Origin: an uncultured Clostridia bacterium
Lineage (GTDB): Bacteria > Bacillota > Clostridia > Christensenellales > CAG-314
NCBI GenBank assembly: GCA_947570215.1
Contig: CANOTO010000001.1
Location: 62,001-126,000 of the forward strand
Direction: 5' to 3'
DNA length: 64,000 bases
Of this stretch, positions 1-64,000 are shown piece by piece. The notes below the pieces were generated by a model. The model was not told the DNA's origin and ran no database searches. It saw only the letters and a list, made by a program, of their open reading frames with translations. Position numbers and translations under genes: made by a program. Positions within the stretch are counted from its first letter, which is position 1; each line of letters opens with the position of its first letter.

Positions 1-1576
1 GATCTTCGATTTTATCTGCTATCGCTCGTTTTACCGCAGTATTATCCCAACCGTAGTATTCAACAGTTAAGGGATTTGAGTATTCGTCAAGTAGGGATTG
101 CACAAGAATAGGATCCACCGACGGCGCAACACCGTTGGCCGCAACTTGTTTAGCAAGCCGATTGTGTTCCGAAAAGAACATGTCGGAATATCCGTCGGTA
201 TATCGCGCATCCACAGCACTCATATCGTCGCGCGCTACTTTCATCGCTGCATCGAGTATGGCGTATCTCGTTGCTAATTCGGCTTTTTCTTTTGTGTCAT
301 CTTGTACAGCGACTGTCGGGGGTTGACTTTTTTCGTATGCGTTCAACCATTGATTGTAAACGTCGTCGTACTTTTGATTTGTAATTTTCGCTAAATGCGC
401 AAATATACGTTCGCGCACTACGGAATCATTTACGTATACTGCTTCGACTTTGACGGTTTCTAAATTGCCGCTCACCAACGCATCGTTAAAATCTTTGAAC
501 GTAACACCATCGGGTATATATTGTCCCAAAGAGTCCGTTGGAAACGCGTGAGTATAATACACTTTGACTTCAACGTTTAACGCTGACTGCTGTTCCGCTT
601 CGGTAGATGTATTATCTAACTGCTCGTCCACCGTAGCCGCTTTATCTTTGCTCACGTAGTGTTCCGAAATATAATCTGCAATTCTCATCGCGTCCTTGAC
701 CGCAGCTGTGAATACCGTTTTATTATCTTTTGCGGCTTTCAACCAATTCGCCAAATACGCACTGTGATTTTCGATGTGCTTACCTTCGAGTTGAATGCCG
801 TTTTCCATTTGCAAGAACATCGACGATAATTCGGCGCGCAGCTCTTCCACCGCATACTTCTCGCTTCCGAAATCTCCGCTCATATCTCGATTTAAACGAC
901 TCGAATGCCCGGTGCTATGCGCAATCTCGTGTAAAGCGGTAGCATAATAATCTTGCATAGTATTAAACTGCTCAATAACCGGTAAATGAATGTCATCGGT
1001 ATGTATCGAGTAATATGCACTATCGCCGCCGTAAAACACAGGGGCGGAACTGTTAGCAATTATGCTTTCTACAAGCTCGTTTTGACGTTGACGTTCAGTC
1101 TCGCCCATAACGTTGACTTCACGCTTTGGGAAATTGACACACTGCTCGGCGTTGAATACTTGATAAAACTTTGTATAGGCGCGAACGTATTTTCTTTCAT
1201 ACTCATTACGTTCTTCTTTTGTCATATCCGCAACGGTTGCGACATCAAAGTCTTTTTTTGTGTTTTCATCGTAAATCGAATAATAAAGCACAGGGACCGA
1301 CTTTTCGCCCTTTTTAACGGAAGTCCCGAGCTGCTTAGCTTGATTGAATGTTACCCAACGGTTGTCCGTATATTTACGGGCCATTGATACCACAGCAAGA
1401 TACAGTAAGTTTATTCCGCGGTACTGCTTCGAACTCACAGCATTTATTGGGCAGCCAAATTTCTGCCAACCGCTCTGCCACTCTGTCGGATTTTGTTCTA
1501 TGTACGATAAAACAACGTCAACCATTTCGTTACGACGCTGATTAACTATATCGCTGTACTTTTGTTGTTCTGCCAT
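1..1576 (-). CDS. ardC: ArdC-type antirestriction protein (C-terminus cut by window edge)
   Basis: Reading leftward from an ATG at 1576, the frame stays open for 525 codons to the window edge, so the C-terminus is missing. The N-terminal part (residues about 5-150) resembles the ArdC N-terminal ssDNA-binding domain, with a W-x-S-G-W stretch and RGIN followed by LLYLA. A zincin metallopeptidase motif HEIAH lies at residues 216-220, followed by a conserved EELRAEL segment. ArdC proteins protect incoming plasmid or ICE DNA from host restriction, and the gene is typical of conjugative elements. It is the last visible gene of a leftward set with the small genes upstream (1-base gap to the next). 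Family assignment is confident; protection of DNA here is inferred from the family. Confidence 0.85.
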   Translation of the reverse strand, partial: MAEQQKYSDIVNQRRNEMVDVVLSYIEQNPTEWQSGWQKFGCPINAVSSKQYRGINLLYLAVVSMARKYTDNRWVTFNQAKQLGTSVKKGEKSVPVLYYSIYDENTKKDFDVATVADMTKEERNEYERKYVRAYTKFYQVFNAEQCVNFPKREVNVMGETERQRQNELVESIIANSSAPVFYGGDSAYYSIHTDDIHLPVIEQFNTMQDYYATALHEIAHSTGHSSRLNRDMSGDFGSEKYAVEELRAELSSMFLQMENGIQLEGKHIENHSAYLANWLKAAKDNKTVFTAAVKDAMRIADYISEHYVSKDKAATVDEQLDNTSTEAEQQSALNVEVKVYYTHAFPTDSLGQYIPDGVTFKDFNDALVSGNLETVKVEAVYVNDSVVRERIFAHLAKITNQKYDDVYNQWLNAYEKSQPPTVAVQDDTKEKAELATRYAILDAAMKVARDDMSAVDARYTDGYSDMFFSEHNRLAKQVAANGVAPSVDPILVQSLLDEYSNPLTVEYYGWDNTAVKRAIADKIED

Positions 1577-1577
1577 A

Positions 1578-1724
1578 CTACTTACCCTCTCGCTCAATAG
1601 TTATCTGCACAACATCTTTGTCTGTTGCAAGTTCGTCAAACGACACCGGATCTAATCCGAAAAAATTAGACAACGCCTCGACTGTCGTTTGATTGCTGTC
1701 AACAGTAATTTTTTCTTGCTTCAT
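1578..1724 (-). CDS. small acidic protein, 48 aa, unknown
   Basis: A 48-codon frame starts at ATG 1724 (MKQEKITVDSN) and ends with TAG one base before the ardC start. It is preceded by an AAAGGAGAAAGG-like Shine-Dalgarno. It overlaps the end of the upstream 75-aa gene by 26 bases, so the three genes are probably translated from one mRNA. The protein is acidic, with no membrane segment and no recognised domain. Tight packing and a good ribosome binding site are the case for it being real. The function is unknown; a role linked to ArdC is only suggested by position. Confidence 0.55.
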   Translation of the reverse strand: MKQEKITVDSNQTTVEALSNFFGLDPVSFDELATDKDVVQITIEREGK

Positions 1725-1926
1725 AGATTTCCTTTCTCCTTTTCACGTAATCAAGATAAATATTTCTATCAATGACAAATTGCAGCTTAAATGGATCAAT
1801 ACAATCTGTCTCGATTTCATCTGCGATTAGTTGATTAATCAAATCATCGTTAGACATTTTTTCTATATCGCGTTCGTAGCTTTCCGGCATAATGAATTTA
1901 CCGCAAGGGGTATCTACATATTTCAA
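1699..1926 (-). CDS. hypothetical protein, 75 aa, TTG start
   Basis: The frame begins with a TTG at 1926, preceded by a clear GAGGTG Shine-Dalgarno eight bases upstream. There is no better ATG nearby. The product (MKYVDTPCGKF...) is charged and predicted helical, without signal peptide or known motif. It is the first gene of the leftward ardC set. The upstream region (1927-2236) holds the promoter and several repeat families. I do not recognise the family; accessory-element genes of this size are often regulators or conjugation helpers, but nothing in the sequence decides that. Confidence 0.5.
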   Translation of the reverse strand: MKYVDTPCGKFIMPESYERDIEKMSNDDLINQLIADEIETDCIDPFKLQFVIDRNIYLDYVKRRKEIYEARKNYC

Positions 1927-2236
1927 AATTTAATCACCTCTTTTTTTTGAAAACACAAGGGAAAATCTCTCTATCCGCTCTTGCTCTCACTTTCTCTGAT
2001 GCGCAACTCTCTCTATTCGACATCGACACTATGTAGAAAACACAAGATTAAGTCATTAAACATTCAATCAAAATTGCATAATTATACAAATTTATGCATA
2101 ATCGTACAATCATTGATTTTTATGCAAGAATTAGGTACAATTCCTTTTTCTTGTGTTTTCTAGTATTATCCTTTCTATATACGGTCAAATTTTTTGACTA
2201 GTCGAGTCAAATTTTTTGACTGGTCTATTTTTTTGA
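1927..2236. other. AT-rich repeat-dense intergenic region (candidate element origin or control region)
   Basis: No gene is seen. The region holds three copies of GAAAACACAAG: 1949-1959, inside 2034-2046, and as the inverse at 2150-2162. It also holds two near-identical 15-mers TGCATAAT(TA/CG)TACAA at 2075-2089 and 2095-2109 with 20-base period, and a poorer third copy near 2123-2140. The GTCAAA palindromes begin at 2184. Phased short repeats in AT-rich DNA next to a small HTH gene resemble plasmid replication origins. They could equally be operators of the leftward ardC promoter. Confidence 0.4.
2034..2162. repeat. 13-bp perfect inverted repeat pair with a third direct copy
   Basis: TAGAAAACACAAG at 2034-2046 is the exact reverse complement of CTTGTGTTTTCTA at 2150-2162. 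The core GAAAACACAAG appears again at 1949-1959. The arms are about 100 bases apart and enclose the phased TGCATAAT repeats. This may be a protein-binding array or an origin boundary; the function is unknown. Confidence 0.55.
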
Positions 2237-2254
2237 CTAGTCAAATTTTTTGAC
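2184..2254. repeat. array of 15-bp palindromic iteron-like repeats (GTCAAATTTTTTGAC)
   Basis: Exact copies lie at 2184-2198, 2206-2220 and 2240-2254, with one degenerate copy GTCTATTTTTTTGAC at 2223-2237. Start-to-start distances are 22, 17 and 17 bases. Each copy is GTCAAA-N3-TTTGAC, a dyad. The last copies overlap the 3' end and stop codon of the HTH gene. Position next to that gene and the AT-rich block is typical of replication iterons or of a dimeric repressor operator. A related dyad occurs in the 34-bp palindrome at 4665-4698. Confidence 0.75.
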
Positions 2255-2614
2255 TACTTGTTTTTTTCCCGAATACTCTGCGTTGATGTCCGACTGGTCT
2301 TGTATAAAGTCGTCGTTTAACTTAACCAAAAAATCCAAGTTTGCTCTATATGCATTACGCGGTATCGCACCGTCATAATACTGACGTTTACAGATATAAT
2401 CTCGCGCTTGAAGCTTGTCCAACAGCGTTATAACCGTCTGCTTTGACGTATTGGTAAACTTACGCAAATAGTTTAGTGATCCTTTAAATTCACTTTTTCC
2501 GTCTTGTGAGAAACTGTAAATGATAGCAAAGACGGCCAACTCATTGCCCGATAGTTTAAGAACTGTCGTCATCCAACTGAAAACCGTATAGAAATTATAG
2601 TTTTTAACGTCCAT
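2237..2614 (-). CDS. small winged/helix-turn-helix protein, replication-initiator or replisome-organiser-like, 125 aa
   Basis: I start it at ATG 2614 (MDVKNYNFYTVF), preceded by GGGAGCGAATT; a longer upstream extension lacks a ribosome site. Residues about 20-85 (KLSGNELAVFAIIYSF ... YLRKFTNTSKQTVITLLDKL) look like the winged-helix domain of phage replisome organisers and small plasmid Rep/primosome proteins, with a KQTVITLLDKL recognition helix. The C-terminus runs directly into the palindromic repeat array, whose bases encode the last residues. The neighbours are a ParA/RHH partition pair upstream and origin-like repeats downstream, which fits a replication or copy-control role. It could instead be a plain transcriptional regulator of the ardC operon. 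Confidence 0.6.
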   Translation of the reverse strand: MDVKNYNFYTVFSWMTTVLKLSGNELAVFAIIYSFSQDGKSEFKGSLNYLRKFTNTSKQTVITLLDKLQARDYICKRQYYDGAIPRNAYRANLDFLVKLNDDFIQDQSDINAEYSGKKQVVKKFD

Positions 2615-2711
2615 AATTCGCTCCCTTACGCCGTTTAATAGGAAACCGCAGCCCACACGAACACACCGCTCCAACGAACAAATTGTACATTCCGCTAAAA
2701 TGCTGTATCAT
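2604..2711 (-). CDS. putative leader peptide, 35 aa, overlapping the HTH gene
   Basis: An ATG at 2711 follows an ideal Shine-Dalgarno (TAGGAGAAGA) and opens 35 codons ending with TAA at 2604. That is 11 bases past the start codon of the HTH gene, in another frame. The peptide MIQHFSGMYNLFVGAVC... has a C-S-C pair and a basic tail. Overlap of a well-initiated short frame with the downstream start is the arrangement used for translational coupling of plasmid rep genes. The coding call rests only on the ribosome site and this overlap. Confidence 0.4.
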   Translation of the reverse strand: MIQHFSGMYNLFVGAVCSCGLRFPIKRRKGANYGR

Positions 2712-2741
2712 TCTTCTCCTATTAATCCCGAATATGGCAAA

Positions 2742-2792
2742 TGTCATTACACTTTTGTAATGACACTTATGTAATGACAATAAAGTCATTAC
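2742..2792. promoter_or_regulatory. four GTAATGAC half-sites: candidate operator / partition site
   Basis: TGTCATTAC (2742-2750) and GTAATGACA (2757-2765) form an inverted pair with 6-base spacer. GTAATGAC (2771-2778) and GTCATTAC (2785-2792) form a second. Half-sites recur every 14-15 bases. They lie between the RHH gene stop and the HTH gene promoter region; the last half-site contains the RHH stop codon. The same octamer occurs upstream of the 4591 operon. Ribbon-helix-helix partners of ParA bind such short repeated sites to autoregulate and to form centromeres. Confidence 0.65.
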
Positions 2793-3010
2793 ACGATACC
2801 GACTTTTTGTTTTATGTATTCGCGCAAGTCCGACGATACGTCGGTTCCTTCTTGTTGACATACATCTTGATATGCCAATCTCAAATCTAACGGTATGCGC
2901 AGCTGTATTGTACTATCGTTAATAACTTTAACGTTTGGCGGTGTCGAAATGATTGATGCCGTTAAACCAAATCCGTTTACGCGCTGCAAACTGTTTTTAC
3001 CTAAACTCAT
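2789..3010 (-). CDS. ribbon-helix-helix DNA-binding protein, partner of ParA, 73 aa
   Basis: I choose ATG 3010 (MSLGKNSLQRV), with AAAGGAGAT ten bases upstream; an in-frame ATG at 3031 would overlap parA and has no site. The flexible N-terminus is followed by a short beta strand TIQLRIP, helix LRLAYQDVCQQEG, a turn TDVSSD and helix LREYIKQK, the layout of MetJ/Arc (RHH) proteins such as ParG or omega. It begins four bases after the parA stop, so it is co-transcribed. In such systems the RHH protein binds the centromere and its own promoter. The GTAATGAC repeats just downstream and near 4630 are the obvious candidate targets. Confidence 0.75.
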   Translation of the reverse strand: MSLGKNSLQRVNGFGLTASIISTPPNVKVINDSTIQLRIPLDLRLAYQDVCQQEGTDVSSDLREYIKQKVGIV

Positions 3011-3014
3011 TGTC

Positions 3015-3794
3015 TTAAATCTCCTTTTCATTTAATTTCGCTAAAATTTCATCGCAAAGCTTTTCGTAATCGTCTGATATTTTAGACGTCGGAGCATATT
3101 CGTATATACTCTTTCCATGCGAAGCTGCGTCTGCGCCTTGAACAGCAACCCGAATAATAGACTTAAATACACATGTCCCGGACTGCTGTGCTTTCTGCTC
3201 TATAATCTCAATCGATTCTGCGGTTGAACGTCTGCGTTTATCCGCCATTGTGACGATAAAGCCCAAAATTTCGATTTGTGGGTACATAGTCTTAACGTCC
3301 GAAACACTCTCAAGCAACAGATCTACACCCTTAAAACTATTAAATTCGGGTTTGAACGGTATCAAAATATAATCGCTGGCCGCAAGAACGTTGACAGTCA
3401 ATATCGATAACGACGGATTAGAGTCAATAATAACGTAGTCAAATGCGCTTGTAGATAGTTTTTTGATAGCACGCGCTAAGAAACGTTCTCTGCCTATCTT
3501 TGTCTGCAAAATAGTATTTGCTTGTTCTAATCCGATTTCCGAAGTAACGATTGACAAGTTTTTGTTTATAACTTGCAGTTGAAACTCTGCACCCGGCACA
3601 ATGTTTAAGAAACGTAACGCTTGCGGACACTGCGCATCATCACTTAACGCAAACGACGTTGTCAAATGGGCCTGAGGATCGAAGTCAATAATTAACACTC
3701 TTTTTCCGCGCCGAGCCAATCCGTCGGCAAGGGCAATAGACGTTGTCGTTTTGGCAACACCGCCCTTTTGATTAACCAGTGAAATTACTTTCAT
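3015..3794 (-). CDS. parA: ParA/Soj-family partition ATPase
   Basis: The 259-aa protein begins MKVISLVNQKGGVAKTTT, the deviant Walker A box (KGGVAKTT) of ParA/MinD ATPases. It continues with a Walker A' IIDFDPQAH and the Walker B-like DYVIIDSNPS around residues 115-125. There is no N-terminal HTH, so it is the short (type Ib/Soj-like) form that works with a small RHH or ParB partner; an RHH gene follows directly. It is read leftward with a small membrane protein gene just upstream. The role is ATP-driven segregation of the element's DNA. The presence of a partition pair says the element is or was a replicating plasmid or an ICE with an extrachromosomal phase. Confidence 0.9.
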   Translation of the reverse strand: MKVISLVNQKGGVAKTTTSIALADGLARRGKRVLIIDFDPQAHLTTSFALSDDAQCPQALRFLNIVPGAEFQLQVINKNLSIVTSEIGLEQANTILQTKIGRERFLARAIKKLSTSAFDYVIIDSNPSLSILTVNVLAASDYILIPFKPEFNSFKGVDLLLESVSDVKTMYPQIEILGFIVTMADKRRRSTAESIEIIEQKAQQSGTCVFKSIIRVAVQGADAASHGKSIYEYAPTSKISDDYEKLCDEILAKLNEKEI

Positions 3795-3824
3795 TTTGTG
3801 TTCTCCTTTGTTTCTATTTATCCG

Positions 3825-3956
3825 TCATTCGACATCATCATCAAAGTCATTCGATTTTTCTTCTTTTCTAAACACCCAAATAATGAGTCTTGTAATTATT
3901 ACAACGCACATAAGGCATATCGTTCCGACAAAACCTATCAAGTAATATTCTTCCAT
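3825..3956 (-). CDS. small single-span membrane protein, 43 aa
   Basis: ATG 3956 is preceded by TAGGAGTGAC, a strong ribosome site overlapping the TAG stop of the upstream gene. The 43-residue product MEEYYLIGFVGTICLMCVV... has one hydrophobic stretch (about residues 6-29), then a basic RKEEK and an acidic DFDDDVE tail, as expected for an N-out/C-in anchored peptide. It lies between the 100-aa gene and parA in the same orientation. The function is unknown; small membrane proteins occur often in conjugative elements. Confidence 0.6.
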   Translation of the reverse strand: MEEYYLIGFVGTICLMCVVIITRLIIWVFRKEEKSNDFDDDVE

Positions 3957-3963
3957 GTCACTC

Positions 3964-4266
3964 CTATTGCGCTGCTTGTACGTTCCGATAAAACACTGGC
4001 AAACATGGACGTTTGCGGCCTATACAAAACTCCATATAGCAATCAACAAACATAGCAAAATCGTTACACGTCTTGAACTCCTCATCGCTTACCGGAAAAC
4101 CTAGTTTTTCACAAGCTCGAACAGTATAGAAACCTGTTCGCGCTGCTGTTCCAAGACTCCCCCGATAAATACCGCCACGCTGTTCCCACTGATCTTTTGT
4201 AAGCACAAGATCGCCGGACATTTCTATCTCTTTTTTGTTTGTTCTCCACGCAACTTTATAACTCAT
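3964..4266 (-). CDS. hypothetical protein, 100 aa
   Basis: It starts at ATG 4266 (MSYKVAWRTNKKEIEM), inside the last codons of the upstream 111-aa gene, an 11-base overlap that suggests coupling. It is cysteine-containing, mixed alpha/beta, with no signal peptide and no membrane span. The central GGIYRGSLGTAARTGFYTVR stretch could be an HTH or nucleic-acid contact but is not a motif I can name. It ends where the ribosome site of the small membrane protein gene begins. The family is not recognised. Confidence 0.55.
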   Translation of the reverse strand: MSYKVAWRTNKKEIEMSGDLVLTKDQWEQRGGIYRGSLGTAARTGFYTVRACEKLGFPVSDEEFKTCNDFAMFVDCYMEFCIGRKRPCLPVFYRNVQAAQ

Positions 4267-4591
4267 AATAACTAGCTTTAAACTCCGTACTATATTTTAG
4301 TGACATTGCAATTTGGTCCAAATTAACCATATTGCCGTAATTGATCCATTTTTCAATAGAGCTTGCAAACCATTCTTGAATACGCAAAGTTTTGCAACAC
4401 TCTGCAAGGTCGAAATAGCGCAGTTGCGGCTCACGTTTCGTGTAATATACCCTTGAACTATCGGTCAATATCACTTTGCGCAGACAATGCTTTTCGCACT
4501 CCTCGTCAATCATCTGCAATATTTGGTCCTTACTGTACTTACCGTTGCGCGCTATTTTTGCGTCGCTTAATCTGACAAACATTTTTTGCAT
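4256..4591 (-). CDS. hypothetical protein, 111 aa, first gene of the element's parA operon
   Basis: ATG 4591 (MQKMFVRLSDAK) follows AGGGAGAGG seven bases upstream. The product is soluble, with helical segments (KDQILQMIDEECEKH; QEWFASSIEKWINYG) and a central VYYTKREPQLRYFDLAEC. No known domain is recognised. It leads a leftward series that continues through the 100-aa protein, the small membrane protein, parA and the RHH gene. The GTAATGAC half-sites at 4621-4642 lie 30-50 bases before the start, at promoter distance, so the operon is probably controlled by the element's own DNA-binding protein. Confidence 0.6.
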   Translation of the reverse strand: MQKMFVRLSDAKIARNGKYSKDQILQMIDEECEKHCLRKVILTDSSRVYYTKREPQLRYFDLAECCKTLRIQEWFASSIEKWINYGNMVNLDQIAMSLKYSTEFKASYYEL

Positions 4592-4620
4592 TTACACGCC
4601 TCTCCCTTGTTCACATTTAC

Positions 4621-4642
4621 GTAATTACAAAAATGTAATGAC
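4621..4642. promoter_or_regulatory. GTAATTAC/GTAATGAC operator half-sites upstream of the element operon
   Basis: GTAATTAC (4621-4628) and GTAATGAC (4635-4642) are direct half-sites with 14-base spacing. That matches sequence and spacing of the array at 2742-2792. They overlap the expected promoter of the leftward gene starting at 4591; a TTGCAA box lies at 4643-4648 on the minus strand with an AT-rich hexamer 16 bases downstream. Shared sites at two promoters of one element suggest one regulator. Confidence 0.6.
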
Positions 4643-4664
4643 ATTGCAAATGGGTATAAAAATA

Positions 4665-4698
4665 GAGCATATCCGTCAAATATTTGACGGATATGCTC
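4665..4698. repeat. 34-bp perfect palindrome
   Basis: The left arm GAGCATATCCGTCAAAT (4665-4681) is followed at once by its exact reverse complement (4682-4698), with no spacer. The centre reads GTCAAA-TA-TTTGAC, close to the GTCAAA-N3-TTTGAC repeats at 2184-2254. It lies upstream of the leftward 4591 operon. With no loop it would make a poor terminator hairpin in RNA; a dimer-binding operator or recombination/resolution site fits better. Confidence 0.7.
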
Positions 4699-4737
4699 CT
4701 CCCCAAAAAGTAGCATATTGAAAAATATTTAACTCGT

Positions 4738-4846
4738 CCACACACGTTTATTGAACACACGTCAAATAACGTGTGTGGCTACGAGAGAACCAACTCGAGA
4801 ACTTGAACAAATATCTATTTGCTAGCTCTCTCGTTGAGCCACCTAA
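4738..4846. other. densely structured border region (nested inverted repeats)
   Basis: CCACACACGTTTATTG (4738 on) is mirrored by CAAATAACGTGTGTGG ending near 4780, with an inner ACACGT/ACGTGT dyad. Further right, GTGGCT and ACGAGAG on the minus strand pair with CTCTCGT and AGCCAC across about 45 bases that contain two smaller hairpins, giving a three-way-junction shape. It separates plasmid-like genes from the chromosomal-looking lipoprotein at 4903. It may be an attachment or transfer site, an element terminator, or a structured RNA. Confidence 0.5.
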
Positions 4847-4902
4847 ATTTTACACTAACCGTTTACGTACAATTACGCAAACGCTTTTATAATGCCGTCA
4901 GA

Positions 4903-7143
4903 TTAAACGTTTTTTATGACTATCGAAACGTCCGAACCCGTAATATCCTGTTTATTAAGCGTAATACTACCGTAAGTGTTGTTTTCAAATACTAATGCAG
5001 CGCCGCTCGCCATAATTCCCGTTTTAAGAATTTCTCCTTCGTCGTCGCAATAATTTGTCATGACGTTATCGGACACGGAGATTACTGCGGTTTCGCCGAT
5101 ATTGTTAAAACGTATTACTCTGTCGGCACCGTTTGAAAACGTATTGTTTTCAATAACGACGTTTCCGCACACGGAACCGTTTGGGGAGCTTTGCATAGCA
5201 ATAGCGTTATGAGTAATATTGTCGAATTTACAGTTGCTTACCGACATATTTTCCACGTTAACGACGTAAATTCCCTGAAACGCATTGGAAAATTCGCATG
5301 AATCGAACTTGAAGTTTTTCAAGTTGCGTTCTCCGTCGCTGGAACCGATATGTACGGCAGCCGTAGTACCCGAAACAGACGCTTTTGCGGAATTTGCCAT
5401 ATCAAACCGACAGTCCCTTATTTCAAGTCCGTCAATCGAAAACAACGTAGATTCCCAACCGTTAAACTCCATATAATCCATAAACTTTATTCCATTGAAA
5501 ACTAAGTTTTTGCACGCAATATTGGAATAATAATTCTGATTGTTGCCCGTAACGGGATCGGTAACGCTGTTGTCCGTCGAATAAACATGTCCGGAAATAA
5601 ACTCTAAGCCTTTAATAACCGCCGTACCCTCCCCCAATATAGAAAGATTGGTCAATTCGCGTTTATACCAAGGATAACTGCCTTCGTTGGTTTTGACGGA
5701 TACGTATCGACTTTGTCTTACGTATAATTTATCGTATTCATCTGCTTCAAGTTTGATTACGGAATTGGATTTTGCGCTGTCCAACGCCTTTTGAGCGGAT
5801 GAATTGTCGACGATATATTCGTAGGAGATTTCCGACTCTCTATTGGTTTCTACAACGGCGGGGTTATTAGCGTCGTCTATACGTCTGCCGACAATACCGC
5901 CTACGTTCATATCCTTGCCGCCGTAGCTGTTGGTAACTTGGTCTACGGTAATGCTGATTTTATCGGCGACGTTATCCTTGGCTATTGTTGAAACTCCGTC
6001 GGACGCAACCAATGCGCCTACTATGCCGCCTATATCGCGATACCCCTTTAAGCTGACGTTCGATGCCGAACAACCTTGAACGGTTCCCGCGCAAAGATAA
6101 CCTACAATGCCGCCGACTTTGTCGCCGTTATCGTACGTTCCGTCCGTTTGCAAATTGGGAATGCACGTAATAGTTACGTTTTCCGCCGCGCAGCCGTCTA
6201 TTTTGCAATAGCCGTAGCCGACAATACCGCCCGCATAATGATTGGACGTAATCACGGCGTTACATACTCGTACGTTGTTAATTTTGGCCGAAGCTGTAAG
6301 CCCCACTACCGCGCCGACGTTTTCGCCGCCTTGAATATCGGCACCGTCAATTGTGAAATTACACACCGTAGCCGCGCATTGCCACAGATTGCCGAACAGA
6401 CCTACGGAGTCACCGCTTGTAATTTTGAGATTCTTTATAACGTGATTCTGTCCGTCAAAGGTTCCTGCAAACAAGTTGATAGAATTCCATTCTACGTTAT
6501 CCAAGTCTATATCCGCGTCCAAAACCACCGTCTTGCCTGCATAGTTGTTTCCGCCGTTTACGCTATCGCGGAAAGCCGCCAATTGGTCTGCGGTTAATAT
6601 GATATATTTATCGCACGTTTGACAATAGAAATTGTCTGCGTCGTAATCGGCATGTGCGGCAGGGACGACAATATCTGTAATTTCCTTGTCGGTACCGGTT
6701 TCAAACTTTTTGTGACAAACTCCGCATTCGTCGTACGCAAGCGTTCCCGCAACGTGAAGCGACGCTGCCGTCGCCGCAACGGGCGTGAGCTTGTGTCCTT
6801 TCGGTATGGTCGTATCTGTAATTTCGGTGCCCTGCGCGTCAAAATTCTTGCCGCAAAGCGTGCAGTGCTTGTGAGCTACCGTTCCGTCCGTCGTGCAGTC
6901 CGCGTCTTGTCCTTCGACGGGCTGCAAGCTGTGCTTGGCGGGATCTACGGCTATTTCTTTCGTTTGCTTTTTGCCGCAGCCGTCAGCGGTACACATTCTT
7001 TGTCTTTCGCCCTTATTTGTACAAGTGGGCTCGGTTACTACCTGCCATTCGCCGTACGAACAAACGTGCGCGCAGGAAGCCAATAAACTTCCGCTTGCAA
7101 GCAAAATCGAGGCGCACAATAACGCTATCAATGTCTTTTTCAT
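4903..7143 (-). CDS. exported lipoprotein with CxxC knuckles, GLUG repeats and right-handed beta-helix, 746 aa
   Basis: It begins MKKTLIALLC with a lipobox SLLASC; Cys24 would be lipidated. Residues about 25-190 contain several Cys/His-rich repeats (CTADGCG, CTLCGKN, CGVCHKK, CQTCDK), as seen in gut Firmicute surface proteins. Residues about 200-420 carry GLUG-type repeats (GLFGN, GAVVGL, GGIVGYG, GGIVGYL, GGIVGAL). The C-terminal third has N-rich short strands (VVIENNTFSN, SVSDNVMTN) of a parallel beta-helix, as in pectate-lyase-like or adhesin folds. It starts after AAGGAG with a promoter at 7254-7282 and is monocistronic. The role is cell-surface binding or polysaccharide interaction; the exact function is unknown. 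Confidence 0.8.
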   Translation of the reverse strand: MKKTLIALLCASILLASGSLLASCAHVCSYGEWQVVTEPTCTNKGERQRMCTADGCGKKQTKEIAVDPAKHSLQPVEGQDADCTTDGTVAHKHCTLCGKNFDAQGTEITDTTIPKGHKLTPVAATAASLHVAGTLAYDECGVCHKKFETGTDKEITDIVVPAAHADYDADNFYCQTCDKYIILTADQLAAFRDSVNGGNNYAGKTVVLDADIDLDNVEWNSINLFAGTFDGQNHVIKNLKITSGDSVGLFGNLWQCAATVCNFTIDGADIQGGENVGAVVGLTASAKINNVRVCNAVITSNHYAGGIVGYGYCKIDGCAAENVTITCIPNLQTDGTYDNGDKVGGIVGYLCAGTVQGCSASNVSLKGYRDIGGIVGALVASDGVSTIAKDNVADKISITVDQVTNSYGGKDMNVGGIVGRRIDDANNPAVVETNRESEISYEYIVDNSSAQKALDSAKSNSVIKLEADEYDKLYVRQSRYVSVKTNEGSYPWYKRELTNLSILGEGTAVIKGLEFISGHVYSTDNSVTDPVTGNNQNYYSNIACKNLVFNGIKFMDYMEFNGWESTLFSIDGLEIRDCRFDMANSAKASVSGTTAAVHIGSSDGERNLKNFKFDSCEFSNAFQGIYVVNVENMSVSNCKFDNITHNAIAMQSSPNGSVCGNVVIENNTFSNGADRVIRFNNIGETAVISVSDNVMTNYCDDEGEILKTGIMASGAALVFENNTYGSITLNKQDITGSDVSIVIKNV

Positions 7144-7253
7144 TTTAACTCCTTATCACTCACAACCTATTACGACAGAAAGCAAACCTTTCTTTTAATA
7201 ATCACAAATAATTGTTCCGGAACTCTGCTATGAAAAATTGTAAGAGTAGATAT

Positions 7254-7282
7254 ATAATACTACTTTTATACCGCTAAGTCAA
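7254..7282 (-). promoter_or_regulatory. sigma-A-type promoter of the GLUG lipoprotein gene
   Basis: On the minus strand TTGACT (7277-7282), 17 bases, TATTAT (7254-7259). The leader to ATG 7143 is about 105 bases. The rest of 7144-7430 shows no gene or other clear signal. Confidence 0.65.
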
Positions 7283-7430
7283 TCTCTGCATATAAATCCG
7301 CGCGGGTTGAAATTATACGCACGTCTTTCGATCTATCACAAACTTAAACGCACCGATTTATATTATATTCTTGATATAAGACTTTGGCTATACGAAAAAA
7401 TTCGCTTACGCATCGAAGTTTTGTGTTTTT

Positions 7431-7469
7431 TCAAATAAAAATACCCTTGGAACAAGTGTTCCAAGGGTA
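7431..7469 (-). terminator. rho-independent terminator after rpsI
   Basis: TACCCTTGGAAC (7442-7453), loop AAGT, GTTCCAAGGGTA (7458-7469) form a 12-bp stem. On the minus strand it is followed by a T-rich run (7441 down to 7431). Confidence 0.9.
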
Positions 7470-7487
7470 AAACCGCAAGCAGTAAAA

Positions 7488-7898
7488 TTATCTCTTAGAG
7501 AATTGCGGAGCTTTACGCGCTTTCTTCAAGCCGTACTTCTTTCTTTCCTTCATACGCGGATCGCGGGTAAGAAAGCCGTTCTGCTTCAAAACGGACTTGT
7601 CTTCGCCGGCAAGAACCAACGCGCGAGACAAACCGTGACGGATTGCGCCGGCTTGGCCGGTATATCCGCCGCCCGTAACGTTTACCACTACGTCGTACTT
7701 GGAAGCGGTTTCCGTAGCGTTTAACGGTTGACGGACGATATATTTCAATGTGTCGAGACCGAAATATTGGTCGATGTCTCTGCCGTTAATGGTAATTGCA
7801 CCGTTGCCGCCGGGGATAATTCTTACGCGGGCAATAGACTTCTTTCTTCTGCCCGTTCCCCAAAATTGAACCTTTTTCTTTGCGCTAACTTTTGCCAT
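7488..7898 (-). CDS. rpsI: ribosomal protein S9 (uS9)
   Basis: The 136-aa protein contains the S9 signature ([22 protein letters not shown], then [19 protein letters not shown]) and ends in the basic tail RKAPQFSKR, whose terminal Arg reaches the P-site tRNA. It is a small-subunit head protein. ATG 7898 follows AAGGAGGG. It lies 14 bases after rplM, the standard bacterial L13-S9 operon, and a strong terminator follows the stop. It is a few residues longer than the usual 130 because of the lysine-rich N-terminus. Confidence 0.98.
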
Positions 7899-7912
7899 TG
7901 TTCATTCCCTCC

Positions 7913-8347
7913 TTAGTCCAACGCCAACACTTCGGGCTGCTGAGCCGTGTGCTTGTGTTCCGCGCCCTTGTAAACGCGAAGCTTCGTGAGCATCTTTCTG
8001 CCGAGACTGTTGTGGGGAAGCATTCCTTTAACAGCCTTCATCATAGCAAAGTCGCTTCTTTCCGCCATCAGCTTGCCGTACTTGGTTTGCTTCAAGTGAC
8101 CGGGTCTGGGCGAACGGCGAACGTACATTTTTTGATCTAATTTTTTACCGGTAAGAACAACCTTGTCGCAATTGATTACTATTACGAAATCGCCCGTATC
8201 TACGTGCGGAGTGAAAGTAGGCTTGTTCTTTCCGCGAAGAACGGACGCCACTTGACTTGCAACGCGGCCAAGGGGCTTGCCCGCGGCGTCTACAACGTAC
8301 CATTTTCTTTCAACGGCTTCTTTCTTAGCCATAAAAGTCTTAACCAT
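7913..8347 (-). CDS. rplM: ribosomal protein L13 (uL13)
   Basis: The 144-aa protein has the L13 signature ([78 protein letters not shown]). It is an early-assembly large-subunit protein. ATG 8347 follows TAGGAG. It is first in the rplM-rpsI operon behind a consensus promoter (8470-8498) with a leader of about 115 bases. I could not identify an autoregulatory L13 leader structure with confidence. Confidence 0.98.
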
Positions 8348-8469
8348 TTATATTTTCTCCTAACATTTAAGTTTGTTTGCTGTTCACGGTTGAACAATTA
8401 CCGCCAGTGGAACGCGGTTTAGATACGGCAGAGCTTAAAATACCGCACCGAATTATTCACAGCCTTACT

Positions 8470-8498
8470 ATTATACAAATATACCCTTTTTATGTCAA
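8470..8498 (-). promoter_or_regulatory. promoter of rplM-rpsI
   Basis: Minus strand TTGACA (8493-8498), 17-base spacer, TATAAT (8470-8475): both hexamers are perfect consensus with optimal spacing, as expected for a ribosomal operon. The start site is predicted near 8463. Confidence 0.85.
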
Positions 8499-8570
8499 CT
8501 GATTTTTCTCCGTTTTACCGCGTTTGCGTAAAAAATCCGCTCCGCGTATTTCGGAACGGATTGAAATTCG

Positions 8571-8912
8571 TTACAATATCTTCGGTTCGTGTTTGGCGGA
8601 CACTGCGTCGTGGATTTTTTCTATTATCCACAGCAGCAAAATCGGCACGGATAGAATTGTAACCAAAAAAGTCAATACCACCGCCGCGTACGCCACTTGC
8701 AATTCGTCCAACCCGTCTTTGTCCTTTTTACAAGCGTAGACTACCGCCGCCAGCACCTGAATAAGAGCCGTAACGCCCGCTATACCGAACAAAATATAAC
8801 TAACCATACTGCGGTCGCCGAATGCGAAATACACGCACATTGACGCTATAAAAAACACAACGAATAACGCTATGACTATACTGTAACTTACGTATTTACC
8901 CGATTTATTCAT
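8571..8912 (-). CDS. small integral membrane protein, 113 aa, unknown
   Basis: Three hydrophobic segments (about residues 9-30, 39-62 and 74-97) are separated by a basic CKKDKDG loop; the C-terminus is charged. There is no signal peptide and no recognised family. It sits alone between truA and rplM, genes that are usually adjacent, so it is an insertion into a conserved order. No strong promoter was seen. The roughly 200 bases downstream (8913-9111) contain only repeats of GTTAAT/CAGTTA-like words. Confidence 0.6.
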   Translation of the reverse strand: MNKSGKYVSYSIVIALFVVFFIASMCVYFAFGDRSMVSYILFGIAGVTALIQVLAAVVYACKKDKDGLDELQVAYAAVVLTFLVTILSVPILLLWIIEKIHDAVSAKHEPKIL

Positions 8913-9111
8913 AAATTCCGCTCCGTTTTTAATTACTCAGTTTTATATTATATTTTATGCAAACGCTACTAATCGCAAGATAATGTTACTAACGTGATAC
9001 GATGTAATAGCGAGTTGTTAATAGCAGTTAGTTGTAGTTAATCACAGTTATTTATTGTTCGTATGCTATGGTAGCAAACGATTAGCGGCAGTTAATTGCA
9101 GCAAAACGCGC

Positions 9112-9867
9112 TTAGTTGCCGTTATTCAAGTCATTGTAATATACCCGTTCGAGCGTGAGCCCTTTGGCGGGCAGAGTTTTATACTTTAATTTAACACCGT
9201 TAAGCGCCTGTTTTACGTCTGACGCGCCATACTTACCCTTGCCGACTTCCACAAGCAGACCGCACATATTGCGCACCTGATTATACAAGAAGGCGTTGCC
9301 GTTTACCGCAAATTCGATTATTCCGCCGCCGTTTTCTTCAACTTCGAAAAAGTTGACGGTACGTACCGTGCCCTTGAGATTACTTCCCGTCTTTTGAAAA
9401 GCTGCAAAGTCGTGCGTTCCCGCAAGCAGCGCCGCGGCGCCGCTCATTGCGCAAACGTCAAGCGGCTTGTATATCTGCGTATGGTTTACGTCCAACGTAG
9501 GCTTACGCACGGGAGAGACGTATATACGGTAAACGTAAGTTTTCGACACCGCCGAAAACCGCGCGTCGAAGTCATCCGAGACGATTTCGGCATTAGTTAC
9601 CGCCACGCTTGCGGGCAGCGACAAGTTAACGCCCAAGCACAGCTTGTAGGGATTGACCTGCTTATCCGTCACAAAATGCGCAACCTGCCCCACTGCATGA
9701 ACGCCCACGTCCGTACGCCCCGCGGCGTATACGCGAACGAAGTCGCATCCGAAATACTTGCCGAGAGCTTTCTCTACCGTATCCTGCACGGAAACGCCGT
9801 TAGTCTGGCTTTGCCAGCCGCAAAAATCCGTCCCTACGTATTCGATTGTAAGTTTGATTTTAGGCAT
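9112..9867 (-). CDS. truA: tRNA pseudouridine(38-40) synthase TruA
   Basis: It converts uridines 38-40 in the anticodon arm of tRNAs to pseudouridine. The start is placed at ATG 9867 (MPKIKLTIEYVGTDFCGWQ); the 16 in-frame residues upstream overlap the previous gene and are not conserved. Motifs are GWQSQTNGVSVQD, the catalytic aspartate in AAGRTDVGVHA, and FLYNQVRNM near the C-terminus. The length of 251 aa is normal. It is the last gene of a leftward group ecfA1-ecfA2-ecfT-NTF2-like-truA, matching the Firmicute order that links ECF genes to truA and rplM. Confidence 0.95.
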   Translation of the reverse strand: MPKIKLTIEYVGTDFCGWQSQTNGVSVQDTVEKALGKYFGCDFVRVYAAGRTDVGVHAVGQVAHFVTDKQVNPYKLCLGVNLSLPASVAVTNAEIVSDDFDARFSAVSKTYVYRIYVSPVRKPTLDVNHTQIYKPLDVCAMSGAAALLAGTHDFAAFQKTGSNLKGTVRTVNFFEVEENGGGIIEFAVNGNAFLYNQVRNMCGLLVEVGKGKYGASDVKQALNGVKLKYKTLPAKGLTLERVYYNDLNNGN

Positions 9868-9872
9868 ATAAA

Positions 9873-10244
9873 TTACTTGATGATAGGCGAACCCAAATTT
9901 AGCGATTGCCGCCACATCGGCGCTTCACCGTCGTTACCCCAATATTCGTCTACGGAATAAATCTTATCTTCCCGCAGTACGATAAATGACGTGACATGAA
10001 AACGTAGTTTTTTATCCTGAGAAAACACCGCAACTACGGTAATAACCGTATTGCCTATTACTTCTATCCGTTCTATACTGCCGTCCCACAAATCGGGATA
10101 CTCGCAATTTGCCCGAATAAATTCGTCCACGGTAAAATGCTCGTTAGTGTTGTGCCAGTTAACATAGCCGTCGTCGCAGAAAAAGCTTTTTATCGTGCGT
10201 TCGTCTTGACGTAACACGGCATACCAATATTCCTGTATGTTCAT
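9873..10244 (-). CDS. NTF2/SnoaL-like fold protein, 123 aa
   Basis: The protein has the helix-then-curved-sheet pattern of SnoaL/NTF2-like proteins: MNIQEYWYAVLRQDERTIKSFF, D-G-Y-V-N-W-H, EEFI-like VDEFI, then strands ITVVAVFSQDKKLRFHVTSFIVLREDKI and YSVDEYWG. Such small domains bind or act on varied ligands, so the substrate cannot be given. It is co-transcribed between ecfT (14-base gap) and truA (5-base gap) and has no strong Shine-Dalgarno, suggesting coupled translation. Confidence 0.65.
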   Translation of the reverse strand: MNIQEYWYAVLRQDERTIKSFFCDDGYVNWHNTNEHFTVDEFIRANCEYPDLWDGSIERIEVIGNTVITVVAVFSQDKKLRFHVTSFIVLREDKIYSVDEYWGNDGEAPMWRQSLNLGSPIIK

Positions 10245-10258
10245 ACGCTCGTTTTAAC

Positions 10259-11125
10259 CTAAAAATATAACCAGTTAACGCCGTTAATATACAGCCAACC
10301 GACGTCGGCGGTCGCCCACTTGCTTTGCATTCCGTATACTACGAATACCGTCACGAAAAACAGCAAGGCAATAAACGTTGCGACGAAATCACGCCAAGAA
10401 AGCTTCATTATCCGCATTTGAGTGCGTTTGTTAGAGCCTTCGTAGCAGCGGCTGTTCATTGCGTTGGCAAGTTCTTCCGCGCGGCGGAAACCGCCTACAA
10501 GCAGCGGAATGAGTATAGGCACGAAAGCCTTGACGCGCTTGACGAGTCCGCCCGTATCGAAGTTTGCGCCCCTTGCCTTCTGCGCGCGGATTATCCTGTC
10601 CGTTTCGTCGATAAGCCCCGGAATAAGCGACAGCGTAAGACTCATAATAAGCGCGATCTCGTGAACGGGAACCTTGATTACTTTGAGCGGTTTTAACAGA
10701 CTTTCTATAGCGTGGGTAAGGTCTACGGGGGTTGTGGTAAGGGTTAGCACGCTGGACCCCACGACCAGGTAGGTAAGCCGCAAAAACATTTTGGCTGCGA
10801 AATACAGACCGCCGTCGTATATCTCGAATATCCACCACTTGCATAAAAGCGTTCCCGTCTTGGTAAAGAATATATTGAGTATAACCGTTAAAAGAAGCAA
10901 CACGATTATTCCTTTGACGGATTTCAATATCGAGCGAAGCGGAATGCGCGACGAAGCGATAAGCGTTATCAAAAACACCGTAATAAACGCAAAGCCCGCA
11001 AAGCTGGTTACGAAGAATATTCCGACCATAAACAGCAGACAAAGCAACAGCTTTACCCTTGCGTCCATACGGTGAATAAAGGAATCGGCGGGATAGTACT
11101 GACCGAAGGTGACGTCTTTAAGCAT
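10259..11125 (-). CDS. ecfT: ECF transporter transmembrane component EcfT
   Basis: The 288-aa start at ATG 11125 (MLKDVTFGQYYPADSFIHRMDARVK) has GGGGGTG upstream. It overlaps the ecfA2 stop by 8 bases (ATGCTTAA), showing translational coupling. Several hydrophobic helices are followed by the coupling helices with the two A-R-G-type motifs, here RIIRAQKARGANFD and AEELANAMNSRCYEG. EcfT links the two ATPases to substrate-specific S components for vitamins or metals. No S component is encoded nearby, so this is a shared (group II) module. Confidence 0.93.
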   Translation of the reverse strand: MLKDVTFGQYYPADSFIHRMDARVKLLLCLLFMVGIFFVTSFAGFAFITVFLITLIASSRIPLRSILKSVKGIIVLLLLTVILNIFFTKTGTLLCKWWIFEIYDGGLYFAAKMFLRLTYLVVGSSVLTLTTTPVDLTHAIESLLKPLKVIKVPVHEIALIMSLTLSLIPGLIDETDRIIRAQKARGANFDTGGLVKRVKAFVPILIPLLVGGFRRAEELANAMNSRCYEGSNKRTQMRIMKLSWRDFVATFIALLFFVTVFVVYGMQSKWATADVGWLYINGVNWLYF

Positions 11126-12035
11126 TGCCGACACCCCCTTTAAGCGCAAGCACCGCGTCAAACACCTGCTCGACCGTTTTACAATCGTCGGGAATAACGT
11201 AGCCTTGACGCTCCAATTCGTTACAAAACTTGGCCATATGCGGGATTTCGAGATTCATCGAGATTATCTCGTCTTCTTTTTTGAACAGCTGTCTCGGCGT
11301 AGTATCGTAAGCCACTTCGCCTTCTCTGAACACTATAATTCGGTCGGCGTTTTCATATACTTCGTTCATATCATGCGAAACCATAACGACGGTTACGCCT
11401 TTGTGCCTGTTAATAGACGACACAAGCGACAAAATCTCGCGCTTACCCCTTGGGTCAAGTCCCGCGGTAGGCTCGTCCATAACCAATATTTGCGGCTCCA
11501 TTGCCAGCACGCCCGCAAGCGCGACGCGACGTTTTTCTCCGCCGGACAAGTCGAAAGGCGACTTGTTCTTGACCTTGTCGAAATCCATTCCGACAAGCTC
11601 TAACGCGTTTTGGGCAAGCTGCTCGCGCTTTTCCTTATCAGTAACGCCGAAATTTTTAAGTCCGAAGCATACGTCGTCTAAAACCGTATCGGCAAACAGC
11701 TGATATTCGGGATACTGGAACACCATTCCAACTCTTCCGCGCAGGGTTTTAAGATCCACCTTTTTGGCGGAAAGATTGTAATCGAGAACAAACAAACCGC
11801 CGTTTTGAACGCGAATCAAAGCGTTCAGATGCTGAACAAAAGTGGTTTTGCCGCTGCCCGTATGACCGACAATGGCAACAAATTCTCCGCGGTTGACGGT
11901 GAGCGTTACGTCCTTTAACGCCTGCTTACTGAAAGGAGATTTGGGATTGTACGTAAAATTGAGTTTGTCCGCTACGATTGCGGCGGCGCCGTCGGCAACG
12001 GCTTGTGGAATAACTACTTTGTCAGATTTCGACAT
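11118..12035 (-). CDS. ecfA2: ECF transporter ATPase EcfA2
   Basis: This is an ABC ATPase with Walker A GHTGSGKTT, Q-loop FQYPEYQLF, signature LSGGEKRR, Walker B ILVMDEPTAGLDP and switch His in MVSHDM. The FQYPE.QLF form is typical of EcfA2. The start is ATG 12035 (MSKSDKVV) after GGGGGTGG; it overlaps the end of ecfA1 by 22 bases. It has a roughly 20-residue N-terminal extension rich in Ala before the ABC domain. It pairs with EcfA1 to power EcfT-bound uptake. Confidence 0.93.
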   Translation of the reverse strand: MSKSDKVVIPQAVADGAAAIVADKLNFTYNPKSPFSKQALKDVTLTVNRGEFVAIVGHTGSGKTTFVQHLNALIRVQNGGLFVLDYNLSAKKVDLKTLRGRVGMVFQYPEYQLFADTVLDDVCFGLKNFGVTDKEKREQLAQNALELVGMDFDKVKNKSPFDLSGGEKRRVALAGVLAMEPQILVMDEPTAGLDPRGKREILSLVSSINRHKGVTVVMVSHDMNEVYENADRIIVFREGEVAYDTTPRQLFKKEDEIISMNLEIPHMAKFCNELERQGYVIPDDCKTVEQVFDAVLALKGGVGNA

Positions 12036-12865
12036 ACTTCCACCCCCAACGTCCGCGCGTCTATACAATTTTCCGTCACGTCAAAGCCGACGCTTTTAAG
12101 CTTAGCCGCCAATGCAACCGACCGCGGCGCGTCAAGGCCTACGGCCTCGAGCAGACGTTCGTCGGCGAATATTTCCGACGGTTTACCGATTTTTACAATA
12201 TGTCCGCCGCTCATTACGACAACTTCGTCGCAGCCGTACACTTCTTCCATAAAGTGCGTGATAAGAATAACTGTCATACCCTGCTTATTCAACTCGCGGG
12301 CGACGGACAGAACTTCGCGCCGTCCCTGCGGGTCGAGCATTGCGGTAGATTCGTCGAATACTATTACCTTGGGACGAATAGCCAAAGCTCCCGCAATTGC
12401 TATACGCTGCTTTTGTCCGCCGGACAGCTTGTGCGGAGAACGCTTGGCGTATTCCGTCATGCCTACCTGCTCTAACGCCGAATAAACCCGTTCCACAATC
12501 TCCGGCTGCGGAACGCCCAAATTTTCAGGCCCGAACGCCACGTCCTCTTCGACTATGCTTGCAACCATCTGATTGTCGGGGTTTTGAAAAACCATACCGA
12601 CGTTTTTACGTATTTCGAATATATTCTTTTTGTCCGCCGTGTCCAGTCCGCATACGGTAACCGTACCGCTGTTGGGAACAAGCAGCCCGTTAAGAAGCTT
12701 CGCCAGCGTAGACTTGCCCGAACCGTTGTGTCCGACAAGAGCTACGAAAGCGCCTTCGCGTATTGTAAGGTTTATACCTTCCACGCCAGACGCTTGGGCG
12801 GCGGCGCCTTCGTCGTCGTACGTTTTGTAGTAGTAGCTTACGTTTTCCAATGTGATGATATCCAT
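12014..12865 (-). CDS. ecfA1: ECF transporter ATPase EcfA1
   Basis: The 283-aa ABC ATPase has Walker A GHNGSGKST, Q-loop FQNPDNQMV (typical of EcfA1), signature LSGGQKQR, Walker B VIVFDESTAMLDP and H-loop LITHFM. In Walker B the catalytic carboxylate is present; DES replaces the commoner DEP, also usual for EcfA1. It is first in the ecfA1-ecfA2-ecfT-NTF2-truA group. AAGGACTATAACT precedes the start. Confidence 0.93.
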   Translation of the reverse strand: MDIITLENVSYYYKTYDDEGAAAQASGVEGINLTIREGAFVALVGHNGSGKSTLAKLLNGLLVPNSGTVTVCGLDTADKKNIFEIRKNVGMVFQNPDNQMVASIVEEDVAFGPENLGVPQPEIVERVYSALEQVGMTEYAKRSPHKLSGGQKQRIAIAGALAIRPKVIVFDESTAMLDPQGRREVLSVARELNKQGMTVILITHFMEEVYGCDEVVVMSGGHIVKIGKPSEIFADERLLEAVGLDAPRSVALAAKLKSVGFDVTENCIDARTLGVEVCRNLTK

Positions 12866-12934
12866 AGTTATAGTCCTTACGGGTATATCTCGATAAGTCT
12901 TAGTTCCCGCATAGCCCGCGGATTGCGCAATACG

Positions 12935-13741
12935 CTACGACTGCTTCGTGTACGTTTGCAGCCACTTGGCTACGCGTTGTTCGTCAACGTTATATTCTTC
13001 CGAAAAAAAACGTTTTACCGTCTTGTACTTGCGAATAATCTTTTTGTAAGCGGAATCGAAATATTTTGCTTCGACGTTGCCCGCCACTCCGAGAATTTTG
13101 CGATATTTGTTAAAATGCTTATAGGTCTCGTACTGTTTGACAAACCTCTTGTTACTTTCCACCCGATAAAAGTTAGACAGCATATAGTCGCTTTTTACCG
13201 TCTCGAGATCCGCGCCCAACGCAAGCAAAATAAGCATGCTCGCCACGCCAGTCCGATCCTTGCCGGCAGTACAATGGAACAAAAACGTTCCGCCTTCGTC
13301 CATTACCCTGAACATTTCGGCGTACGCGCGGTTGTGAAACGGAAACTTGCGGTACAACTGCTTGAAGCGCAATCGAAACACGCATTTGGATACTCCCGAC
13401 GGAAGCCAAGTAGGAATCATCTTGACTACCTTGTCCGGCTTTACAACCATGCTTTTACGCGTTTGCGCGGCAGGTACGTTGCGATATACCGCCCCGCTTG
13501 GAACGTAATCGGGCTTATACTCCACTTCGTCGTATCCGCGTAAATCGAATATATAATCTATGCCGAGCTTGTCCAACTCCGCCTTGTCGCCGTCCGACAA
13601 GCCGAACAGCTCGCCCGAACGAAAAATCATACCGTCTTTTATAACGCGACCGTTTTCAAGAACTATTCCGCCCAAATCGCGGAAGTTGTCTACGGTTATA
13701 TCGGGATACTTGACCCCGTAATCTTTTTCCTTATAGTACAT
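12935..13741 (-). CDS. dual-specificity/tyrosine phosphatase (Y_phosphatase3 family), 268 aa
   Basis: The P-loop HCTAGKDRTG near residue 155 fits C-x5-R of cysteine phosphatases with an added K-D typical of the Y_phosphatase3/LptpA group. These hydrolyse phosphotyrosine or phosphoinositides. The N-terminal FRDLGG and FRSGEL motifs are also characteristic of this family. There is no signal peptide, so it is presumably cytoplasmic. It lies 13 bases downstream of the BspA-like gene in the same direction and 69 bases upstream of ecfA1, with no strong ribosome site. The substrate is unknown. Confidence 0.85.
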   Translation of the reverse strand: MYYKEKDYGVKYPDITVDNFRDLGGIVLENGRVIKDGMIFRSGELFGLSDGDKAELDKLGIDYIFDLRGYDEVEYKPDYVPSGAVYRNVPAAQTRKSMVVKPDKVVKMIPTWLPSGVSKCVFRLRFKQLYRKFPFHNRAYAEMFRVMDEGGTFLFHCTAGKDRTGVASMLILLALGADLETVKSDYMLSNFYRVESNKRFVKQYETYKHFNKYRKILGVAGNVEAKYFDSAYKKIIRKYKTVKRFFSEEYNVDEQRVAKWLQTYTKQS

Positions 13742-13754
13742 TGTGATTATCCCG

Positions 13755-15290
13755 TTATTCGTCTTTCATCAAATACCGCACAAGGTATGTCGCGTTATCG
13801 CTTGCTTCACAAATTACGTTGCACAAACCGTCGTAATAATTACTGTCGTACACGTTTACGTCTTCTTCACCTGACGAGCACACCTTTATTTTGCCGCTTA
13901 TCCAATCGTCCGTCGTTCCGAGATAGCTGACGTTAATCTTATCTCCCAAAAACGCGCCTACGCCTATCTTGGTTAAAGACGCCGGCAGACGTATGCTTGT
14001 TACGGCGCAATGAGCGAACGCTTCCTTGCCGATAGTTTTAAGCTTGGAGTGCTCCGCATCCGAAAAAGACACGGTTGCAAGCGTTTCGCAGCTGTCGAAC
14101 GCGCCGTCGCCGATAGAAACAACACTTGTGGGAATTATAACGTTCTTTAACGACGAGCAGCCCATAAAGGCGTAATCTTCGATTGCCGTTATTCCGCGTA
14201 AACTTGCCACGTGGTCGCCGCTGTCGATACGTTCGAGACCTTTACAGCCTTGAAACGCGCCTTCGCCTATTACCGTAACCTCTTGCGGTATTACGGAAGA
14301 TTTACAGCCGATGATAAGCTTGTCGAAGGATATTACGCAATTACCTTCGGAATAATAGTTGATATTGCCCTTGGCTACCGTTAACGTATCAATCGATACG
14401 CAATTGGAAAACGCGCGCGTGCCGATATTTTTAACCGTAGCGGGGATATTAACGCTTGTTAGCGTATGACAACCGGAAAACGCATTGATTTCTATGGTTT
14501 CCAATGCGCTCGGAAGCGTGAAGTCCGTTAACTTGCGGCACTCGTAAAAAGCCCTTTCGCTGATTGTTTTTAACGTTGAAGGGAATTGTATGGCGGCAAG
14601 ACTGTGGCATCCGTTGAAGGTATGCTTCGGCAGCAGCGTCATATTCTCGGGAAGATTGACTTTGACAAGATTTTTGCAGCCGTCGAATACAAATTCGCCG
14701 AAAGCGTTTACGCGTCGGGGGAGCTCCGCTTCGGTAAGAGCCGTGCAGCCGTAGAACGCGCGGGAATCTATCGAAACTATGCTATCGGGAAGAATTACCG
14801 CCGTAATATTGCCGTTTTGGGCAAAGGCCTCGCGTCCTATTGACGTAACGGGCAAGCCTTCGTGTACGGACGGAACCACAATGACGTTATCGGTAACGCT
14901 GCCAATACCCGTTACGGTATACGTACCGCCCGCTTTGAGTTCCATTTGCAGTCCCAAAGTAGCGGCATAGTTCCACTTTGCGTACAGCGTTATATCTGCG
15001 GTCACTCTGTCGCGGTTAAAACGCCACTTGTCCGCAAGCTCCTTTTGCTTGTACCAACCGTCGAACACGTAACCCAAGCGTGTAGGTGCGGAAGGCTCGG
15101 ATATACGGCTGTTATGCGCTACGTCGACAAGACTGTCCACCGCCGTTCCGCCGTTGGAATCAAATGTAACCGTATAGGTTGCGTCGCTATTGTTGCGCGT
15201 GCATACTACAACGACTACCGTTACGATAATCGCTGCGACCAAAATCGCCGCCAACGCTATTATCAATATTTTGCGATTCATTTTCTTCAT
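13755..15290 (-). CDS. membrane-anchored BspA-like leucine-rich-repeat surface protein, 511 aa
   Basis: A single N-terminal membrane helix (residues about 7-30; uncleaved anchor more likely than a signal) is followed by an InlB-type/Flg_new beta-grasp domain (TVTFDSNGGTAVDS...YVFDGWYKQKE...DITLYAKW, about 38-110). About 12 LRR_5 units follow with the pattern I..AF..C..L..V.LP....I. In one position a zigzag KGNINYYSEGNCVIS replaces a regular repeat, as in known BspA proteins. AAGGAG precedes ATG 15290. It is likely a surface adhesin; in-genome paralogues would be expected. Confidence 0.88.
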   Translation of the reverse strand: MKKMNRKILIIALAAILVAAIIVTVVVVVCTRNNSDATYTVTFDSNGGTAVDSLVDVAHNSRISEPSAPTRLGYVFDGWYKQKELADKWRFNRDRVTADITLYAKWNYAATLGLQMELKAGGTYTVTGIGSVTDNVIVVPSVHEGLPVTSIGREAFAQNGNITAVILPDSIVSIDSRAFYGCTALTEAELPRRVNAFGEFVFDGCKNLVKVNLPENMTLLPKHTFNGCHSLAAIQFPSTLKTISERAFYECRKLTDFTLPSALETIEINAFSGCHTLTSVNIPATVKNIGTRAFSNCVSIDTLTVAKGNINYYSEGNCVISFDKLIIGCKSSVIPQEVTVIGEGAFQGCKGLERIDSGDHVASLRGITAIEDYAFMGCSSLKNVIIPTSVVSIGDGAFDSCETLATVSFSDAEHSKLKTIGKEAFAHCAVTSIRLPASLTKIGVGAFLGDKINVSYLGTTDDWISGKIKVCSSGEEDVNVYDSNYYDGLCNVICEASDNATYLVRYLMKDE

Positions 15291-15399
15291 CGAACAAAGT
15301 ACTCCTTAAAGAGTCACATAATTATTTAATTATACCCCGAATACAAAAAAATTGTCAACTGATATCCGTCAACGGACCATTTTATACCCTCGGATACGC

Positions 15400-15430
15400 T
15401 TGACAGCCGCCAAGCCACATATGGTATAAT
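15400..15430 (+). promoter_or_regulatory. promoter of focA-like gene, apparently leaderless
   Basis: TTGACA (15400-15405), 19-base spacer, TATAAT (15425-15430) with an extended TGG before it. The ATG at 15437 begins six bases after the -10 box, so the mRNA should start at or next to the start codon. No Shine-Dalgarno exists. Confidence 0.75.
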
Positions 15431-15436
15431 GCGAAT

Positions 15437-16249
15437 ATGTACACAGGATACGAAATTGCGGATAATTACAAAAGAACGGCGCTTACAAAAACTACAGCCA
15501 AATGGTATCGCACGCTTATATTGGCGATATTCGCGGGAGCGTTCATAGCTTTTGCGGGAGCGCTTGCAACAATTGCGGGAACAGCGGACGACGGAACGAA
15601 ATCCACTCTTATTAAAGCCGCCGTTTTCCCGGTAGGGTTAATACTTGTAGTATTGACCGGCAGCGAACTGTTTACGGGCAACTGTTTGCTTATTGCTCCG
15701 CTGCTCAGCCGCGACGTAAAACTTGCGCCGACGTTAAAAAACCTAAGTATAGTATACGCCGGAAATCTTGTCGGTTCGGTTGTCGTAGCGTTGCTTACCG
15801 TCTACTCGGGAGCGTTCGACGGCATACCGAACGCGATAGTATCCGCAGCCGCATACAAATGCGGACTGGGCTTCGGAACGGCTATGCTTCGCGCAATTCC
15901 ATGCAATGTGCTTGTATGCTTTGCCGTGTGGTGTTCGTTCGCAGGGAAATCGACCGCGGGCAAGATTATCGCCGTATACCCGCCCATATTCGCATTTGTA
16001 GCGCTGGGAATGGAACACAGCGTGGCGAATATGTATTATCTTGCGGCAGGATTGCTGTCTTCGGCGAAATACGGAATAGCGGCGCAAGGCTTGAACGCAG
16101 GAAACGCCCTGCTTTACAGTCTGCTTCCCGCCACACTCGGCAATATTATAGGCGGCACGGTGTTGACTGCCCTACCGCTGTGGCTTGCTTTCTTCCGCAA
16201 AAGCGCGCCGAACAAAAAGGCGGAGACAAATGCGGCAGACGGCAAATAG
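15437..16249 (+). CDS. focA: formate/nitrite (FNT) family channel
   Basis: The 270-aa protein has six hydrophobic segments and FNT motifs: GAFIAFAGAL near residue 35, GSELFTGNCL near residue 77, and GNALLYSLLPATLGNIIGG near the C-terminus, including the N-x-x-GG element of the second half. FNT pentamers pass formate, nitrite or hydrosulfide. The substrate cannot be fixed from sequence; in a fermenter formate is plausible. It is the only plus-strand gene here before rnpB and apparently uses a leaderless start. Confidence 0.9.
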   Translation: MYTGYEIADNYKRTALTKTTAKWYRTLILAIFAGAFIAFAGALATIAGTADDGTKSTLIKAAVFPVGLILVVLTGSELFTGNCLLIAPLLSRDVKLAPTLKNLSIVYAGNLVGSVVVALLTVYSGAFDGIPNAIVSAAAYKCGLGFGTAMLRAIPCNVLVCFAVWCSFAGKSTAGKIIAVYPPIFAFVALGMEHSVANMYYLAAGLLSSAKYGIAAQGLNAGNALLYSLLPATLGNIIGGTVLTALPLWLAFFRKSAPNKKAETNAADGK

Positions 16250-16260
16250 ACGCGTTACGG

Positions 16261-16289
16261 TTGACTTAAAGCGTAAACAAGAGTATAAT
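16261..16289 (+). promoter_or_regulatory. promoter of rnpB
   Basis: TTGACT (16261-16266), 17-base spacer, TATAAT (16284-16289). The predicted start at about 16296 coincides with the first base pair of the RNase P P1 helix. Confidence 0.85.
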
Positions 16290-16295
16290 TAAGCG

Positions 16296-16630
16296 GTAAG
16301 AGACAGCCAGACGGTTGCGTGGGGCAACTCACGAGGAAAGTCCGAGCGCCACAGAGCAAGAGCGCAGGCTAACGGCCTGTTAAGGCGACTTAAAGGAAAG
16401 TGCAACAGAAATATACCGCAGCGGACAACTGCTGTAAGGGTGGAAATGCAGGGTAAGAGCCTACAAACGCTTTGGCGACAAAGCGTTCCTGTAAACCCCG
16501 CTCGGCGCAAGAAATGAGATTAAACGTTTGCTCGACGTCTCGATATATTCGCTTGAACCTGTCGGTAACGACCGGTCTAGAAAGATAACCGTCCAATACA
16601 GAACTCGGCTTACAGACTGAACTCTTACAA
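16296..16630 (+). ncRNA. rnpB: RNase P RNA, bacterial type A
   Basis: The conserved 5' P4 strand GAGGAAAGTCCGAGC (about 16333) and 3' P4 strand ACAGAACTCGGCTTAC (about 16600) are present, with GTAAGAG (16296-16302) pairing with CTCTTAC (16622-16628) as P1. The internal GGTAAGAGCC and CCTGTAAACCCC segments fit the class A core. It is the catalytic RNA that trims tRNA 5' leaders. A promoter lies just upstream and a strong terminator immediately downstream. The type A structure, not the Bacillus type B, agrees with a Clostridia-type genome. Confidence 0.95.
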
Positions 16631-16636
16631 ACACAT

Positions 16637-16673
16637 GAGGTCGCAAGGGTAATTCCCCTGCGACCTCTTTTTG
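16637..16673 (+). terminator. terminator of rnpB
   Basis: GAGGTCGCAAGGG, loop, CCCCTGCGACCTC followed by TTTTT: a 12-13 bp GC-rich stem with U-tract. Confidence 0.9.
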
Positions 16674-16721
16674 TACGCATCGCCTTCTCAATATTTTTAT
16701 TTAGTTCACAATTATATCATT

Positions 16722-17117
16722 TTAATATTTGGTCATTCGCGATATGAATTTATCCACTCTTTCTTGATACTTTTGCAAAGCGGCATCGTATTCTTCACGC
16801 GATAAGTTAAATGTTCTGCTTTCTGTTTCGTCGTATGTAAACGATTGAATACGTTTTTGAACAGCCAACTGCCATTCGATACATCCCATTCTCCAACCGC
16901 CATGCAAAATTTCTTTCGCCGTTTTGGACAATACGAATTTATCGTTTTTACAAGTTATCAATCCGCCGTTAAGCAAATTATTTACGGAATCTACAATTTC
17001 GTCGTAATTTATAACGGAATGATCCAACATATCAATTGACGATATCCATCTTTCAACGTTTATTTTTCCTTCTATAACGCACAAAACCAAGCCGTCTAAG
17101 CCCTTGTAAGCAACCAT
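16722..17117 (-). CDS. hypothetical protein, possible winged-helix, 131 aa
   Basis: Residues about 1-70 (LVLCVIEGKINVERWISSIDML...YDEIVDSVNNLLNGGLITCKNDKFVLSKTAKEIL) have the spacing of a winged-helix domain ending in a short beta hairpin and T-x-x-G-like TAKEIL. The C-terminal half is charged helix (EEYDAALQKYQERVDKFISRM). There is no signal or membrane segment. GAGGAATAAT precedes the ATG. It is more AT-rich than its neighbours. It is convergent with rnpB and 102 bases downstream of the hexokinase gene. The family is not recognised. Confidence 0.55.
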   Translation of the reverse strand: MVAYKGLDGLVLCVIEGKINVERWISSIDMLDHSVINYDEIVDSVNNLLNGGLITCKNDKFVLSKTAKEILHGGWRMGCIEWQLAVQKRIQSFTYDETESRTFNLSREEYDAALQKYQERVDKFISRMTKY

Positions 17118-17219
17118 ATTATTCCTCGTTATTATTACCGTCGATAGTTTTGACCGAATTATAATTTTGCGGAGGTTCCGATTCGCAGTTATTCATAGAA
17201 ATTACATTCCATCAAATTA

Positions 17220-18470
17220 TCAAAGAATCATACTCGCCATAAGCGTGCCTACGAGATTGAGCTCTTCGCCTTCCAGTATTTCGTACTTCATACCGTAATA
17301 TTTCATAATTTCTTTTAGATTTCGTTCGAATTCGGCGCGGTATCCAGTAAGTTTGTTAAAGGTTGTACCTTCCGCCACTATCGCAATCGGCAGAGACTTG
17401 TCCTTGCACGACTTGACGGCTATCGCGGCGTTTACAATCGCGCCCATCTTGGCAGAGCGGGCAATAAGCTCGCTGCAAATATCCCGCGCAAACCGCTCGT
17501 CGCAATCATTACTGAACTTACACGGAAACTCGTCCCCGTCCAAAAACGCCGACACGTCCTTTAATTCGAATGGAGCGAGTTTCGCTTCTTTTTCGAAACA
17601 GTTTTCTCTATTGGCAGCCGCAAACGCTTCCGCAATGATATTGGCAAGATATTTGCCGCTGGTCATCTTTTCGAACAGCTGTTTGTCGGGCACAGCCGTA
17701 CGGCTGATGCACGCTTTGTCGAAATCGCCCCGAACAAACCCGTCGTAATTGCCGCATTCGGTATTGACGAGCATTCCTCCGACGGGCAAGCCCGAAATTT
17801 TGCCGATATTCGCAGTGCTTTCTATGTAGCAGACGTTCGTACCCGTACCGTAAATATATCCCAAATACGCCGAGTATTTTTTGTCCGAATTAGCCATTCC
17901 GCCGAGAAGAGTAGCCGCGGTATCGTTTAGTACTACTATTCTCCTGTCCGCGTCGGAATAACGCTTACAGGCGTTAAGCGTTTCGCGCCCCACCTTGGTG
18001 CCGATAACTTCCGGCGCGTTGATTTCCTTGCTGAACATTACCACTTCGCCGTCTACGTCCGCTCCCATATTTACTTGATAGGAAAAGCAAAAACCCATAT
18101 CGGTCGCTTCGTCCAAATGCGATTTAAGTCTGTCGGCGATTGCGCCGTAAAATTCTTGCTTGCCGTAATATGCTCCGTCGGATGCGGGCATGGCGCTTTT
18201 TTCCAAACGTCTGATTACAGCCTTGCCGTCGTTGTCAAAGTTGCCGATAGCCACGCGGAAATTGGTTCCGCCTGCGTCTATAAGTATCCGCTTGTCGTTA
18301 GGCTTGATAAGCGAACGGTCTACGTTCATAAGATACGTCGGAATCATCGGCATTCCGCCCTTGCCGGCAAGTCCGAGGCTCATTTTAAGCAAAAAATCGT
18401 CTATACAATTCTGTACATTTACGTTATCCGCGCTTTGATTGTGTTTTATAAGAAATTGTTTCGCGTTCAT
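17220..18470 (-). CDS. hexokinase of the eukaryotic-type hexokinase family, 416 aa
   Basis: It phosphorylates a hexose with ATP. Signatures match the two-domain hexokinase family rather than ROK or bacterial glucokinase: LIDAGGTNFRVAIGNF (phosphate 1), GFCFSYQVNMGADVDGEV, LNDTAATLLGG (phosphate 2), GTGTNVCYIE (the GTGxNxCYxE element) and MLVNTECGNYDGF with the catalytic-site Asn-Thr-Glu. The length of 416 aa is close to a single 50-kDa hexokinase unit, slightly short. It starts one base after the exonuclease stop (TAAGATG), so the two are co-transcribed. The sugar specificity is unknown. Confidence 0.88.
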   Translation of the reverse strand: MNAKQFLIKHNQSADNVNVQNCIDDFLLKMSLGLAGKGGMPMIPTYLMNVDRSLIKPNDKRILIDAGGTNFRVAIGNFDNDGKAVIRRLEKSAMPASDGAYYGKQEFYGAIADRLKSHLDEATDMGFCFSYQVNMGADVDGEVVMFSKEINAPEVIGTKVGRETLNACKRYSDADRRIVVLNDTAATLLGGMANSDKKYSAYLGYIYGTGTNVCYIESTANIGKISGLPVGGMLVNTECGNYDGFVRGDFDKACISRTAVPDKQLFEKMTSGKYLANIIAEAFAAANRENCFEKEAKLAPFELKDVSAFLDGDEFPCKFSNDCDERFARDICSELIARSAKMGAIVNAAIAVKSCKDKSLPIAIVAEGTTFNKLTGYRAEFERNLKEIMKYYGMKYEILEGEELNLVGTLMASMIL

Positions 18471-18471
18471 C

Positions 18472-19413
18472 TTATTTACCTTTCAAAAATTCCGTCACGT
18501 TTATTCGCTTGATAAGTCCTTGCTCCGCCAGTTCGTCTACGCGGCGTTCGCGCAGTAAATCCTGTTCCGACTTGTCTTCGCAATATATGTAAAATTTCCC
18601 CTTAAACAGCTTTGTCGCGTACCGCCCGCCGTTCTCCACTATCTCTTGTATTACGCGGTATAGTAAATCGGAATCGGACAGCTCCAAAGAACGCGCGAGA
18701 CAAAAAGACACGTTACGATACTTGTCGGACTTGACTTTTAACGTAGAAGCGTATTTTTTTATTTTGTCCCACGCTAAAACAGTGACTCGTTTTTTCGATA
18801 CCTGTCCATCGAGAGATACGGGACGCGACATTTCGAAATCTTTATTTACGCCCTTGCGCACGCGGTATTTTTCCAACAGCTCTTCCGCGGTCAAACCGCT
18901 GTCTTGCGTCAAATACTTTAGGGTCATCATCGTGGCGTACGCGTCTTCTTCGGAGTTGTGCTGGGCGAATTCCACGCCTATTTCGGCGGCTATTTTAGAA
19001 AGAGCCTTGACCTCCCTTTCACCCTTGTACAATTTGTACAGTAATTGCGAACAGAAAAATTCGAAATTGATACAGGGCAGCTTGTATCTTACGCACGCCG
19101 CGTTAAGCATACGCACGTCGGCATCCACCGCGTGACCGAGAACAGCGTATTCTCGGCTTGTAAGCAGCGACTTGATTTTGCCGTACACTTGCGAAAAATC
19201 GGGTGACGAATCCAACAGCTTTTTGTCCAAGTGAAGATCTATTCCCACGTTTTGCCGCGTACCGTTGAGATTATACTTCGTTTTGGGGTTTATCCAGATA
19301 TTCTCTCGACTTATAATATCAAACCGTTCGTCCGCGATAACTATACCTATGCTGCATATACTGGATAATTGATATCCGTTAGCCGCTTCGATGTCGAATG
19401 CCAAATATTTCAT
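18472..19413 (-). CDS. DnaQ-like 3'-5' exonuclease domain protein, 313 aa
   Basis: Exo motifs are FDIEAANG (Exo I, D-x-E), GHAVDADVRML (Exo II) and HNSEEDAYATM (Exo III, H-x5-D form), spanning residues 1-180 and matching DEDDh exonucleases such as DnaQ/RNase T relatives. The C-terminal 130 residues (KKRVTVLAWDKIKKY ... LLRERRVDELAEQGLIKRINVTEFL) are an extra domain; it may be a degenerate BRCT, as found in Clostridial exonucleases of this type, but I am unsure. GGAG lies 13 bases before the ATG. It is first in a two-gene unit with hexokinase. Confidence 0.85.
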   Translation of the reverse strand: MKYLAFDIEAANGYQLSSICSIGIVIADERFDIISRENIWINPKTKYNLNGTRQNVGIDLHLDKKLLDSSPDFSQVYGKIKSLLTSREYAVLGHAVDADVRMLNAACVRYKLPCINFEFFCSQLLYKLYKGEREVKALSKIAAEIGVEFAQHNSEEDAYATMMTLKYLTQDSGLTAEELLEKYRVRKGVNKDFEMSRPVSLDGQVSKKRVTVLAWDKIKKYASTLKVKSDKYRNVSFCLARSLELSDSDLLYRVIQEIVENGGRYATKLFKGKFYIYCEDKSEQDLLRERRVDELAEQGLIKRINVTEFLKGK

Positions 19414-19607
19414 TCAGTAATTTTCTCCATTGATAACTTTACCAAATTAACGCAAAAATAGCAACATATTTGACCGCCGTTGCGCAAAATTTACAATAAT
19501 GCCTTGTAGATACCGGCGATTGTTAAAATGGCAAATCTCGCAGAAAAAAAAGCTATATCGCAAGACAACGCCTAAATTCGAATATTTTCGTTAAACTGTC
19601 GGCTTAA

Positions 19608-20054
19608 TCAGTCCTTACCGTCTCCGTCCGACACGGCGGCAGGCAACATCGGGCGCACGGGAACGGGTAGATTTTTGTCGCGATGACGTTTGACTTCGAA
19701 ACGAACGGCAATGACCAACTGCCAAATTCCTACCGCTATCAAGAAGGCGGCGAAACAGTAACGCAAAATCTTATTGTCCGTAATGCCCGCGGTAAAAGCG
19801 CCGCCGACGGCGGAAAGAACGGCGGGAATTATTATCCACCATACGTTATCCGTCTTGACAAGCTTGTTATGCGCATGAACGGACAGAGCAATGCAGCACA
19901 TGGGAATAAAGCTTATTAGGTTTGTCGCCTGTATCGTCTTTTGTTCCATATCGAGAAAGGACAACAACGGCACCAACAGAGTTCCGCCGCCCATACCCAT
20001 ACCGCCGATTATACCGGCTAAAAATCCGAATAATACAAATAAAAATATCTGCAT
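19608..20054 (-). CDS. TauE/SafE-family permease half, second gene
   Basis: The 148-aa protein has four membrane helices and begins FGFLAGIIGGMGMGGGTLLVP, the G-rich TauE/SafE repeat motif; a full TauE protein has two such four-helix halves. The C-terminal tail (VKRHRDKNLPVPVRPMLPAA) is hydrophilic. It lies 9 bases after a 121-aa gene for the other half. The two probably assemble as a heterodimer that exports or imports an anion such as sulfite or organosulfonate; the substrate is unknown. Both genes have proper starts and ribosome sites. Confidence 0.82.
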   Translation of the reverse strand: MQIFLFVLFGFLAGIIGGMGMGGGTLLVPLLSFLDMEQKTIQATNLISFIPMCCIALSVHAHNKLVKTDNVWWIIIPAVLSAVGGAFTAGITDNKILRYCFAAFLIAVGIWQLVIAVRFEVKRHRDKNLPVPVRPMLPAAVSDGDGKD

Positions 20055-20063
20055 AACTTCTCC

Positions 20064-20429
20064 TTAAAAAAACATTTTTATTCCGCCGGCTATAAGCACT
20101 ACGGCGAAAATTATTTTCAACACGTTGCTTTTAAGTTTGGACAGCGCGACCGCCCCCACTATTCCGCCGACCACAACTCCGAGCGTGACCCACAAAGTAG
20201 GAATCCAATCTACTGCGCCGCGCGCAAGATAGACTACTGCCGAAACGATAGTAAGCGGCAGAATAATAAGCAAAGCGGTAGCCTGCGCGTACTTTTGATT
20301 AAGCTTTGCTACGGCAAGCAGCAGCGCTACGACAATTACTCCCCCGCCGCCGCCCAAAAAACCGTTGACAAATCCCGCCGCAGCAGAAAAGATTACTAAA
20401 ATCCACTTGTTTTTAGCCGACAATTCCAT
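20064..20429 (-). CDS. TauE/SafE-family permease half, first gene
   Basis: The start is ATG 20429 (MELSAKNKWIL), with GGAG six bases before; the in-frame TTG twelve bases further up is unlikely. Of 121 residues, nearly all lie in four hydrophobic helices with the motif FVNGFLGGGGGVIVV. It corresponds to one repeat of the roughly 250-residue TauE/SafE permeases. It is partnered with the downstream half gene. The protein lacks the long hydrophilic tail of its partner. Confidence 0.82.
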   Translation of the reverse strand: MELSAKNKWILVIFSAAAGFVNGFLGGGGGVIVVALLLAVAKLNQKYAQATALLIILPLTIVSAVVYLARGAVDWIPTLWVTLGVVVGGIVGAVALSKLKSNVLKIIFAVVLIAGGIKMFF

Positions 20430-20547
20430 TTTTTTCTCCAATTTGCACTTTGTTGGTTGTTTTTGATTGATTTTTAACTTAGTTTGTATTAAAATGGCTT
20501 TATATATGTAAAAGTATGTTTATTTTACAAAGAGGTATCGAACAGTT

Positions 20548-23085
20548 ATGAGTACAAAGACACAAACGAATTTAACTCTCACGCCTAACACCAAAAAATG
20601 GATAATTATCGGCGCAATTATACTTGCGGCGGTAATAACCATATCCATTACTTTGGCTGTTTTGCTTAAACCGGTAATACGTACGCCGGACGACGAGAAT
20701 CCCGACAACAAGCCGTCGTCCAACCTTACTATCAAAAACGGCGACTTCGCCCTTGTAAGCTCGGACGATACAAACTTCCCCAAAACCGCGGAAAACTGGG
20801 ACAGATACGCGTATAAAGCACCCGCAAGCAGCTCTGCCACGCAGGAATTCGAAACTATCACTACCCGCGACGACGTGGTTATGGGTATTGTAGACACGGA
20901 CAACGAAGACGGCAACTGGGACAATGCGTTGGAGCAATTGAACTTCGAAGGAGTAACCGGCACAATTGCAAATCCCGGACTGTACGCGGAAGATTTGTCG
21001 AATACCAACGTGTATATGATGGCGACGAAAAAAGCCACCACCGCGAGTATCATGACAAAGGACAGCATTTCCATCGCACCGCTTACGTCTGTCAAAATAA
21101 CGATAAGATTGTATACGGGGCAAATCAAAAACGGAAGCGCTACGATAATGGTTCAAAAATCCACCTTGAACGCGGACGAAAGCAACCGTTACGCATACGA
21201 ATACAGCATCGACAACAAAGAAGAGTGGCAGACCTTGGAACTGTACGTATTTAACCGTCAATCTTCCACCACTGCTTACATAAGGGTTAACGTAGGCATC
21301 GGTAACGTATATACGGGAGCTACGGCGGAAGGCGTGCTGTTTGTGGACGACGTTATGATGGAAACGGTTACAGCCAACGAATACCGTATTTACGCGGACA
21401 AAGACGACACTTCCGACACGACGTACAAAATCATCGAAAAGGAAGACGAATCCAACAAAGCGGAACAATCCAAGTATCTCACTTTGAGCGATTACAATAC
21501 GGACGGCACGGCAGCTGCGGAACTTGCTTATACTAAGGACAACTATGACACCGAAGCCGAAAGCAGCTACGTAAAGCAGTACGAATACGCTCCGTTTACG
21601 ATGAGAGACGACTTTGTAAACGACGACTTCGGCATCTACCAATTGTCCCACCAAGGCAACGTAATAGCCGGAGACAAAAACATATTCGCATTGAGACTTA
21701 CTCAGAACATTAACGTTTCGACAGCGACTTCGGACGAGACGCAAGACCACCATCATATCAGCTTTTGGATAAGAACGTTGAAGCGTAACGCTCTTGCGGA
21801 AGCGAATGTAGTAGTACAAAAGAAGCTTGCCGACGGAACGTACGAAGATCTGAACGGCGGTAATTACAAGTTCGAAACCTCGCAGGAAATAAAGACGGAC
21901 ACAAATAACGGCTGGACCAAGTGCGACATTTACCTTCGTCCTTCTCAAACGCCCGAAGAAATCCGTATAATATTCGCTCTCGGTAACATTACCGGATACG
22001 AAGGACAAAAGGCTGCTCCCGACGGAGATTTGTTTATTACAACTCCGTATTGGGAAACGATTTCGCGCAGCGCGTACGATTCCGCTTCCAGCAGCGGCAC
22101 GGCTTCAAAGAAGTTCGACCTTAAAGGTTCTTCCGCAGATCCCACCGTTTCCAACGGTTCGTTCTCCAATCTGGTTGCGACAACAAGTCAGCCTACGTCT
22201 TGGGAACCTGCGTTCGCGGGACAAAACGTCATCTACAAAGACGGCCGCGGTAACGAAGTAATAGATAATCTCGTTACAACCGCCGACGCAATAAACGGCA
22301 GCGGAGCCAATATCTACGCCGATACCGCTTACACCGACGACGATGAAAGACGCGTATTGGAAATAAAGAACAACGTCGCGACCGCATACGGTTACGTATC
22401 GAGCAACATAACTCTCGACGCAAAAACCGTTTACGTATTCAGCGTACTTGCAAAAGCGGCGGACGGACAGCGCCCCTACTTCTATCTGTTGGATACAAAC
22501 AAGGAGCTTACACGCGATCAAATGGTTCTTGCGCAAGCAAGCACTGCCAAAGAGATAAACGGAGACCTGTTCAACCAAGACGACGAAACCTACAAGGATA
22601 CGGGCTTTAAGCGTTACTACATTGTATTTGCCAACGGCGCGGAATCGAAAACCGTAAAGCTTGCGTTGTTTAACGGAAGTATAGACGGCGCGGAACTGAA
22701 TCAAGGCACTGTTTATTACGATAAAGTATCTCAGCAAACAATAGGTAAATATTCGCTTGTAGAAGATAAAGACAACGAAGAAACTTATAAAGTGGAATAC
22801 ACCGCCGAGAAGGGTTACTTAGAAGCGGACGACGTTGAAAAACTTGTTGAAAAGCTTGAAACGGAAGGCGTAATCGTAGTTCAACCCACCGCGGAAGAAT
22901 GGACGGAAATGCGTAAGGTTCCCGACGAAGAAGACAAGAAGGACGACGACGGCGACGACACTGCTCCCGTTAGGAAAGACGTTGACCTTGGATTACTGTT
23001 CTCCATACTTTCCAGCGTTATCTTGGTAGCGGCTCTCGCGGTAGTACTTGTTATAAAGGCTTTCAAAAAAAGAAACCGTCAATAA
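20548..23085 (+). CDS. large extracellular protein anchored at both ends, 845 aa, unknown
   Basis: The N-terminus has one membrane helix (residues about 19-41, KKWIIIGAIILAAVITI). The C-terminus has a second (about 812-836) followed by KAFKKRNRQ, so the roughly 770-residue middle should be outside. The middle shows three or four beta-rich jelly-roll-like repeats: ITIRLYTGQIKNGSATIMVQ, WQTLELYVFNRQSSTTAYIRVNVGIGN, GWTKCDIYLRPSQTPEEIRIIFALGN and TGFKRYYIVFANGAESKTVKLALFNG, each ending in an I/V-x-x-x-x-G-N phrase. Such domains occur in carbohydrate-binding surface proteins. It is highly acidic. A terminator follows, so it is monocistronic. The family is not recognised. Confidence 0.7.
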   Translation: MSTKTQTNLTLTPNTKKWIIIGAIILAAVITISITLAVLLKPVIRTPDDENPDNKPSSNLTIKNGDFALVSSDDTNFPKTAENWDRYAYKAPASSSATQEFETITTRDDVVMGIVDTDNEDGNWDNALEQLNFEGVTGTIANPGLYAEDLSNTNVYMMATKKATTASIMTKDSISIAPLTSVKITIRLYTGQIKNGSATIMVQKSTLNADESNRYAYEYSIDNKEEWQTLELYVFNRQSSTTAYIRVNVGIGNVYTGATAEGVLFVDDVMMETVTANEYRIYADKDDTSDTTYKIIEKEDESNKAEQSKYLTLSDYNTDGTAAAELAYTKDNYDTEAESSYVKQYEYAPFTMRDDFVNDDFGIYQLSHQGNVIAGDKNIFALRLTQNINVSTATSDETQDHHHISFWIRTLKRNALAEANVVVQKKLADGTYEDLNGGNYKFETSQEIKTDTNNGWTKCDIYLRPSQTPEEIRIIFALGNITGYEGQKAAPDGDLFITTPYWETISRSAYDSASSSGTASKKFDLKGSSADPTVSNGSFSNLVATTSQPTSWEPAFAGQNVIYKDGRGNEVIDNLVTTADAINGSGANIYADTAYTDDDERRVLEIKNNVATAYGYVSSNITLDAKTVYVFSVLAKAADGQRPYFYLLDTNKELTRDQMVLAQASTAKEINGDLFNQDDETYKDTGFKRYYIVFANGAESKTVKLALFNGSIDGAELNQGTVYYDKVSQQTIGKYSLVEDKDNEETYKVEYTAEKGYLEADDVEKLVEKLETEGVIVVQPTAEEWTEMRKVPDEEDKKDDDGDDTAPVRKDVDLGLLFSILSSVILVAALAVVLVIKAFKKRNRQ

Positions 23086-23120
23086 TTCTTGACAAATAAA
23101 ACGACACAATAGATAAACAA

Positions 23121-23165
23121 ATAGCCCGCCGACTTCAAAACGAAGTATAGCGGGCTATTTTATTT
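23121..23165 (+). terminator. terminator after the 845-aa surface protein gene
   Basis: ATAGCCCGC (23121-23129) pairs with GCGGGCTAT (23150-23158), with an inner ACTTC/GAAGT pairing, followed by TTTATTTTTT. Confidence 0.88.
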
Positions 23166-23310
23166 TTTCGAATTTAGGACGATAAATCGAAATTTGAAAC
23201 AATGAAAAAACAATTAATTTTTATAAAAAGTATAATTTTATAATTACAAGCGAAGATATAAATAAAAATACAGACGAAACAGAATGTGCTATAACTTAGA
23301 ATAAGGATAG

Positions 23311-23344
23311 GGCAAGTAATTAGGTTGAAAATTACTTGCCTTTT
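23311..23344 (+). terminator. terminator-like hairpin in gene-free DNA
   Basis: GGCAAGTAATT (23311-23321), 8-base loop, AATTACTTGCC (23330-23340), then TTTT. No plus-strand gene ends nearby other than the already terminated 845-aa gene. Confidence 0.6.
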
Positions 23345-23388
23345 ATGATACAATTAAAACACAGGATATTAATTTGCGGAGATGGAAT

Positions 23389-23736
23389 ATGTTTAATGAA
23401 ATATGTATATATGAAGCAAAACTAACCAAGCTTAATGAAATCGAAGAGCTAATGAAGGAAGTAGCAGAATTTTATTTGAAACAAGATGGCGTTATTGATG
23501 TACATTATATAAAACGTACTCACAGACAAAAAGATTTTAATGCAGTTACAAAAGGAGAATTGCCTATTCGTCTTACAAAAAATGTAGGTAAGGTTACCTA
23601 TGTATTATATTGGGTATTAGAAAACGAAGAGACACATGCAAGAGTGTCTAAACTTGGCGTTGAAAAGTTTTATAAACGTTGGAATAGATGTTTAACAACA
23701 ATGCCTAAAATAATTTTGGGTGAGAATATTGTCTGA
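23389..23736 (+). CDS. small protein, possibly antibiotic-biosynthesis-monooxygenase-like (dimeric alpha/beta barrel), 115 aa
   Basis: The start is ATG 23389 (MFNEICIYEAKLTKL), with GGAGATGGAAT before it. The layout is strand (NEICIYEAKL), helix (NEIEELMKEVAEFYLKQDG), strand (VIDVHYIKRTH), a strand pair (KVTYVLYWVLENEETH) and helix (LGVEKFYKRWNRCL), which resembles one ferredoxin-like unit of ABM proteins. Key residues are not conserved enough to be sure. Its codons are markedly more AT-rich than the flanking genes, and it sits between two terminators, suggesting acquired DNA. The function is unknown. Confidence 0.6.
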   Translation: MFNEICIYEAKLTKLNEIEELMKEVAEFYLKQDGVIDVHYIKRTHRQKDFNAVTKGELPIRLTKNVGKVTYVLYWVLENEETHARVSKLGVEKFYKRWNRCLTTMPKIILGENIV

Positions 23737-23783
23737 CTGACAACTTACTGTTTATCGCAACTGCATTGCAGTTAAATTATAAT

Positions 23784-23822
23784 AAAAAGCAAGAAGAATA
23801 AAACATCTCTCTTGCTTTTTTA
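23784..23822 (+). terminator. terminator after the 115-aa gene
   Basis: AAAAAGCAAGA (23784-23794) pairs with TCTTGCTTTTT (23810-23820) followed by T. Confidence 0.8.
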
Positions 23823-23910
23823 ATTCTATAAAATTCACCGTAATCGACGGAGTTTTTATTACAATCGGCAATTGGCGGGGCAGTTTTGCAAAATGCGAAC
23901 CGCAACATAA

Positions 23911-23948
23911 AACAAACAAAAACAAGCCTGACGCGCCGCCAAGCTTGT
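23911..23948 (-). terminator. terminator of the patatin-MBL-aro operon
   Basis: On the minus strand ACAAGC-TTGGCG and CGTCAG-GCTTGT (23922-23948) make a 12-bp stem with two G-U pairs and a 3-base loop, followed by a T-rich tract (23921-23911). It lies 25 bases after the aroK stop. Confidence 0.85.
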
Positions 23949-23973
23949 AGGTTATTTATACCTTATTAAGTGC

Positions 23974-24480
23974 CTAAATCCTTTTACACAGCTCCGAATA
24001 CAATAGCTCCGCCGTTTGCACCGAAGTAAGTCCGTCGGTATTGACGGTTAAACGGGCGAACTCGGCGTACAGCACGGAACGTTCGTCCATTAGCGCCTGT
24101 AACGACCCGCGCGGCAAACCATCGGACAACGGACGGGACATACCGTCCAGCCTGCTTAATACGTAATCTACGCCGACTGTGAGCCACACTACCGCGGCGT
24201 TACAGGCAAGCGCGCGAAAGCCCGAACATAACGGACTGCCGCCGCCGCAGGCTATAACCGCATTATCGCAATTGCTCTCGGCAAGCTCGTATAAAAGCGC
24301 GTTTTCTTCTTCGCGGAAGCGTTCTTCGCCGTTACGGGCGAATATTTCCGCAACGCTCATACCTGTACGGCGCTCCAACGTTTTGTCCGTATCGATGAAA
24401 TTATATCCCAGTTTTTCTGCCAAAATTTTACCCGCGCAAGTTTTGTAAGCGCAGGAAAAGCCTATTAAAACGATTTTCAT
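23974..24480 (-). CDS. aroK: shikimate kinase with atypical P-loop
   Basis: It phosphorylates shikimate at O3 with ATP. Shikimate-binding features are present: DTD at residues 30-32, EERFRE with Arg54/Arg56 near 52-57, GGG at 79-81 and the lid arginine in SRPLSDG. The Walker A position reads GFSCAYKT (residues 7-14), where GxxGxGK[ST] is expected, so the two inner glycines are Cys10 and Tyr12 while Lys13 and Thr14 remain. Length 168 aa is normal. It is last in the aro operon, 2 bases after aroQ. Whether it is active cannot be read from sequence; the rest of the active site argues that it is. Confidence 0.88.
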   Translation of the reverse strand: MKIVLIGFSCAYKTCAGKILAEKLGYNFIDTDKTLERRTGMSVAEIFARNGEERFREEENALLYELAESNCDNAVIACGGGSPLCSGFRALACNAAVVWLTVGVDYVLSRLDGMSRPLSDGLPRGSLQALMDERSVLYAEFARLTVNTDGLTSVQTAELLYSELCKRI

Positions 24481-24482
24481 TA

Positions 24483-24902
24483 TTATTTGTTTGCAAAAAA
24501 GTCTATCGCTTTGAAATAGCTGTTAATACCTTCTCCGAAAAATACCGCCTTGCACACCGACTGCAAAACGTCGTTTTTACGAAAGTCTTCGCGTTCGTAA
24601 ATATTCGACATATGCACTTCGACAACGGGAATGCTAATACATTCGATACAATCTCGAAGCGCATAGCTATAATGGCTGTACGCGCCCGCGTTAAAAATTA
24701 TACCGTCGCAGTCTGCTTGCTGCAAAATATCCGCAAGTCTGCCTTCGCAGTTGCTTTGCGCGCAAACGACGGTTGCACCGCGTTCCACTCCGTATTGCTT
24801 AACCTTATTTTCCAATTCGGCAAGCGTGTCCGTCCCGTAAAACTCAGCCTTGCGCTTGCCAAGCATATTCATGTTTACTCCGTTTAACAGCAGTATTTTC
24901 AT
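24483..24902 (-). CDS. aroQ: type II 3-dehydroquinate dehydratase
   Basis: It forms 3-dehydroshikimate from 3-dehydroquinate. The start is ATG 24902 (MKILLLNGVNMNMLGKR) after AAGGAAGACAAT; further in-frame residues upstream are K/R-rich and non-conserved. Motifs are NMNMLG...FYG with the catalytic Tyr, QSNCEGRLADIL, NAGAYSHYSYALRD and VVEVHMSNIYEREDFR with the catalytic His. Some family positions deviate (NAGAYSHYS for NPGAYTHTS; RKNDVL after FR in place of RHxS). At 139 aa it is near the usual 145-150. It is part of the aro operon. Confidence 0.93.
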   Translation of the reverse strand: MKILLLNGVNMNMLGKRKAEFYGTDTLAELENKVKQYGVERGATVVCAQSNCEGRLADILQQADCDGIIFNAGAYSHYSYALRDCIECISIPVVEVHMSNIYEREDFRKNDVLQSVCKAVFFGEGINSYFKAIDFFANK

Positions 24903-24951
24903 ATTGTCTTCCTTACGTTTTTTTTTATTACGCAAACCAAAAGCTTATACG

Positions 24952-26925
24952 TTACAATCGGCAATATTTCAAAAATCCGTCGTAATCGTCCCGAACTTCC
25001 GTACCCGTCCACAGCGCAAAGCTTTTTGCCCCTTGGTGATACAGCATTTCCAGACCGTCGACGCACTTGATTCCGCGCTGCGCAGCTTTATCGCGCAGTC
25101 CGCTTTGCCCCTTGTAGGCTGCTACGAAAACAAACCTTACGCTATTAGGTAATTGTATGTTCCGTTCGAATTCGCATTCGGGTACGAAGCTCAGCACACC
25201 GTACGGCTCGTCAATCTGCTTGGACAGTCCGTATTTTTCCGTCAGCGCATCCGCGCGAGCTTGCGTTCGGTTTATTACGCGGATTGCGCAGTTGTATTTC
25301 ATCAATACGCGGACGCATTCTTCCGCCGCGCCGCCCGCGCCCACAATCCACAGCGGTTTATTTGCAAAATCTATTCCGTTGGCGGTAAGCGAACAAATTA
25401 TGCCGTAGCCGTCAGTCGAACAGGGACAGATACGCTTACCTACCGTGTTTACCGACGGAACGTCGGCGCGAAGCAAAGCGGCAACCCGCGTTTTGAAGGG
25501 CATAGTTACGTTTACGCCGTCAAAAGCGTTTGCCACAGACAACAGCTCGCCGTCGGGAATGCCGCGCGGCAGCGACACCGTGACATAGCTGCAACAAAGG
25601 TTCGATTTACTTGCCAAATAGGACATTAGAACGGGCGAACGGCTGTCTCTTACGTTTTCGCCTATTAAAGCAAGCTTATACGGCGTAACTCCAACAGCCT
25701 GCAAGAACCCGGGAAACGACACATCGAACGGTGCGCAGTCGACACTACCGCCGCCGCACACGAGAGCCATAATAACGGCGCACATTGCAATACGGTGGTC
25801 GTTAAAGCAGCAAAACCGCGGATTGCCGACTTTGCCGCCATCGGACGCAATAGTCAAACTGTCGTTTGCAACCTCCGCCGTTGCGCCTAACTTGACTGCG
25901 ATGCTTTGTATTGCGCGTACACGGTCGCTTTCCTTACGGCGCAGCTCGTCCACTGCGTGAAATTCGTGTCTGCCTTGCGTCACCGCGGCGATACTGCACA
26001 AAAGCGGTACTTCGTCGATCGAATCGCAAACGTCCGTTTCAGACGCGTATAACGGCTTCAAACGTGACGGCTTGACAACGATATCTCCCGTTGGTTCGCC
26101 GAAACGCTCGGTTATGTTTTCCGAAGTTATATTTGCGCCGCCACGCTGCAAAACGCGTAAAAAGCCCGTACGTCGTTCGTTAAGCAATACCCCGTCAAAA
26201 CGAGCTTCTCTACCGCATAGTAACGCTAACGTTATCAAGAATGCAACGGAAGAAAAGTCCCGCGGAACATCCAAATTCAACGCGCGAACGGCGCTTTTAC
26301 GAACGGTAACAGTCAAACCGTCCACCGCCACGTCCGCCCCCGCTCCGCGCAACATAAGCTCCGTGTGATTGCGGGTGGGAATATTTTCAATATACGTAGT
26401 TTCGCCGTCGGCGAACAAACCCGCAATCAAAACCGCGCTTTTTACCTGAGCCGAATTGACGACGGCTTTATACTCTATGCCTTGCAGTTTGCCGCCGAGA
26501 CTTTCGAACAGACAGCCGTCGGTTTTGCTGAAATGAGCGCCCATCTTTCTTAAAGGGTCGAGTACGCGCTCCATAGGACGGCTCGTCAACGATTCGTCGC
26601 CTATAAACTTGGCGCGCACGCCAAGCCCCGCTACCAAGCCGGCGAGCAGCCGAGCAGTGGTTCCGCTATTGCGGCAATTTAGCGTGACTCCGCTTTTCGG
26701 CACGGATACGGGGCGCACGGCTGCCGTGGCGCCGTCAAGCCGAATATCCGCGCCCAAAGCGCGCAGACATTCGCAGGTTGCCGCAACGTCGTCGCATAAC
26801 GACAGATTGCGTATAACGCTGTCGCCGTCGGCGATTGCAGCCAAAATAAGCGCGCGGTGCGAAACGGATTTGTCACCGCCTACGTAGTTACAGTCTATAT
26901 TGAATTGTCCGTTAACGCATAGCAT
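24952..26925 (-). CDS. fused EPSP synthase - shikimate dehydrogenase (AroA-AroE), 657 aa
   Basis: Residues 1 to about 415 are EPSP synthase: GGDKSVSHRA with the phosphate-binding Lys, NSGTTARL, ESLTSRPMERV, NSAQVKSAVLIAGL, TRNHTELML, DSIDEVPLL, DELRRKESDRV and NDHRIAMCAV. Residues about 416-657 are shikimate dehydrogenase: GENVRDSRSPV (two substrate Ser), NVTMPFK with the catalytic Lys, VNTVGKR, STDGYG with the catalytic Asp, the NADP loop GAGGAAEECVRVL, NRT and DGLEMLYHQG. One uninterrupted frame joins steps 4 and 6 of chorismate synthesis. The linker is nearly absent. It replaces separate aroA and aroE in the operon. The AroE part (about 240 aa) is on the short side. Confidence 0.93.
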   Translation of the reverse strand: MLCVNGQFNIDCNYVGGDKSVSHRALILAAIADGDSVIRNLSLCDDVAATCECLRALGADIRLDGATAAVRPVSVPKSGVTLNCRNSGTTARLLAGLVAGLGVRAKFIGDESLTSRPMERVLDPLRKMGAHFSKTDGCLFESLGGKLQGIEYKAVVNSAQVKSAVLIAGLFADGETTYIENIPTRNHTELMLRGAGADVAVDGLTVTVRKSAVRALNLDVPRDFSSVAFLITLALLCGREARFDGVLLNERRTGFLRVLQRGGANITSENITERFGEPTGDIVVKPSRLKPLYASETDVCDSIDEVPLLCSIAAVTQGRHEFHAVDELRRKESDRVRAIQSIAVKLGATAEVANDSLTIASDGGKVGNPRFCCFNDHRIAMCAVIMALVCGGGSVDCAPFDVSFPGFLQAVGVTPYKLALIGENVRDSRSPVLMSYLASKSNLCCSYVTVSLPRGIPDGELLSVANAFDGVNVTMPFKTRVAALLRADVPSVNTVGKRICPCSTDGYGIICSLTANGIDFANKPLWIVGAGGAAEECVRVLMKYNCAIRVINRTQARADALTEKYGLSKQIDEPYGVLSFVPECEFERNIQLPNSVRFVFVAAYKGQSGLRDKAAQRGIKCVDGLEMLYHQGAKSFALWTGTEVRDDYDGFLKYCRL

Positions 26926-26947
26926 TGAATAAACCGCCGAAAAACGT

Positions 26948-27853
26948 TTATAACAAAAGGGGAATCAATTGTTCCATAGTAAAAGCCGTCTCTCCGAAAT
27001 CGGACGGCAAAATAAAGCTTATTTTGCCGTTACCGTTCTTCTTGTCGAACAGCGTTAATTCCAATATTTCGCGTGACAGCGGAATGATATTAAACAGCGC
27101 TTTGACCTTATCCGTCCATTCGTCTCGATATGTCTTGCCGCATTTACCCAGCTTATACGCCAGGTCCGTAGCGTAGTAGATACCGTTGGCAACCGCTTCT
27201 CCGTGCGTTAGACCGCAGGAAAGCTCTAACGCGTGACCGACGGTATGTCCGAAGTTAAGCTTATGCCTTATTCCGTTATCGTACGGGTCTACAGCGCATA
27301 CGCTCGACTTGTATTCCGCGCAAGCGCGAACCGTATTTTCGATATTGCCTTCGGCAAAAACGCCGTCGATTTCATCGGACAGCATACGGTATTTAAGAAG
27401 TTCGCCATGCCCGCATAGTATCTGTTCCTGCGACAGTGTGCGCAAAAAACGCACGTCTATTAAAGTATCCGCATTGTAAAAAGTTCCCACCGCATTTTTT
27501 ACGCCGTCAAGGTCTATCGCGGTCTTGCCGCCTATACTGCTGTCGATTTGCGCAACAAGGGTTGTAGGAACATGCGTCAAAGCGACTCCGCGCTTGTAAA
27601 CGCTTGCGGCAAAACCCACGGTATCTCCGACGCTGCCGCCGCCGACGGCGACAATCCGTCCGCAGCGTTCAAGCTTGCGAGACAAAAACCAACTGCAAAG
27701 ATTTGCGACGTTTTCGAAGTTTTTTGCCGCTTCGCCGCGCGGCAAATAATAGACGTTATCTCCCTTGATGCCGTACAGTTCGCCAACGTGCCCGTCCGTA
27801 ACCATAAGACAGTCGGAAAAATCGCTTATATTGAATTTTTGATACACTATCAC
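26948..27853 (-). CDS. aroB: 3-dehydroquinate synthase, short form (301 aa)
   Basis: It cyclises DAHP to 3-dehydroquinate using NAD and a metal ion. Motifs are GGGSVGDTVGFAASVYKRG, PTTLVAQIDSSIGGKTAIDLDGVKNAVGTFY, HGELLKYRML, LNFGHTVGHALE and LTHGEAVANG, carrying the metal ligands Glu and two His. The start is GTG 27853, overlapping the aroC stop (GTGA), a sign of coupling. At 301 aa it lacks much of the N-terminal NAD-domain strands found in the usual 340-360-aa enzymes; the first 70 residues are compressed. This is not a truncation by mutation, since the frame is intact. Confidence 0.93.
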   Translation of the reverse strand: MIVYQKFNISDFSDCLMVTDGHVGELYGIKGDNVYYLPRGEAAKNFENVANLCSWFLSRKLERCGRIVAVGGGSVGDTVGFAASVYKRGVALTHVPTTLVAQIDSSIGGKTAIDLDGVKNAVGTFYNADTLIDVRFLRTLSQEQILCGHGELLKYRMLSDEIDGVFAEGNIENTVRACAEYKSSVCAVDPYDNGIRHKLNFGHTVGHALELSCGLTHGEAVANGIYYATDLAYKLGKCGKTYRDEWTDKVKALFNIIPLSREILELTLFDKKNGNGKISFILPSDFGETAFTMEQLIPLLL

Positions 27854-28896
27854 TTTATTTCGCCCTGTTTAAGCATTTGATTACATATTACGTACGCCAA
27901 AATATTTTCCCCGATTACGCCGACGTTGGGAACAACACATGTATCCGCACGCTCGAAATGCGAGGGAACTTGTTGCAGCGTTTTGCTGTCTAATGTATTT
28001 ATTCCCTTGACGGTGGGAACGGGCTTTACCGTCAAACGGCAGATTACATCCTGTCCCGTGGTTATCCCCGCAACTATCCCGCCGCAGTTATTTGTAGCGT
28101 ATTCTATCCTGCCGTTTACCGCGTGCAAGCCGTCGGCTATTTCTCTGCCGGTTACGTTTGCATACCTATCGCCTGCGCCGAAGCTTATGCCCTTGACGGA
28201 CGGTATACCCGTAAGGTTGGCAGCTATTACCGCGTCCAAACGCTCGGAATAGGGAAGCATCTCTCCTACTCCCATAGGCACTCCCTTTGCCCCCACGGTA
28301 ACGACGCCGCCAAGACTGTCGCCCTTGTCCCTTGCCGAGGCAATTTTGTCCAGCATAAGCCCTGTGGCGTAACGGCAGGGGCAATGCAGCGCGGCAAAGT
28401 GTTCTTCCTTCTCGGATACGCCGAAGCGGTATCTGTTGCGAGAAGCTATTCCGCCTATTTTGTTTACGTAATGATAAGTATAAATTCCGTACCGTGCCAA
28501 AAGCTGCTTGCATATTGCGCCCAGTACAACGTAGCAAACGCTGCTGCGCGCGGAAGCGACTTCGTTAAGCTCGCGTACGGTTTTGTCCTTATAACGGGCT
28601 TGTCCAACCACGTCAACGTGTCCGCTGCGCAAAGCGGTTATGTCAGGCCGGACTTCTACTGAACGGTTGGGGACATAAAACTCTACGTCGCCGTTTACCA
28701 TAACAGTATGATCCCCGCCCACAAATTGTACAATATCGTCGTACGCCTGACGGGCGGAACGTCCCGCGCCGCATTTGCGCGCCTTCAACTGCGCGTTGAC
28801 GTAGGAAACGTCAAATATAAAGCCTTGCGGAAGCCCCTTGATTACCCCGCCGTAGCCGCTGCCGTGCGACTGTCCGTAAAAAGAAAAGGTTATCAT
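27850..28896 (-). CDS. aroC: chorismate synthase
   Basis: It makes chorismate from EPSP with reduced FMN. The start is ATG 28896 (MITFSFYGQSHGSGYGGVIKG), giving 348 aa; the ATGA overlaps the stop of the upstream exported MBL protein. Motifs are GQSHG with the active-site His, CGAGRSARQAYDD, VASARSS (usual RxSAR-E), DSLGGVVTVGAKGVPMGVGE, NNCGGIVAGITTGQ and the C-terminal HFERADTCVVPNVGVIGEN. GCAGGAG precedes the start. Coupling of a cytoplasmic enzyme to an exported protein is unusual. Confidence 0.93.
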   Translation of the reverse strand: MITFSFYGQSHGSGYGGVIKGLPQGFIFDVSYVNAQLKARKCGAGRSARQAYDDIVQFVGGDHTVMVNGDVEFYVPNRSVEVRPDITALRSGHVDVVGQARYKDKTVRELNEVASARSSVCYVVLGAICKQLLARYGIYTYHYVNKIGGIASRNRYRFGVSEKEEHFAALHCPCRYATGLMLDKIASARDKGDSLGGVVTVGAKGVPMGVGEMLPYSERLDAVIAANLTGIPSVKGISFGAGDRYANVTGREIADGLHAVNGRIEYATNNCGGIVAGITTGQDVICRLTVKPVPTVKGINTLDSKTLQQVPSHFERADTCVVPNVGVIGENILAYVICNQMLKQGEIK

Positions 28897-30389
28897 TGCT
28901 CCTGCTTCCACTCCTTGGGACATACGCGGTGCTGCTTGAACCAATCGGTATCTTTAAGCTTATCGCCGTTATTGGTGAAAGACGTTTTGATTGTTTTGAT
29001 ATCCGCGCTGTCGCAGGCGATGACTATGTTTCCGTTCATAGACTTTACGGTTCCGCGAGTGGACCAACCCGTATCGGCGTAAAAGTCCACTACCGTAGTT
29101 ACGTACACCCGGTCCGTATAGGGCGCGACGTTATCCACGAATTGCTGAGTGGGAAACTGGTTTTCGTTCGCCTTGGTGTATTCGCCGGTTCCCGCACAGC
29201 AGCATACGCACACGTATTCCGGACTTAAAGCCGCCATCAACGCCTTGGTAGACGACGTTTTACTGCCGTGATGCCCCGCTTTGTACAGTACGCAATGCGG
29301 AAGCGCGTCGTGTCCGTTGCTGTTGGAATAATACTCAATTAGCTTTTCTTCCCCTTCCTTTTCAAGGTCGCCCGAGAAGAAATAATGATTAACCTTGCCG
29401 TCGTTTTCGGCGGAATCGGGACTGGCGAAATCGTAATCGTTGGCGTACTGATGCAGCATAACCGTTACGGAATAGTTGTTTTCGTCGTTAGACGAGTGGT
29501 CGTAAAAATAATTATACAGTATTTCCAATTCTACCGTATCTGACAGTTTGTAGATACGACGAGCGTCCCCTTGGTTATTGTAACACGAAAGCGCCGAATA
29601 ACGCTTCGCTCCGTTGGCAACCGCCTTTTCGCGCTTTTCCAAATAATTGCCGTAAAGGGTTTTACCGCCCTTTTCGGTAGTTTCTTTTAGGTTGGTTAAC
29701 GGAAAATCTATTATCGTACCTATATCGAACGCTTCGAAAATGCCCGTCGCTTCCTTGGTGCCCACAAAGCCCGCTATATGGTCTTGATGGGCGTGGGTGG
29801 CTATTACGTATTCCAACTTGCCGTCGGTAACGTATTGATTGACGTATTGCGTAATAATTGCCGACGACGAATTGCGGCTGCCCGCGTCTATCAAAACGTC
29901 CGTATCGCCCGCTTTTATGTACACGCTGTCTCCGACGTACTTATTGCCCAACTCCAAAAAATGAACGGACAAATCGTTCTGCTTGATAACGGCTGCGTCG
30001 TAATCTACGTTTTGCGAAGCGGAAGCAATGTAGCCGTCCTTGCCGTATATAAGCGTGTTCATCCAGCCGCCCAAATAGCAGTAGATACTTATACCGACAA
30101 AGGCAATTACCATTATAACCGCCAGGACTGTAAAAATCTTTTTCTGCTTTTTGTTGGAAGCGCGCTTTGCGCTTGTGGCGGTTGCGGAAATAACGTCCAA
30201 TACGGCATCCTGATTATCCTTAAAGCTTTTGTCCGTATCGTACTTTTTAGCCGCCTTAACAATGCGGTTTACATTGGTTTTAGTCGAGCTTCTGCCCGAA
30301 GACTTTTTCTTGCCGTACGCCGATTTTTTTGCCGACGACGATTTACCTGTTGAATTTTTACTTCCGTTAGACGTTTTCTTCTCTGCCAT
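28893..30389 (-). CDS. membrane-anchored ComEC/Rec2-type metallo-beta-lactamase-fold protein, 498 aa
   Basis: A Ser/Lys-rich cytoplasmic tail (residues 1-84) precedes one membrane helix (about 85-107). The MBL domain then lies outside: IKAGDTDVLIDAG near 160, THAHQDH at 198-204 with metal-binding His199, His201, Asp203 and His204, FSGDLEKEGEEKL near 330 and AGHHGSKTSS near 370. These match the beta-lactamase domain of ComEC-like proteins, thought to hydrolyse nucleic acid or another phosphodiester. ATG 30389 follows GGAGAACACT. It follows a related lipoprotein gene by 22 bases and its stop overlaps aroC. The substrate is unknown. Confidence 0.85.
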   Translation of the reverse strand: MAEKKTSNGSKNSTGKSSSAKKSAYGKKKSSGRSSTKTNVNRIVKAAKKYDTDKSFKDNQDAVLDVISATATSAKRASNKKQKKIFTVLAVIMVIAFVGISIYCYLGGWMNTLIYGKDGYIASASQNVDYDAAVIKQNDLSVHFLELGNKYVGDSVYIKAGDTDVLIDAGSRNSSSAIITQYVNQYVTDGKLEYVIATHAHQDHIAGFVGTKEATGIFEAFDIGTIIDFPLTNLKETTEKGGKTLYGNYLEKREKAVANGAKRYSALSCYNNQGDARRIYKLSDTVELEILYNYFYDHSSNDENNYSVTVMLHQYANDYDFASPDSAENDGKVNHYFFSGDLEKEGEEKLIEYYSNSNGHDALPHCVLYKAGHHGSKTSSTKALMAALSPEYVCVCCCAGTGEYTKANENQFPTQQFVDNVAPYTDRVYVTTVVDFYADTGWSTRGTVKSMNGNIVIACDSADIKTIKTSFTNNGDKLKDTDWFKQHRVCPKEWKQEQ

Positions 30390-30411
30390 AGTGTTCTCCG
30401 CGTGTAATATT

Positions 30412-32103
30412 CTATGCCGTGACGCTCGGCTCTGTTTCGTCGTTTTTCCACTGCGGCGGACACGCGCGGTTTTGTTTGAACCAGTCGGTATCCTTAAACA
30501 GCGTGTTATTGTTGGAGCAGTTTACAAATACGCCGTCGGAATTGGAAGTTACGACGATATTACCGTTTAACGGCGTAGATGAAGCGCCTGCCACATTTTG
30601 ATTAGTCATAAACACCATATCTGTGTATAATGCCGTGCGATCGATAAACTCCTGTGCGGGGAAGCCGTAACGACCTTCGCCGCAACAAGTACATACGCAA
30701 ACCACTTTGGGTAATATTTTATCCATCAAAACAATGTTGGACGACGTTTTGCTACCGTGATGCCCGCCCTTGAACAACACTACGTTAGGCAAATTGTTAT
30801 ATCGAACCAACTTGTCTTCGGCTTCGCCTTTCTCGTTTTCCAAATCCCCCGTAAACAAAAAGTGATTGACATAGTTTTTATTATTGGGATTGTCTACGTG
30901 TTCAAAATCGTAACCGTCGCCGTATTGATTAAACATCAAACATACGGAATAATTATTATTGTTACTCGTGCTGTGATCGTAATAATAGTTATACAGCACT
31001 TCCATTTCGATATTATCCGTCAGTTTGTAAACCCGCTGAGCGCCTTCCGCGGAGTTATTGTAACATTCCAACGCAGTAAAAACGTTTACGCCTTTTTCTG
31101 CAAGAGCCTGACATTTGTTTTCAAACCTGGTTTGGGTTGCGGTTTTCGTGCCGTTTTTATCAGTATAGTAGCCCGCATACGTAATGATGGTATCAAATTG
31201 ATACTTATCCAAAATTCCGTTAGATTCGCCCGAACCGGCAAGACCTGCGATATGGTCATTGTCGGAATGCGTAGCAATTACAAATTCCAATTTGTTATCG
31301 GTTACTAAATTATTGTCCGCAAGATATTTTGGAATTGATGTTGAAGCGGCTGTCGTGCTGCCCGCGTCTATAAGAATATCTACGTCTCCCGCCTTTATGA
31401 AAATGCTATCGCCGGGAGAATTGTTTGTTACAGCCAAAAAGTGTATTTGCAGCTCTCCGCCGACCATTGCCGTGTTAACGATTTTTACCGAGCCGTCCCG
31501 CTGTAACATTCCGTAATCGCCGTAGTCTGCGACTTCCGTCTTTTTTGCCACGATTTTAACGGTAAATGCGGTTTGCTTAGTAACTCCGTTTTCGTCGTAG
31601 GAAACGTTTACTGCGCACTCGCCTGCGACTGCGGAGCTGAAATTGCCTACGGAAAAGCTTGTAACAGACTTGCTGCCGCCGTCGTCGTAGAATGCGGTTA
31701 CCGTAATATCGGCATTGTTCAAGATTCCGCCGACGTAAATATCGCCGCCGTTATATACCGCGGTAATATGCGTAAGCGCCGGGGTATCTGGCTTGGCTGC
31801 CGCAACGGTAACCTTAAAGCTTGCCGATCGCATAGTCTTGCCTTCCGTATACTTGACGATAACGGTTTTGTCCCCTGCGGAAGAAAAGTCGTAGGATAAC
31901 TCGTAGTCGTCTACACGCTTTTCCGTGCCGTCGCCGTAGCGCGCCGTAACGGTTATAAGAGACTTGTCAAGAGTCGCCCCGATTTGAACTTCGCCGCCGT
32001 CGTAGCGCGCGTCAAGCCCCGTATACGCGGGGCGGCACGCAGAAGCGCATATTAGGCAGCAGCACAGCGTTGCCGACAATAAAAATACCAAAAGTTTTTT
32101 CAT
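30412..32103 (-). CDS. lipoprotein with two Ig-like domains and a ComEC-type metallo-beta-lactamase domain, 563 aa
   Basis: Signal and lipobox ICASAC put a lipidated Cys at residue 23. Two beta-sandwich (bacterial Ig-like) repeats cover about 28-190 (YDGGEVQIGATLDKSLITV and YNGGDIYVGGILNNADITV are the equivalent starts). The MBL domain follows, with IKAGDVDILIDAG, THSDNDHIAG near residue 280, FTGDLENEKGEAEDKL and GGHHGSKTSS. Metal ligands follow the HxDxDH form usual in ComEC relatives. It is a paralogue of the next gene, so the pair arose by duplication; only this one has the Ig domains and lipid anchor. It sits 10 bases after the patatin gene. Confidence 0.85.
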   Translation of the reverse strand: MKKLLVFLLSATLCCCLICASACRPAYTGLDARYDGGEVQIGATLDKSLITVTARYGDGTEKRVDDYELSYDFSSAGDKTVIVKYTEGKTMRSASFKVTVAAAKPDTPALTHITAVYNGGDIYVGGILNNADITVTAFYDDGGSKSVTSFSVGNFSSAVAGECAVNVSYDENGVTKQTAFTVKIVAKKTEVADYGDYGMLQRDGSVKIVNTAMVGGELQIHFLAVTNNSPGDSIFIKAGDVDILIDAGSTTAASTSIPKYLADNNLVTDNKLEFVIATHSDNDHIAGLAGSGESNGILDKYQFDTIITYAGYYTDKNGTKTATQTRFENKCQALAEKGVNVFTALECYNNSAEGAQRVYKLTDNIEMEVLYNYYYDHSTSNNNNYSVCLMFNQYGDGYDFEHVDNPNNKNYVNHFLFTGDLENEKGEAEDKLVRYNNLPNVVLFKGGHHGSKTSSNIVLMDKILPKVVCVCTCCGEGRYGFPAQEFIDRTALYTDMVFMTNQNVAGASSTPLNGNIVVTSNSDGVFVNCSNNNTLFKDTDWFKQNRACPPQWKNDETEPSVTA

Positions 32104-32113
32104 CGTTTTTCCG

Positions 32114-32926
32114 TTATTTTATTTGCAGTATTTCCTTTATTTCGTCCATTTTGGCTTTCGCCGCGCGGTAGCCTTCTTCAATCATATCGTCAATATGGTC
32201 GAGAGCGGTATTTTTGTAAGCGGACAATTCCGGCTCTATTACTACGTCGCTGTTCATTTCGCCCTTGTACATTGTGGACTTGGTTGTAATACTCCAAGTT
32301 GCAACAAGCGTATCTTTAAGCTTGCGTGACGTTGTGCCTTTACCGCGGTTATGGTTGAGATCTACGCCTACAACCACGTCCGCGCCCATTCGTCTGCAAA
32401 CGTCGGCGGGCATATTGTTCAACAGTCCGCCGTCTACAAGTAGCATATCGTCAATTACGACGGGAGTAAACAGGGCGGGTACGGCGCAGGAAGCGGATAC
32501 CGCCGTCGCCACGTCGCCGTCGTTTAGAATAACTTCGTTACCGCTGCGTATGTCTACAGCAACGGCAGAAAAAGGAATATCGAGCTGTTGAAAAATAGCT
32601 CCGCCAAGAAGTCTGTCCGCTATGGCGCGGATATTAGCGGAATCAGAGCCTATCATAAACTTCGAATTAAGCACGTCCTTGCGTTTCAGCGCCTTGGCTT
32701 CGTCCGTCATTCTTTGCAAAGATACTCCGGCGCAAAAGCACGCGCCTACGAGCGCGCCCGCGCTGGTGCCCGCTACAACGTCTATACGTATACGTTCTTC
32801 GGCAAACGCTTTGATAACGCCTGCGTGCGCGAGTCCGCGAGTTCCGCCGCCTGACAACGCCAAACCTAATTTATAGCGCGATTTTACAAAACCGTCGTCG
32901 CTTTTTTTACGCGCGAATATTGCCAT
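32114..32926 (-). CDS. patatin-like phospholipase (RssA-type), 270 aa
   Basis: Ser-Asp dyad hydrolase motifs are LALSGGGTRGLAHAGV (oxyanion loop), GTSAG at 53-57 with nucleophile Ser55, and LLVDGGLLNNMP with the catalytic Asp near 165. There is no signal peptide, so it acts in the cytoplasm or on the inner face of the membrane. The start is ATG 32926 (MAIFARKKSD), six bases after a TATAAT box, with no ribosome site, so it is probably leaderless. It heads a leftward series patatin-MBL-MBL-aroC-aroB-aroAE-aroQ-aroK. The lipid substrate is unknown. Confidence 0.9.
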   Translation of the reverse strand: MAIFARKKSDDGFVKSRYKLGLALSGGGTRGLAHAGVIKAFAEERIRIDVVAGTSAGALVGACFCAGVSLQRMTDEAKALKRKDVLNSKFMIGSDSANIRAIADRLLGGAIFQQLDIPFSAVAVDIRSGNEVILNDGDVATAVSASCAVPALFTPVVIDDMLLVDGGLLNNMPADVCRRMGADVVVGVDLNHNRGKGTTSRKLKDTLVATWSITTKSTMYKGEMNSDVVIEPELSAYKNTALDHIDDMIEEGYRAAKAKMDEIKEILQIK

Positions 32927-32932
32927 ATACAA

Positions 32933-32961
32933 ATTATACAATACGTTGACGATTTTTGCAA
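32933..32961 (-). promoter_or_regulatory. leaderless promoter of the patatin/aro operon
   Basis: Minus strand TTGCAA (32956-32961), 17-base spacer, TATAAT (32933-32938), then six bases TTGTAT and the ATG at 32926. The transcript should begin at the start codon. It lies just past the terminator of the preceding operon. Confidence 0.75.
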
Positions 32962-32987
32962 TGGTTTAACCGCTTTGCCGCCGTAAA

Positions 32988-33010
32988 CAAAAAAACCACT
33001 TTACAGTGGT
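32988..33010 (-). terminator. terminator of the glycosyltransferase operon
   Basis: Minus strand ACCACT-GTAA-AGTGGT (33010-32995) followed by TTTTTTT (32994-32988). Confidence 0.85.
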
Positions 33011-33025
33011 TTTGCAATGTCACGA

Positions 33026-34363
33026 TTAGGAATTTTGATCCGCGTCGTTTTCAAAAGTTTCGATAGAGACGCTCTCGACATGTGCAATCGGTTTCCATTC
33101 GACCTTTTTGAATATTGCGACAACGGAAATAGGAATATACGTCAGCATAAATAACGGAAACGTAAATACGTACAATATTTTTTTCCACCAAGACGTATGT
33201 ATTTTCTTCCACTCTGTAACGCATATAGACAGAGAAATGATAAGCATCATTCCGTATACGGAGGCAAAGTTTATGAGCAACGACAAACAAGCAAACCAAG
33301 CATTAGCCAAATCTCCCATACACAAAGCCACGACGGAAGTAACGGGCAAGACGGTTAAGGTTAAAAGCGAAATTAACAATGCGGGAAATATTGTGGTAAA
33401 TATATCCCAACAAGAAAAATGCTTAAAAAAGCCGGAGACTAATCTGCCGCCGTATTTACCGAATACTTGATAAAAACCTTTCGCCCAACGCTCACGCTGC
33501 TTCCAAGATTGCGCAAAAGTTTCGGGCTGCTCGTCGAACAATTCGGCGGTACTGCAATAAGCGACCTTTCTGCCGGACAGCGCGTACGCCGTCGAACACT
33601 GAATATCTTCCGTCAACGTAAAAAAGTTCCAATTACCGAATTCCTGAACGACGTTTCTCGCAATTAAAAAACCCGTTCCCGATATCGCGCAAGAATTATG
33701 CAGCATCATACGGGCATTATTCAAATGTCTCGCTTCGTGTAAAAACCAATATCCGTATCCCGAAGTAATCCAATTCTTACCGATATTCTTAGAGTTTCGA
33801 TAAGATGTTACCATATCGTAACCGCAATCGTAGGTTTTGTTCATTTCATAGATATAGTTAGACCTTATTACGTTGTCCGCATCTAAAATAACGTAAGCTT
33901 CGGGGACTAAATCTGCGTACTGTTCTTCACTGTGAAGCTTAGTGAAAAAATAATTGAGAGCGTATCCTTTACCAATCAATTTATCGTCAAACCGCTCTAT
34001 TACTACACACCCTTTGTCGCGCGCAATCTGAGCCGTATCGTCGGTACAATTGTCTGCGATTACGAATATCGAAAGCAATTCTTTGGGATAATCGTTATTC
34101 CAGACGCTGTCGATAAGATTTCCTATTACTTTACTTTCGTTCCGAGCGGATATTACAACGCCTATCCGATGATTTTTTATCTCTCCGTTCTTCTTTTTTA
34201 CCTTGCAATGCTTTAATGTGCCTATTAGCAAATAAAACATCTGATGCACGTACATAACAAAAAAAATCAGCGCGATTACATTGACAAAATAGTATATAAA
34301 AGCTTCGATCGGAGCATTGAAAGGTATATGCCCGTTATATTTTATTAAATCTACAATTAGCAT
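33026..34363 (-). CDS. membrane family-2 glycosyltransferase, 445 aa
   Basis: An N-terminal pair of helices (residues about 22-50) is followed by a GT-A domain: VVISARNESKVIGNLIDS, VIADNCTDDT, DAD at 161-163 (D-x-D), TED at 251-253 and QRERW at 289-293. These are the D,D,D,QxxRW pattern of processive synthases such as cellulose, hyaluronan or poly-GlcNAc synthase. Four more C-terminal helices would form the extrusion channel. The product is therefore probably an exported polysaccharide or glycolipid. It is last in the operon whose promoter has the nine-G tract, 45 bases after the phosphoesterase gene. Confidence 0.88.
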   Translation of the reverse strand: MLIVDLIKYNGHIPFNAPIEAFIYYFVNVIALIFFVMYVHQMFYLLIGTLKHCKVKKKNGEIKNHRIGVVISARNESKVIGNLIDSVWNNDYPKELLSIFVIADNCTDDTAQIARDKGCVVIERFDDKLIGKGYALNYFFTKLHSEEQYADLVPEAYVILDADNVIRSNYIYEMNKTYDCGYDMVTSYRNSKNIGKNWITSGYGYWFLHEARHLNNARMMLHNSCAISGTGFLIARNVVQEFGNWNFFTLTEDIQCSTAYALSGRKVAYCSTAELFDEQPETFAQSWKQRERWAKGFYQVFGKYGGRLVSGFFKHFSCWDIFTTIFPALLISLLTLTVLPVTSVVALCMGDLANAWFACLSLLINFASVYGMMLIISLSICVTEWKKIHTSWWKKILYVFTFPLFMLTYIPISVVAIFKKVEWKPIAHVESVSIETFENDADQNS

Positions 34364-34408
34364 TTTCTTACGTACCCTGAAATTTTCAAGAATTTTAAGC
34401 CCGACAAA

Positions 34409-36037
34409 TCAAACGACAGCTTCGAAACAGGCGCTCGGTATCCACTTTGCGTTTTCGAAGTCTCTGCCCAACACTAAAACCTTATTTTCGTAAACCCTTA
34501 CGTAATACCCCTGTGAACCGCGTAAATATTCGCCTGTCGGAATATAATAGCTGCTCCACAGATACGCTACGGACGCCGTATTGAAAATATTGGGCAAGCC
34601 GTCGGACTTGTCGTGCATCGAACCGCGAGTATTCATGTCCCAATGGCTGTGTCCGTTAAACATATATATCTGCGGATATTTAGCCACTATACTTCTAAAC
34701 TGTTCGTTCTGAACAATCCCGTCCCAGCCTTGTCCTTCGAAGCTTCCGGCAATCGTATCGTACAACGACTGATGCAAATACACGAAAACGGGCTTACTCG
34801 GCTGTGACGCAGTGAGCTCCTGCATTCTGTTATCGAACCACGACAGCTGATTTTGCGATAAATCGGCATCCAATCCGTTAGACTTGGATTCGCTGCCCAA
34901 AAACAAATGGTAATAGCCGTCGATAACCCTTTCATAATATACCGAGTCCGTCTGAGCATACGTCATAAAGTTCTGCGCAAGCGTAAAATAGCTTTCGGAG
35001 CCGTATAGATCGTGATTTCCCAACGAGAAATAAAACCTTGGCAAGCGAGCAACCGAAGCAATCAATTCGTTCGCGTGTCTCCATTCGTAATCACGCCCGG
35101 AATTGGCTATGTCGCCCACGACAAATACTCCGCTGCTTTGCGGACTGTTCGAGACGATATCGTTACACATTGCAAGAAAATGCGCGTCGTGCAATTGTTT
35201 TGCGTCGGCGCTTGCCAAATGAGTATCCGCAACCGCTATATGAACGTCGCTTACGACTTGAAATTCCGTTATAAGCTTGCCGCCGAATTTATACTGACAG
35301 TCTGTGGGCAATATGACTTCGCAGTAATCTGCGCTCATACCCAAACTGTTTTTACCGTACGCAAGCAATCTCGTAGCTTCGGAGGGTATAACGGTATTTG
35401 CGTACATTCTAAAAGAAAAACGTCTGCTTGTAACGAAAAACGGGGCCAGACATGTGTAATCGGGCAACGCACCGTTTTCGTCAGCCCAATACAAAACTAC
35501 TTCTTCGGCGCAAGAGTTTTCGCCGAAGGTTATATCCAAAACGCCGTCAGCCAACCCGTCGCCGACATTTTCCAATTTATAAACTACACTTTGGGGCGCC
35601 TGCGGCAAAGCAAGACTTTTCTTGGATACGCTGAATTTTACCGTTTGTAAAATTATATTATCCGTACGGTTATTAAATAAAATAAGCTTATACTTTCCGC
35701 GCGGAATATTGCGGAACGCTTGACGACTTTCGTTATAAACGCTGCAACGTCTGAAAGCATACGTTTCGCCCGGCACAAATCCGTTTTTGCAAACGTCTAA
35801 GTGTCTTATTGCTTCGACCTTGCTTACGTCGTCGATTTCACGATACAAGCCTATCCAAGCTTCCTGCTCGCCCTTGGCGGAAAAATAAATCTCTTCCCCG
35901 TCCAAATATTCCTTTTTATTTACGCTGAAAATATCGTTGCCGTTCAAATCATTCGGATTGCAGCCAAACAGCAACACAATAGACACAACGGAAATTATGC
36001 AGATTATTAAAGCGCAAAGTCTGTTTTTCGACGACAT
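34409..36037 (-). CDS. lipoprotein metallophosphoesterase with an N-terminal repeat module, 542 aa
   Basis: I use ATG 36037 (MSSKNRLCALII); GGAG in the stop region of the upstream gene serves as its ribosome site. The lipobox VLLFGC gives lipidation near residue 26. Residues about 35-140 are a beta module (VNKKEYLDGEEIYFSA...AWIGLYREI...IPRGKYKLILFNN) homologous to four repeats in the next gene upstream. Calcineurin-like motifs follow: SDVHI, GDIANSGRDYEW, GNHDLYG, LHQSL and NGHSHWD. It hydrolyses a phosphate ester or phosphodiester outside the cell; the substrate is unknown. Confidence 0.88.
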   Translation of the reverse strand: MSSKNRLCALIICIISVVSIVLLFGCNPNDLNGNDIFSVNKKEYLDGEEIYFSAKGEQEAWIGLYREIDDVSKVEAIRHLDVCKNGFVPGETYAFRRCSVYNESRQAFRNIPRGKYKLILFNNRTDNIILQTVKFSVSKKSLALPQAPQSVVYKLENVGDGLADGVLDITFGENSCAEEVVLYWADENGALPDYTCLAPFFVTSRRFSFRMYANTVIPSEATRLLAYGKNSLGMSADYCEVILPTDCQYKFGGKLITEFQVVSDVHIAVADTHLASADAKQLHDAHFLAMCNDIVSNSPQSSGVFVVGDIANSGRDYEWRHANELIASVARLPRFYFSLGNHDLYGSESYFTLAQNFMTYAQTDSVYYERVIDGYYHLFLGSESKSNGLDADLSQNQLSWFDNRMQELTASQPSKPVFVYLHQSLYDTIAGSFEGQGWDGIVQNEQFRSIVAKYPQIYMFNGHSHWDMNTRGSMHDKSDGLPNIFNTASVAYLWSSYYIPTGEYLRGSQGYYVRVYENKVLVLGRDFENAKWIPSACFEAVV

Positions 36038-36041
36038 ACGT

Positions 36042-39000
36042 TTACTCCGCGGCACTTACTACTCTAAATTCGAATTGCGACTCAATCGTATAACCGCTCG
36101 AATTGAACAATACGACTTTATATACGCCTTCCGTCAAAACCGGCAAATCGTTAGGCGAGTTCGGAGTGCGTGCTTCCGCCATAATATCGTACGTTCCGCC
36201 CGAAGCGTGAGTTGCGTCAACAGCGTAATACCACCTAACGGACGGAACCGCCGCAATGTCGGTCTGAGAAACGGGATATAAACCTATCCACCATCCTTCA
36301 CCTTCGGGTGCGTACGCCGTAACGTAAACGGATTCTCCCGATACGTAAACGTCTTTATCCGTGAAGATAGTTCCGATTGTCGGTTGCTCATCGTCCGTTC
36401 CCAGTTGAATATCGAGTTGTTTCACTATCTTAACGGCATAGCCGTAGCCTGCAAACAAAACCACCTTGTAACTGCCGGCACGCAGAGTCAAGCTTTCGGA
36501 CATTGCCGTTTGCGCAAGCAAGTCGTAGCCTTCGCCCGAAACGTGATTAGCATCCTCGACTTTGTACATGTAAAGCGCGTTCTCCAACGAAACTTCGTTA
36601 GCAGACTTGAACAACCCTACGTAATAAGTAATTAGCGAACCTTCAGGCTGCGTTGCAGTAGCCATTATAGGAGCGTTAAGATCGTACTTATTAGCGTCCA
36701 ATTCAAGCGTAGCCGACATATCTACAACCAGTTCGTTTACCGTGAAATACACCGTTTCTTCCACATCGTAACCGGAAGTGTTAAACAAAACAAATTTGTA
36801 GTCGCCGGCCGGAAGGTTGAAGTATTCCAAACGGTTGATATTTGCAATTTGTTTGCGTATATCGTAGGCGATTCCCGATAAGTGGTTGTCATCTTTAACG
36901 TAATAGTAGTAAATAGAGCCTACCGACGAATAATCGCCGTCAACAGCATCGTCGGCAAGGTACAAGCCTACCCACCAAGATGATGGAAGCGAATCGGCAG
37001 GTGCAAACGCCTTCACAAATACGTCTTCCCCTTCCGTATACGTAGTTTTATCGGTAGACAGCGGCTTGATATCGCTTTCCGTTACAGTTAAAACGGCGTA
37101 ACGACGCTCCAGCTCGACACCGTCGGCATCGCTAAACACGGCGATAGCTTCGACTTTGCCGATTTCTGTTAAAGTATTGTTAAAGTAACTTACGCTGACG
37201 CCGTTAGGTAATTTGCCGGTTATAAGCAATTCGTGCGCTTCTCCGTCGTACATAATGGTACAGTCTTCGAATCCAACGCCGCTTAAATCCACCGTTCCGC
37301 TGTTTTTGAATGACGGCAGAACCGTTACTTCCACGCTGTAAACGTATTCATAGCCGCTATCGTTGAAATAATAGATGACGTAATCTCCGGAAGGAAGATA
37401 TTCCTCGAACGATTCGCCGCGGCAATTAACACATTTATCGTTCAAACGCGAGTTAAACGCTCCGCAATCAATGCATACGGAATACAGCTTGTTGGAAATC
37501 TGTTCCTGTAAACAGTACGTGCGTGTAAAGCTGTCACCCCTCTGATTGATATAAAAGTACATATACGAGATTTGACCTTGGTCCGTATTACCCGGAATTG
37601 CGCCCTTTTTGTAAATGCCGACCCAAGCCCCGCCTGACAAGTTTTCTGTTTTAATATCTACCGTGACATAAATATTTTCGCGGAAGTTATAAACCGTTTT
37701 GTTCGTAGACAGCTTGCCAACGGTAATAGTCGCGGATCTACGCCCTACCACATTGCCGTTTTTGGTAAATGTGGCGATTATTTCTTTTGTTCCCACTTCC
37801 GTTAAAACCGGCGGTTGACTATACGAGACTTCCACACCGTCCGGCAGATTAAACGCTTCTATACGTTTTTCCGTTCCGTCGTAAAGGAAATTGGCGCTGT
37901 CGAACTTGATTTGCGACAAATCAACAACGTCTTCGTATTCGTACACTATGTCCGCCTTGACGGGAGTCGCCTTGTCCCAATCGAATTCGCCGTCAAACCA
38001 GTTCGTACCGAAGACATCCAGCAAATCCATATACGATTTTACTCCGCCGTTGGCGTAGCTCTGCTCCTTGCCGTCCGTATCGACGTATCTGACGTATTGA
38101 AGGAAATCCTTCGAAACTACGTCGGAGTACTGAGTGTCTATATACTTATAAAGCTCGTACGCAGGCTTCGGCTCACGATTGATGTCCAATAAACCGAATC
38201 GGGTATGTCCGGCCAGTTCGTTTTTGTGGTCGAATAGCCGATAGTAACAAAATGCTTTGACAGTATCTAACTGCGACAGTTTGTACCAAATAGCAGCGAT
38301 ACATCCCGCTTGATTATTTTTGTCTTGTTCGTCGTCGTCAAAACTGGAAACGCCTTGTTCCGTCAAATAAACATTGCGCGTTTTGCCGTTTACCTTCATT
38401 TTGTCTTGCTTTAAGAATTGGTCTATCAGTTCTATATTGGAAAACGTTATTTTGCCCGATGTTTCGAAATCGTTAGTCATTCCGCCGCCCAAGCCCGTTA
38501 TGGCGCTGATAGGCTTTTTGCCGTTAATCGTATCGTTATAAAAAACTTCGGACAACGCCAATCCGTAGGTATAGCAGTGAGGAGCAATTCCCCAATCGTA
38601 ATCGCCTTCCAATTTGGTTTTTACGTTTAACCACTCTACCATAGCCTTGGGTGCGTAAGACGACACCTTGTCGTCAAGCTCGGAGTAGCCACGATTAGCC
38701 CAAGACTGCGTAATAGGCATGCATACGGTTATATCCTTGTGGTATTTTTTTAGCGACAAATTAGATAAACGAAGCAACCGCGAATACTCTTCCATATAAA
38801 CGTCGAGTGACGCGTGCTTTTCGGATATTCTGTTGTAGTCGCGAGCGTAATCGATTTCGTTGCCTATTACGAAATTAGCTATATAGCCGTTAGGCAATCC
38901 GTTCAAAGAATATCTTTCCGCAAAGAATTCCATCATTGCAACGAAGTATTCGAATCCGTATCTATTGGAAGTGTTAAGCCCCACTAACGGCGGAACACCT

Positions 39001-39842
39001 TGTCCGCTGACAGCCATAGTAGCCCACGGCAAATACGTCATTTTGGCGGGGAAGGTTTCGGATTGCTCCGAGATATTGTTATTAGTCGCATAAATTATAC
39101 CCGTAATATGCGCTCCCGCAGAGTAATAGCCCCTTACGTTGTTGTCGTAAGCATCCACCTTGGACTTGCGGAAGTAAAACGTCTTACCGTTAGAATCGAA
39201 CGCATACGCATCGTCGGGATGCGCGAGCGGTATTTCTTCGCCGTCTTCATCAATAAGCTCGTTAGGATAAATAAAATCGGTGATATCCAAATTGATTGCC
39301 GTATAAGAACAATTAAGATCTTTGTAATAATCCAAATTTTCACCGAGTATACCTTTTTTGGACTTTATATCGAATTGCGGAACGGCAGCGGATACGGGAT
39401 CGATTTGCGTAGCATAAATAGGTCCACGCAACACCTTGCCGTCGTGAACCACATAGTATTTGCAATATAATCTGTCGAAGCCGTCGACATATCTGCTTAT
39501 TTCGACGACGCTTTCGGTGCCCAATTTATAGTCGCCGATGAACGTCGATTCGTCGCTCGCCGACAATTTGTCGGCAGACAAACCGTAAAGCTGTTGTTCG
39601 CCTTCGATATATTCGTATGCTTTGACCGCCGCAACTTTAACAGTTGCGTTGCCCACTTCGCTTTCGACGCTGTTCAATTCTACTCGGATTTTATCCGAAG
39701 TAACGAAAACCTGCATCGATATTTTTTCTTGCGTGATACCGCCGATAACAGTATTTTCATCCATATCCACGCAAGCTACCAATACGGACGAAGCGAGCAC
39801 GAATACGAATAAAAACGTTAAAATCCGTAATAAACGTTTCAT
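36042..39842 (-). CDS. giant lipoprotein: glycosidase-like (DUF5722-like) domain plus four surface modules, 1266 aa
   Basis: The signal and lipobox VLVAC place lipid at Cys24. Residues about 150-600 look like a (beta/alpha)8 glycoside-hydrolase clan-A domain. FVIGNEIDYARDYN offers the Asn-Glu acid/base and VYLTEQGVSSF the nucleophile, and the order resembles DUF5722 proteins. Two Ig-like domains (EAFNLPDGVEVSYSQPPV and LITGKLPNGVSVSYFNN) alternate with four roughly 110-residue modules (WVGIYKKG, WWVGLYLAD, YYVGLFKSA, WWIGLYPVS; each ends GDYKFVLFN-like). The first module has an inserted CIDCG...CVNC knuckle. It is the first gene of a three-gene operon behind the nine-G promoter. Confidence 0.82.
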   Translation of the reverse strand: MKRLLRILTFLFVFVLASSVLVACVDMDENTVIGGITQEKISMQVFVTSDKIRVELNSVESEVGNATVKVAAVKAYEYIEGEQQLYGLSADKLSASDESTFIGDYKLGTESVVEISRYVDGFDRLYCKYYVVHDGKVLRGPIYATQIDPVSAAVPQFDIKSKKGILGENLDYYKDLNCSYTAINLDITDFIYPNELIDEDGEEIPLAHPDDAYAFDSNGKTFYFRKSKVDAYDNNVRGYYSAGAHITGIIYATNNNISEQSETFPAKMTYLPWATMAVSGQGVPPLVGLNTSNRYGFEYFVAMMEFFAERYSLNGLPNGYIANFVIGNEIDYARDYNRISEKHASLDVYMEEYSRLLRLSNLSLKKYHKDITVCMPITQSWANRGYSELDDKVSSYAPKAMVEWLNVKTKLEGDYDWGIAPHCYTYGLALSEVFYNDTINGKKPISAITGLGGGMTNDFETSGKITFSNIELIDQFLKQDKMKVNGKTRNVYLTEQGVSSFDDDEQDKNNQAGCIAAIWYKLSQLDTVKAFCYYRLFDHKNELAGHTRFGLLDINREPKPAYELYKYIDTQYSDVVSKDFLQYVRYVDTDGKEQSYANGGVKSYMDLLDVFGTNWFDGEFDWDKATPVKADIVYEYEDVVDLSQIKFDSANFLYDGTEKRIEAFNLPDGVEVSYSQPPVLTEVGTKEIIATFTKNGNVVGRRSATITVGKLSTNKTVYNFRENIYVTVDIKTENLSGGAWVGIYKKGAIPGNTDQGQISYMYFYINQRGDSFTRTYCLQEQISNKLYSVCIDCGAFNSRLNDKCVNCRGESFEEYLPSGDYVIYYFNDSGYEYVYSVEVTVLPSFKNSGTVDLSGVGFEDCTIMYDGEAHELLITGKLPNGVSVSYFNNTLTEIGKVEAIAVFSDADGVELERRYAVLTVTESDIKPLSTDKTTYTEGEDVFVKAFAPADSLPSSWWVGLYLADDAVDGDYSSVGSIYYYYVKDDNHLSGIAYDIRKQIANINRLEYFNLPAGDYKFVLFNTSGYDVEETVYFTVNELVVDMSATLELDANKYDLNAPIMATATQPEGSLITYYVGLFKSANEVSLENALYMYKVEDANHVSGEGYDLLAQTAMSESLTLRAGSYKVVLFAGYGYAVKIVKQLDIQLGTDDEQPTIGTIFTDKDVYVSGESVYVTAYAPEGEGWWIGLYPVSQTDIAAVPSVRWYYAVDATHASGGTYDIMAEARTPNSPNDLPVLTEGVYKVVLFNSSGYTIESQFEFRVVSAAE

Positions 39843-39974
39843 TTTGCAGCATTCTCCCGATATGAAATATCTGTTAGTATTTGAAATCCGCCGATTTATT
39901 ATTACAGCTTCTCAAAGCCGCCATTCTCAATCAATTGCGGGCTATTTCAAATGTCTATACTTTTAAGTATTTTG

Positions 39975-40004
39975 AGTATACCCCCCCCCGCGTTCAAAAG
40001 TCAA
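39975..40004 (-). promoter_or_regulatory. promoter with nine-G tract in the spacer (candidate phase-variable promoter)
   Basis: Minus strand TTGACT (39999-40004), an 18-base spacer made of TTTGAACGC plus nine G (39989-39981), then TATACT (39975-39980). Loss of one G would give the optimal 17-base spacing; gain would weaken it. It drives the 1266-aa lipoprotein, phosphoesterase and glycosyltransferase operon. Confidence 0.75.
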
Positions 40005-40200
40005 GCATTTAGTCAATGTTTGTCGATATTACGTAAGCGATTCGGCGAGAATTTTTACTTTTTAACGTTTTGGGCACATTCGATTAATATCGGGAATTTA
40101 ACAAAAACCATAACTTTAACGATTAAGGCAGGTCGCTCACAAAACAAAACCGCGTGTAATCAAGCGTGGCTAATCGCGTTAGATTAAAAATTATTAAACG

Positions 40201-40234
40201 AAAAACCCGCAAGGAACACTTTTCCCTGCGGGTT
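40201..40234 (-). terminator. terminator of the perR-rubredoxin-rubrerythrin operon
   Basis: AACCCGCA (40204-40211) pairs with TGCGGGTT (40227-40234); on the minus strand it is followed by TTTTT. Confidence 0.85.
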
Positions 40235-40260
40235 ATATTTATAATAGTATTTAACTTACG

Positions 40261-40803
40261 TTATTTTTTGAAATAACGGTTATACAGTCCTTCGAACGCT
40301 TTGCCGTGACGCGCTTCGTCGCGAGCCATTTCGTGAACGGTGTCGTGAATAGCGTCCAAGCCCAAAGCCTTGGCGCGTTTTGCAAGGTCCGTCTTGCCCA
40401 TTGTCGCGCCGTTTTCCGCTTCGATACGCATAGCAAGGTTCTTAGCGGTGCTGTCGGTAACCACTTCGCCGAGCAGTTCGGCAAATTTGGCAGCGTGTTC
40501 CGCTTCTTCGTAAGCGGCTTTTTCCCAATAAAGTCCTATTTCGGGGTAACCTTCGCGGTGAGCTACGCGAGCCATAGCAAGGTACATACCTACTTCGCTG
40601 CATTCGCCGTTGAAGTTAGCGCGCAAATCGTCAATTATATCTTGCGGAACGCCTTGAGCCACTCCCACTACGTGTTCCGCAGCCCACGAGAGCTCTCCCG
40701 CCTGCGCTATAAACTTTTCCTTGGGAGCCTTACATTGGGGACATTTTTCCGGCGCTTCGTTTCCTTCGTGAACGTAACCGCATACCGAACAAACAAATTT
40801 CAT
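40261..40803 (-). CDS. reverse rubrerythrin (N-terminal rubredoxin domain), 180 aa
   Basis: An N-terminal rubredoxin-like domain ([10 protein letters not shown]...CPQCKAP, residues 5-25) precedes the ferritin-like diiron domain. Its E-x-x-H motifs are in [36 protein letters not shown] and [13 protein letters not shown]. This domain order is that of reverse rubrerythrins of Clostridium, which reduce hydrogen peroxide and oxygen with NADH through electron carriers. It is last in a PerR-linked operon, with the small rubredoxin-like protein as likely electron donor, and is strongly terminated. Confidence 0.93.
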
Positions 40804-40870
40804 TTTTATTATCTCCTATATTTAATAATTTTCGTCGAATTTTACTTTCCGACGGCGAAAGTAATATAAA

Positions 40871-40984
40871 TTATTCTTCTTCCAATTCGAACTCGTCGCT
40901 GCCTACTCCGCAAAGAGGACAGATTTCCGGAGCCTCGTCGCCTTCGTGAACGTAACCGCATACTTTGCAAATCCATTTTTTCAT
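40871..40984 (-). CDS. 37-aa rubredoxin-like protein
   Basis: ATG 40984 follows [26 protein letters not shown] is followed by ICPLCG, giving two CxxC knuckles for one iron, and an acidic tail. It is almost the same as the first 30 residues of the reverse rubrerythrin downstream, so the two knuckles are paralogous, one free and one fused. It lacks the longer loop of classical 52-residue rubredoxins. It lies between perR (13-base gap) and the rubrerythrin gene. The role is electron transfer to rubrerythrin or to other peroxide-reducing enzymes. Confidence 0.9.
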   Translation of the reverse strand: MKKWICKVCGYVHEGDEAPEICPLCGVGSDEFELEEE

Positions 40985-40997
40985 TCGTATATTCTCC

Positions 40998-41363
40998 TTA
41001 TTTGTTTTTTTTACGACACTCGTCGCAAATTCCGTATAAAGTTATCTCGCAACGCGTCACGCCTTCGACCGAACACGCAACCGAAACCGAGCCGCAGTCC
41101 ACGTCCGTTATTCTTCCGCACCGCTCGCAGACCATATGTCCGTGCTCGCGCATATCGGCGTCAAACCGCTCGGCGTATCCTTCCACGCTTATGCGTTTTA
41201 TCCTGCCCGAACTTACCAACTCGTTAAGATTACGGTATACCGTGGCAATACCGATATTAGGCTCCGTCTCGCGGGTTTTTGCGTATATCCACGCCGCATC
41301 GGGGTGAATGTCGGTATGATAAAGCGTACGATACACCGCTTCTCGCTGTTTGGAAAATCTCAT
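40998..41363 (-). CDS. perR: Fur-family peroxide regulator, PerR-like
   Basis: The start is ATG 41363 (MRFSKQREAVYRTLYHTD), with AAGGATTAAACGCA before it; the 19 in-frame residues upstream overlap the operator. The N-terminal winged helix (ATVYRNLNELVSSGRIKRI) precedes the dimerisation domain with HGHMVCERCG and CDEC, the two CxxC of the structural zinc site. The Cys set and linkage to rubrerythrin point to PerR over Fur. A palindrome ATGATAA-AGA-TTATCAT overlaps the promoter, so it should autoregulate the operon. At 121 aa it is shorter than the usual 140-150. Confidence 0.88.
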   Translation of the reverse strand: MRFSKQREAVYRTLYHTDIHPDAAWIYAKTRETEPNIGIATVYRNLNELVSSGRIKRISVEGYAERFDADMREHGHMVCERCGRITDVDCGSVSVACSVEGVTRCEITLYGICDECRKKNK

Positions 41364-41387
41364 TGCGTTTAATCCTTGTATAATTAT

Positions 41388-41416
41388 ATGATAATCTTTA
41401 TCATTTATTTTGTCAA
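41388..41416 (-). promoter_or_regulatory. perR promoter with Per/Fur-type box
   Basis: Minus strand TTGACA (41411-41416), 17 bases, TATCAT. A 17-bp dyad ATGATAA-AGA-TTATCAT (41388-41404) covers the spacer and -10 region, close to the 7-1-7 Per/Fur box. Binding here would block RNA polymerase. Confidence 0.75.
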
Positions 41417-41487
41417 GCAAAATATTGTATAAAAAAATTATTTTTATGTCATACGCAGTTTAGCCTCAGCGACGGAGCATGAAACGC

Positions 41488-41516
41488 TTGCAAAAACGGG
41501 AAGTTAGATATAAAAT
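41488..41516 (+). promoter_or_regulatory. leaderless promoter of the ttcA-like gene
   Basis: TTGCAA (41488-41493), 17 bases, TAAAAT (41511-41516), six bases ATTATT, then ATG 41523. There is no ribosome binding site between. Confidence 0.65.
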
Positions 41517-41522
41517 ATTATT

Positions 41523-42245
41523 ATGAACATCCAACAGCTGCTGTCGCCCTTCCGCAGGGCGGTAAACGATTACAAAATGATTGACGACGGCGATAAAATC
41601 GCCGTAGGCGTAAGCGGCGGTAAGGACAGCCTTACGCTATTGACACTTATGCGCGCATATCAACGCTACTTCGACTGCAAATTCGACCTTATGGCTGTGA
41701 CGGTAGATATGGGATTTGTTCCCAACGCATATCGGCCCGTACAAAAATACTGCGACGAACTTGGAGTCGAATACCGCATTGTAAAGACGGACATAGCCGA
41801 AATAGTATTCGACGTGCGCAAGGAGAAAAACCCGTGCAGTCTGTGCGCGAAAATGCGGCGCGGCGCGTTAAATAACGAAATTACAAGCAACGGCTACAAC
41901 AAGCTTGCATTGGGACACCACCTTGACGACGTTGTGGAAACCTTTATGCTCAGCTTATTTTACGAAGGAAGGCTGAGCACTATGCAGCCCAAGTCCTTTA
42001 TGTCCCGAAGCGGCGTCACATTGATTCGACCGATGATTTACCTTTCGGAGAAGGACATATCGGGAATAGTTAAAGCATTGCCCGTCGTTCATAACCCGTG
42101 CCCCGCAAACAAGCATACCGAACGGGAAGGCATGAAAAAGCTGCTGGCGGAGCTGTCGGGAAAATACCCCGACATTAGCGAAAAGTTTGCAAACGCCATA
42201 ATGCATCCCGAAAGATATAATCTGTGGAATAACTTAGAACGATAA
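41523..42245 (+). CDS. tRNA 2-thiocytidine synthetase family protein (TtcA-like), 240 aa
   Basis: The PP-loop SGGKDSLTLLTLM (residue about 30) binds ATP. CSLCAKMRRGALNN carries the CxxC that, with a later Cys (VVHNPCPANKHTER), holds the iron-sulfur cluster of TtcA/TtuA enzymes. GHHLDDVVETFMLSLFYEGRL and TMQPK are typical TtcA-family phrases. It thiolates a tRNA base; cytidine-32 is the known E. coli target but is not proven here. The length is normal. The gene appears leaderless and stands alone, divergent from perR. Confidence 0.9.
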   Translation: MNIQQLLSPFRRAVNDYKMIDDGDKIAVGVSGGKDSLTLLTLMRAYQRYFDCKFDLMAVTVDMGFVPNAYRPVQKYCDELGVEYRIVKTDIAEIVFDVRKEKNPCSLCAKMRRGALNNEITSNGYNKLALGHHLDDVVETFMLSLFYEGRLSTMQPKSFMSRSGVTLIRPMIYLSEKDISGIVKALPVVHNPCPANKHTEREGMKKLLAELSGKYPDISEKFANAIMHPERYNLWNNLER

Positions 42246-42414
42246 TTTTGAAACAGTCCAATGCAGCCACTCGCAAAACGGCAGAAATAACGTGACCGCG
42301 GGAAAATAAAGCGGTTTTGATAACAAAACGAAAGTCAGGATAAATAAAGGCGAAAATTGTCATAAAAACGCGCAATCCGACGTTTAATATACTAATTAAC
42401 CGTCGGAGAAATGA

Positions 42415-42669
42415 ATGAAAGACTACATTACGGAACGCGTAACGGACATTGCAAATTACCTTCTGCAAAACAAATGCACGGTAAGAGAAGTCGCCGACAT
42501 TTACTGCGTAAGCAAATCCACCGCGCACAAAGACCTAAACAAAAGGTTAAAGGAAATCGACGGAGAATTGTTCGAAAAAGTTGCGGAAATTTTGCAACAA
42601 AACTGGGACGAACGCTATCTTCGCGGCGGCGAAGCAACCAAACTAAAATACAAAAAAGAAGCCGAATAG
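42415..42669 (+). CDS. spoIIID: sporulation transcription factor SpoIIID
   Basis: The 84-aa DNA-binding protein MKDYITERVTDIANYLLQNK with HTH REVADIYCVSKSTAHKDLNKRL and the C-terminal basic helix EATKLKYKKEAE matches SpoIIID, the mother-cell regulator acting after sigma-E. Its presence suggests that the lineage descends from, or is, an endospore former. GGAG precedes the ATG. A weak match to a sigma-E promoter lies upstream but is not convincing. It is followed by a strong bidirectional terminator. Confidence 0.95.
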   Translation: MKDYITERVTDIANYLLQNKCTVREVADIYCVSKSTAHKDLNKRLKEIDGELFEKVAEILQQNWDERYLRGGEATKLKYKKEAE

Positions 42670-42718
42670 GTTTCTTTTTTTTAATGCATAACGAATACTG
42701 CTCAATGTGCAATTAAAA

Positions 42719-42749
42719 AAGCCCGTTTGTCAACGGGCTTGCGTTTTTT
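42719..42749. terminator. bidirectional terminator between spoIIID and the DUF2804 gene
   Basis: AAGCCCGTT-TGTC-AACGGGCTT (42719-42740) has T-rich sequence on the right (GCGTTTTTT) and A-rich on the left, so it can serve both convergent genes. Confidence 0.8.
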
Positions 42750-42893
42750 AAGAAGTGACGGATATCTTACAGACGGAGCCGAGTGCGAGCATGTTCATAT
42801 ACCGAGTCAAATCGATTGCCGCAGTGCGGCGTTGGTTGCAAGGCGAAAGCAAGGGCTGCGCCCACAGCTTAAAATACGTAAGGCACAAGCCAC

Positions 42894-43898
42894 TCACCAA
42901 CGATTCTTTGCGTGTTCGCAAAACGCTACAAAAGGCGGAACGTACAGCCGCTGTCCGTCGTCCAACACCACGTAGCCGCACCACAGCCCGAAACGCTGAT
43001 GACAGCTATTGTTGACGATAACCGCCTTGGTTGCCGTAAAATTATCGTACAGCATTTCCACGTCGAATACGAACCTGCCGTCTTCGTCCGTATAGCGGTA
43101 GTCGTCGCCGATACGCATTTCGTTAACCTTGCCCAACTTGTACGCCTTGTTATCGAAGAAAAACATATTTTCGGTAGCGTTGGAGGTGTCTCCGAAACCC
43201 CAACCTATGTTAAAGCCGAAGTGTTTGCCGTCCACCACCGTGCCGCCGTTGCCCCACACCCAGCGGTGAGAATACGGCCACACGCCGCGCCCCCAATCCA
43301 GCAAGCCGAAGCCGTTATGTATTTCGTAGGACATATCGTCTATGCGACAGCGACCGTTGACGACGAAACAGTTTTCCTTATAATTGAGGTACCATTGACG
43401 TTTTTTTGCAAAGGGAGTGGCTATGACCATCTTATCCTTGGATACGGAACAGTTGGTAAGCATTACGTCGATTTCCGCCTTTAATTGCTTTTTGCCCACC
43501 GACGTTAACGACAGACGGCGTTCCTTGTCCGTAGTTTCGAATTGACACAGCAAATTATCGGAAAAAAACTGTAATTTGTTGGGAGCTTCAGGATTTTGCG
43601 GCATCTTGTCGGCGAAAACGTTGTTAAACATAATCTGCCTGCCTACGGTTTTACGCTTGCCTGTATCAAGGTCGATAAGCGTCGCCGAAACGGACGACGC
43701 ATATGAGATATGTCCCATAGTTATTTGCAGCACAATATGCCCGAAATGAATTTGGTAAAAATCCCATTCTTTAAGACGCAGCGGGGCGCATTTCACCTTG
43801 CTTCGGTCGTAAGCGTACAGCATATGTTTGGCATACCCCGGGTTTGCCAAGGTTCCGTTTTTGTTAAGTAGCTTTTGCTTCGATGTTATCTCGTTCAT
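42894..43898 (-). CDS. DUF2804 family protein, 334 aa
   Basis: It begins NEITSKQKLLNKNGTLANPGYAKHMLYAYDR and contains QIHFGHIVLQITMGHISYASSVS, HNGFGLLDWGRGVWPYSHRWVWGNG and HFGFNIGWGFGDTSNATENMFF, all typical of DUF2804, a lipocalin-like beta-barrel related to AttH/CrtC. The natural role is unknown; related folds bind or hydrate lipids. It is four bases after the Bax-inhibitor gene and has no good ribosome site, so it is probably coupled. Confidence 0.88.
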   Translation of the reverse strand: MNEITSKQKLLNKNGTLANPGYAKHMLYAYDRSKVKCAPLRLKEWDFYQIHFGHIVLQITMGHISYASSVSATLIDLDTGKRKTVGRQIMFNNVFADKMPQNPEAPNKLQFFSDNLLCQFETTDKERRLSLTSVGKKQLKAEIDVMLTNCSVSKDKMVIATPFAKKRQWYLNYKENCFVVNGRCRIDDMSYEIHNGFGLLDWGRGVWPYSHRWVWGNGGTVVDGKHFGFNIGWGFGDTSNATENMFFFDNKAYKLGKVNEMRIGDDYRYTDEDGRFVFDVEMLYDNFTATKAVIVNNSCHQRFGLWCGYVVLDDGQRLYVPPFVAFCEHAKNRW

Positions 43899-43902
43899 AA
43901 GT

Positions 43903-44685
43903 TTAATTTTTGTTTCTTTGGAATAGCATTACAAAACGCAGCAGTAATTCCAAAATCTCTACGTACAGGTAAACCAACGTGGTCACCAGCGAAAAGGCTA
44001 CGCACCACTCGTATTTTTTGTCAGCGCCGCTTTTTACCAAGTGGTCGATATTCTGCAAATCCCAAGTGAGCATTATCGTCGCCCAAATTATGCATACGGC
44101 AGACACGACAAGCTGAATCCACCACAAGGCGGAAAAGTCGCCGAATATACCCGTAAAGGACAGCAGCCATACCACAAGTTCCAATGCCATAAGGCTGAAA
44201 AACGCGACCATAATTCCGCGCATAAACTTACTGCTTATTCGCACTTCCAGCAGTCTATTTACGGCGAGAGAGATAAGAAACACTATCGACGTCCCCAATA
44301 ACGCGGCGAAAGCGATACCGGGGTAAAACATATCCACCAACAGCCCCAAGCATCCCAACAGTCCGCCCTGCAACACGGAATAGATTATTCCCAATACCTT
44401 TGCGGTAGTCGGCGCAAAGGCTATAACAATGGACATAACTATAAGCGGAAGCGTGCATACCGCCGCGGCTATGCCGACTGCCGTAAGAGCTCCTATCGGG
44501 TCGCTTTTCAACGCCCACGGTAATACGACAAGCTCCGTAACTACCGCGCAAATAATAGTCAGAAACGCAAATAACGTCGCCTTGCCGTAAACGCCCTTGT
44601 ACGTTGCGGGTTGAATTTCTATGCTCATTTCCCCGCGGTTGGTTTTGGCTATCAACCGTCTTACGGACGGATTGCCCATTCTCAT
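43903..44685 (-). CDS. Bax inhibitor-1/YccA family membrane protein, 260 aa
   Basis: MRMGNPSVRRLIAK and ATYKGVYGKATLFAFLTIICA open a protein with about seven hydrophobic helices, typical of the YccA/YetJ-type BaxI family in Firmicutes. Relatives are pH-gated calcium leak channels or protease modulators. ATG 44685 follows AAGGAGCGTTAAT. An 18-base hairpin (ACGTCGG-GTAT-CCGACGT, 44700-44717) lies right before the ribosome site. It is first of a two-gene unit with the DUF2804 gene. Confidence 0.85.
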   Translation of the reverse strand: MRMGNPSVRRLIAKTNRGEMSIEIQPATYKGVYGKATLFAFLTIICAVVTELVVLPWALKSDPIGALTAVGIAAAVCTLPLIVMSIVIAFAPTTAKVLGIIYSVLQGGLLGCLGLLVDMFYPGIAFAALLGTSIVFLISLAVNRLLEVRISSKFMRGIMVAFFSLMALELVVWLLSFTGIFGDFSALWWIQLVVSAVCIIWATIMLTWDLQNIDHLVKSGADKKYEWCVAFSLVTTLVYLYVEILELLLRFVMLFQRNKN

Positions 44686-45165
44686 ATTAACGCTCCTTCA
44701 CGTCGGATACCCGACGTAGTTATTTTACCATATTATACGAATAATTGCAATACTATTCTATGCATCGAATTTGAGCGGTACGTATTGCGTTTTACATGTA
44801 AAATTATTCGCTTTTTGCACTTTTTTACTCTTTATTTATATTATTTTACTCCGCATTGATTAAAACAAGTTGAAAAACGGAAACGCGTTCGCGCGCTTCC
44901 GTTCTACACCGTATATGCATACGGTCTAACTTACTAACGTCGTTGTAGGAGTTATCGGCATAGCTCAAGTTTGACTGTATTTGTTTGTTACTTGCTTGAC
45001 AAAAACGCGGTAAAAAATTAGAATATGAATACGAAACGGAAAACGAGCGGCAAACGTCGGCAAAGTATGCCGATATGCGCAAATCGGCATATCCGCAAGC
45101 GTTCGAATAAACGCGAAATTTAGATTCGGATATATTAGTTTAGAACAATATTCAGGAGATATATT
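44686..45165. other. divergent intergenic region with the BaxI leader hairpin and the glyQS promoter and leader
   Basis: From left to right: an 18-base perfect hairpin at 44700-44717 in the BaxI leader, a TATAAT at about 44735-44740 on the minus strand, AT-rich sequence, a run of inverted repeats (GAAACGC/GCGTTTC-like near 44880), and the glyQS promoter (44996-45024). The leader of about 135 bases contains the hairpin TATGCCGAT...ATCGGCATA (45066-45091). I found no T-box GGTGGnACCGCG sequence. Confidence 0.6.
44996..45024 (+). promoter_or_regulatory. promoter of glyQS
   Basis: TTGACA (44996-45001), 17 bases, TAGAAT (45019-45024). The leader runs about 135 bases to ATG 45166. Confidence 0.8.
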
Positions 45166-46554
45166 ATGGCAGAAATTACTATGGAAAAGATTGTAAACCT
45201 TGCTAAAGGACGCGGATTCGTCTATCCGGGAAGCGAAATATACGGAGGACTCTCGAACTCGTGGGATTACGGTCCCTTGGGCGTTGAAATGAAAAACAAC
45301 ATAAAGCAGGTATGGTATAGGAAGTTCGTAAAGGAAAACCCCCTAAACGTAGGGTTGGATTCCGCAATTATTATGAACCCGAAAACTTGGGAAGCGACGG
45401 GACACTTGGCGGGATTCAGCGACCCGCTTATGGACTGTAAGGGCTGCAAAACGCGTTACCGTGCGGACAACTTAATAGAAGAATATCAAGCCAAGCACAA
45501 ATTACCCAATACCGTAGCGCAAATGTCCGACGAAGAAATGTCCCGATACATTGCCGAACACGAGATACATTGCCCCGTATGCGGCAAGTGCGACTTTACT
45601 CCTATACGCAAATTCAACCTTATGTTCAAGACATTTATAGGCGTTACGGAAAACGCGACAAGCACGGTATACCTACGCCCCGAAACGGCGCAAGGTATAT
45701 TCGTCAACTTCAAAAACGTATGCCGCACCACGCGCAGAAAAGTTCCCTTCGGCATAGGGCAAATAGGAAAATCCTTCCGCAACGAGATTACGCCGGGCAA
45801 CTTTATCTTCCGCATACGCGAATTCGAGCAGATGGAATTGGAATTTTTCTGCAAGCCGGGTACCGACCTTGAATGGTTCGATTACTGGAAGAACTTTTGT
45901 AAACAATGGCTGCTTGACCTTGGTATGAAGGAAGAAAACCTGCGGCTGCGCGACCACGACAAGGACGAGCTGTGTTTTTACAGCAAGGCGACGACGGACT
46001 TCGAAGTTAAGTTCCCCTTCGGTTGGGGAGAGCTGTGGGGAGTAGCGGACAGAACGGACTACGACCTTACACGCCACCAAGAAACGTCGGGGCAGCCCAT
46101 GGACTACACCGACCCGATAACGGGCGAAAAGTACGTGCCGTACGTTATAGAGCCGAGCTTGGGCGCGGACAGAGCGTTTCTTGCCTTCCTGTGCAATGCA
46201 TACGACGAAGAAACGGTAGGCGAAAACGATACGCGCGTTGTGCTGCATCTGCACCCCGAGCTTGCGCCCGTTAAAGCGTGCGTACTGCCGCTATCTAAAA
46301 AGTTAGGAGATAAATCTATCGAAATATACAACGACTTGCTTAAAGAATTCGCCTGCGAATACGACGAAGCTGGCAGCATAGGCAAGCGCTACCGCCGTCA
46401 GGACGAAATAGGAACTCCGTTCTGCGTTACGGTAGACTTCGACACGGAACAAGACAACTGCGTAACGGTACGCGACCGCGACACAATGCAACAGGAACGC
46501 GTACCCATTGCGGAGCTGAAAGAGTACCTGAAAAAGAGAATTTATATTTATTAA
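45166..46554 (+). CDS. glyQS: glycyl-tRNA synthetase, alpha2 dimer type
   Basis: The 462-aa class II synthetase has [13 protein letters not shown] near the N-terminus, [15 protein letters not shown], motif 2 [23 protein letters not shown] and motif 3 [12 protein letters not shown], plus the C-terminal anticodon-binding domain ([11 protein letters not shown]...[30 protein letters not shown]). A zinc-ribbon insertion CKGC...CPVCGKC is present. It charges tRNA-Gly. CAGGAGATATATT precedes the ATG. The gene is alone between its own promoter and terminator. Confidence 0.97.
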
Positions 46555-46564
46555 AATAGTATTG

Positions 46565-46605
46565 AAATAGGCGGACGGTAAAATACCGACCGCCTATTTT
46601 ATTTA
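46565..46605 (+). terminator. terminator of glyQS
   Basis: AAATAGGCGG (46565-46574) pairs with CCGCCTATTT (46590-46599), with an inner CGGTA/TACCG, then TTATTTA. Confidence 0.9.
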
Positions 46606-46778
46606 TAGAAAAGTTTTATTTCGCCTTTTCGAATTTACGATTTCTATTACGGCAATTATATCAAGCTTTTTTAATTGCAAAAAAACTTGATTTTTAGTAT
46701 AATAAAGCCGTTCGTATAGGCTGTAAAAAATGCCGACGGATTAGTGAGTTTTACAATAGCAGGAGTTTTTGCAAAATT

Positions 46779-48923
46779 ATGGATATCAATTTGAAAATCA
46801 CCGAAGAATTAGACGTTGCCAAATGGCAGGTAGACGCAGCGGTCAACCTAATCGACGAAGGCAACACTATTCCCTTTATTTCCCGTTACCGCAAGGAAGC
46901 TACGGGACAGCTTAACGACGAACAGCTGCGCAAGCTGTACGAGCGGCTGACATACCTGCGCAACCTTGAAGAAAAAAAGGCGCAGGTTATAAAAAGCATT
47001 GAAGAACAAGGCTTGATGACGGACGAACTGCGGCAAGCTATCGAAAACGCCGAAACGCAGGTCGCAGTAGAAGACCTGTACCGCCCCTACCGTCCCAAGC
47101 GCAGAACTCGCGCGACGGTAGCCAAAGAAAAGGGCTTGGAAGGTCTTGCCAATATTATTCTGTTACAGGAAACGACGGAAAAGCCCAACGAATTCGCGCT
47201 GCCTTACGTCAACGAAGAAAAGGGCGTAAAAACCGTTAAAGAAGCCTTGCAGGGCGCGTTGGATATAATTGCGGAAATAATATCCGACAACGCCGAATAC
47301 CGCACGGCAATACGCGGATTGACGTTCAATCTTGGCAAACTTACTTCCGCGGCAAAAAAGCCGGACGTAAAGACGGTATACGACAATTACTACGCCTACG
47401 AAGAAGAATTAACCAAAATTGCGGGACACCGCGTATTAGCGGTTAACCGCGGAGAAGCGGAAAAGGTACTTACGGTCAAGATTGTAGCTCCGAGCGAGCT
47501 TATTTGCGATTACCTGTCCCGTCACGTAATAACGCGAAGCAACCCCAATACGTCGCCATTGCTTACGCTGGCTCTTACGGACAGCTACGTTCGCTTGATT
47601 GCGCCGAGCATCGAAACGGAAATACGCAATATGCTTACCGAAAAGGCGGAAGAAGGCGCAATTGCCGTCTTCGGCAAAAACTTGGAACAATTGCTTATGC
47701 AGCCTCCTATTGTAGGCAAGGTTGTATTAGGTTGGGACCCCGCGTTTAGAACGGGCTGCAAGCTTGCCGTTGTAGACGGCACGGGCAAAGTGCTTGACAC
47801 AACGGTTATCTACCCCACCGCGCCCACCACTCCCGAAAAAATAGCCAAAGCAAAGCTTACGCTTCAACAGCTTATCAACAAGTATAACGTGTCGCTTATA
47901 TCTCTTGGCAACGGCACGGCTTCGCGCGAAAGCGAACAGATAATTGTAGAATTGCTACACGAAACGGGACTGCCCGTGCAATACGTAATCGTCAACGAAG
48001 CGGGCGCGTCGGTTTACTCCGCAAGTAAATTGGCGACGGAAGAATTTCCCGGCTTCGACGTAGGTCAGCGCAGCGCGGCAAGCATTGCAAGGCGGCTTCA
48101 AGACCCGCTTGCCGAGCTTGTAAAAATCGACCCCAAATCAATCGGCGTAGGACAGTACCAACACGATATGAACCAAAAGAAGTTAGGCGAGACGTTGGAA
48201 GGCGTCGTAGAAGACTGCGTTAATAAGGTAGGAGTTGACCTTAACACCGCTTCCGCGCCGTTGCTAACGTACATATCCGGCGTAACAAGCGCGATTGCCA
48301 AAAATATCGTATCCTACCGCGAACAAAACGGACGGTTTACCAACCGCGAACAGCTGTTAAAGGTGGACAAATTGGGCGCGAAGGCGTACGAGCAATGCGC
48401 GGGATTTTTGCGTATTACGGGCGGAGACAATCCGTTAGACGCAACAAGCGTACACCCCGAAAGCTACGAAGCGACAGCGCGCTTTATGCAGCTGCAAAAC
48501 ATAGAACCGCATAGCATCGGCAATCTTAACGGCTTGTCCAAGACAATAAAGGATTACGGCAAACTTGCCGACAAATTGGGCGTAGGCGAGCCGACGCTTC
48601 GCGATATCGTTGCCGAATTGGAAAAGCCCGCCCGCGACCCGCGCGACGAGATGCCCAAACCGATTCTTCGAAGCGACGTATTGGAAATGAAGGATCTTAA
48701 AGAAGGAATGATACTTAAAGGCACGGTACGCAACGTTATAGACTTCGGCGTATTTGTAGACATAGGCGTACACCAAGACGGCTTGGTGCACATATCGCAG
48801 CTGTCGGATAAAAAGTTTGTAAAGCACCCGCTGGAGGTTGTTAAAGTGGGCGACGTGGTAGACGTAAAGGTATTGGGCGTAGACCTTGACAAAAAGCGCA
48901 TATCGCTTACAATGAAAATCTGA
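46779..48923 (+). CDS. tex: Tex-family RNA-binding transcription accessory protein
   Basis: The 714-aa protein follows the Tex order: N-terminal helical domain (ISRYRKEATGQLNDEQLRKLYERL), YqgF-like RNase-H fold (WDPAFRTGCKLAVVDGTGK), SLGNGTASRESE, VNEAGASVYSAS, helix-hairpin-helix (VDLNTASAPLLTYISGV) and a C-terminal S1 domain (GMILKGTVRNVIDFGVFVDIGVHQDGLVHISQLS). It binds nucleic acid and affects transcription and antitermination. A Shine-Dalgarno CAGGAG is 13 bases upstream. The gene is monocistronic, with a terminator after the stop. Confidence 0.96.
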   Translation: MDINLKITEELDVAKWQVDAAVNLIDEGNTIPFISRYRKEATGQLNDEQLRKLYERLTYLRNLEEKKAQVIKSIEEQGLMTDELRQAIENAETQVAVEDLYRPYRPKRRTRATVAKEKGLEGLANIILLQETTEKPNEFALPYVNEEKGVKTVKEALQGALDIIAEIISDNAEYRTAIRGLTFNLGKLTSAAKKPDVKTVYDNYYAYEEELTKIAGHRVLAVNRGEAEKVLTVKIVAPSELICDYLSRHVITRSNPNTSPLLTLALTDSYVRLIAPSIETEIRNMLTEKAEEGAIAVFGKNLEQLLMQPPIVGKVVLGWDPAFRTGCKLAVVDGTGKVLDTTVIYPTAPTTPEKIAKAKLTLQQLINKYNVSLISLGNGTASRESEQIIVELLHETGLPVQYVIVNEAGASVYSASKLATEEFPGFDVGQRSAASIARRLQDPLAELVKIDPKSIGVGQYQHDMNQKKLGETLEGVVEDCVNKVGVDLNTASAPLLTYISGVTSAIAKNIVSYREQNGRFTNREQLLKVDKLGAKAYEQCAGFLRITGGDNPLDATSVHPESYEATARFMQLQNIEPHSIGNLNGLSKTIKDYGKLADKLGVGEPTLRDIVAELEKPARDPRDEMPKPILRSDVLEMKDLKEGMILKGTVRNVIDFGVFVDIGVHQDGLVHISQLSDKKFVKHPLEVVKVGDVVDVKVLGVDLDKKRISLTMKI

Positions 48924-48947
48924 TAGGAATTGAAAACAGTTAAAATT

Positions 48948-48975
48948 GGGGTTGCCATCGGCAACCCCTTTAATT
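48948..48975 (+). terminator. terminator of tex
   Basis: GGGGTTGCC (48948-48956), ATC, GGCAACCCC (48960-48968), TTTAATTTG. Confidence 0.85.
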
Positions 48976-49256
48976 TGTTTATTCATATATCGGTTTTGCG
49001 AAGCGAAGCCGTTTTCGTAGGAATGCCCGCAACGCTTATTATTATCTAACTATACGGAATGTTCCGAATGCTTAATGCAATCACTCAATTCGTCCGCGAG
49101 TTAAGCAGTTTTTAGCGGGATACGCGAGCGACATCACTCCCCTTTCCAAGGGGTAGGGGTTGACCGCTTAATACTCCGAGCGAGTGTACTCCCAATAAAA
49201 ACAATCTGCAGGACGCGCAACGTCCGAAGCCGTTTTTATGGAAGTGCGCGAGCGAC
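48976..49256. other. gene-free region between tex and the TGS-kinase gene
   Basis: It contains several short dyads (CGGTTTTGCGAAGCGAAGCCG; CCCCTTTCCAAGGGG at about 49138-49152) and two copies of a GCGAGCGAC word at 49127 and 49248. Frames present are short and lack starts with ribosome sites. The sequence resembles degenerate or spacer DNA; no function is assigned. Confidence 0.4.
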
Positions 49257-50903
49257 CTATTCGTCAACTTCGGCGAAACAAGACCCGCCGATAAACTCGC
49301 GCAGAAGCGAGTTGCACGGAACCCATTTCTCATCCATTTCGTTAAAGTACTTCAAAAAGCGTATCAGTCTGCTTGCCGTTACGTAATAGGGGCTGTCCTG
49401 CGACACTTCTTGAAGAGCGGGCAGCGCGTACTTTTTCAAAACGCACAATTCATACGTCAGCGCAGAATTATACACGTAGTTGCAGCCTTCCTGATAGGGA
49501 TATATCCACTTAAACTCGCCGCGGCGAACGCTCGGCCACATTTCGAGAGTTCTCTCGGCGGAAGCTCCGCGGTACTTTCTGTCGCGAACGATTCGGCGAA
49601 GCAAACGGATATCGGTATAGCTTATAGGATTGTGATAGTCGATATTTATTTGGAATTGCGGCGCAATATAAATCTTAAACTTTTGGTGCTTGGGAATGGC
49701 GTAGGATAATTGGTCGTTCAATGCGTGGATACCTTCGATGATAATGGGCGTATCCGCGCTTATCCTTGTCTTCGTACCGTTGTCCGAACGTCCCTTTTCG
49801 AATTCGTAATTGGGCAGCTCCACTTCTTCGCCCTCGATAAGCGCTTGAATATGCTCGTTAAACAGCTGTACATCCAACGAATTGATATGCTCGAAGTCGG
49901 GAGAGCCGTCTTCGTCCAAGGGTATTTCGTCGCGGTTTTTGTAGTACATATCGAGAGAAATGCGCAAAGGATTGATTCCGCGCGACATAAGCTCGATACG
50001 CAAACGGTTGGAAAACGTCGTCTTGCCGGAGCTGGACGGTCCCGCTATACAAATCAGACGAATGTTTTCGATATCGTTGGCAATTAGACCGCCCAATTCG
50101 TGAAGCATATCGTTGTGCAAAGTTTCGTTCATATTGATGAAGTCCACGTACGTATCGGCGTTTACGTGCGCGTTCATATCGGAGATAATCTCGGCGTTAC
50201 ATATCTTCGCCCACTTGTGCGCGCGGTTTAGCACCTTGGCAAAGGTCGGCTCGTCGTTAAAGGGCGGAATTGCGCCCTTATATTCGTAACGCGGATACTG
50301 CGCTATCATATTGCCGTCGTAGCAAAACAAATTGTACTTGGACAAATACCCCGTCGACGGAACCATATATCCGTGCATATAGTTGAGATAATCCGCGCAT
50401 TTATAGAAATGACACGTTTTTTCGGGACGATATCTAAGCGTTTCTGCCTTGTCCGTTTGACCTTGGCTGACAAAATAATCGTAGGCTTCTTCCTTGGTCA
50501 TCATCATCTTTTCAAAGGGTAAATCCTGCGACACGAGCCTGTCCATTTCCTTTTTGACGGCTTTAAGCATAGCTTTGTCTATCTGCGTTTTAGGCGACAG
50601 AACCGTAACCATTAACGAGCGCGAAATAGCATAGCAAATCTTAATTTGATAATCGGGATACAGATTGTGAAAAGCGTGCGCGATAAGATATCTGAAACTT
50701 GTTTCGTACACCTTTACCGCGTCTGTGTTGGTAAGATCCAGCAACTCGACGTTGCTGTCATAGCACAGTTCGTAGGTAAGCTCGCGCAGTCTGTTGTTGA
50801 CCTTGGCAACATAGTACGTTTTTGCAGGGTCGTCTATTACGCTGAGAATAGGCGTCCTTTCGTCCAATTTCAATGTTTTGTTCTGAATATTAACGTTAAA
50901 CAT
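49257..50903 (-). CDS. TGS domain - uridine kinase family protein, 548 aa
   Basis: The start is ATG 50903 (MFNVNIQNKTLKLDERTPILSV) after AAGGAG. An N-terminal TGS-like and threonyl-tRNA-synthetase-like region (about 1-200, with HAFHNLYPDYQIKICYAIS) precedes a P-loop kinase of the uridine kinase/phosphoribulokinase family: GPSSSGKTTFSNRL, SLDMYYKNRDEIPLDEDGSPDFEHINSLD, IIIEGIHALND and RRIVRDRKYRG. This is a known fused architecture in Firmicutes whose exact substrate is not settled; uridine is the likely one. It is behind a good promoter (50990-51018) and is monocistronic. Confidence 0.9.
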   Translation of the reverse strand: MFNVNIQNKTLKLDERTPILSVIDDPAKTYYVAKVNNRLRELTYELCYDSNVELLDLTNTDAVKVYETSFRYLIAHAFHNLYPDYQIKICYAISRSLMVTVLSPKTQIDKAMLKAVKKEMDRLVSQDLPFEKMMMTKEEAYDYFVSQGQTDKAETLRYRPEKTCHFYKCADYLNYMHGYMVPSTGYLSKYNLFCYDGNMIAQYPRYEYKGAIPPFNDEPTFAKVLNRAHKWAKICNAEIISDMNAHVNADTYVDFINMNETLHNDMLHELGGLIANDIENIRLICIAGPSSSGKTTFSNRLRIELMSRGINPLRISLDMYYKNRDEIPLDEDGSPDFEHINSLDVQLFNEHIQALIEGEEVELPNYEFEKGRSDNGTKTRISADTPIIIEGIHALNDQLSYAIPKHQKFKIYIAPQFQINIDYHNPISYTDIRLLRRIVRDRKYRGASAERTLEMWPSVRRGEFKWIYPYQEGCNYVYNSALTYELCVLKKYALPALQEVSQDSPYYVTASRLIRFLKYFNEMDEKWVPCNSLLREFIGGSCFAEVDE

Positions 50904-50989
50904 AGTTTTTCTCCTTGACGGTTTGCAAGTATTCGGATAAGGCAACAGGAAAGCCGCCCTATACTTCCGTTCTCGTCAAACGCCAATGT

Positions 50990-51018
50990 ATCCTATCACA
51001 TTTTAATGTCAAAGTCAA
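50990..51018 (-). promoter_or_regulatory. promoter of the TGS-kinase gene
   Basis: Minus strand TTGACT (51013-51018), 17 bases, TAGGAT (50990-50995). Confidence 0.65.
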
Positions 51019-51069
51019 TAGTAAATGAAAAATTAGCTTGCGGTTTCACTAAAAAATTTTGTAAACCGC

Positions 51070-51097
51070 TTGATTTTTACTTTTTTATTGTTATAAT
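51070..51097 (+). promoter_or_regulatory. promoter of the OB-fold lipoprotein / barnase / barstar operon
   Basis: TTGATT (51070-51075), 16 bases, TATAAT (51092-51097). The predicted start is about 51104, leaving a 146-base leader that carries the nine-C tract. Confidence 0.65.
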
Positions 51098-51209
51098 AAT
51101 TATTGGATATAATTTTATCCTAATGCGCTAAATAAACAATCAAAAGAATACTTTACGTTTATTACGGCTAAGTCAATGAAACGGCGCTGTTGCAAACGAC
51201 AAGCCTTCT

Positions 51210-51218
51210 CCCCCCCCC
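51210..51218 (+). repeat. homopolymer of nine C in the leader of the barnase operon
   Basis: CTTCT followed by nine C and GCGGCG. The plus-strand spelling C9-GCG is the same as at 39981-39992. It lies 31 bases before ATG 51250 and between promoter and ribosome site. In-frame codons also exist through the tract, so it could affect either RNA structure or an alternative upstream start. Confidence 0.85.
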
Positions 51219-51249
51219 GCGGCGCAAATTCGAAAAGGAGAAAGGACAA

Positions 51250-53679
51250 ATGAGACAAAAGAAACTCGCTCTTGTGTCGCTTGTTCTTGTATTTTGCTGT
51301 ACGCTGATTCTTGCCGCGTGCCAAAATCAAGTTACGGTAACGTATTCCTATAACGGCGGAATAATATCATCTACCGTAAACAAAGGCGACTGTGCAACCC
51401 CGCCCACTTACAACGTTCCGGACGGTTACGAAATAGTATGGTACGACGACATAAACTTCAAAACCAAGTGGGACTTGACCGCGCCTGTTACGGAAGACAT
51501 TACGTTGTTCGGCAAGTTAGAAGCCAAGCCCGTACAAATAACCTTCGTTAAAAACGGCGAAACGGTAGATACCACAAGCGTTCCCGCGGCGGACAGAATA
51601 GTCTACCCCGCAATAAGCGGCAATACCGCGACCATATGGTACGAAGACGAAGCCGCAACCAAAATATGGAATTGCGACCAACCCGCGGGCAACAGTCGCA
51701 CGCTTTACGGCAAGGACGTTGCGCTTACCACTATTGCGCAGGCACTCGAGATAGCCGAAACGCACGTAGAGGAAGCCACGACGGAAAGATATCTGATAAA
51801 AGGTACCGTAAAAGCCGTAAGCAATGCGTCCTACGGAGAAATGACAATAACCGACGGCACTAACGATCTGTACGTTTACGGCAGCTACGCTTCCGACGGA
51901 GTAAACAGATATTCCGATTTAGTAAAAAAGCCGTATAAAGGCGACGAAGTGCTGCTATACTGTACGCTGCAGAACTTCCAAGAAAAAACGAAACAGGCCA
52001 AGTCGGCGTGGATTATCGACTTCGCATCCGTACCGGATACAAGCTTTAACGAAGCGGACTACACCGCCATGAACTTGGAATACGCGCGCTTTGCCGATGC
52101 GGGAACATTGGTAAAGGTAACGGGCGTAGTATCGCAAATTATTTACGCCGAAGGAATGAAGCCCTGCGGATTTTACCTTATCGACAATACGTCTTCTATT
52201 TACGTGTACGACTCTCAATTAACGCCGCAGGTTAAAGTCGGCAATACCGTCACGCTTTGCGCGGAAAAAGCGTATTACGTATTAGAGTCGGAAAAGGCAA
52301 ACGCAATAAAATTCGGATACTTGGGTTGTAATCAGCTTCAAGACGCTCATTTGATAAACAATGACAACAACACCTCCGCATTCGATAACAGCTGGATGCA
52401 GGAAAAGACCGTAAAAGAAATTATGGAAACCCCCGTAACGCAGGACGTGGCTTCTCTTACGTACAAAACCACCGCTCTTATACGGAAAGTTCCCGGAAAC
52501 GGCTTTACAAACTACTACGTGAACGATATAGACGGCATAACCGGTTCATACGTTTACACTATGTGCAGCGGAAGTGACTTTACTTGGTTGGACGAATTCG
52601 ACGGTAAGATTTGTACCGTGTACCTGTCCCCGCTTAACGCCAAGAGCAATCCTTCGGGTTGCTTGTGGAGATTTATTCCCATAGCCGTAAAATATGAAAA
52701 CTACACTTTCGATAAAGCCGACGCGGCGGAATTTGCAATAAAGTACTACGCCGCAGACCAATTCCAATCGCAATATAAATACTGCGATTTGACGGATTTA
52801 ACGATAGACCTTACCACAAGCGTTTCGTCCGATCTGCTCGGCATATCCGACGTAAAAATACAATACTCTTCCAGCAATCCCGCGGTTATGTCCATAGACA
52901 CGCAGGGTTCGGCAGTTAAAGCTACGCTGTGCGGAACGGGCGAAACCACCATTACGATGAGAGCTACGTACGCAGGCTACAAAACTTACGAACAAACGAA
53001 AAAGATAACCGTAACCGAAGCTCAGCTGTATCCCAACGCCTTTAATGTTAGTCAGGCAATAAGCGCGGCGCTTCAAGAACAGGTTACCGTAAGCGGAATA
53101 GTAGGACCTTCGCTTGTAAACAGAGACGGGTTCTATCTCATCGACGAAACGGGCGCGATAGCCGTTACGACAACGGGCGACGTATTGGCGACGGTAAAGG
53201 TAGGCAACCATGTCGTGCTGAAAGGCGTCAGATCGCAGTTCAACTCCGGTTCGGACAAATCGCAATTCGGTCAGAGCTGCGTATTAGACTGCGAATTGCT
53301 TGCTAACTACTACGGCGAAAAGGAGTACGCAACAGACAGCTTCGTAAGCGGACAAACGCTTGAAAGCCTTAAAGCACTTGACACGAAAGAAGATCATACC
53401 ACCACCGTTTACGTATTGGAAAACGCAAAATTCGTACGCGAAGAAACGGCTTTTTATACCAAGATGATTTTAGCCGTAGGCGAAACTACAATCGACCTGT
53501 ATTGCAGCAGCGCAAACCAATACCGCTGGTTAAACGATTATATATCAAGCGGCAAAACGTTCAAAGTCGAACTGGCTTTGTGCAACTGGAACGGAAAGGC
53601 CTATTTTACAGGTTGTCTACTCGCCGTCTATAACGAAGACGGAACTAAAACATGCAACACACTGAATTTCCAACAATAA
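51250..53679 (+). CDS. lipoprotein with repeated OB-fold-like domains, 809 aa
   Basis: The start is ATG 51250 (MRQKKLALVSLVLVF) after AAAGGAGAAAGG. Lipobox LILAAC gives Cys24. Residues about 30-90 hold a beta-grasp/Flg_new-like segment. Three or more OB-like domains follow, each opening TIAQALEIAETH-, NVSQAISAALQ- or similar and continuing Y-x-I-x-G-T-V (YLIKGTVKAVSNASYGEMTITDGT, VKVTGVVSQIIYAEGMKPCGFYLID, VTVSGIVGPSLVNRDGFYLIDETG). Such OB domains occur in exported nucleases and nucleic-acid-binding proteins. One Ig-like (Big2) domain lies near 530-600. There is no obvious catalytic site. It is first gene of the barnase/barstar operon. Confidence 0.8.
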   Translation: MRQKKLALVSLVLVFCCTLILAACQNQVTVTYSYNGGIISSTVNKGDCATPPTYNVPDGYEIVWYDDINFKTKWDLTAPVTEDITLFGKLEAKPVQITFVKNGETVDTTSVPAADRIVYPAISGNTATIWYEDEAATKIWNCDQPAGNSRTLYGKDVALTTIAQALEIAETHVEEATTERYLIKGTVKAVSNASYGEMTITDGTNDLYVYGSYASDGVNRYSDLVKKPYKGDEVLLYCTLQNFQEKTKQAKSAWIIDFASVPDTSFNEADYTAMNLEYARFADAGTLVKVTGVVSQIIYAEGMKPCGFYLIDNTSSIYVYDSQLTPQVKVGNTVTLCAEKAYYVLESEKANAIKFGYLGCNQLQDAHLINNDNNTSAFDNSWMQEKTVKEIMETPVTQDVASLTYKTTALIRKVPGNGFTNYYVNDIDGITGSYVYTMCSGSDFTWLDEFDGKICTVYLSPLNAKSNPSGCLWRFIPIAVKYENYTFDKADAAEFAIKYYAADQFQSQYKYCDLTDLTIDLTTSVSSDLLGISDVKIQYSSSNPAVMSIDTQGSAVKATLCGTGETTITMRATYAGYKTYEQTKKITVTEAQLYPNAFNVSQAISAALQEQVTVSGIVGPSLVNRDGFYLIDETGAIAVTTTGDVLATVKVGNHVVLKGVRSQFNSGSDKSQFGQSCVLDCELLANYYGEKEYATDSFVSGQTLESLKALDTKEDHTTTVYVLENAKFVREETAFYTKMILAVGETTIDLYCSSANQYRWLNDYISSGKTFKVELALCNWNGKAYFTGCLLAVYNEDGTKTCNTLNFQQ

Positions 53680-53680
53680 T

Positions 53681-54301
53681 ATGAAAAACTTTAACAAAAT
53701 ATTATCCGTCGCATTGACGGTACTGCTTGTATTAACGCTTGTAATATTTCCCATAGGTTGTTGGGACAATGACAATCCGCCGTCCGACAAGAACGACGTC
53801 GACAATTCCACAATAATCGGCGGTTCCAACGACAACGAAGACAAAACGGACATCCCGAACGGCACGGATAAGCCCGACGATTCTACCGACAAACCAGACA
53901 ATAACGACAAGCCTGCGGAAGATAAATTCGAAGACTACGGTATGAACGTAATAACCGTACGGCTCGATAACGTAAACGTAACGGAAAAAGGTATATACAA
54001 CACGAAGGAAGAAGTGGGCGCGTATATTTATCTGTTTCACAAGCTGCCGAGCAATTACAACTCGAATAAATCTTACGTAACGAAAAATTATACCAAACAG
54101 AATAAGCTGAGTTATACGGGCGGAACGTTCCAAAACCGCGAAGGACTGTTGCCCAAAGCAAGCGGACGAACGTTTACCGAGTGCGACATAGGATATACCG
54201 GCGGCGGAAGAAACGCGTTGAGAATAGTATTTTCTTCGGATTTTCTGATATTCTACACCGGCGACCACTACGACAGCTTTTCTATAATGAGATTCGTATG
54301 A
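53681..54301 (+). CDS. exported barnase-type ribonuclease (N1/T1 family), 206 aa
   Basis: The ATG lies one base after the previous stop. A signal peptide ending VIFPIGC (Cys27; lipobox with Pro at -3, so lipidation is likely but not certain) is followed by a D/N/P-rich linker (28-85) and a barnase domain (about 108-206). EVGAYIYLFHKLPSNY, FQNREGLLPKASGRTFTECDIGYTGGG and the end FYTGDHYDSF match barnase. The catalytic Glu (167), two Arg (177, 181) and His (196) are all conserved, so it should cleave RNA after purines, probably guanosine. It is translated with its inhibitor by an ATGA overlap. Confidence 0.93.
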   Translation: MKNFNKILSVALTVLLVLTLVIFPIGCWDNDNPPSDKNDVDNSTIIGGSNDNEDKTDIPNGTDKPDDSTDKPDNNDKPAEDKFEDYGMNVITVRLDNVNVTEKGIYNTKEEVGAYIYLFHKLPSNYNSNKSYVTKNYTKQNKLSYTGGTFQNREGLLPKASGRTFTECDIGYTGGGRNALRIVFSSDFLIFYTGDHYDSFSIMRFV

Positions 54302-54543
54302 CGGTAAAAATCGACTGCAAAGAATTTAACGAAAAACCGCTGTTTATCGCCCGAATGCGGCAAGTTTTTCCCGAAGTGTTCAGCTTAAATTACGACTCGC
54401 TAATAGACGGCGTTCGCGGAACGGAAGATAACGTTACAATCGAATTAACAAACTTCGGCTGCTACGCAGACGCGGCAAATTTACAAGAAGTATTTGCGAT
54501 AATAGAACGCGAAAACCCTACGGTGCGCTTCGTATTACGTTAA
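54298..54543 (+). CDS. barstar-family ribonuclease inhibitor, 81 aa
   Basis: ATG 54298 overlaps the barnase stop (ATGA). MTVKIDCKEFNEKPLFIARM and VFSLNYDSLIDGVRG match barstar's YYGENLDALWDCLTG; the two Asp that enter the barnase active site (35 and 39 in barstar) are present as Asp33 and Asp37. The end VRFVLR is the usual last strand. It lacks a signal peptide, so it protects the cytoplasm. The barstar Trp38 is Ile here. The family call is good; specificity for the neighbouring RNase is inferred from coupling. Confidence 0.9.
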   Translation: MTVKIDCKEFNEKPLFIARMRQVFPEVFSLNYDSLIDGVRGTEDNVTIELTNFGCYADAANLQEVFAIIERENPTVRFVLR

Positions 54544-54568
54544 GGCGGTATAATTTAATTCAAAACAT

Positions 54569-54600
54569 AAAACGCTTGAAAAATAATTTCAAGCGTTTTT
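54569..54600. terminator. terminator of the barnase/barstar operon, also usable for ppiB
   Basis: AAAACGCTTGAAA (54569-54581), short loop, TTTCAAGCGTTTTT (54587-54600). The symmetric A/T flanks suit both strands. Confidence 0.85.
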
Positions 54601-54662
54601 GTATAGTTTTTATCCGCGCATACGTCTGCGCGGCGTGCTGCAAATACTATTACGGCTGTTCG

Positions 54663-55181
54663 TTATATTTTGACAGGTTCGGGATAGGTTTCGCCGAAGG
54701 TTTCCACCGTGACGGAAGCCATTACCTGCGGTTCGTACGGACGGTCCGAGTAGTCGCAACGGGTATTAGCTATCTCGTCCACTACTTCCATTCCGCCGAT
54801 AACGCGCCCGAATGCGGCGTACGCTCCGTCGAGATGGGGAGCGTCCTTGTGCATAATAAAAAACTGACTGCCGGCGCTGTTGGGACTCATAGCTCTTGCC
54901 ATAGATATTACCCCGCGCTCGTGCTTTAAGCCGTTGGCGCAGCCGTTTTGAGCAAACTCGCCCTTGATTGCATATCCCGGTCCGCCCGTCCCCGTACCGT
55001 TGGGGCAACCGCCTTGTATCATAAAGCCCTTGATTACGCGGTGGAATATAAGTCCGTTATAAAAATCCTTGCTTACAAGACTTATAAAATTGTTTACGGT
55101 ATTGGGCGCAACATCGGGATAAAGCTCGACCGTTATACGTTTACCGTCCTGCATTGTAATAGTAACCTGCGGATTTTGCAT
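54663..55181 (-). CDS. ppiB: cyclophilin-type peptidyl-prolyl isomerase
   Basis: The 172-aa single-domain cyclophilin has FISLVSKDFYNGLIFHRVIKGFMIQGGCP, GYAIKGEF, GVISMARAMSPNSAGSQFFIM, LDGAYAAFGRVIGGMEVVD and the catalytic Arg in FHRV. No signal peptide is seen, so it is cytoplasmic. CAAGGAG precedes the ATG. It is monocistronic and convergent with the barstar gene. Confidence 0.96.
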   Translation of the reverse strand: MQNPQVTITMQDGKRITVELYPDVAPNTVNNFISLVSKDFYNGLIFHRVIKGFMIQGGCPNGTGTGGPGYAIKGEFAQNGCANGLKHERGVISMARAMSPNSAGSQFFIMHKDAPHLDGAYAAFGRVIGGMEVVDEIANTRCDYSDRPYEPQVMASVTVETFGETYPEPVKI

Positions 55182-55406
55182 AAAAAAATCTCCTTGAATT
55201 TTTTTATTAAATTATATTCCATATTACATGCATTGTCAATTACGCGGCTGCATCCGCCGTCCTTTTTATTTGACTTTAACGGCATACTCGGGTATAATAC
55301 CTGTAATTCGTTTCGGCGTTTACAACCTTACGGAGCTGAAACACGAAAAGTTTGATGCGATACGGATACCAAACGCCGAAAAATATCAATAAAAGGAGCG
55401 GAAATT

Positions 55407-56639
55407 ATGCTTACAACAAAACAAATGGAACGTTACGCCGAGCTTGCCGTCTCGATAGGCGCGAACATGCAAAAGGGGCAGGAGGTAGTTATACGCTGCG
55501 ACGTTAACTGTCAAGACTTCGCCCATCTTATTGCGCAAAAGGCGTACGAATTGGGAGCGAAAAAGGTGCATATGGAGTGGCGCGACGAAAAGCTTGACAG
55601 AATAAATATGCTCAACGCCGACAAAGACGCTTTGTGCGATATTCCGAGTTATCAAACGGAATTGTGGAACTACTTTATCGAGCGCAAATGCTGTCTTATA
55701 TCTATATCCGCAGACGACCCGAACAAATACAAGGGATGCGATGCCGACAAGCTTGCCGCATACCAAGTGGCGTTCCAAACGGCGCGTCAAGCATTCCGTA
55801 ACGCCACAATGTCCAACTATCTCCGTTGGACGATAGTGTCCGTTCCAACTCCCGAATGGGCGAAACAAGTATTTCCCAATATGCCGACGGACGAAGCGAT
55901 GGACAAAATGTGGAAGGCGATAGGTCACATTATGCGTTTGGATCAAGACAATCCGACTGCTGCGTGGAGAAAGCATATCGATACGTTGGTTGCCCGTGCG
56001 GAATTTATGACCGAGCATAACTTCGAGTATCTGCATTTAACCAACAAACACGGTACGGACTTGACGGTAGGATTGGCTCTCGGCCACGTATGGATAGCCG
56101 CCGAAGAAGCGGGGCAGGACGGAATACCGTTTACCGCCAATATGCCTACGGAAGAAGTGTTTACCGCGCCGCACAACCGCAAAATAAACGGTACGGTAGT
56201 TAACGCGCTGCCGCTTGTTAACAACGGCAACGTAATAGACGACTTCTCGATTACGTTCAAAAACGGCAGGGTAGTAAATTATTCCGCAAAGGTGGGCTAC
56301 GACGCGCTAAAAGGATTGCTCGAAAGCGACGAAGGCGTACTGTCGCTCGGAGAAATAGCGTTAATAGGCAAAAACTCTCCTATTGCGGAAAGCGGAATAC
56401 TGTTCTACAATACGTTATTCGACGAAAATGCCAGCTGTCACCTTGCTTTCGGGGCAAGCTACCCCACAACCGTAAAAGACGGAAACAATATGACTGCCGA
56501 ACAGCTTGCGCAGCACGGAATGAACCAAAGCATACAACACGTAGACTTTATGGTCGGAACAAAGGATATGAACATTGACGGCATAGGGTACGACGGAAAG
56601 GTTACGCCCGTGTTCCGCGACGGCGACTGGATTATTTGA
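55407..56639 (+). CDS. M29-family aminopeptidase
   Basis: The 410-aa thermophilic-type aminopeptidase (AmpS/PepS-like) has MTEHNFEYLHLTNKHGTDLTVGL, ANMPTEEVFTAPH (metal-ligand Glu), SLGEIALIGKNSPI (Glu), CHLAFGASYP (His, Tyr) and SIQHVDFMVG (His, Asp), the full two-metal ligand set. It removes N-terminal residues from peptides in the cytoplasm. AAAAGGAGCGG precedes the ATG. It is alone, with a terminator at 56922. Confidence 0.95.
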   Translation: MLTTKQMERYAELAVSIGANMQKGQEVVIRCDVNCQDFAHLIAQKAYELGAKKVHMEWRDEKLDRINMLNADKDALCDIPSYQTELWNYFIERKCCLISISADDPNKYKGCDADKLAAYQVAFQTARQAFRNATMSNYLRWTIVSVPTPEWAKQVFPNMPTDEAMDKMWKAIGHIMRLDQDNPTAAWRKHIDTLVARAEFMTEHNFEYLHLTNKHGTDLTVGLALGHVWIAAEEAGQDGIPFTANMPTEEVFTAPHNRKINGTVVNALPLVNNGNVIDDFSITFKNGRVVNYSAKVGYDALKGLLESDEGVLSLGEIALIGKNSPIAESGILFYNTLFDENASCHLAFGASYPTTVKDGNNMTAEQLAQHGMNQSIQHVDFMVGTKDMNIDGIGYDGKVTPVFRDGDWII

Positions 56640-56921
56640 GAGCGGATAAACTTCGCAACTTTGTAAAACGTCATAGCCCGCGTCGATCATTTACGTAAAA
56701 TAAACTCCCTGTTCGGGCTATTCGTTTGCCGCGTCTTGCTTGATTCCGCGTCCGCAAATAGATCGGTAAATGTAATTTACATTACGTTCCGTTTCGAAAA
56801 TACGCTTTTTGCACTGCTATTAAGTTAATAAACGGAAAGATATAATAAACATTATAAACGCATTATCAATAAAGAATATAAGAATAATTATATTGACTTA
56901 GGCATTAGTTATGATAATTAA
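56640..56921. other. gene-free region after the M29 peptidase
   Basis: Up to the terminator at 56922 I see no coding frame with a ribosome site and no clear RNA structure; the right half is AT-rich. Confidence 0.5.
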
Positions 56922-56957
56922 ATATCCGACGCGGAATTCATCGCGTCGGATATTTTT
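56922..56957. terminator. bidirectional terminator between the M29 peptidase and the ZIP gene
   Basis: ATATCCGACGCG (56922-56933), 8-base loop, CGCGTCGGATAT (56942-56953), TTTTT on the plus side and A/T-rich on the other. Confidence 0.88.
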
Positions 56958-56976
56958 ATCGGCAAAATGCTTTATC

Positions 56977-57837
56977 TTAGAACATTACGAGCAAAAAGCC
57001 CGCAAGAACGCCCACAAATAAGGACAGGGCGGGCAATTTGCTTTTCCACATAAGAATAGACTCGGGCAGCAATTCGCCGAATACGACGTATAACATAGCC
57101 CCGCTTGCGAATCCCAACGACAGTACCAGCATAATCTCGTTTATACCGCCCAGAGCATACCCCAAAAGCGCGCCCAACACGGTAGGCAAGCCCGACAAAG
57201 CCGTAAGCAAAACTGCCTTGACCCTGCCCATACCGCCGGTAATAAGCGGAACCGATACCGCCATACCTTCGGGAATGTTGTGTAATCCGATTACAATCGC
57301 CATAATAAAGCCGCTGCCGGAAAAAAGATTTCCTACTACGTCGGGAGTTATGGCGTATGACGCGCCGATGACCATACCTTCGGGTAAATTGTGCAACGCT
57401 ATTGCCATCATCATCACAAGTCCTGCGACAAACAAATTGGATTTCTCGCTTTTGTGCTTTTCCAGATGATCGGAGTGAATCAATTCGTCAAGATTATCCG
57501 CAGTTTGCGGATGCTTGTCGTCAATATGCTTTACTTCCCTGTTGGCGTGCCTGTCGATTACGAAATTGAGCAAATACACCACCGCATAGCCTACTGCCAC
57601 GGCTGCGACAACGATTATCGGAGTCCAATTGGGAAGAGTTCCTTCCTTCATCATCTCGATAGGCTCGCTCATAAGGTCGAAGCAAACGACGGAAAGCATA
57701 ATACCGCCGGCAAAAGCCAACAGCAAGCTTACAACCTTGTTGGAATCGCGGCGCAATACGGCGCCGATAAGTCCGCCCAAGCCGGTGCCGATTACTCCTG
57801 ATATAAACGTTATAACTATTATCGCGAAATAATCCAT
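56977..57837 (-). CDS. ZIP-family metal transporter
   Basis: The 286-aa protein has eight predicted helices. The metal-site motifs HNLPEGMVIG and HNIPEGMAVS (helices IV and V) and a His-rich cytoplasmic loop (KHIDDKHPQ...HSDHLEKHKSEK, about 110-135) define the GufA/ZupT-type ZIP branch. It imports zinc or another divalent metal. A promoter with TTGTCT-17-TATACT lies upstream at 57889-57917. No Zur box was recognised. Confidence 0.93.
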   Translation of the reverse strand: MDYFAIIVITFISGVIGTGLGGLIGAVLRRDSNKVVSLLLAFAGGIMLSVVCFDLMSEPIEMMKEGTLPNWTPIIVVAAVAVGYAVVYLLNFVIDRHANREVKHIDDKHPQTADNLDELIHSDHLEKHKSEKSNLFVAGLVMMMAIALHNLPEGMVIGASYAITPDVVGNLFSGSGFIMAIVIGLHNIPEGMAVSVPLITGGMGRVKAVLLTALSGLPTVLGALLGYALGGINEIMLVLSLGFASGAMLYVVFGELLPESILMWKSKLPALSLFVGVLAGFLLVMF

Positions 57838-57888
57838 AAATTCATTACTCTTTTGTGTTTTGTTTTCAAGTGAAATCGCAACTTTATT

Positions 57889-57917
57889 AGTATAACCATT
57901 CTGCGGGCAAAAGACAA
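57889..57917 (-). promoter_or_regulatory. promoter of the ZIP transporter gene
   Basis: Minus strand TTGTCT (57912-57917), 17 bases, TATACT (57889-57894); leader about 45 bases. Confidence 0.65.
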
Positions 57918-58011
57918 GCGTACGAGTATAAAAATATAAAACAATGTATTATACATTACTCTGCACGCATACAACAATACAGCGCGTCAATCTACACTGC
58001 GCTATGTAGTA

Positions 58012-58041
58012 AAACGCTTGAAGCATTAGCTTCAAGCGTTT
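58012..58041 (-). terminator. hairpin after the 1952-aa gene
   Basis: AAACGCTTGAAGC (58012-58024), ATTA, GCTTCAAGCGTTT (58029-58041). The stem is near-identical to the one at 54569. The U-tract on the minus strand is short. Confidence 0.75.
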
Positions 58042-58056
58042 ATATTTGATTATGCT

Positions 58057-61000
58057 TTACCAATAAGCGATTTCGCCATTGTCGGCATTTTTGACAATTG
58101 CAGTCGCGTCGCCGTAGTTCGGAGTCATCAGGTTGAGATCCAACGAAGCGGTGATAATGCTTGCCAATTTTAGAGTGCCGCTGACGTTGCGCAAACGGCA
58201 ATCGTCTTCATGCTTGACGTCGAGAGTTATGTCTCCCAATGCGCTGCTGATTTGCGACAAAGCGAGATCGAGCGTGAATTTACCCGATAAGTGAACTTGA
58301 CTGTTATCGTTCAAGGTCATAGTTTCGTCGATTTCGGAATATCTGTAATCCTTGATTACGTTTTCAATAAGTATTTCTTTATCGCTTCCCTGCGGCTTGG
58401 TTATCTCCTTTTCTATCAAGTTAGAGAAGTTTACCATTTCCAAAATGTAGTCCATTATGTTGGACGTAAACTGTTCTAACGTCAAGTCAAGCGCAGCGAA
58501 ATTCTTTTCGTGATAACCGTCGGCAATTTTCGTTTCCACGCGCACCCTGCGAGTGCCTGTAACTATATATTTTTTACCGTGACGTTCCCATCCTTCCCAA
58601 GTATTGCAATTACCGAGCGGTCCGGGTTCGCTTCCGCACTTGGAACAATACTTGTACTCCTCGTCCGCGCGATAGTATTCCTTGTCCGTCCAGCAATTTC
58701 TCACAACGGATATGCGTTCTCTTTCTCCGTCGAAGTACAAATAACTTTCTCCGCCGTTATCGTAGAAAGCAATGCTTTCCGCCAATCCGCTCGATTTGCT
58801 TTCGCGCCCGTTTCCACGGACAATCTTAACCGTAAAGAACGTCTTTTCGTGTTCGTTTATATCAACCTTGGCGAATAACTTTATATCTACGTCTTTGGCG
58901 ATGGGGATACCCAAATGAATCGAGCCTTCGATATTGAAGGAGCGGAGCATATTGCCGGTAGTTTCGTCCTTGACTCCGTCGGTCGCAGTTACGTTAACCG
59001 CAGATAGCAGTTGTTTTATACTGTCAAAGTTGATATGGTACGTCGCGGAGTCGTACGCTAAAATATCCTGAACTGCGGTATAATCCTCCGCATTATCCAC
59101 TTCCTGATACGGCATGTCGCCGACGGTCGTAGACGCTTCCACAGTCATACCTTGAAGCTTGACCTGAATCGTGTCGTACTTCAATTCGAGATTATTGAGG
59201 ACAAAGCCGTTGCCGTACAGTCCCGCATTGAGCGTTACGTCTCCGAGCGCAGCAAGCAATACGTTGCCGTTGAGAGACATATTAAATACATTGTCACGAT
59301 AGCTTAGCTCCTTGATTATCGTAGAGTAATCTATCTCCTTGCCTTCCACTTCATCCTTAGCGGCAAATATCTTACCGATAAGATCGCCGATTTGTGGAAT
59401 TGCCGATTGCAGCTTGGCAAATTCGTCCTTGCAGCCCATAACCGCTTCGAGCGATACGCTTGCGCGCAGCTTGTTATTGTAGGTTACGTAAATTCGGTTA
59501 GCGCCGTTTTCGTCCTTCTTCAACGCAACGTCTATACTGTACGTCTTATTGGTTCCGTTGCCGAGCGCTGCGCTCAACGTCAGTTTTGCGCGAAGCTGCG
59601 TGTTGCCTTTGTCCGTTTCGTTGTAATAGAACTCGAAATACGAGCCTGCGTTTAGAGTATAAACAGTCTTGTCGACAGTTACAAAGCTGTCCTGCGTAAA
59701 TGTAAACTTCCAGCAGTTAGTAGCCACCAATTGCTCGATAGCGGGCATATAGTCGTCTAACACTTGCTCTATTGCAACGTAATCGTCCGTATCGGAAAAG
59801 TCGTAGTAAGCAGCCTTGTCGGAAGCTCTAATTTCCAACGTTTTATTGATTTGCGCAATCGGAAGAACCATCTTGTCAAGTTTGCCGTCCGTAAATATCG
59901 CCGAAACGTTGAAGCTTGCTAACGTAAGCCCTAACCGTACGCCGCCGTCCGTATTTGCAACAGTTAACGAATTGATTATTTCCTTAACGTTTACGTCGCC
60001 GAACACAGTTATAATATCCAAGCCTGCGCCCGCATCGGTTGCTCCTGAAAACTCGTGAACAAGATCGTCGATTCTCTTGACAAGCTCGGAGATTCTGTCA
60101 ACGTCTCCCTGTACCAAAATTTGGTCGTCGTAGTTTATTCTTATTTTACCGTTCGAATAACAAACGTTAAGATTTTTTAGCTTGAATCTGTAAACTCCGT
60201 TTAACAAATCGATATTGGCGTTTACGGTATTGCTGTCGTCAATCTTAATTGTAAGATTTGTAGTAAAGTCGCCGTCGGGCCGAGCAACGGTTTTGCTTGC
60301 AGCTTTAACGCATGCGCTCTCGATATCTACCGCGACGTTGGCAAACGCCAAGCCTTCGACCGAAACGCCGAGTCCGTCCGCTGCGTTTAGAGTTACCGTA
60401 AATACGCTTGCATCAAGCCGGCTTCCGTCCACGCCGATTGTGAGTTTGCTTCCGTCGAACGCAAGCGAATTGACTAATTGAACGTATTCGATACCGCCGT
60501 TGGCAAGTTTTGCAACAGCGCCGTTTACAAAGTCTATCAGTACGTCGAGATATTCGTTATAGCCCTTGAAGCTATTGAGAGTATCCGTTACGCTTTGCTT
60601 ATCGGAGTTACCGCCGCTACCGCCTACGCTTACCGCAAGCGTCAACTTGTCCGATTTGAGATAAATTACGTTATCTACAAACCATATCTCGGCGTCGATC
60701 ATCTTCGTGCCGTTATACGACACGCCGGCATTTACATAAAGTCCGCCGCTGTAAACGATTTCCGCATTTATACAATACGCATGTCCGCCGAAAGCTACCG
60801 TGCCTTTAACGTTCACGCCGTAGCCCTGCGCGCTTAGCAGGTTCTTGATTGCGGGAGCGAAAGCTTCCGCAATCGCTACCAAATCTACGCAATCGTCTGT
60901 TATAACTTGCGGATATTCGTTACCGCTTGTAAGCGTAGCCGTAAGCCTTACGTCGCCGATAGATAGGTTGACGTTATCCAGCGTAACGCTGCTGCCGTTC

Positions 61001-63915
61001 GTAATAAACCTGACTTCCGCGTTTATTCCGCCAAACGCGAGAGTTAACGCGTAACCGTCGGAATCGGAAACAAAACCAAGCCCGCCAATTACGTCGGAAA
61101 CATTGATATTTCCTAATATATCTTGGATTGCGCGGTCGGAAGCGTTAGGAATAAATTGTTTTATAACGTCAAATAATCTGTCGATGTCCGCAACGTTGAG
61201 CTTTGCTTTTAACGCGCCGTAATTAACGTATGCCGTTCCGTCGCGGTACAATATTGCAAGCTCCGTATTAAGCAACGTAGTATATGCCGTAGCGGTCATA
61301 TTGTACAAATCGAGTCTGACGTTTACGGGCAGTCCCATAACGTCCAATTTAAGCTCGGTTACGTAATCTTCCGTATTGGTAACGGCTACGTCTTTAACGT
61401 TGGTTTTAACGGCAACGTCTGCGTCTATTACAATGTCGGATAGAGTAAGTCCGACAACCGTTGCAATCAAATTACCCCTGTTTGCGCCGAGCGCGACTTC
61501 GAATTCGCCCAAACCGAACGCCTGCGCGTTTACCGTGATATTTATAGTCTTGTTTTCGAACGTGAACGACTTGATTACTTCTTTCCAATCAAGAGCGGAA
61601 AGGTCTGCGTTCTTAATTTTGTCGACAACCGAAAGAACGCTTTCGAGAAGTTTATCTATCGCGCCGTTAGCCCCCTTGATTGAGCCGACCAGCCGAGATA
61701 TATCGACAGCGCTTGCGCCGTCGGAAATCTCGGCAAGCTTGAACGCAGTTTTTACGCCGTTTACGTCGATGTATACCGCGCCGTCCGCAACGGCTACGTT
61801 TGCGTTAAGCAACGTTTTGTCTGCGTTAGACAGCAAGGCGTTTACGGATATATTACCCAATCTGTCGTATACGAAGTCTCCGTTTAGGTTGTACGTTTTG
61901 CCGTCAACTACTACATTGGCGTTAAATTCCGCCCCGTAGCTTTCCGCCTTGATAAGATTAACCACGGGAGTAAGGAACGTTTCCGCAACGTCGGTTACGT
62001 CCGCGTATTCGTCCGCGTTAACCGTCGGAATTTGCAGAGCTAAGTCGTTGTTCGGACAAAGCGTTACCGTATTTTCACCGAACGCCACCGCAATTTCACT
62101 TAAATTCCAACCGTTATCGTTTGCAACAAGCTTTACGTTTGCTTGTACGCCGCCGAGTTCGAGCGAGAAGGTTACGCCGCCGTCCGAAGTCGTTGCGCTG
62201 ATTGTATTAAGCGCGGACAACACTCTGTCTATCGTAACCTTGGGCATCGACAGACCGCCGTCTAATTTGAAATACGTTTTAACCAAAGTCAGCAGGTCAT
62301 CGATATCAGACAAGGCGAGTTTTAGCTTTAACTCGCCCATAGACGCAAACAGCGTCTGCTGCTGCATCGTCAGCTCGACATCGCCCGCCTTGGCGTATAA
62401 ATTGTCGGAGGCAATATCGAACAACACGTCGGCGGATGTTCCGAACGCGTTGACGCGAGCGGAAATTACGCCGTTTTTAACTAAATCCGTCAAGCCTAAG
62501 ATTTCGGGATATTCTCCGTTCCTTTCAGGCACGGAAATGTCGCCGACAGGAACGATATCCACGGTTATGTCGCCAAGCGTTGCCACGGCGGAAGTAAATT
62601 CGTACTTATCTCCGTTAACGTTGGCGTAAAAGTTAATGTCTAAAACAAGCTCTCCCAAAGTCAGCGGAAGATTAACCTTGCAAACGCCGTCCTTGATTTC
62701 ATAATTGGCGTTGGCAAGAATGTCGTCGTCTGAAAGGTCGCCGACGTTATTCGAGCCGTTGGGCATAAGTGTTTGCAACAACCCCATTATACCGTCTACT
62801 GTAGTGCTGCCCTTGAAATCTTGGTATGTAACGAACAGCTTGCTCCTATCGTAGCTCACATACAAATCTTCGCCCAATTTAACGTCAACGGCAGTATTTT
62901 CCAAATGCTCTATGTCAATCTTCGCCGAAACAAGACCGGACAAGACCGTCTTGTCATTATACTCGGCGTTTAACGAAACGTTAAGCTTGCCGCCGGTAAT
63001 GTACGGATTGAATATGTCCATAAGAACGGTTAACGCGTCGTCCGTAGGTTCGACAGGAGTTACGGCTTGCGCGTCGAAAAACTGTTCGAAGAAGTCCTTT
63101 TCAGGTAAATCGCCTTGATAGCCTATCTCGGTAAACGTTTCCGTTATGTCTTCGGTACATTTAACGCCTCCGAACATAGGAACGTTATATTCGCAGTCCG
63201 TTCTGAGAGTTTTTACCTGCCAACTTGCGTCCATAGTGACGACTATTTCCGCTTTAATAAAGGTGGAAAATCCCTTCATATTGGAATTGGCGCGCATTTC
63301 GTACAGCATGTACGCAGGAGCCTTAACCTTATCCAAAACGTAACGGTAAGTAAACAAACCGTTTTCCTGATTTTCGAGAGTTCCTTCAAGCACCGTTTCC
63401 CGATTCAAAATATAACCCGTAAGCTCGTTAGAGCAATGACCGAACTTACCCAAGAAATCGTCTTTGGTAAACTTCTGAGCGGAGTTGGACCACTTGATAT
63501 CGTCGGCGTTATTTATCTTGTCCGGCTTACGGTACAAATAATTGTCGCCGTACAAGTACAGCTGATAGGCGTTCTTTACTACGCCTACGGTAGCCATTTC
63601 CTTGAATACGTTGCCGTTTACAACGGTACGCTTATTGGAAACCTCTTGCGCGAGACCGACGGATACCGTCTTTCCGTACGTCGTACCGATAAAGCCGCCG
63701 CTCCGTTTGAGTTCACCCGCCGCAATGTAAAGATTCGTAATAGCGTCGTTCGTCGAAGGATCGCCTTCCGTCGGCTTATCCAAATATGTATTGACCGCGT
63801 CGGTAGGCAAAACTACGGCGGGAGTTTCGCCGTTCAGATTCTGCGCCACCATTACCGTCCCGACGGACGAAAACACCAAAGCCAATATTAAACATAGAAC
63901 TTTCGCTTTTTGCAT
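58057..63915 (-). CDS. giant exported tandem-repeat protein, 1952 aa, unknown
   Basis: An N-terminal signal (residues 1-25, VLCLILALVFSSVGTVMVA) has no lipobox Cys and is likely cleaved. The body contains about seven units of 200-260 residues. Each has a strand pair ending I-Y-V-x-Y (LYVSYDRSKLFVTY, AYVNYGALKAKLNV, KIRINYDDQILV, IYVTYNNKLRASV), a helix such as DIDRLFDVIKQFIP, then long amphipathic strands, separated by Y-P-x-I/V-DLV-x-I-A-x-x-F-x-P-linkers. Near the C-terminus a knuckle CSKCGSEPGPLGNC lies in a basic loop. The fold looks beta-rich, as in lipid-carrier or LolA-like sheets, but no family is recognised. AAGGATAACGTA precedes the ATG; a hairpin TTATGCC...GGCATAA lies at 63951-63970. 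Confidence 0.75.
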   Translation of the reverse strand: MQKAKVLCLILALVFSSVGTVMVAQNLNGETPAVVLPTDAVNTYLDKPTEGDPSTNDAITNLYIAAGELKRSGGFIGTTYGKTVSVGLAQEVSNKRTVVNGNVFKEMATVGVVKNAYQLYLYGDNYLYRKPDKINNADDIKWSNSAQKFTKDDFLGKFGHCSNELTGYILNRETVLEGTLENQENGLFTYRYVLDKVKAPAYMLYEMRANSNMKGFSTFIKAEIVVTMDASWQVKTLRTDCEYNVPMFGGVKCTEDITETFTEIGYQGDLPEKDFFEQFFDAQAVTPVEPTDDALTVLMDIFNPYITGGKLNVSLNAEYNDKTVLSGLVSAKIDIEHLENTAVDVKLGEDLYVSYDRSKLFVTYQDFKGSTTVDGIMGLLQTLMPNGSNNVGDLSDDDILANANYEIKDGVCKVNLPLTLGELVLDINFYANVNGDKYEFTSAVATLGDITVDIVPVGDISVPERNGEYPEILGLTDLVKNGVISARVNAFGTSADVLFDIASDNLYAKAGDVELTMQQQTLFASMGELKLKLALSDIDDLLTLVKTYFKLDGGLSMPKVTIDRVLSALNTISATTSDGGVTFSLELGGVQANVKLVANDNGWNLSEIAVAFGENTVTLCPNNDLALQIPTVNADEYADVTDVAETFLTPVVNLIKAESYGAEFNANVVVDGKTYNLNGDFVYDRLGNISVNALLSNADKTLLNANVAVADGAVYIDVNGVKTAFKLAEISDGASAVDISRLVGSIKGANGAIDKLLESVLSVVDKIKNADLSALDWKEVIKSFTFENKTINITVNAQAFGLGEFEVALGANRGNLIATVVGLTLSDIVIDADVAVKTNVKDVAVTNTEDYVTELKLDVMGLPVNVRLDLYNMTATAYTTLLNTELAILYRDGTAYVNYGALKAKLNVADIDRLFDVIKQFIPNASDRAIQDILGNINVSDVIGGLGFVSDSDGYALTLAFGGINAEVRFITNGSSVTLDNVNLSIGDVRLTATLTSGNEYPQVITDDCVDLVAIAEAFAPAIKNLLSAQGYGVNVKGTVAFGGHAYCINAEIVYSGGLYVNAGVSYNGTKMIDAEIWFVDNVIYLKSDKLTLAVSVGGSGGNSDKQSVTDTLNSFKGYNEYLDVLIDFVNGAVAKLANGGIEYVQLVNSLAFDGSKLTIGVDGSRLDASVFTVTLNAADGLGVSVEGLAFANVAVDIESACVKAASKTVARPDGDFTTNLTIKIDDSNTVNANIDLLNGVYRFKLKNLNVCYSNGKIRINYDDQILVQGDVDRISELVKRIDDLVHEFSGATDAGAGLDIITVFGDVNVKEIINSLTVANTDGGVRLGLTLASFNVSAIFTDGKLDKMVLPIAQINKTLEIRASDKAAYYDFSDTDDYVAIEQVLDDYMPAIEQLVATNCWKFTFTQDSFVTVDKTVYTLNAGSYFEFYYNETDKGNTQLRAKLTLSAALGNGTNKTYSIDVALKKDENGANRIYVTYNNKLRASVSLEAVMGCKDEFAKLQSAIPQIGDLIGKIFAAKDEVEGKEIDYSTIIKELSYRDNVFNMSLNGNVLLAALGDVTLNAGLYGNGFVLNNLELKYDTIQVKLQGMTVEASTTVGDMPYQEVDNAEDYTAVQDILAYDSATYHINFDSIKQLLSAVNVTATDGVKDETTGNMLRSFNIEGSIHLGIPIAKDVDIKLFAKVDINEHEKTFFTVKIVRGNGRESKSSGLAESIAFYDNGGESYLYFDGERERISVVRNCWTDKEYYRADEEYKYCSKCGSEPGPLGNCNTWEGWERHGKKYIVTGTRRVRVETKIADGYHEKNFAALDLTLEQFTSNIMDYILEMVNFSNLIEKEITKPQGSDKEILIENVIKDYRYSEIDETMTLNDNSQVHLSGKFTLDLALSQISSALGDITLDVKHEDDCRLRNVSGTLKLASIITASLDLNLMTPNYGDATAIVKNADNGEIAYW

Positions 63916-64000
63916 TACGTTATCCTTTACGTTTATTCAAGACGCCGTCTTATGCCTGCAAAGGCATAATTCGTCATTTTCACGAGAAATTCTACAATGC

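Follow-up and report, generated by a model that had tools for sequence, protein, structure and literature searches.

A nine-guanine promoter spacer ahead of a surface lipoprotein operon in an uncultured Clostridia bacterium: a probable phase-variable switch

Phase variation by slippery repeats has been described mostly in Gram-negative mucosal pathogens. The vlp genes of Mycoplasma hyorhinis form a lipoprotein family in which each member has a homopolymer between −35 and −10, composed of poly-A and not of poly-G. The surface protein gene porA of Neisseria meningitidis has a poly-G spacer between −35 and −10, and changes in its length shift the spacing around an optimum of 17 nt (PMC7864442, citing van der Ende 1995). 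In Treponema pallidum, poly-G tracts of variable length are found in the promoters of the surface-protein genes tprL and tprE/G/J (PMC7864442, PMC3656149), and in the case of tprL a tract of 8 G is stronger than one of 10 G (PMC7864442). The Bordetella genes fim2, fim3 and fimX likewise have a promoter homopolymer whose length tunes transcription (PMC1891110), while Campylobacter holds dozens of G tracts that target surface genes and have a modal length of 9 (9 in 53%, 10 in 26%; PMC6321876).

The promoter studied here is located on the minus strand of the window, as we call the whole analysed stretch of 64,000 nucleotides, and shares with porA a G homopolymer between −35 and −10, a predicted change of spacing around a 17-nt optimum and a surface target. 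Read from 40004 to 39975, it consists of TTGACT TTTGAACGC GGGGGGGGG TATACT, where 10 of 12 positions match sigma-70 and the 18-nt spacer ends in nine consecutive G. The −35 element TTGACT (39999..40004, minus strand) matches TTGACA in five of six positions, the pure G9 tract (39981..39989, minus strand) directly adjoins the −10 element TATACT (39975..39980, minus strand), and 132 nt separate the −10 from the ATG at 39842 of a 1266-aa lipoprotein. The sequence description given in the original prediction proved exact. Of the two parallels cited there, Neisseria porA is a close match, whereas Bordetella fim is a poor one, its C-stretch setting the distance between an activator site and the −10 (PMC1891110). 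Differences from porA include the other phylum, and here a strong −35, a tract placed directly against the −10, and dozens of promoters with the same design. The Treponema pallidum promoters differ in that tprL is without good hexamers and has tracts of up to 15–17, and in that a CRP homolog modulates some of them.

The length of the tract is far above chance, as judged from both window shuffles and genome counts. Runs of G or C in the window extend up to 5, the next ones are of 9, and none of 6–8 are present, while G8 words were observed 4 times against 0.53 expected, with at least 4 occurring in 0 of 100 shuffles. A scan of the window with the promoter pattern alone gave 5 sites compared to 3.8 in shuffles, which is not significant by itself; the G9 promoter gains its significance from the fact that the complete architecture recurs, whereas the control gives no match. 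A terminator-like hairpin (40204..40234, minus strand) lies 3′ of the upstream rubrerythrin gene and parts it from the G9 promoter, which is thus likely the operon's own. A short distance 3′ of the −10, around where transcription would be expected to begin, there is an inverted repeat, ATACTTAAAAGTAT (39954-39967), a possible operator. A second tract of the window, C9 at 51210-51218, belongs to the leader of a gene for an 809-aa lipoprotein that has an InlB-type repeat (ATG at 51250). This tract is located about 110 nt 3′ of a TTGATT-16-TATAAT promoter and could represent a post-transcriptional or antisense switch.

The first gene behind the G9 promoter (36042..39842, minus strand) encodes the 1266-aa lipoprotein (MKRLLRILTFLFVFVLASSVLVAC), with the lipobox VLVAC and a DUF5722 domain (PF18989, E 5e-72). 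It overlaps by 14 nt with the gene of a 548-aa calcineurin-like metallophosphoesterase (34409..36055, minus strand), which places both in the same operon, and 45 nt downstream of the latter follows the gene of a 445-aa GT2 membrane glycosyltransferase (33026..34363, minus strand). A patatin-like phospholipase gene (32114..32941, minus strand) could continue the operon, judging from spacing only. The glycosyltransferase resembles EpsU/PgaC and scores far below both curated cut-offs. In regard to the predicted surface-polysaccharide operon, the surface part is well supported by the DUF5722 lipoprotein with its lipobox, while the polysaccharide part is only plausible.

This promoter is accompanied by many other tracts in its own genome, a 1.5-Mb assembly with 43 G-runs of at least 7 (4 G7, 5 G8, 32 G9, 1 G10 and 1 G11) and 76 overlapping G8 words, compared to 0–5 in other families of the order. 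At least nine tracts are positioned inside a TTGACW...TATWMT promoter (L055, L061, L070, L073, L079, L080, L082, L092 and L093), mostly before lipoproteins, and further weaker cases exist; the products of the genes behind the promoter tracts include lipoproteins that carry Ig-like, InlB-type (Flg_new) or GLUG repeats, as well as a subtilase and others. Several G9 tracts are instead placed behind a start codon or in the early part of a reading frame, among them L074 and L071, which are in frame at G9. In L066 (acyltransferase), L077 (secreted protein) and L096 (lipoprotein metallophosphoesterase) the ATG is directly followed by G9; at this length L066 and L077 are out of frame, and L096 has an additional ATG 3′ of the tract. 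An early G9 in HsdS, the specificity subunit of a type I restriction system (L089, G000:C8:12343-15350, tract 1502-1510), is in frame only at G8, which makes it a candidate phasevarion. Runs of G7–G8 are often found at Shine-Dalgarno distance from starts (e.g. L058, L059, L076, L078 and L085), where a change in length could tune translation. The genome thus resembles a Campylobacter-like poly-G phasome in its many tracts, in their mode of 9 and in their presence in both promoters and reading frames. However, Campylobacter tracts are mostly inside reading frames, while here a large share is in promoter spacers. Campylobacter is not known to have MutS/MutL mismatch repair, whereas both proteins are encoded here, with scores above curated cut-offs. 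Loss of mismatch repair is hence ruled out as the cause of the tracts, and since MutS/MutL should slow slippage, its rates may be moderate.

The same promoter design was found far beyond this genome. A search of 25 congeneric species with the pattern TTGACW-N2..10-G8+-N0..4-TATWMT gave 74 matches, with the tract adjoining the −10 in 62 of them, while the reversed-pattern control gave 0 and the poly-C version 1, thus ruling out chance co-occurrence. Across the order, 55 of 297 genomes contain the pattern, as do 23 of the 125 genera sampled, again with no matches of the control. A stricter, G9-only form, searched bacteria-wide in the GTDB species collection with a chance estimate of one or two matches, recovered at least 117 stretches from Clostridia, Bacilli, Treponema, Selenomonadaceae, Streptococcus, Saccharibacteria and others. 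A similar pattern had a single match in 2.9 million viral contigs, by which a phage-borne element is ruled out. PspA-like surface protein genes of Streptococcus sp. 68 and S. thalassemiae (L188, L202) are preceded by a TTGACA-N9-G9-TATACT promoter, on which no report was found in the papers searched. Congeners in the JAMPAB and JAMPEJ records are filed as 'Corallococcus sp.', likely a naming error, since they are 1.5-Mb assemblies placed in one genus with uncultured gut Clostridia.

Among the matches listed for ordinary TTGACA/TATAAT promoters in the genus, 117 of 146 (80%) show a 17-nt spacer, as do 30 of 59 ordinary promoters in the loci of the wide set. Tract promoters, in contrast, avoid this length and sit at 15–16 or 18–19 nt. 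A 17-nt spacer is found in only 1 of the 74 from the genus (10, 1, 25 and 21 promoters at 16, 17, 18 and 19 nt), in 6 of the 75 distinct ones from the order's other genera (21, 6 and 17 at 16, 17 and 18 nt) and in 8 of the 122 that make up the wide set (21, 8 and 40). Between its neighbouring peaks at 16 and 18, the trough at 17 reaches significance in the genus, the other genera and the wide set alike (p 9e-6, 0.003 and 3e-5), with the caution that promoters related to one another are only partly independent and that the sets overlap slightly. The claim that G9 places this promoter one base above the optimum thereby gains independent comparative support. The tract length is 9 in most promoters whatever the remaining spacer, bearing in mind that in the wide set it was imposed by the search pattern, and that an assembly shows only the commonest state of a tract. 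The simplest reading would be that mutation holds the tract near 9, as in Campylobacter, while the remaining spacer is selected in such a way that G9 misses 17. Spacing is the strongest evidence, although its bearing on a length-dependent activity would be indirect.

Tract length itself varies between promoters of this design. Among 15 cores that were found at more than one place, 6 differ in tract length, although one of the six (9 vs 15) may be a coincidence. A tandem array of CWB2 cell-wall surface-protein genes on one contig (CALXBQ010000046; L227, L244) contains four identical tract promoters with G9, G8, G9 and G9, and otherwise equal cores differ by a single G within G001 and within G057 (both G10/G9), between G027 (G9) and G030 (G8), and between G233 (G9) and G291 (G8). 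Such differences with equal flanks come from sister promoters of the same design, while the only homolog of the 1266-aa lipoprotein in the 25 genomes of the genus (G001, 36% identity) is without such a tract. In the 18-nt class, to which this search was fixed, pure tracts greatly outnumber interrupted ones, as slippage would maintain. Interrupted G-rich 18-nt spacers (e.g. G5-C-G5) occur at G022:C209:280-309, G007:C72:19371-19400 and G010:C34:21127-21156, and are possibly locked former switches.

The genes downstream of tract promoters differ from their surroundings. Of 76 such genes, 40 carry a lipobox and 52 a hydrophobic N-terminus, compared to 43 and 104, respectively, of 480 neighbours; in the wide set, a hydrophobic N-terminus was found in 67 of 97 targets compared to 138 of 628 neighbours. 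The signals were called by crude rules of hydrophobicity, which were the same for targets and neighbours. Pfam families of the wide-set targets include BspA-type LRR, Ig-like, InlB-type and cell-wall-binding domains. Control of surface or envelope genes, as in a porA-type SSR promoter, is thus indicated by the lipobox at this locus and by the strong enrichment of lipoproteins among the targets.

Architecture, recurrence, off-optimum spacing, differences of at least one G between identical cores and lipoprotein enrichment are all present in the data, and phase variation by spacer slippage, as originally predicted, is the reading best supported by them. We consider it likely that this is a phase-variable sigma-70-type promoter whose spacing changes by slipped-strand mispairing, whose assembled G9 state is off the optimum, and which belongs to a set serving surface lipoproteins. 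During replication, G9 would gain or lose single Gs, and the changed distance between −35 and −10 would in turn change transcription of the operon for the lipoprotein, the phosphoesterase and the glycosyltransferase. For the assembled G9 (18 nt) we predict low or intermediate expression, for G8 (17 nt), where the promoter would be strongest, high expression, and for G10 (19 nt) again a low one. The G9 promoter would be one of a genome-wide set of promoter, start-codon and coding tracts aimed mainly at surface lipoproteins. Slippage in the species itself and its effect on expression are, in our opinion, probable, and the benefit could lie in diversification of the surface against phage, host immunity or competitors.

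It is also conceivable, if unlikely, that the same slippery promoter is ON at 18 nt, so that the assembled G9 state would be high. DNA with G-tracts is A-form-like, with a shorter rise and about 11 bp per turn, and an 18-nt spacer with G9 could therefore fit RNA polymerase best. Such an optimum would agree with 18 nt being the commonest spacer in two of the three sets, and with the interrupted, presumably stable G-rich 18-nt spacers of some congeners, found in a search fixed at 18 nt; these may function without slippage and thus also speak against the main reading. However, if 18 were the only optimum, the peak at 16 on the other side of the trough would not be expected, and tprL is stronger at G8 than at G10, while the optimum of porA is 17 (PMC7864442). 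A fixed, non-switching promoter, in which a G-stretch by the −10 has a structural or protein-binding role and a constant length within the species, appears rather improbable, since pure tracts far exceed interrupted ones, lengths vary between copies with identical cores, and the mode of 9 recurs in tracts that have nothing to do with a promoter, namely the coding and start-codon ones. Yet the adjacency to the −10 in most genus promoters and the presence of MutS/MutL would both suit such a promoter, as would the strand preference: slippage alone should be strand-blind, and a change of length would not demand a strand, while non-template G outnumbers C in the spacers of the 25 congeners by 74 to 1. 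That a G9 fell by coincidence beside promoter-like hexamers and has no role in transcription would fit the simple promoter scan, which gives no more sites than shuffles, but is hardly credible in view of the reversed pattern, absent both from the genus, against 74 matches, and from the 297 genomes of the order.

Returning to phase variation by spacer slippage, a convergent rule across bacteria could be proposed, about which we are somewhat more doubtful than confident. The mutationally favoured G9 would miss the 17-nt optimum by at least one base, giving promoters that are low by default and slip to high; the tract would have to be non-template G against the −10, implying an effect of G-tracts beyond that on distance; and in this Clostridia lineage the rule would run a lipoprotein phasome. 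The mechanism itself is known, while its breadth in gut Clostridia, the avoidance of 17 nt and the G-only orientation appear to be undescribed in the papers searched, in which the cases of phase variation from gut Clostridia are invertible DNA. Comparison with hundreds of genomes suggests that this promoter of an uncultured gut bacterium may be one of dozens of slippery switches, mostly at least one base off the best spacing, that would randomly shift surface proteins up or down. Avoidance of 17 nt would offer a simple rule by which assemblies or reads could be used to predict whether a promoter is ON or OFF. If this is true, surface lipoproteins of common commensals would vary within one host, through the poly-G set described here and through the same design in other gut lineages.
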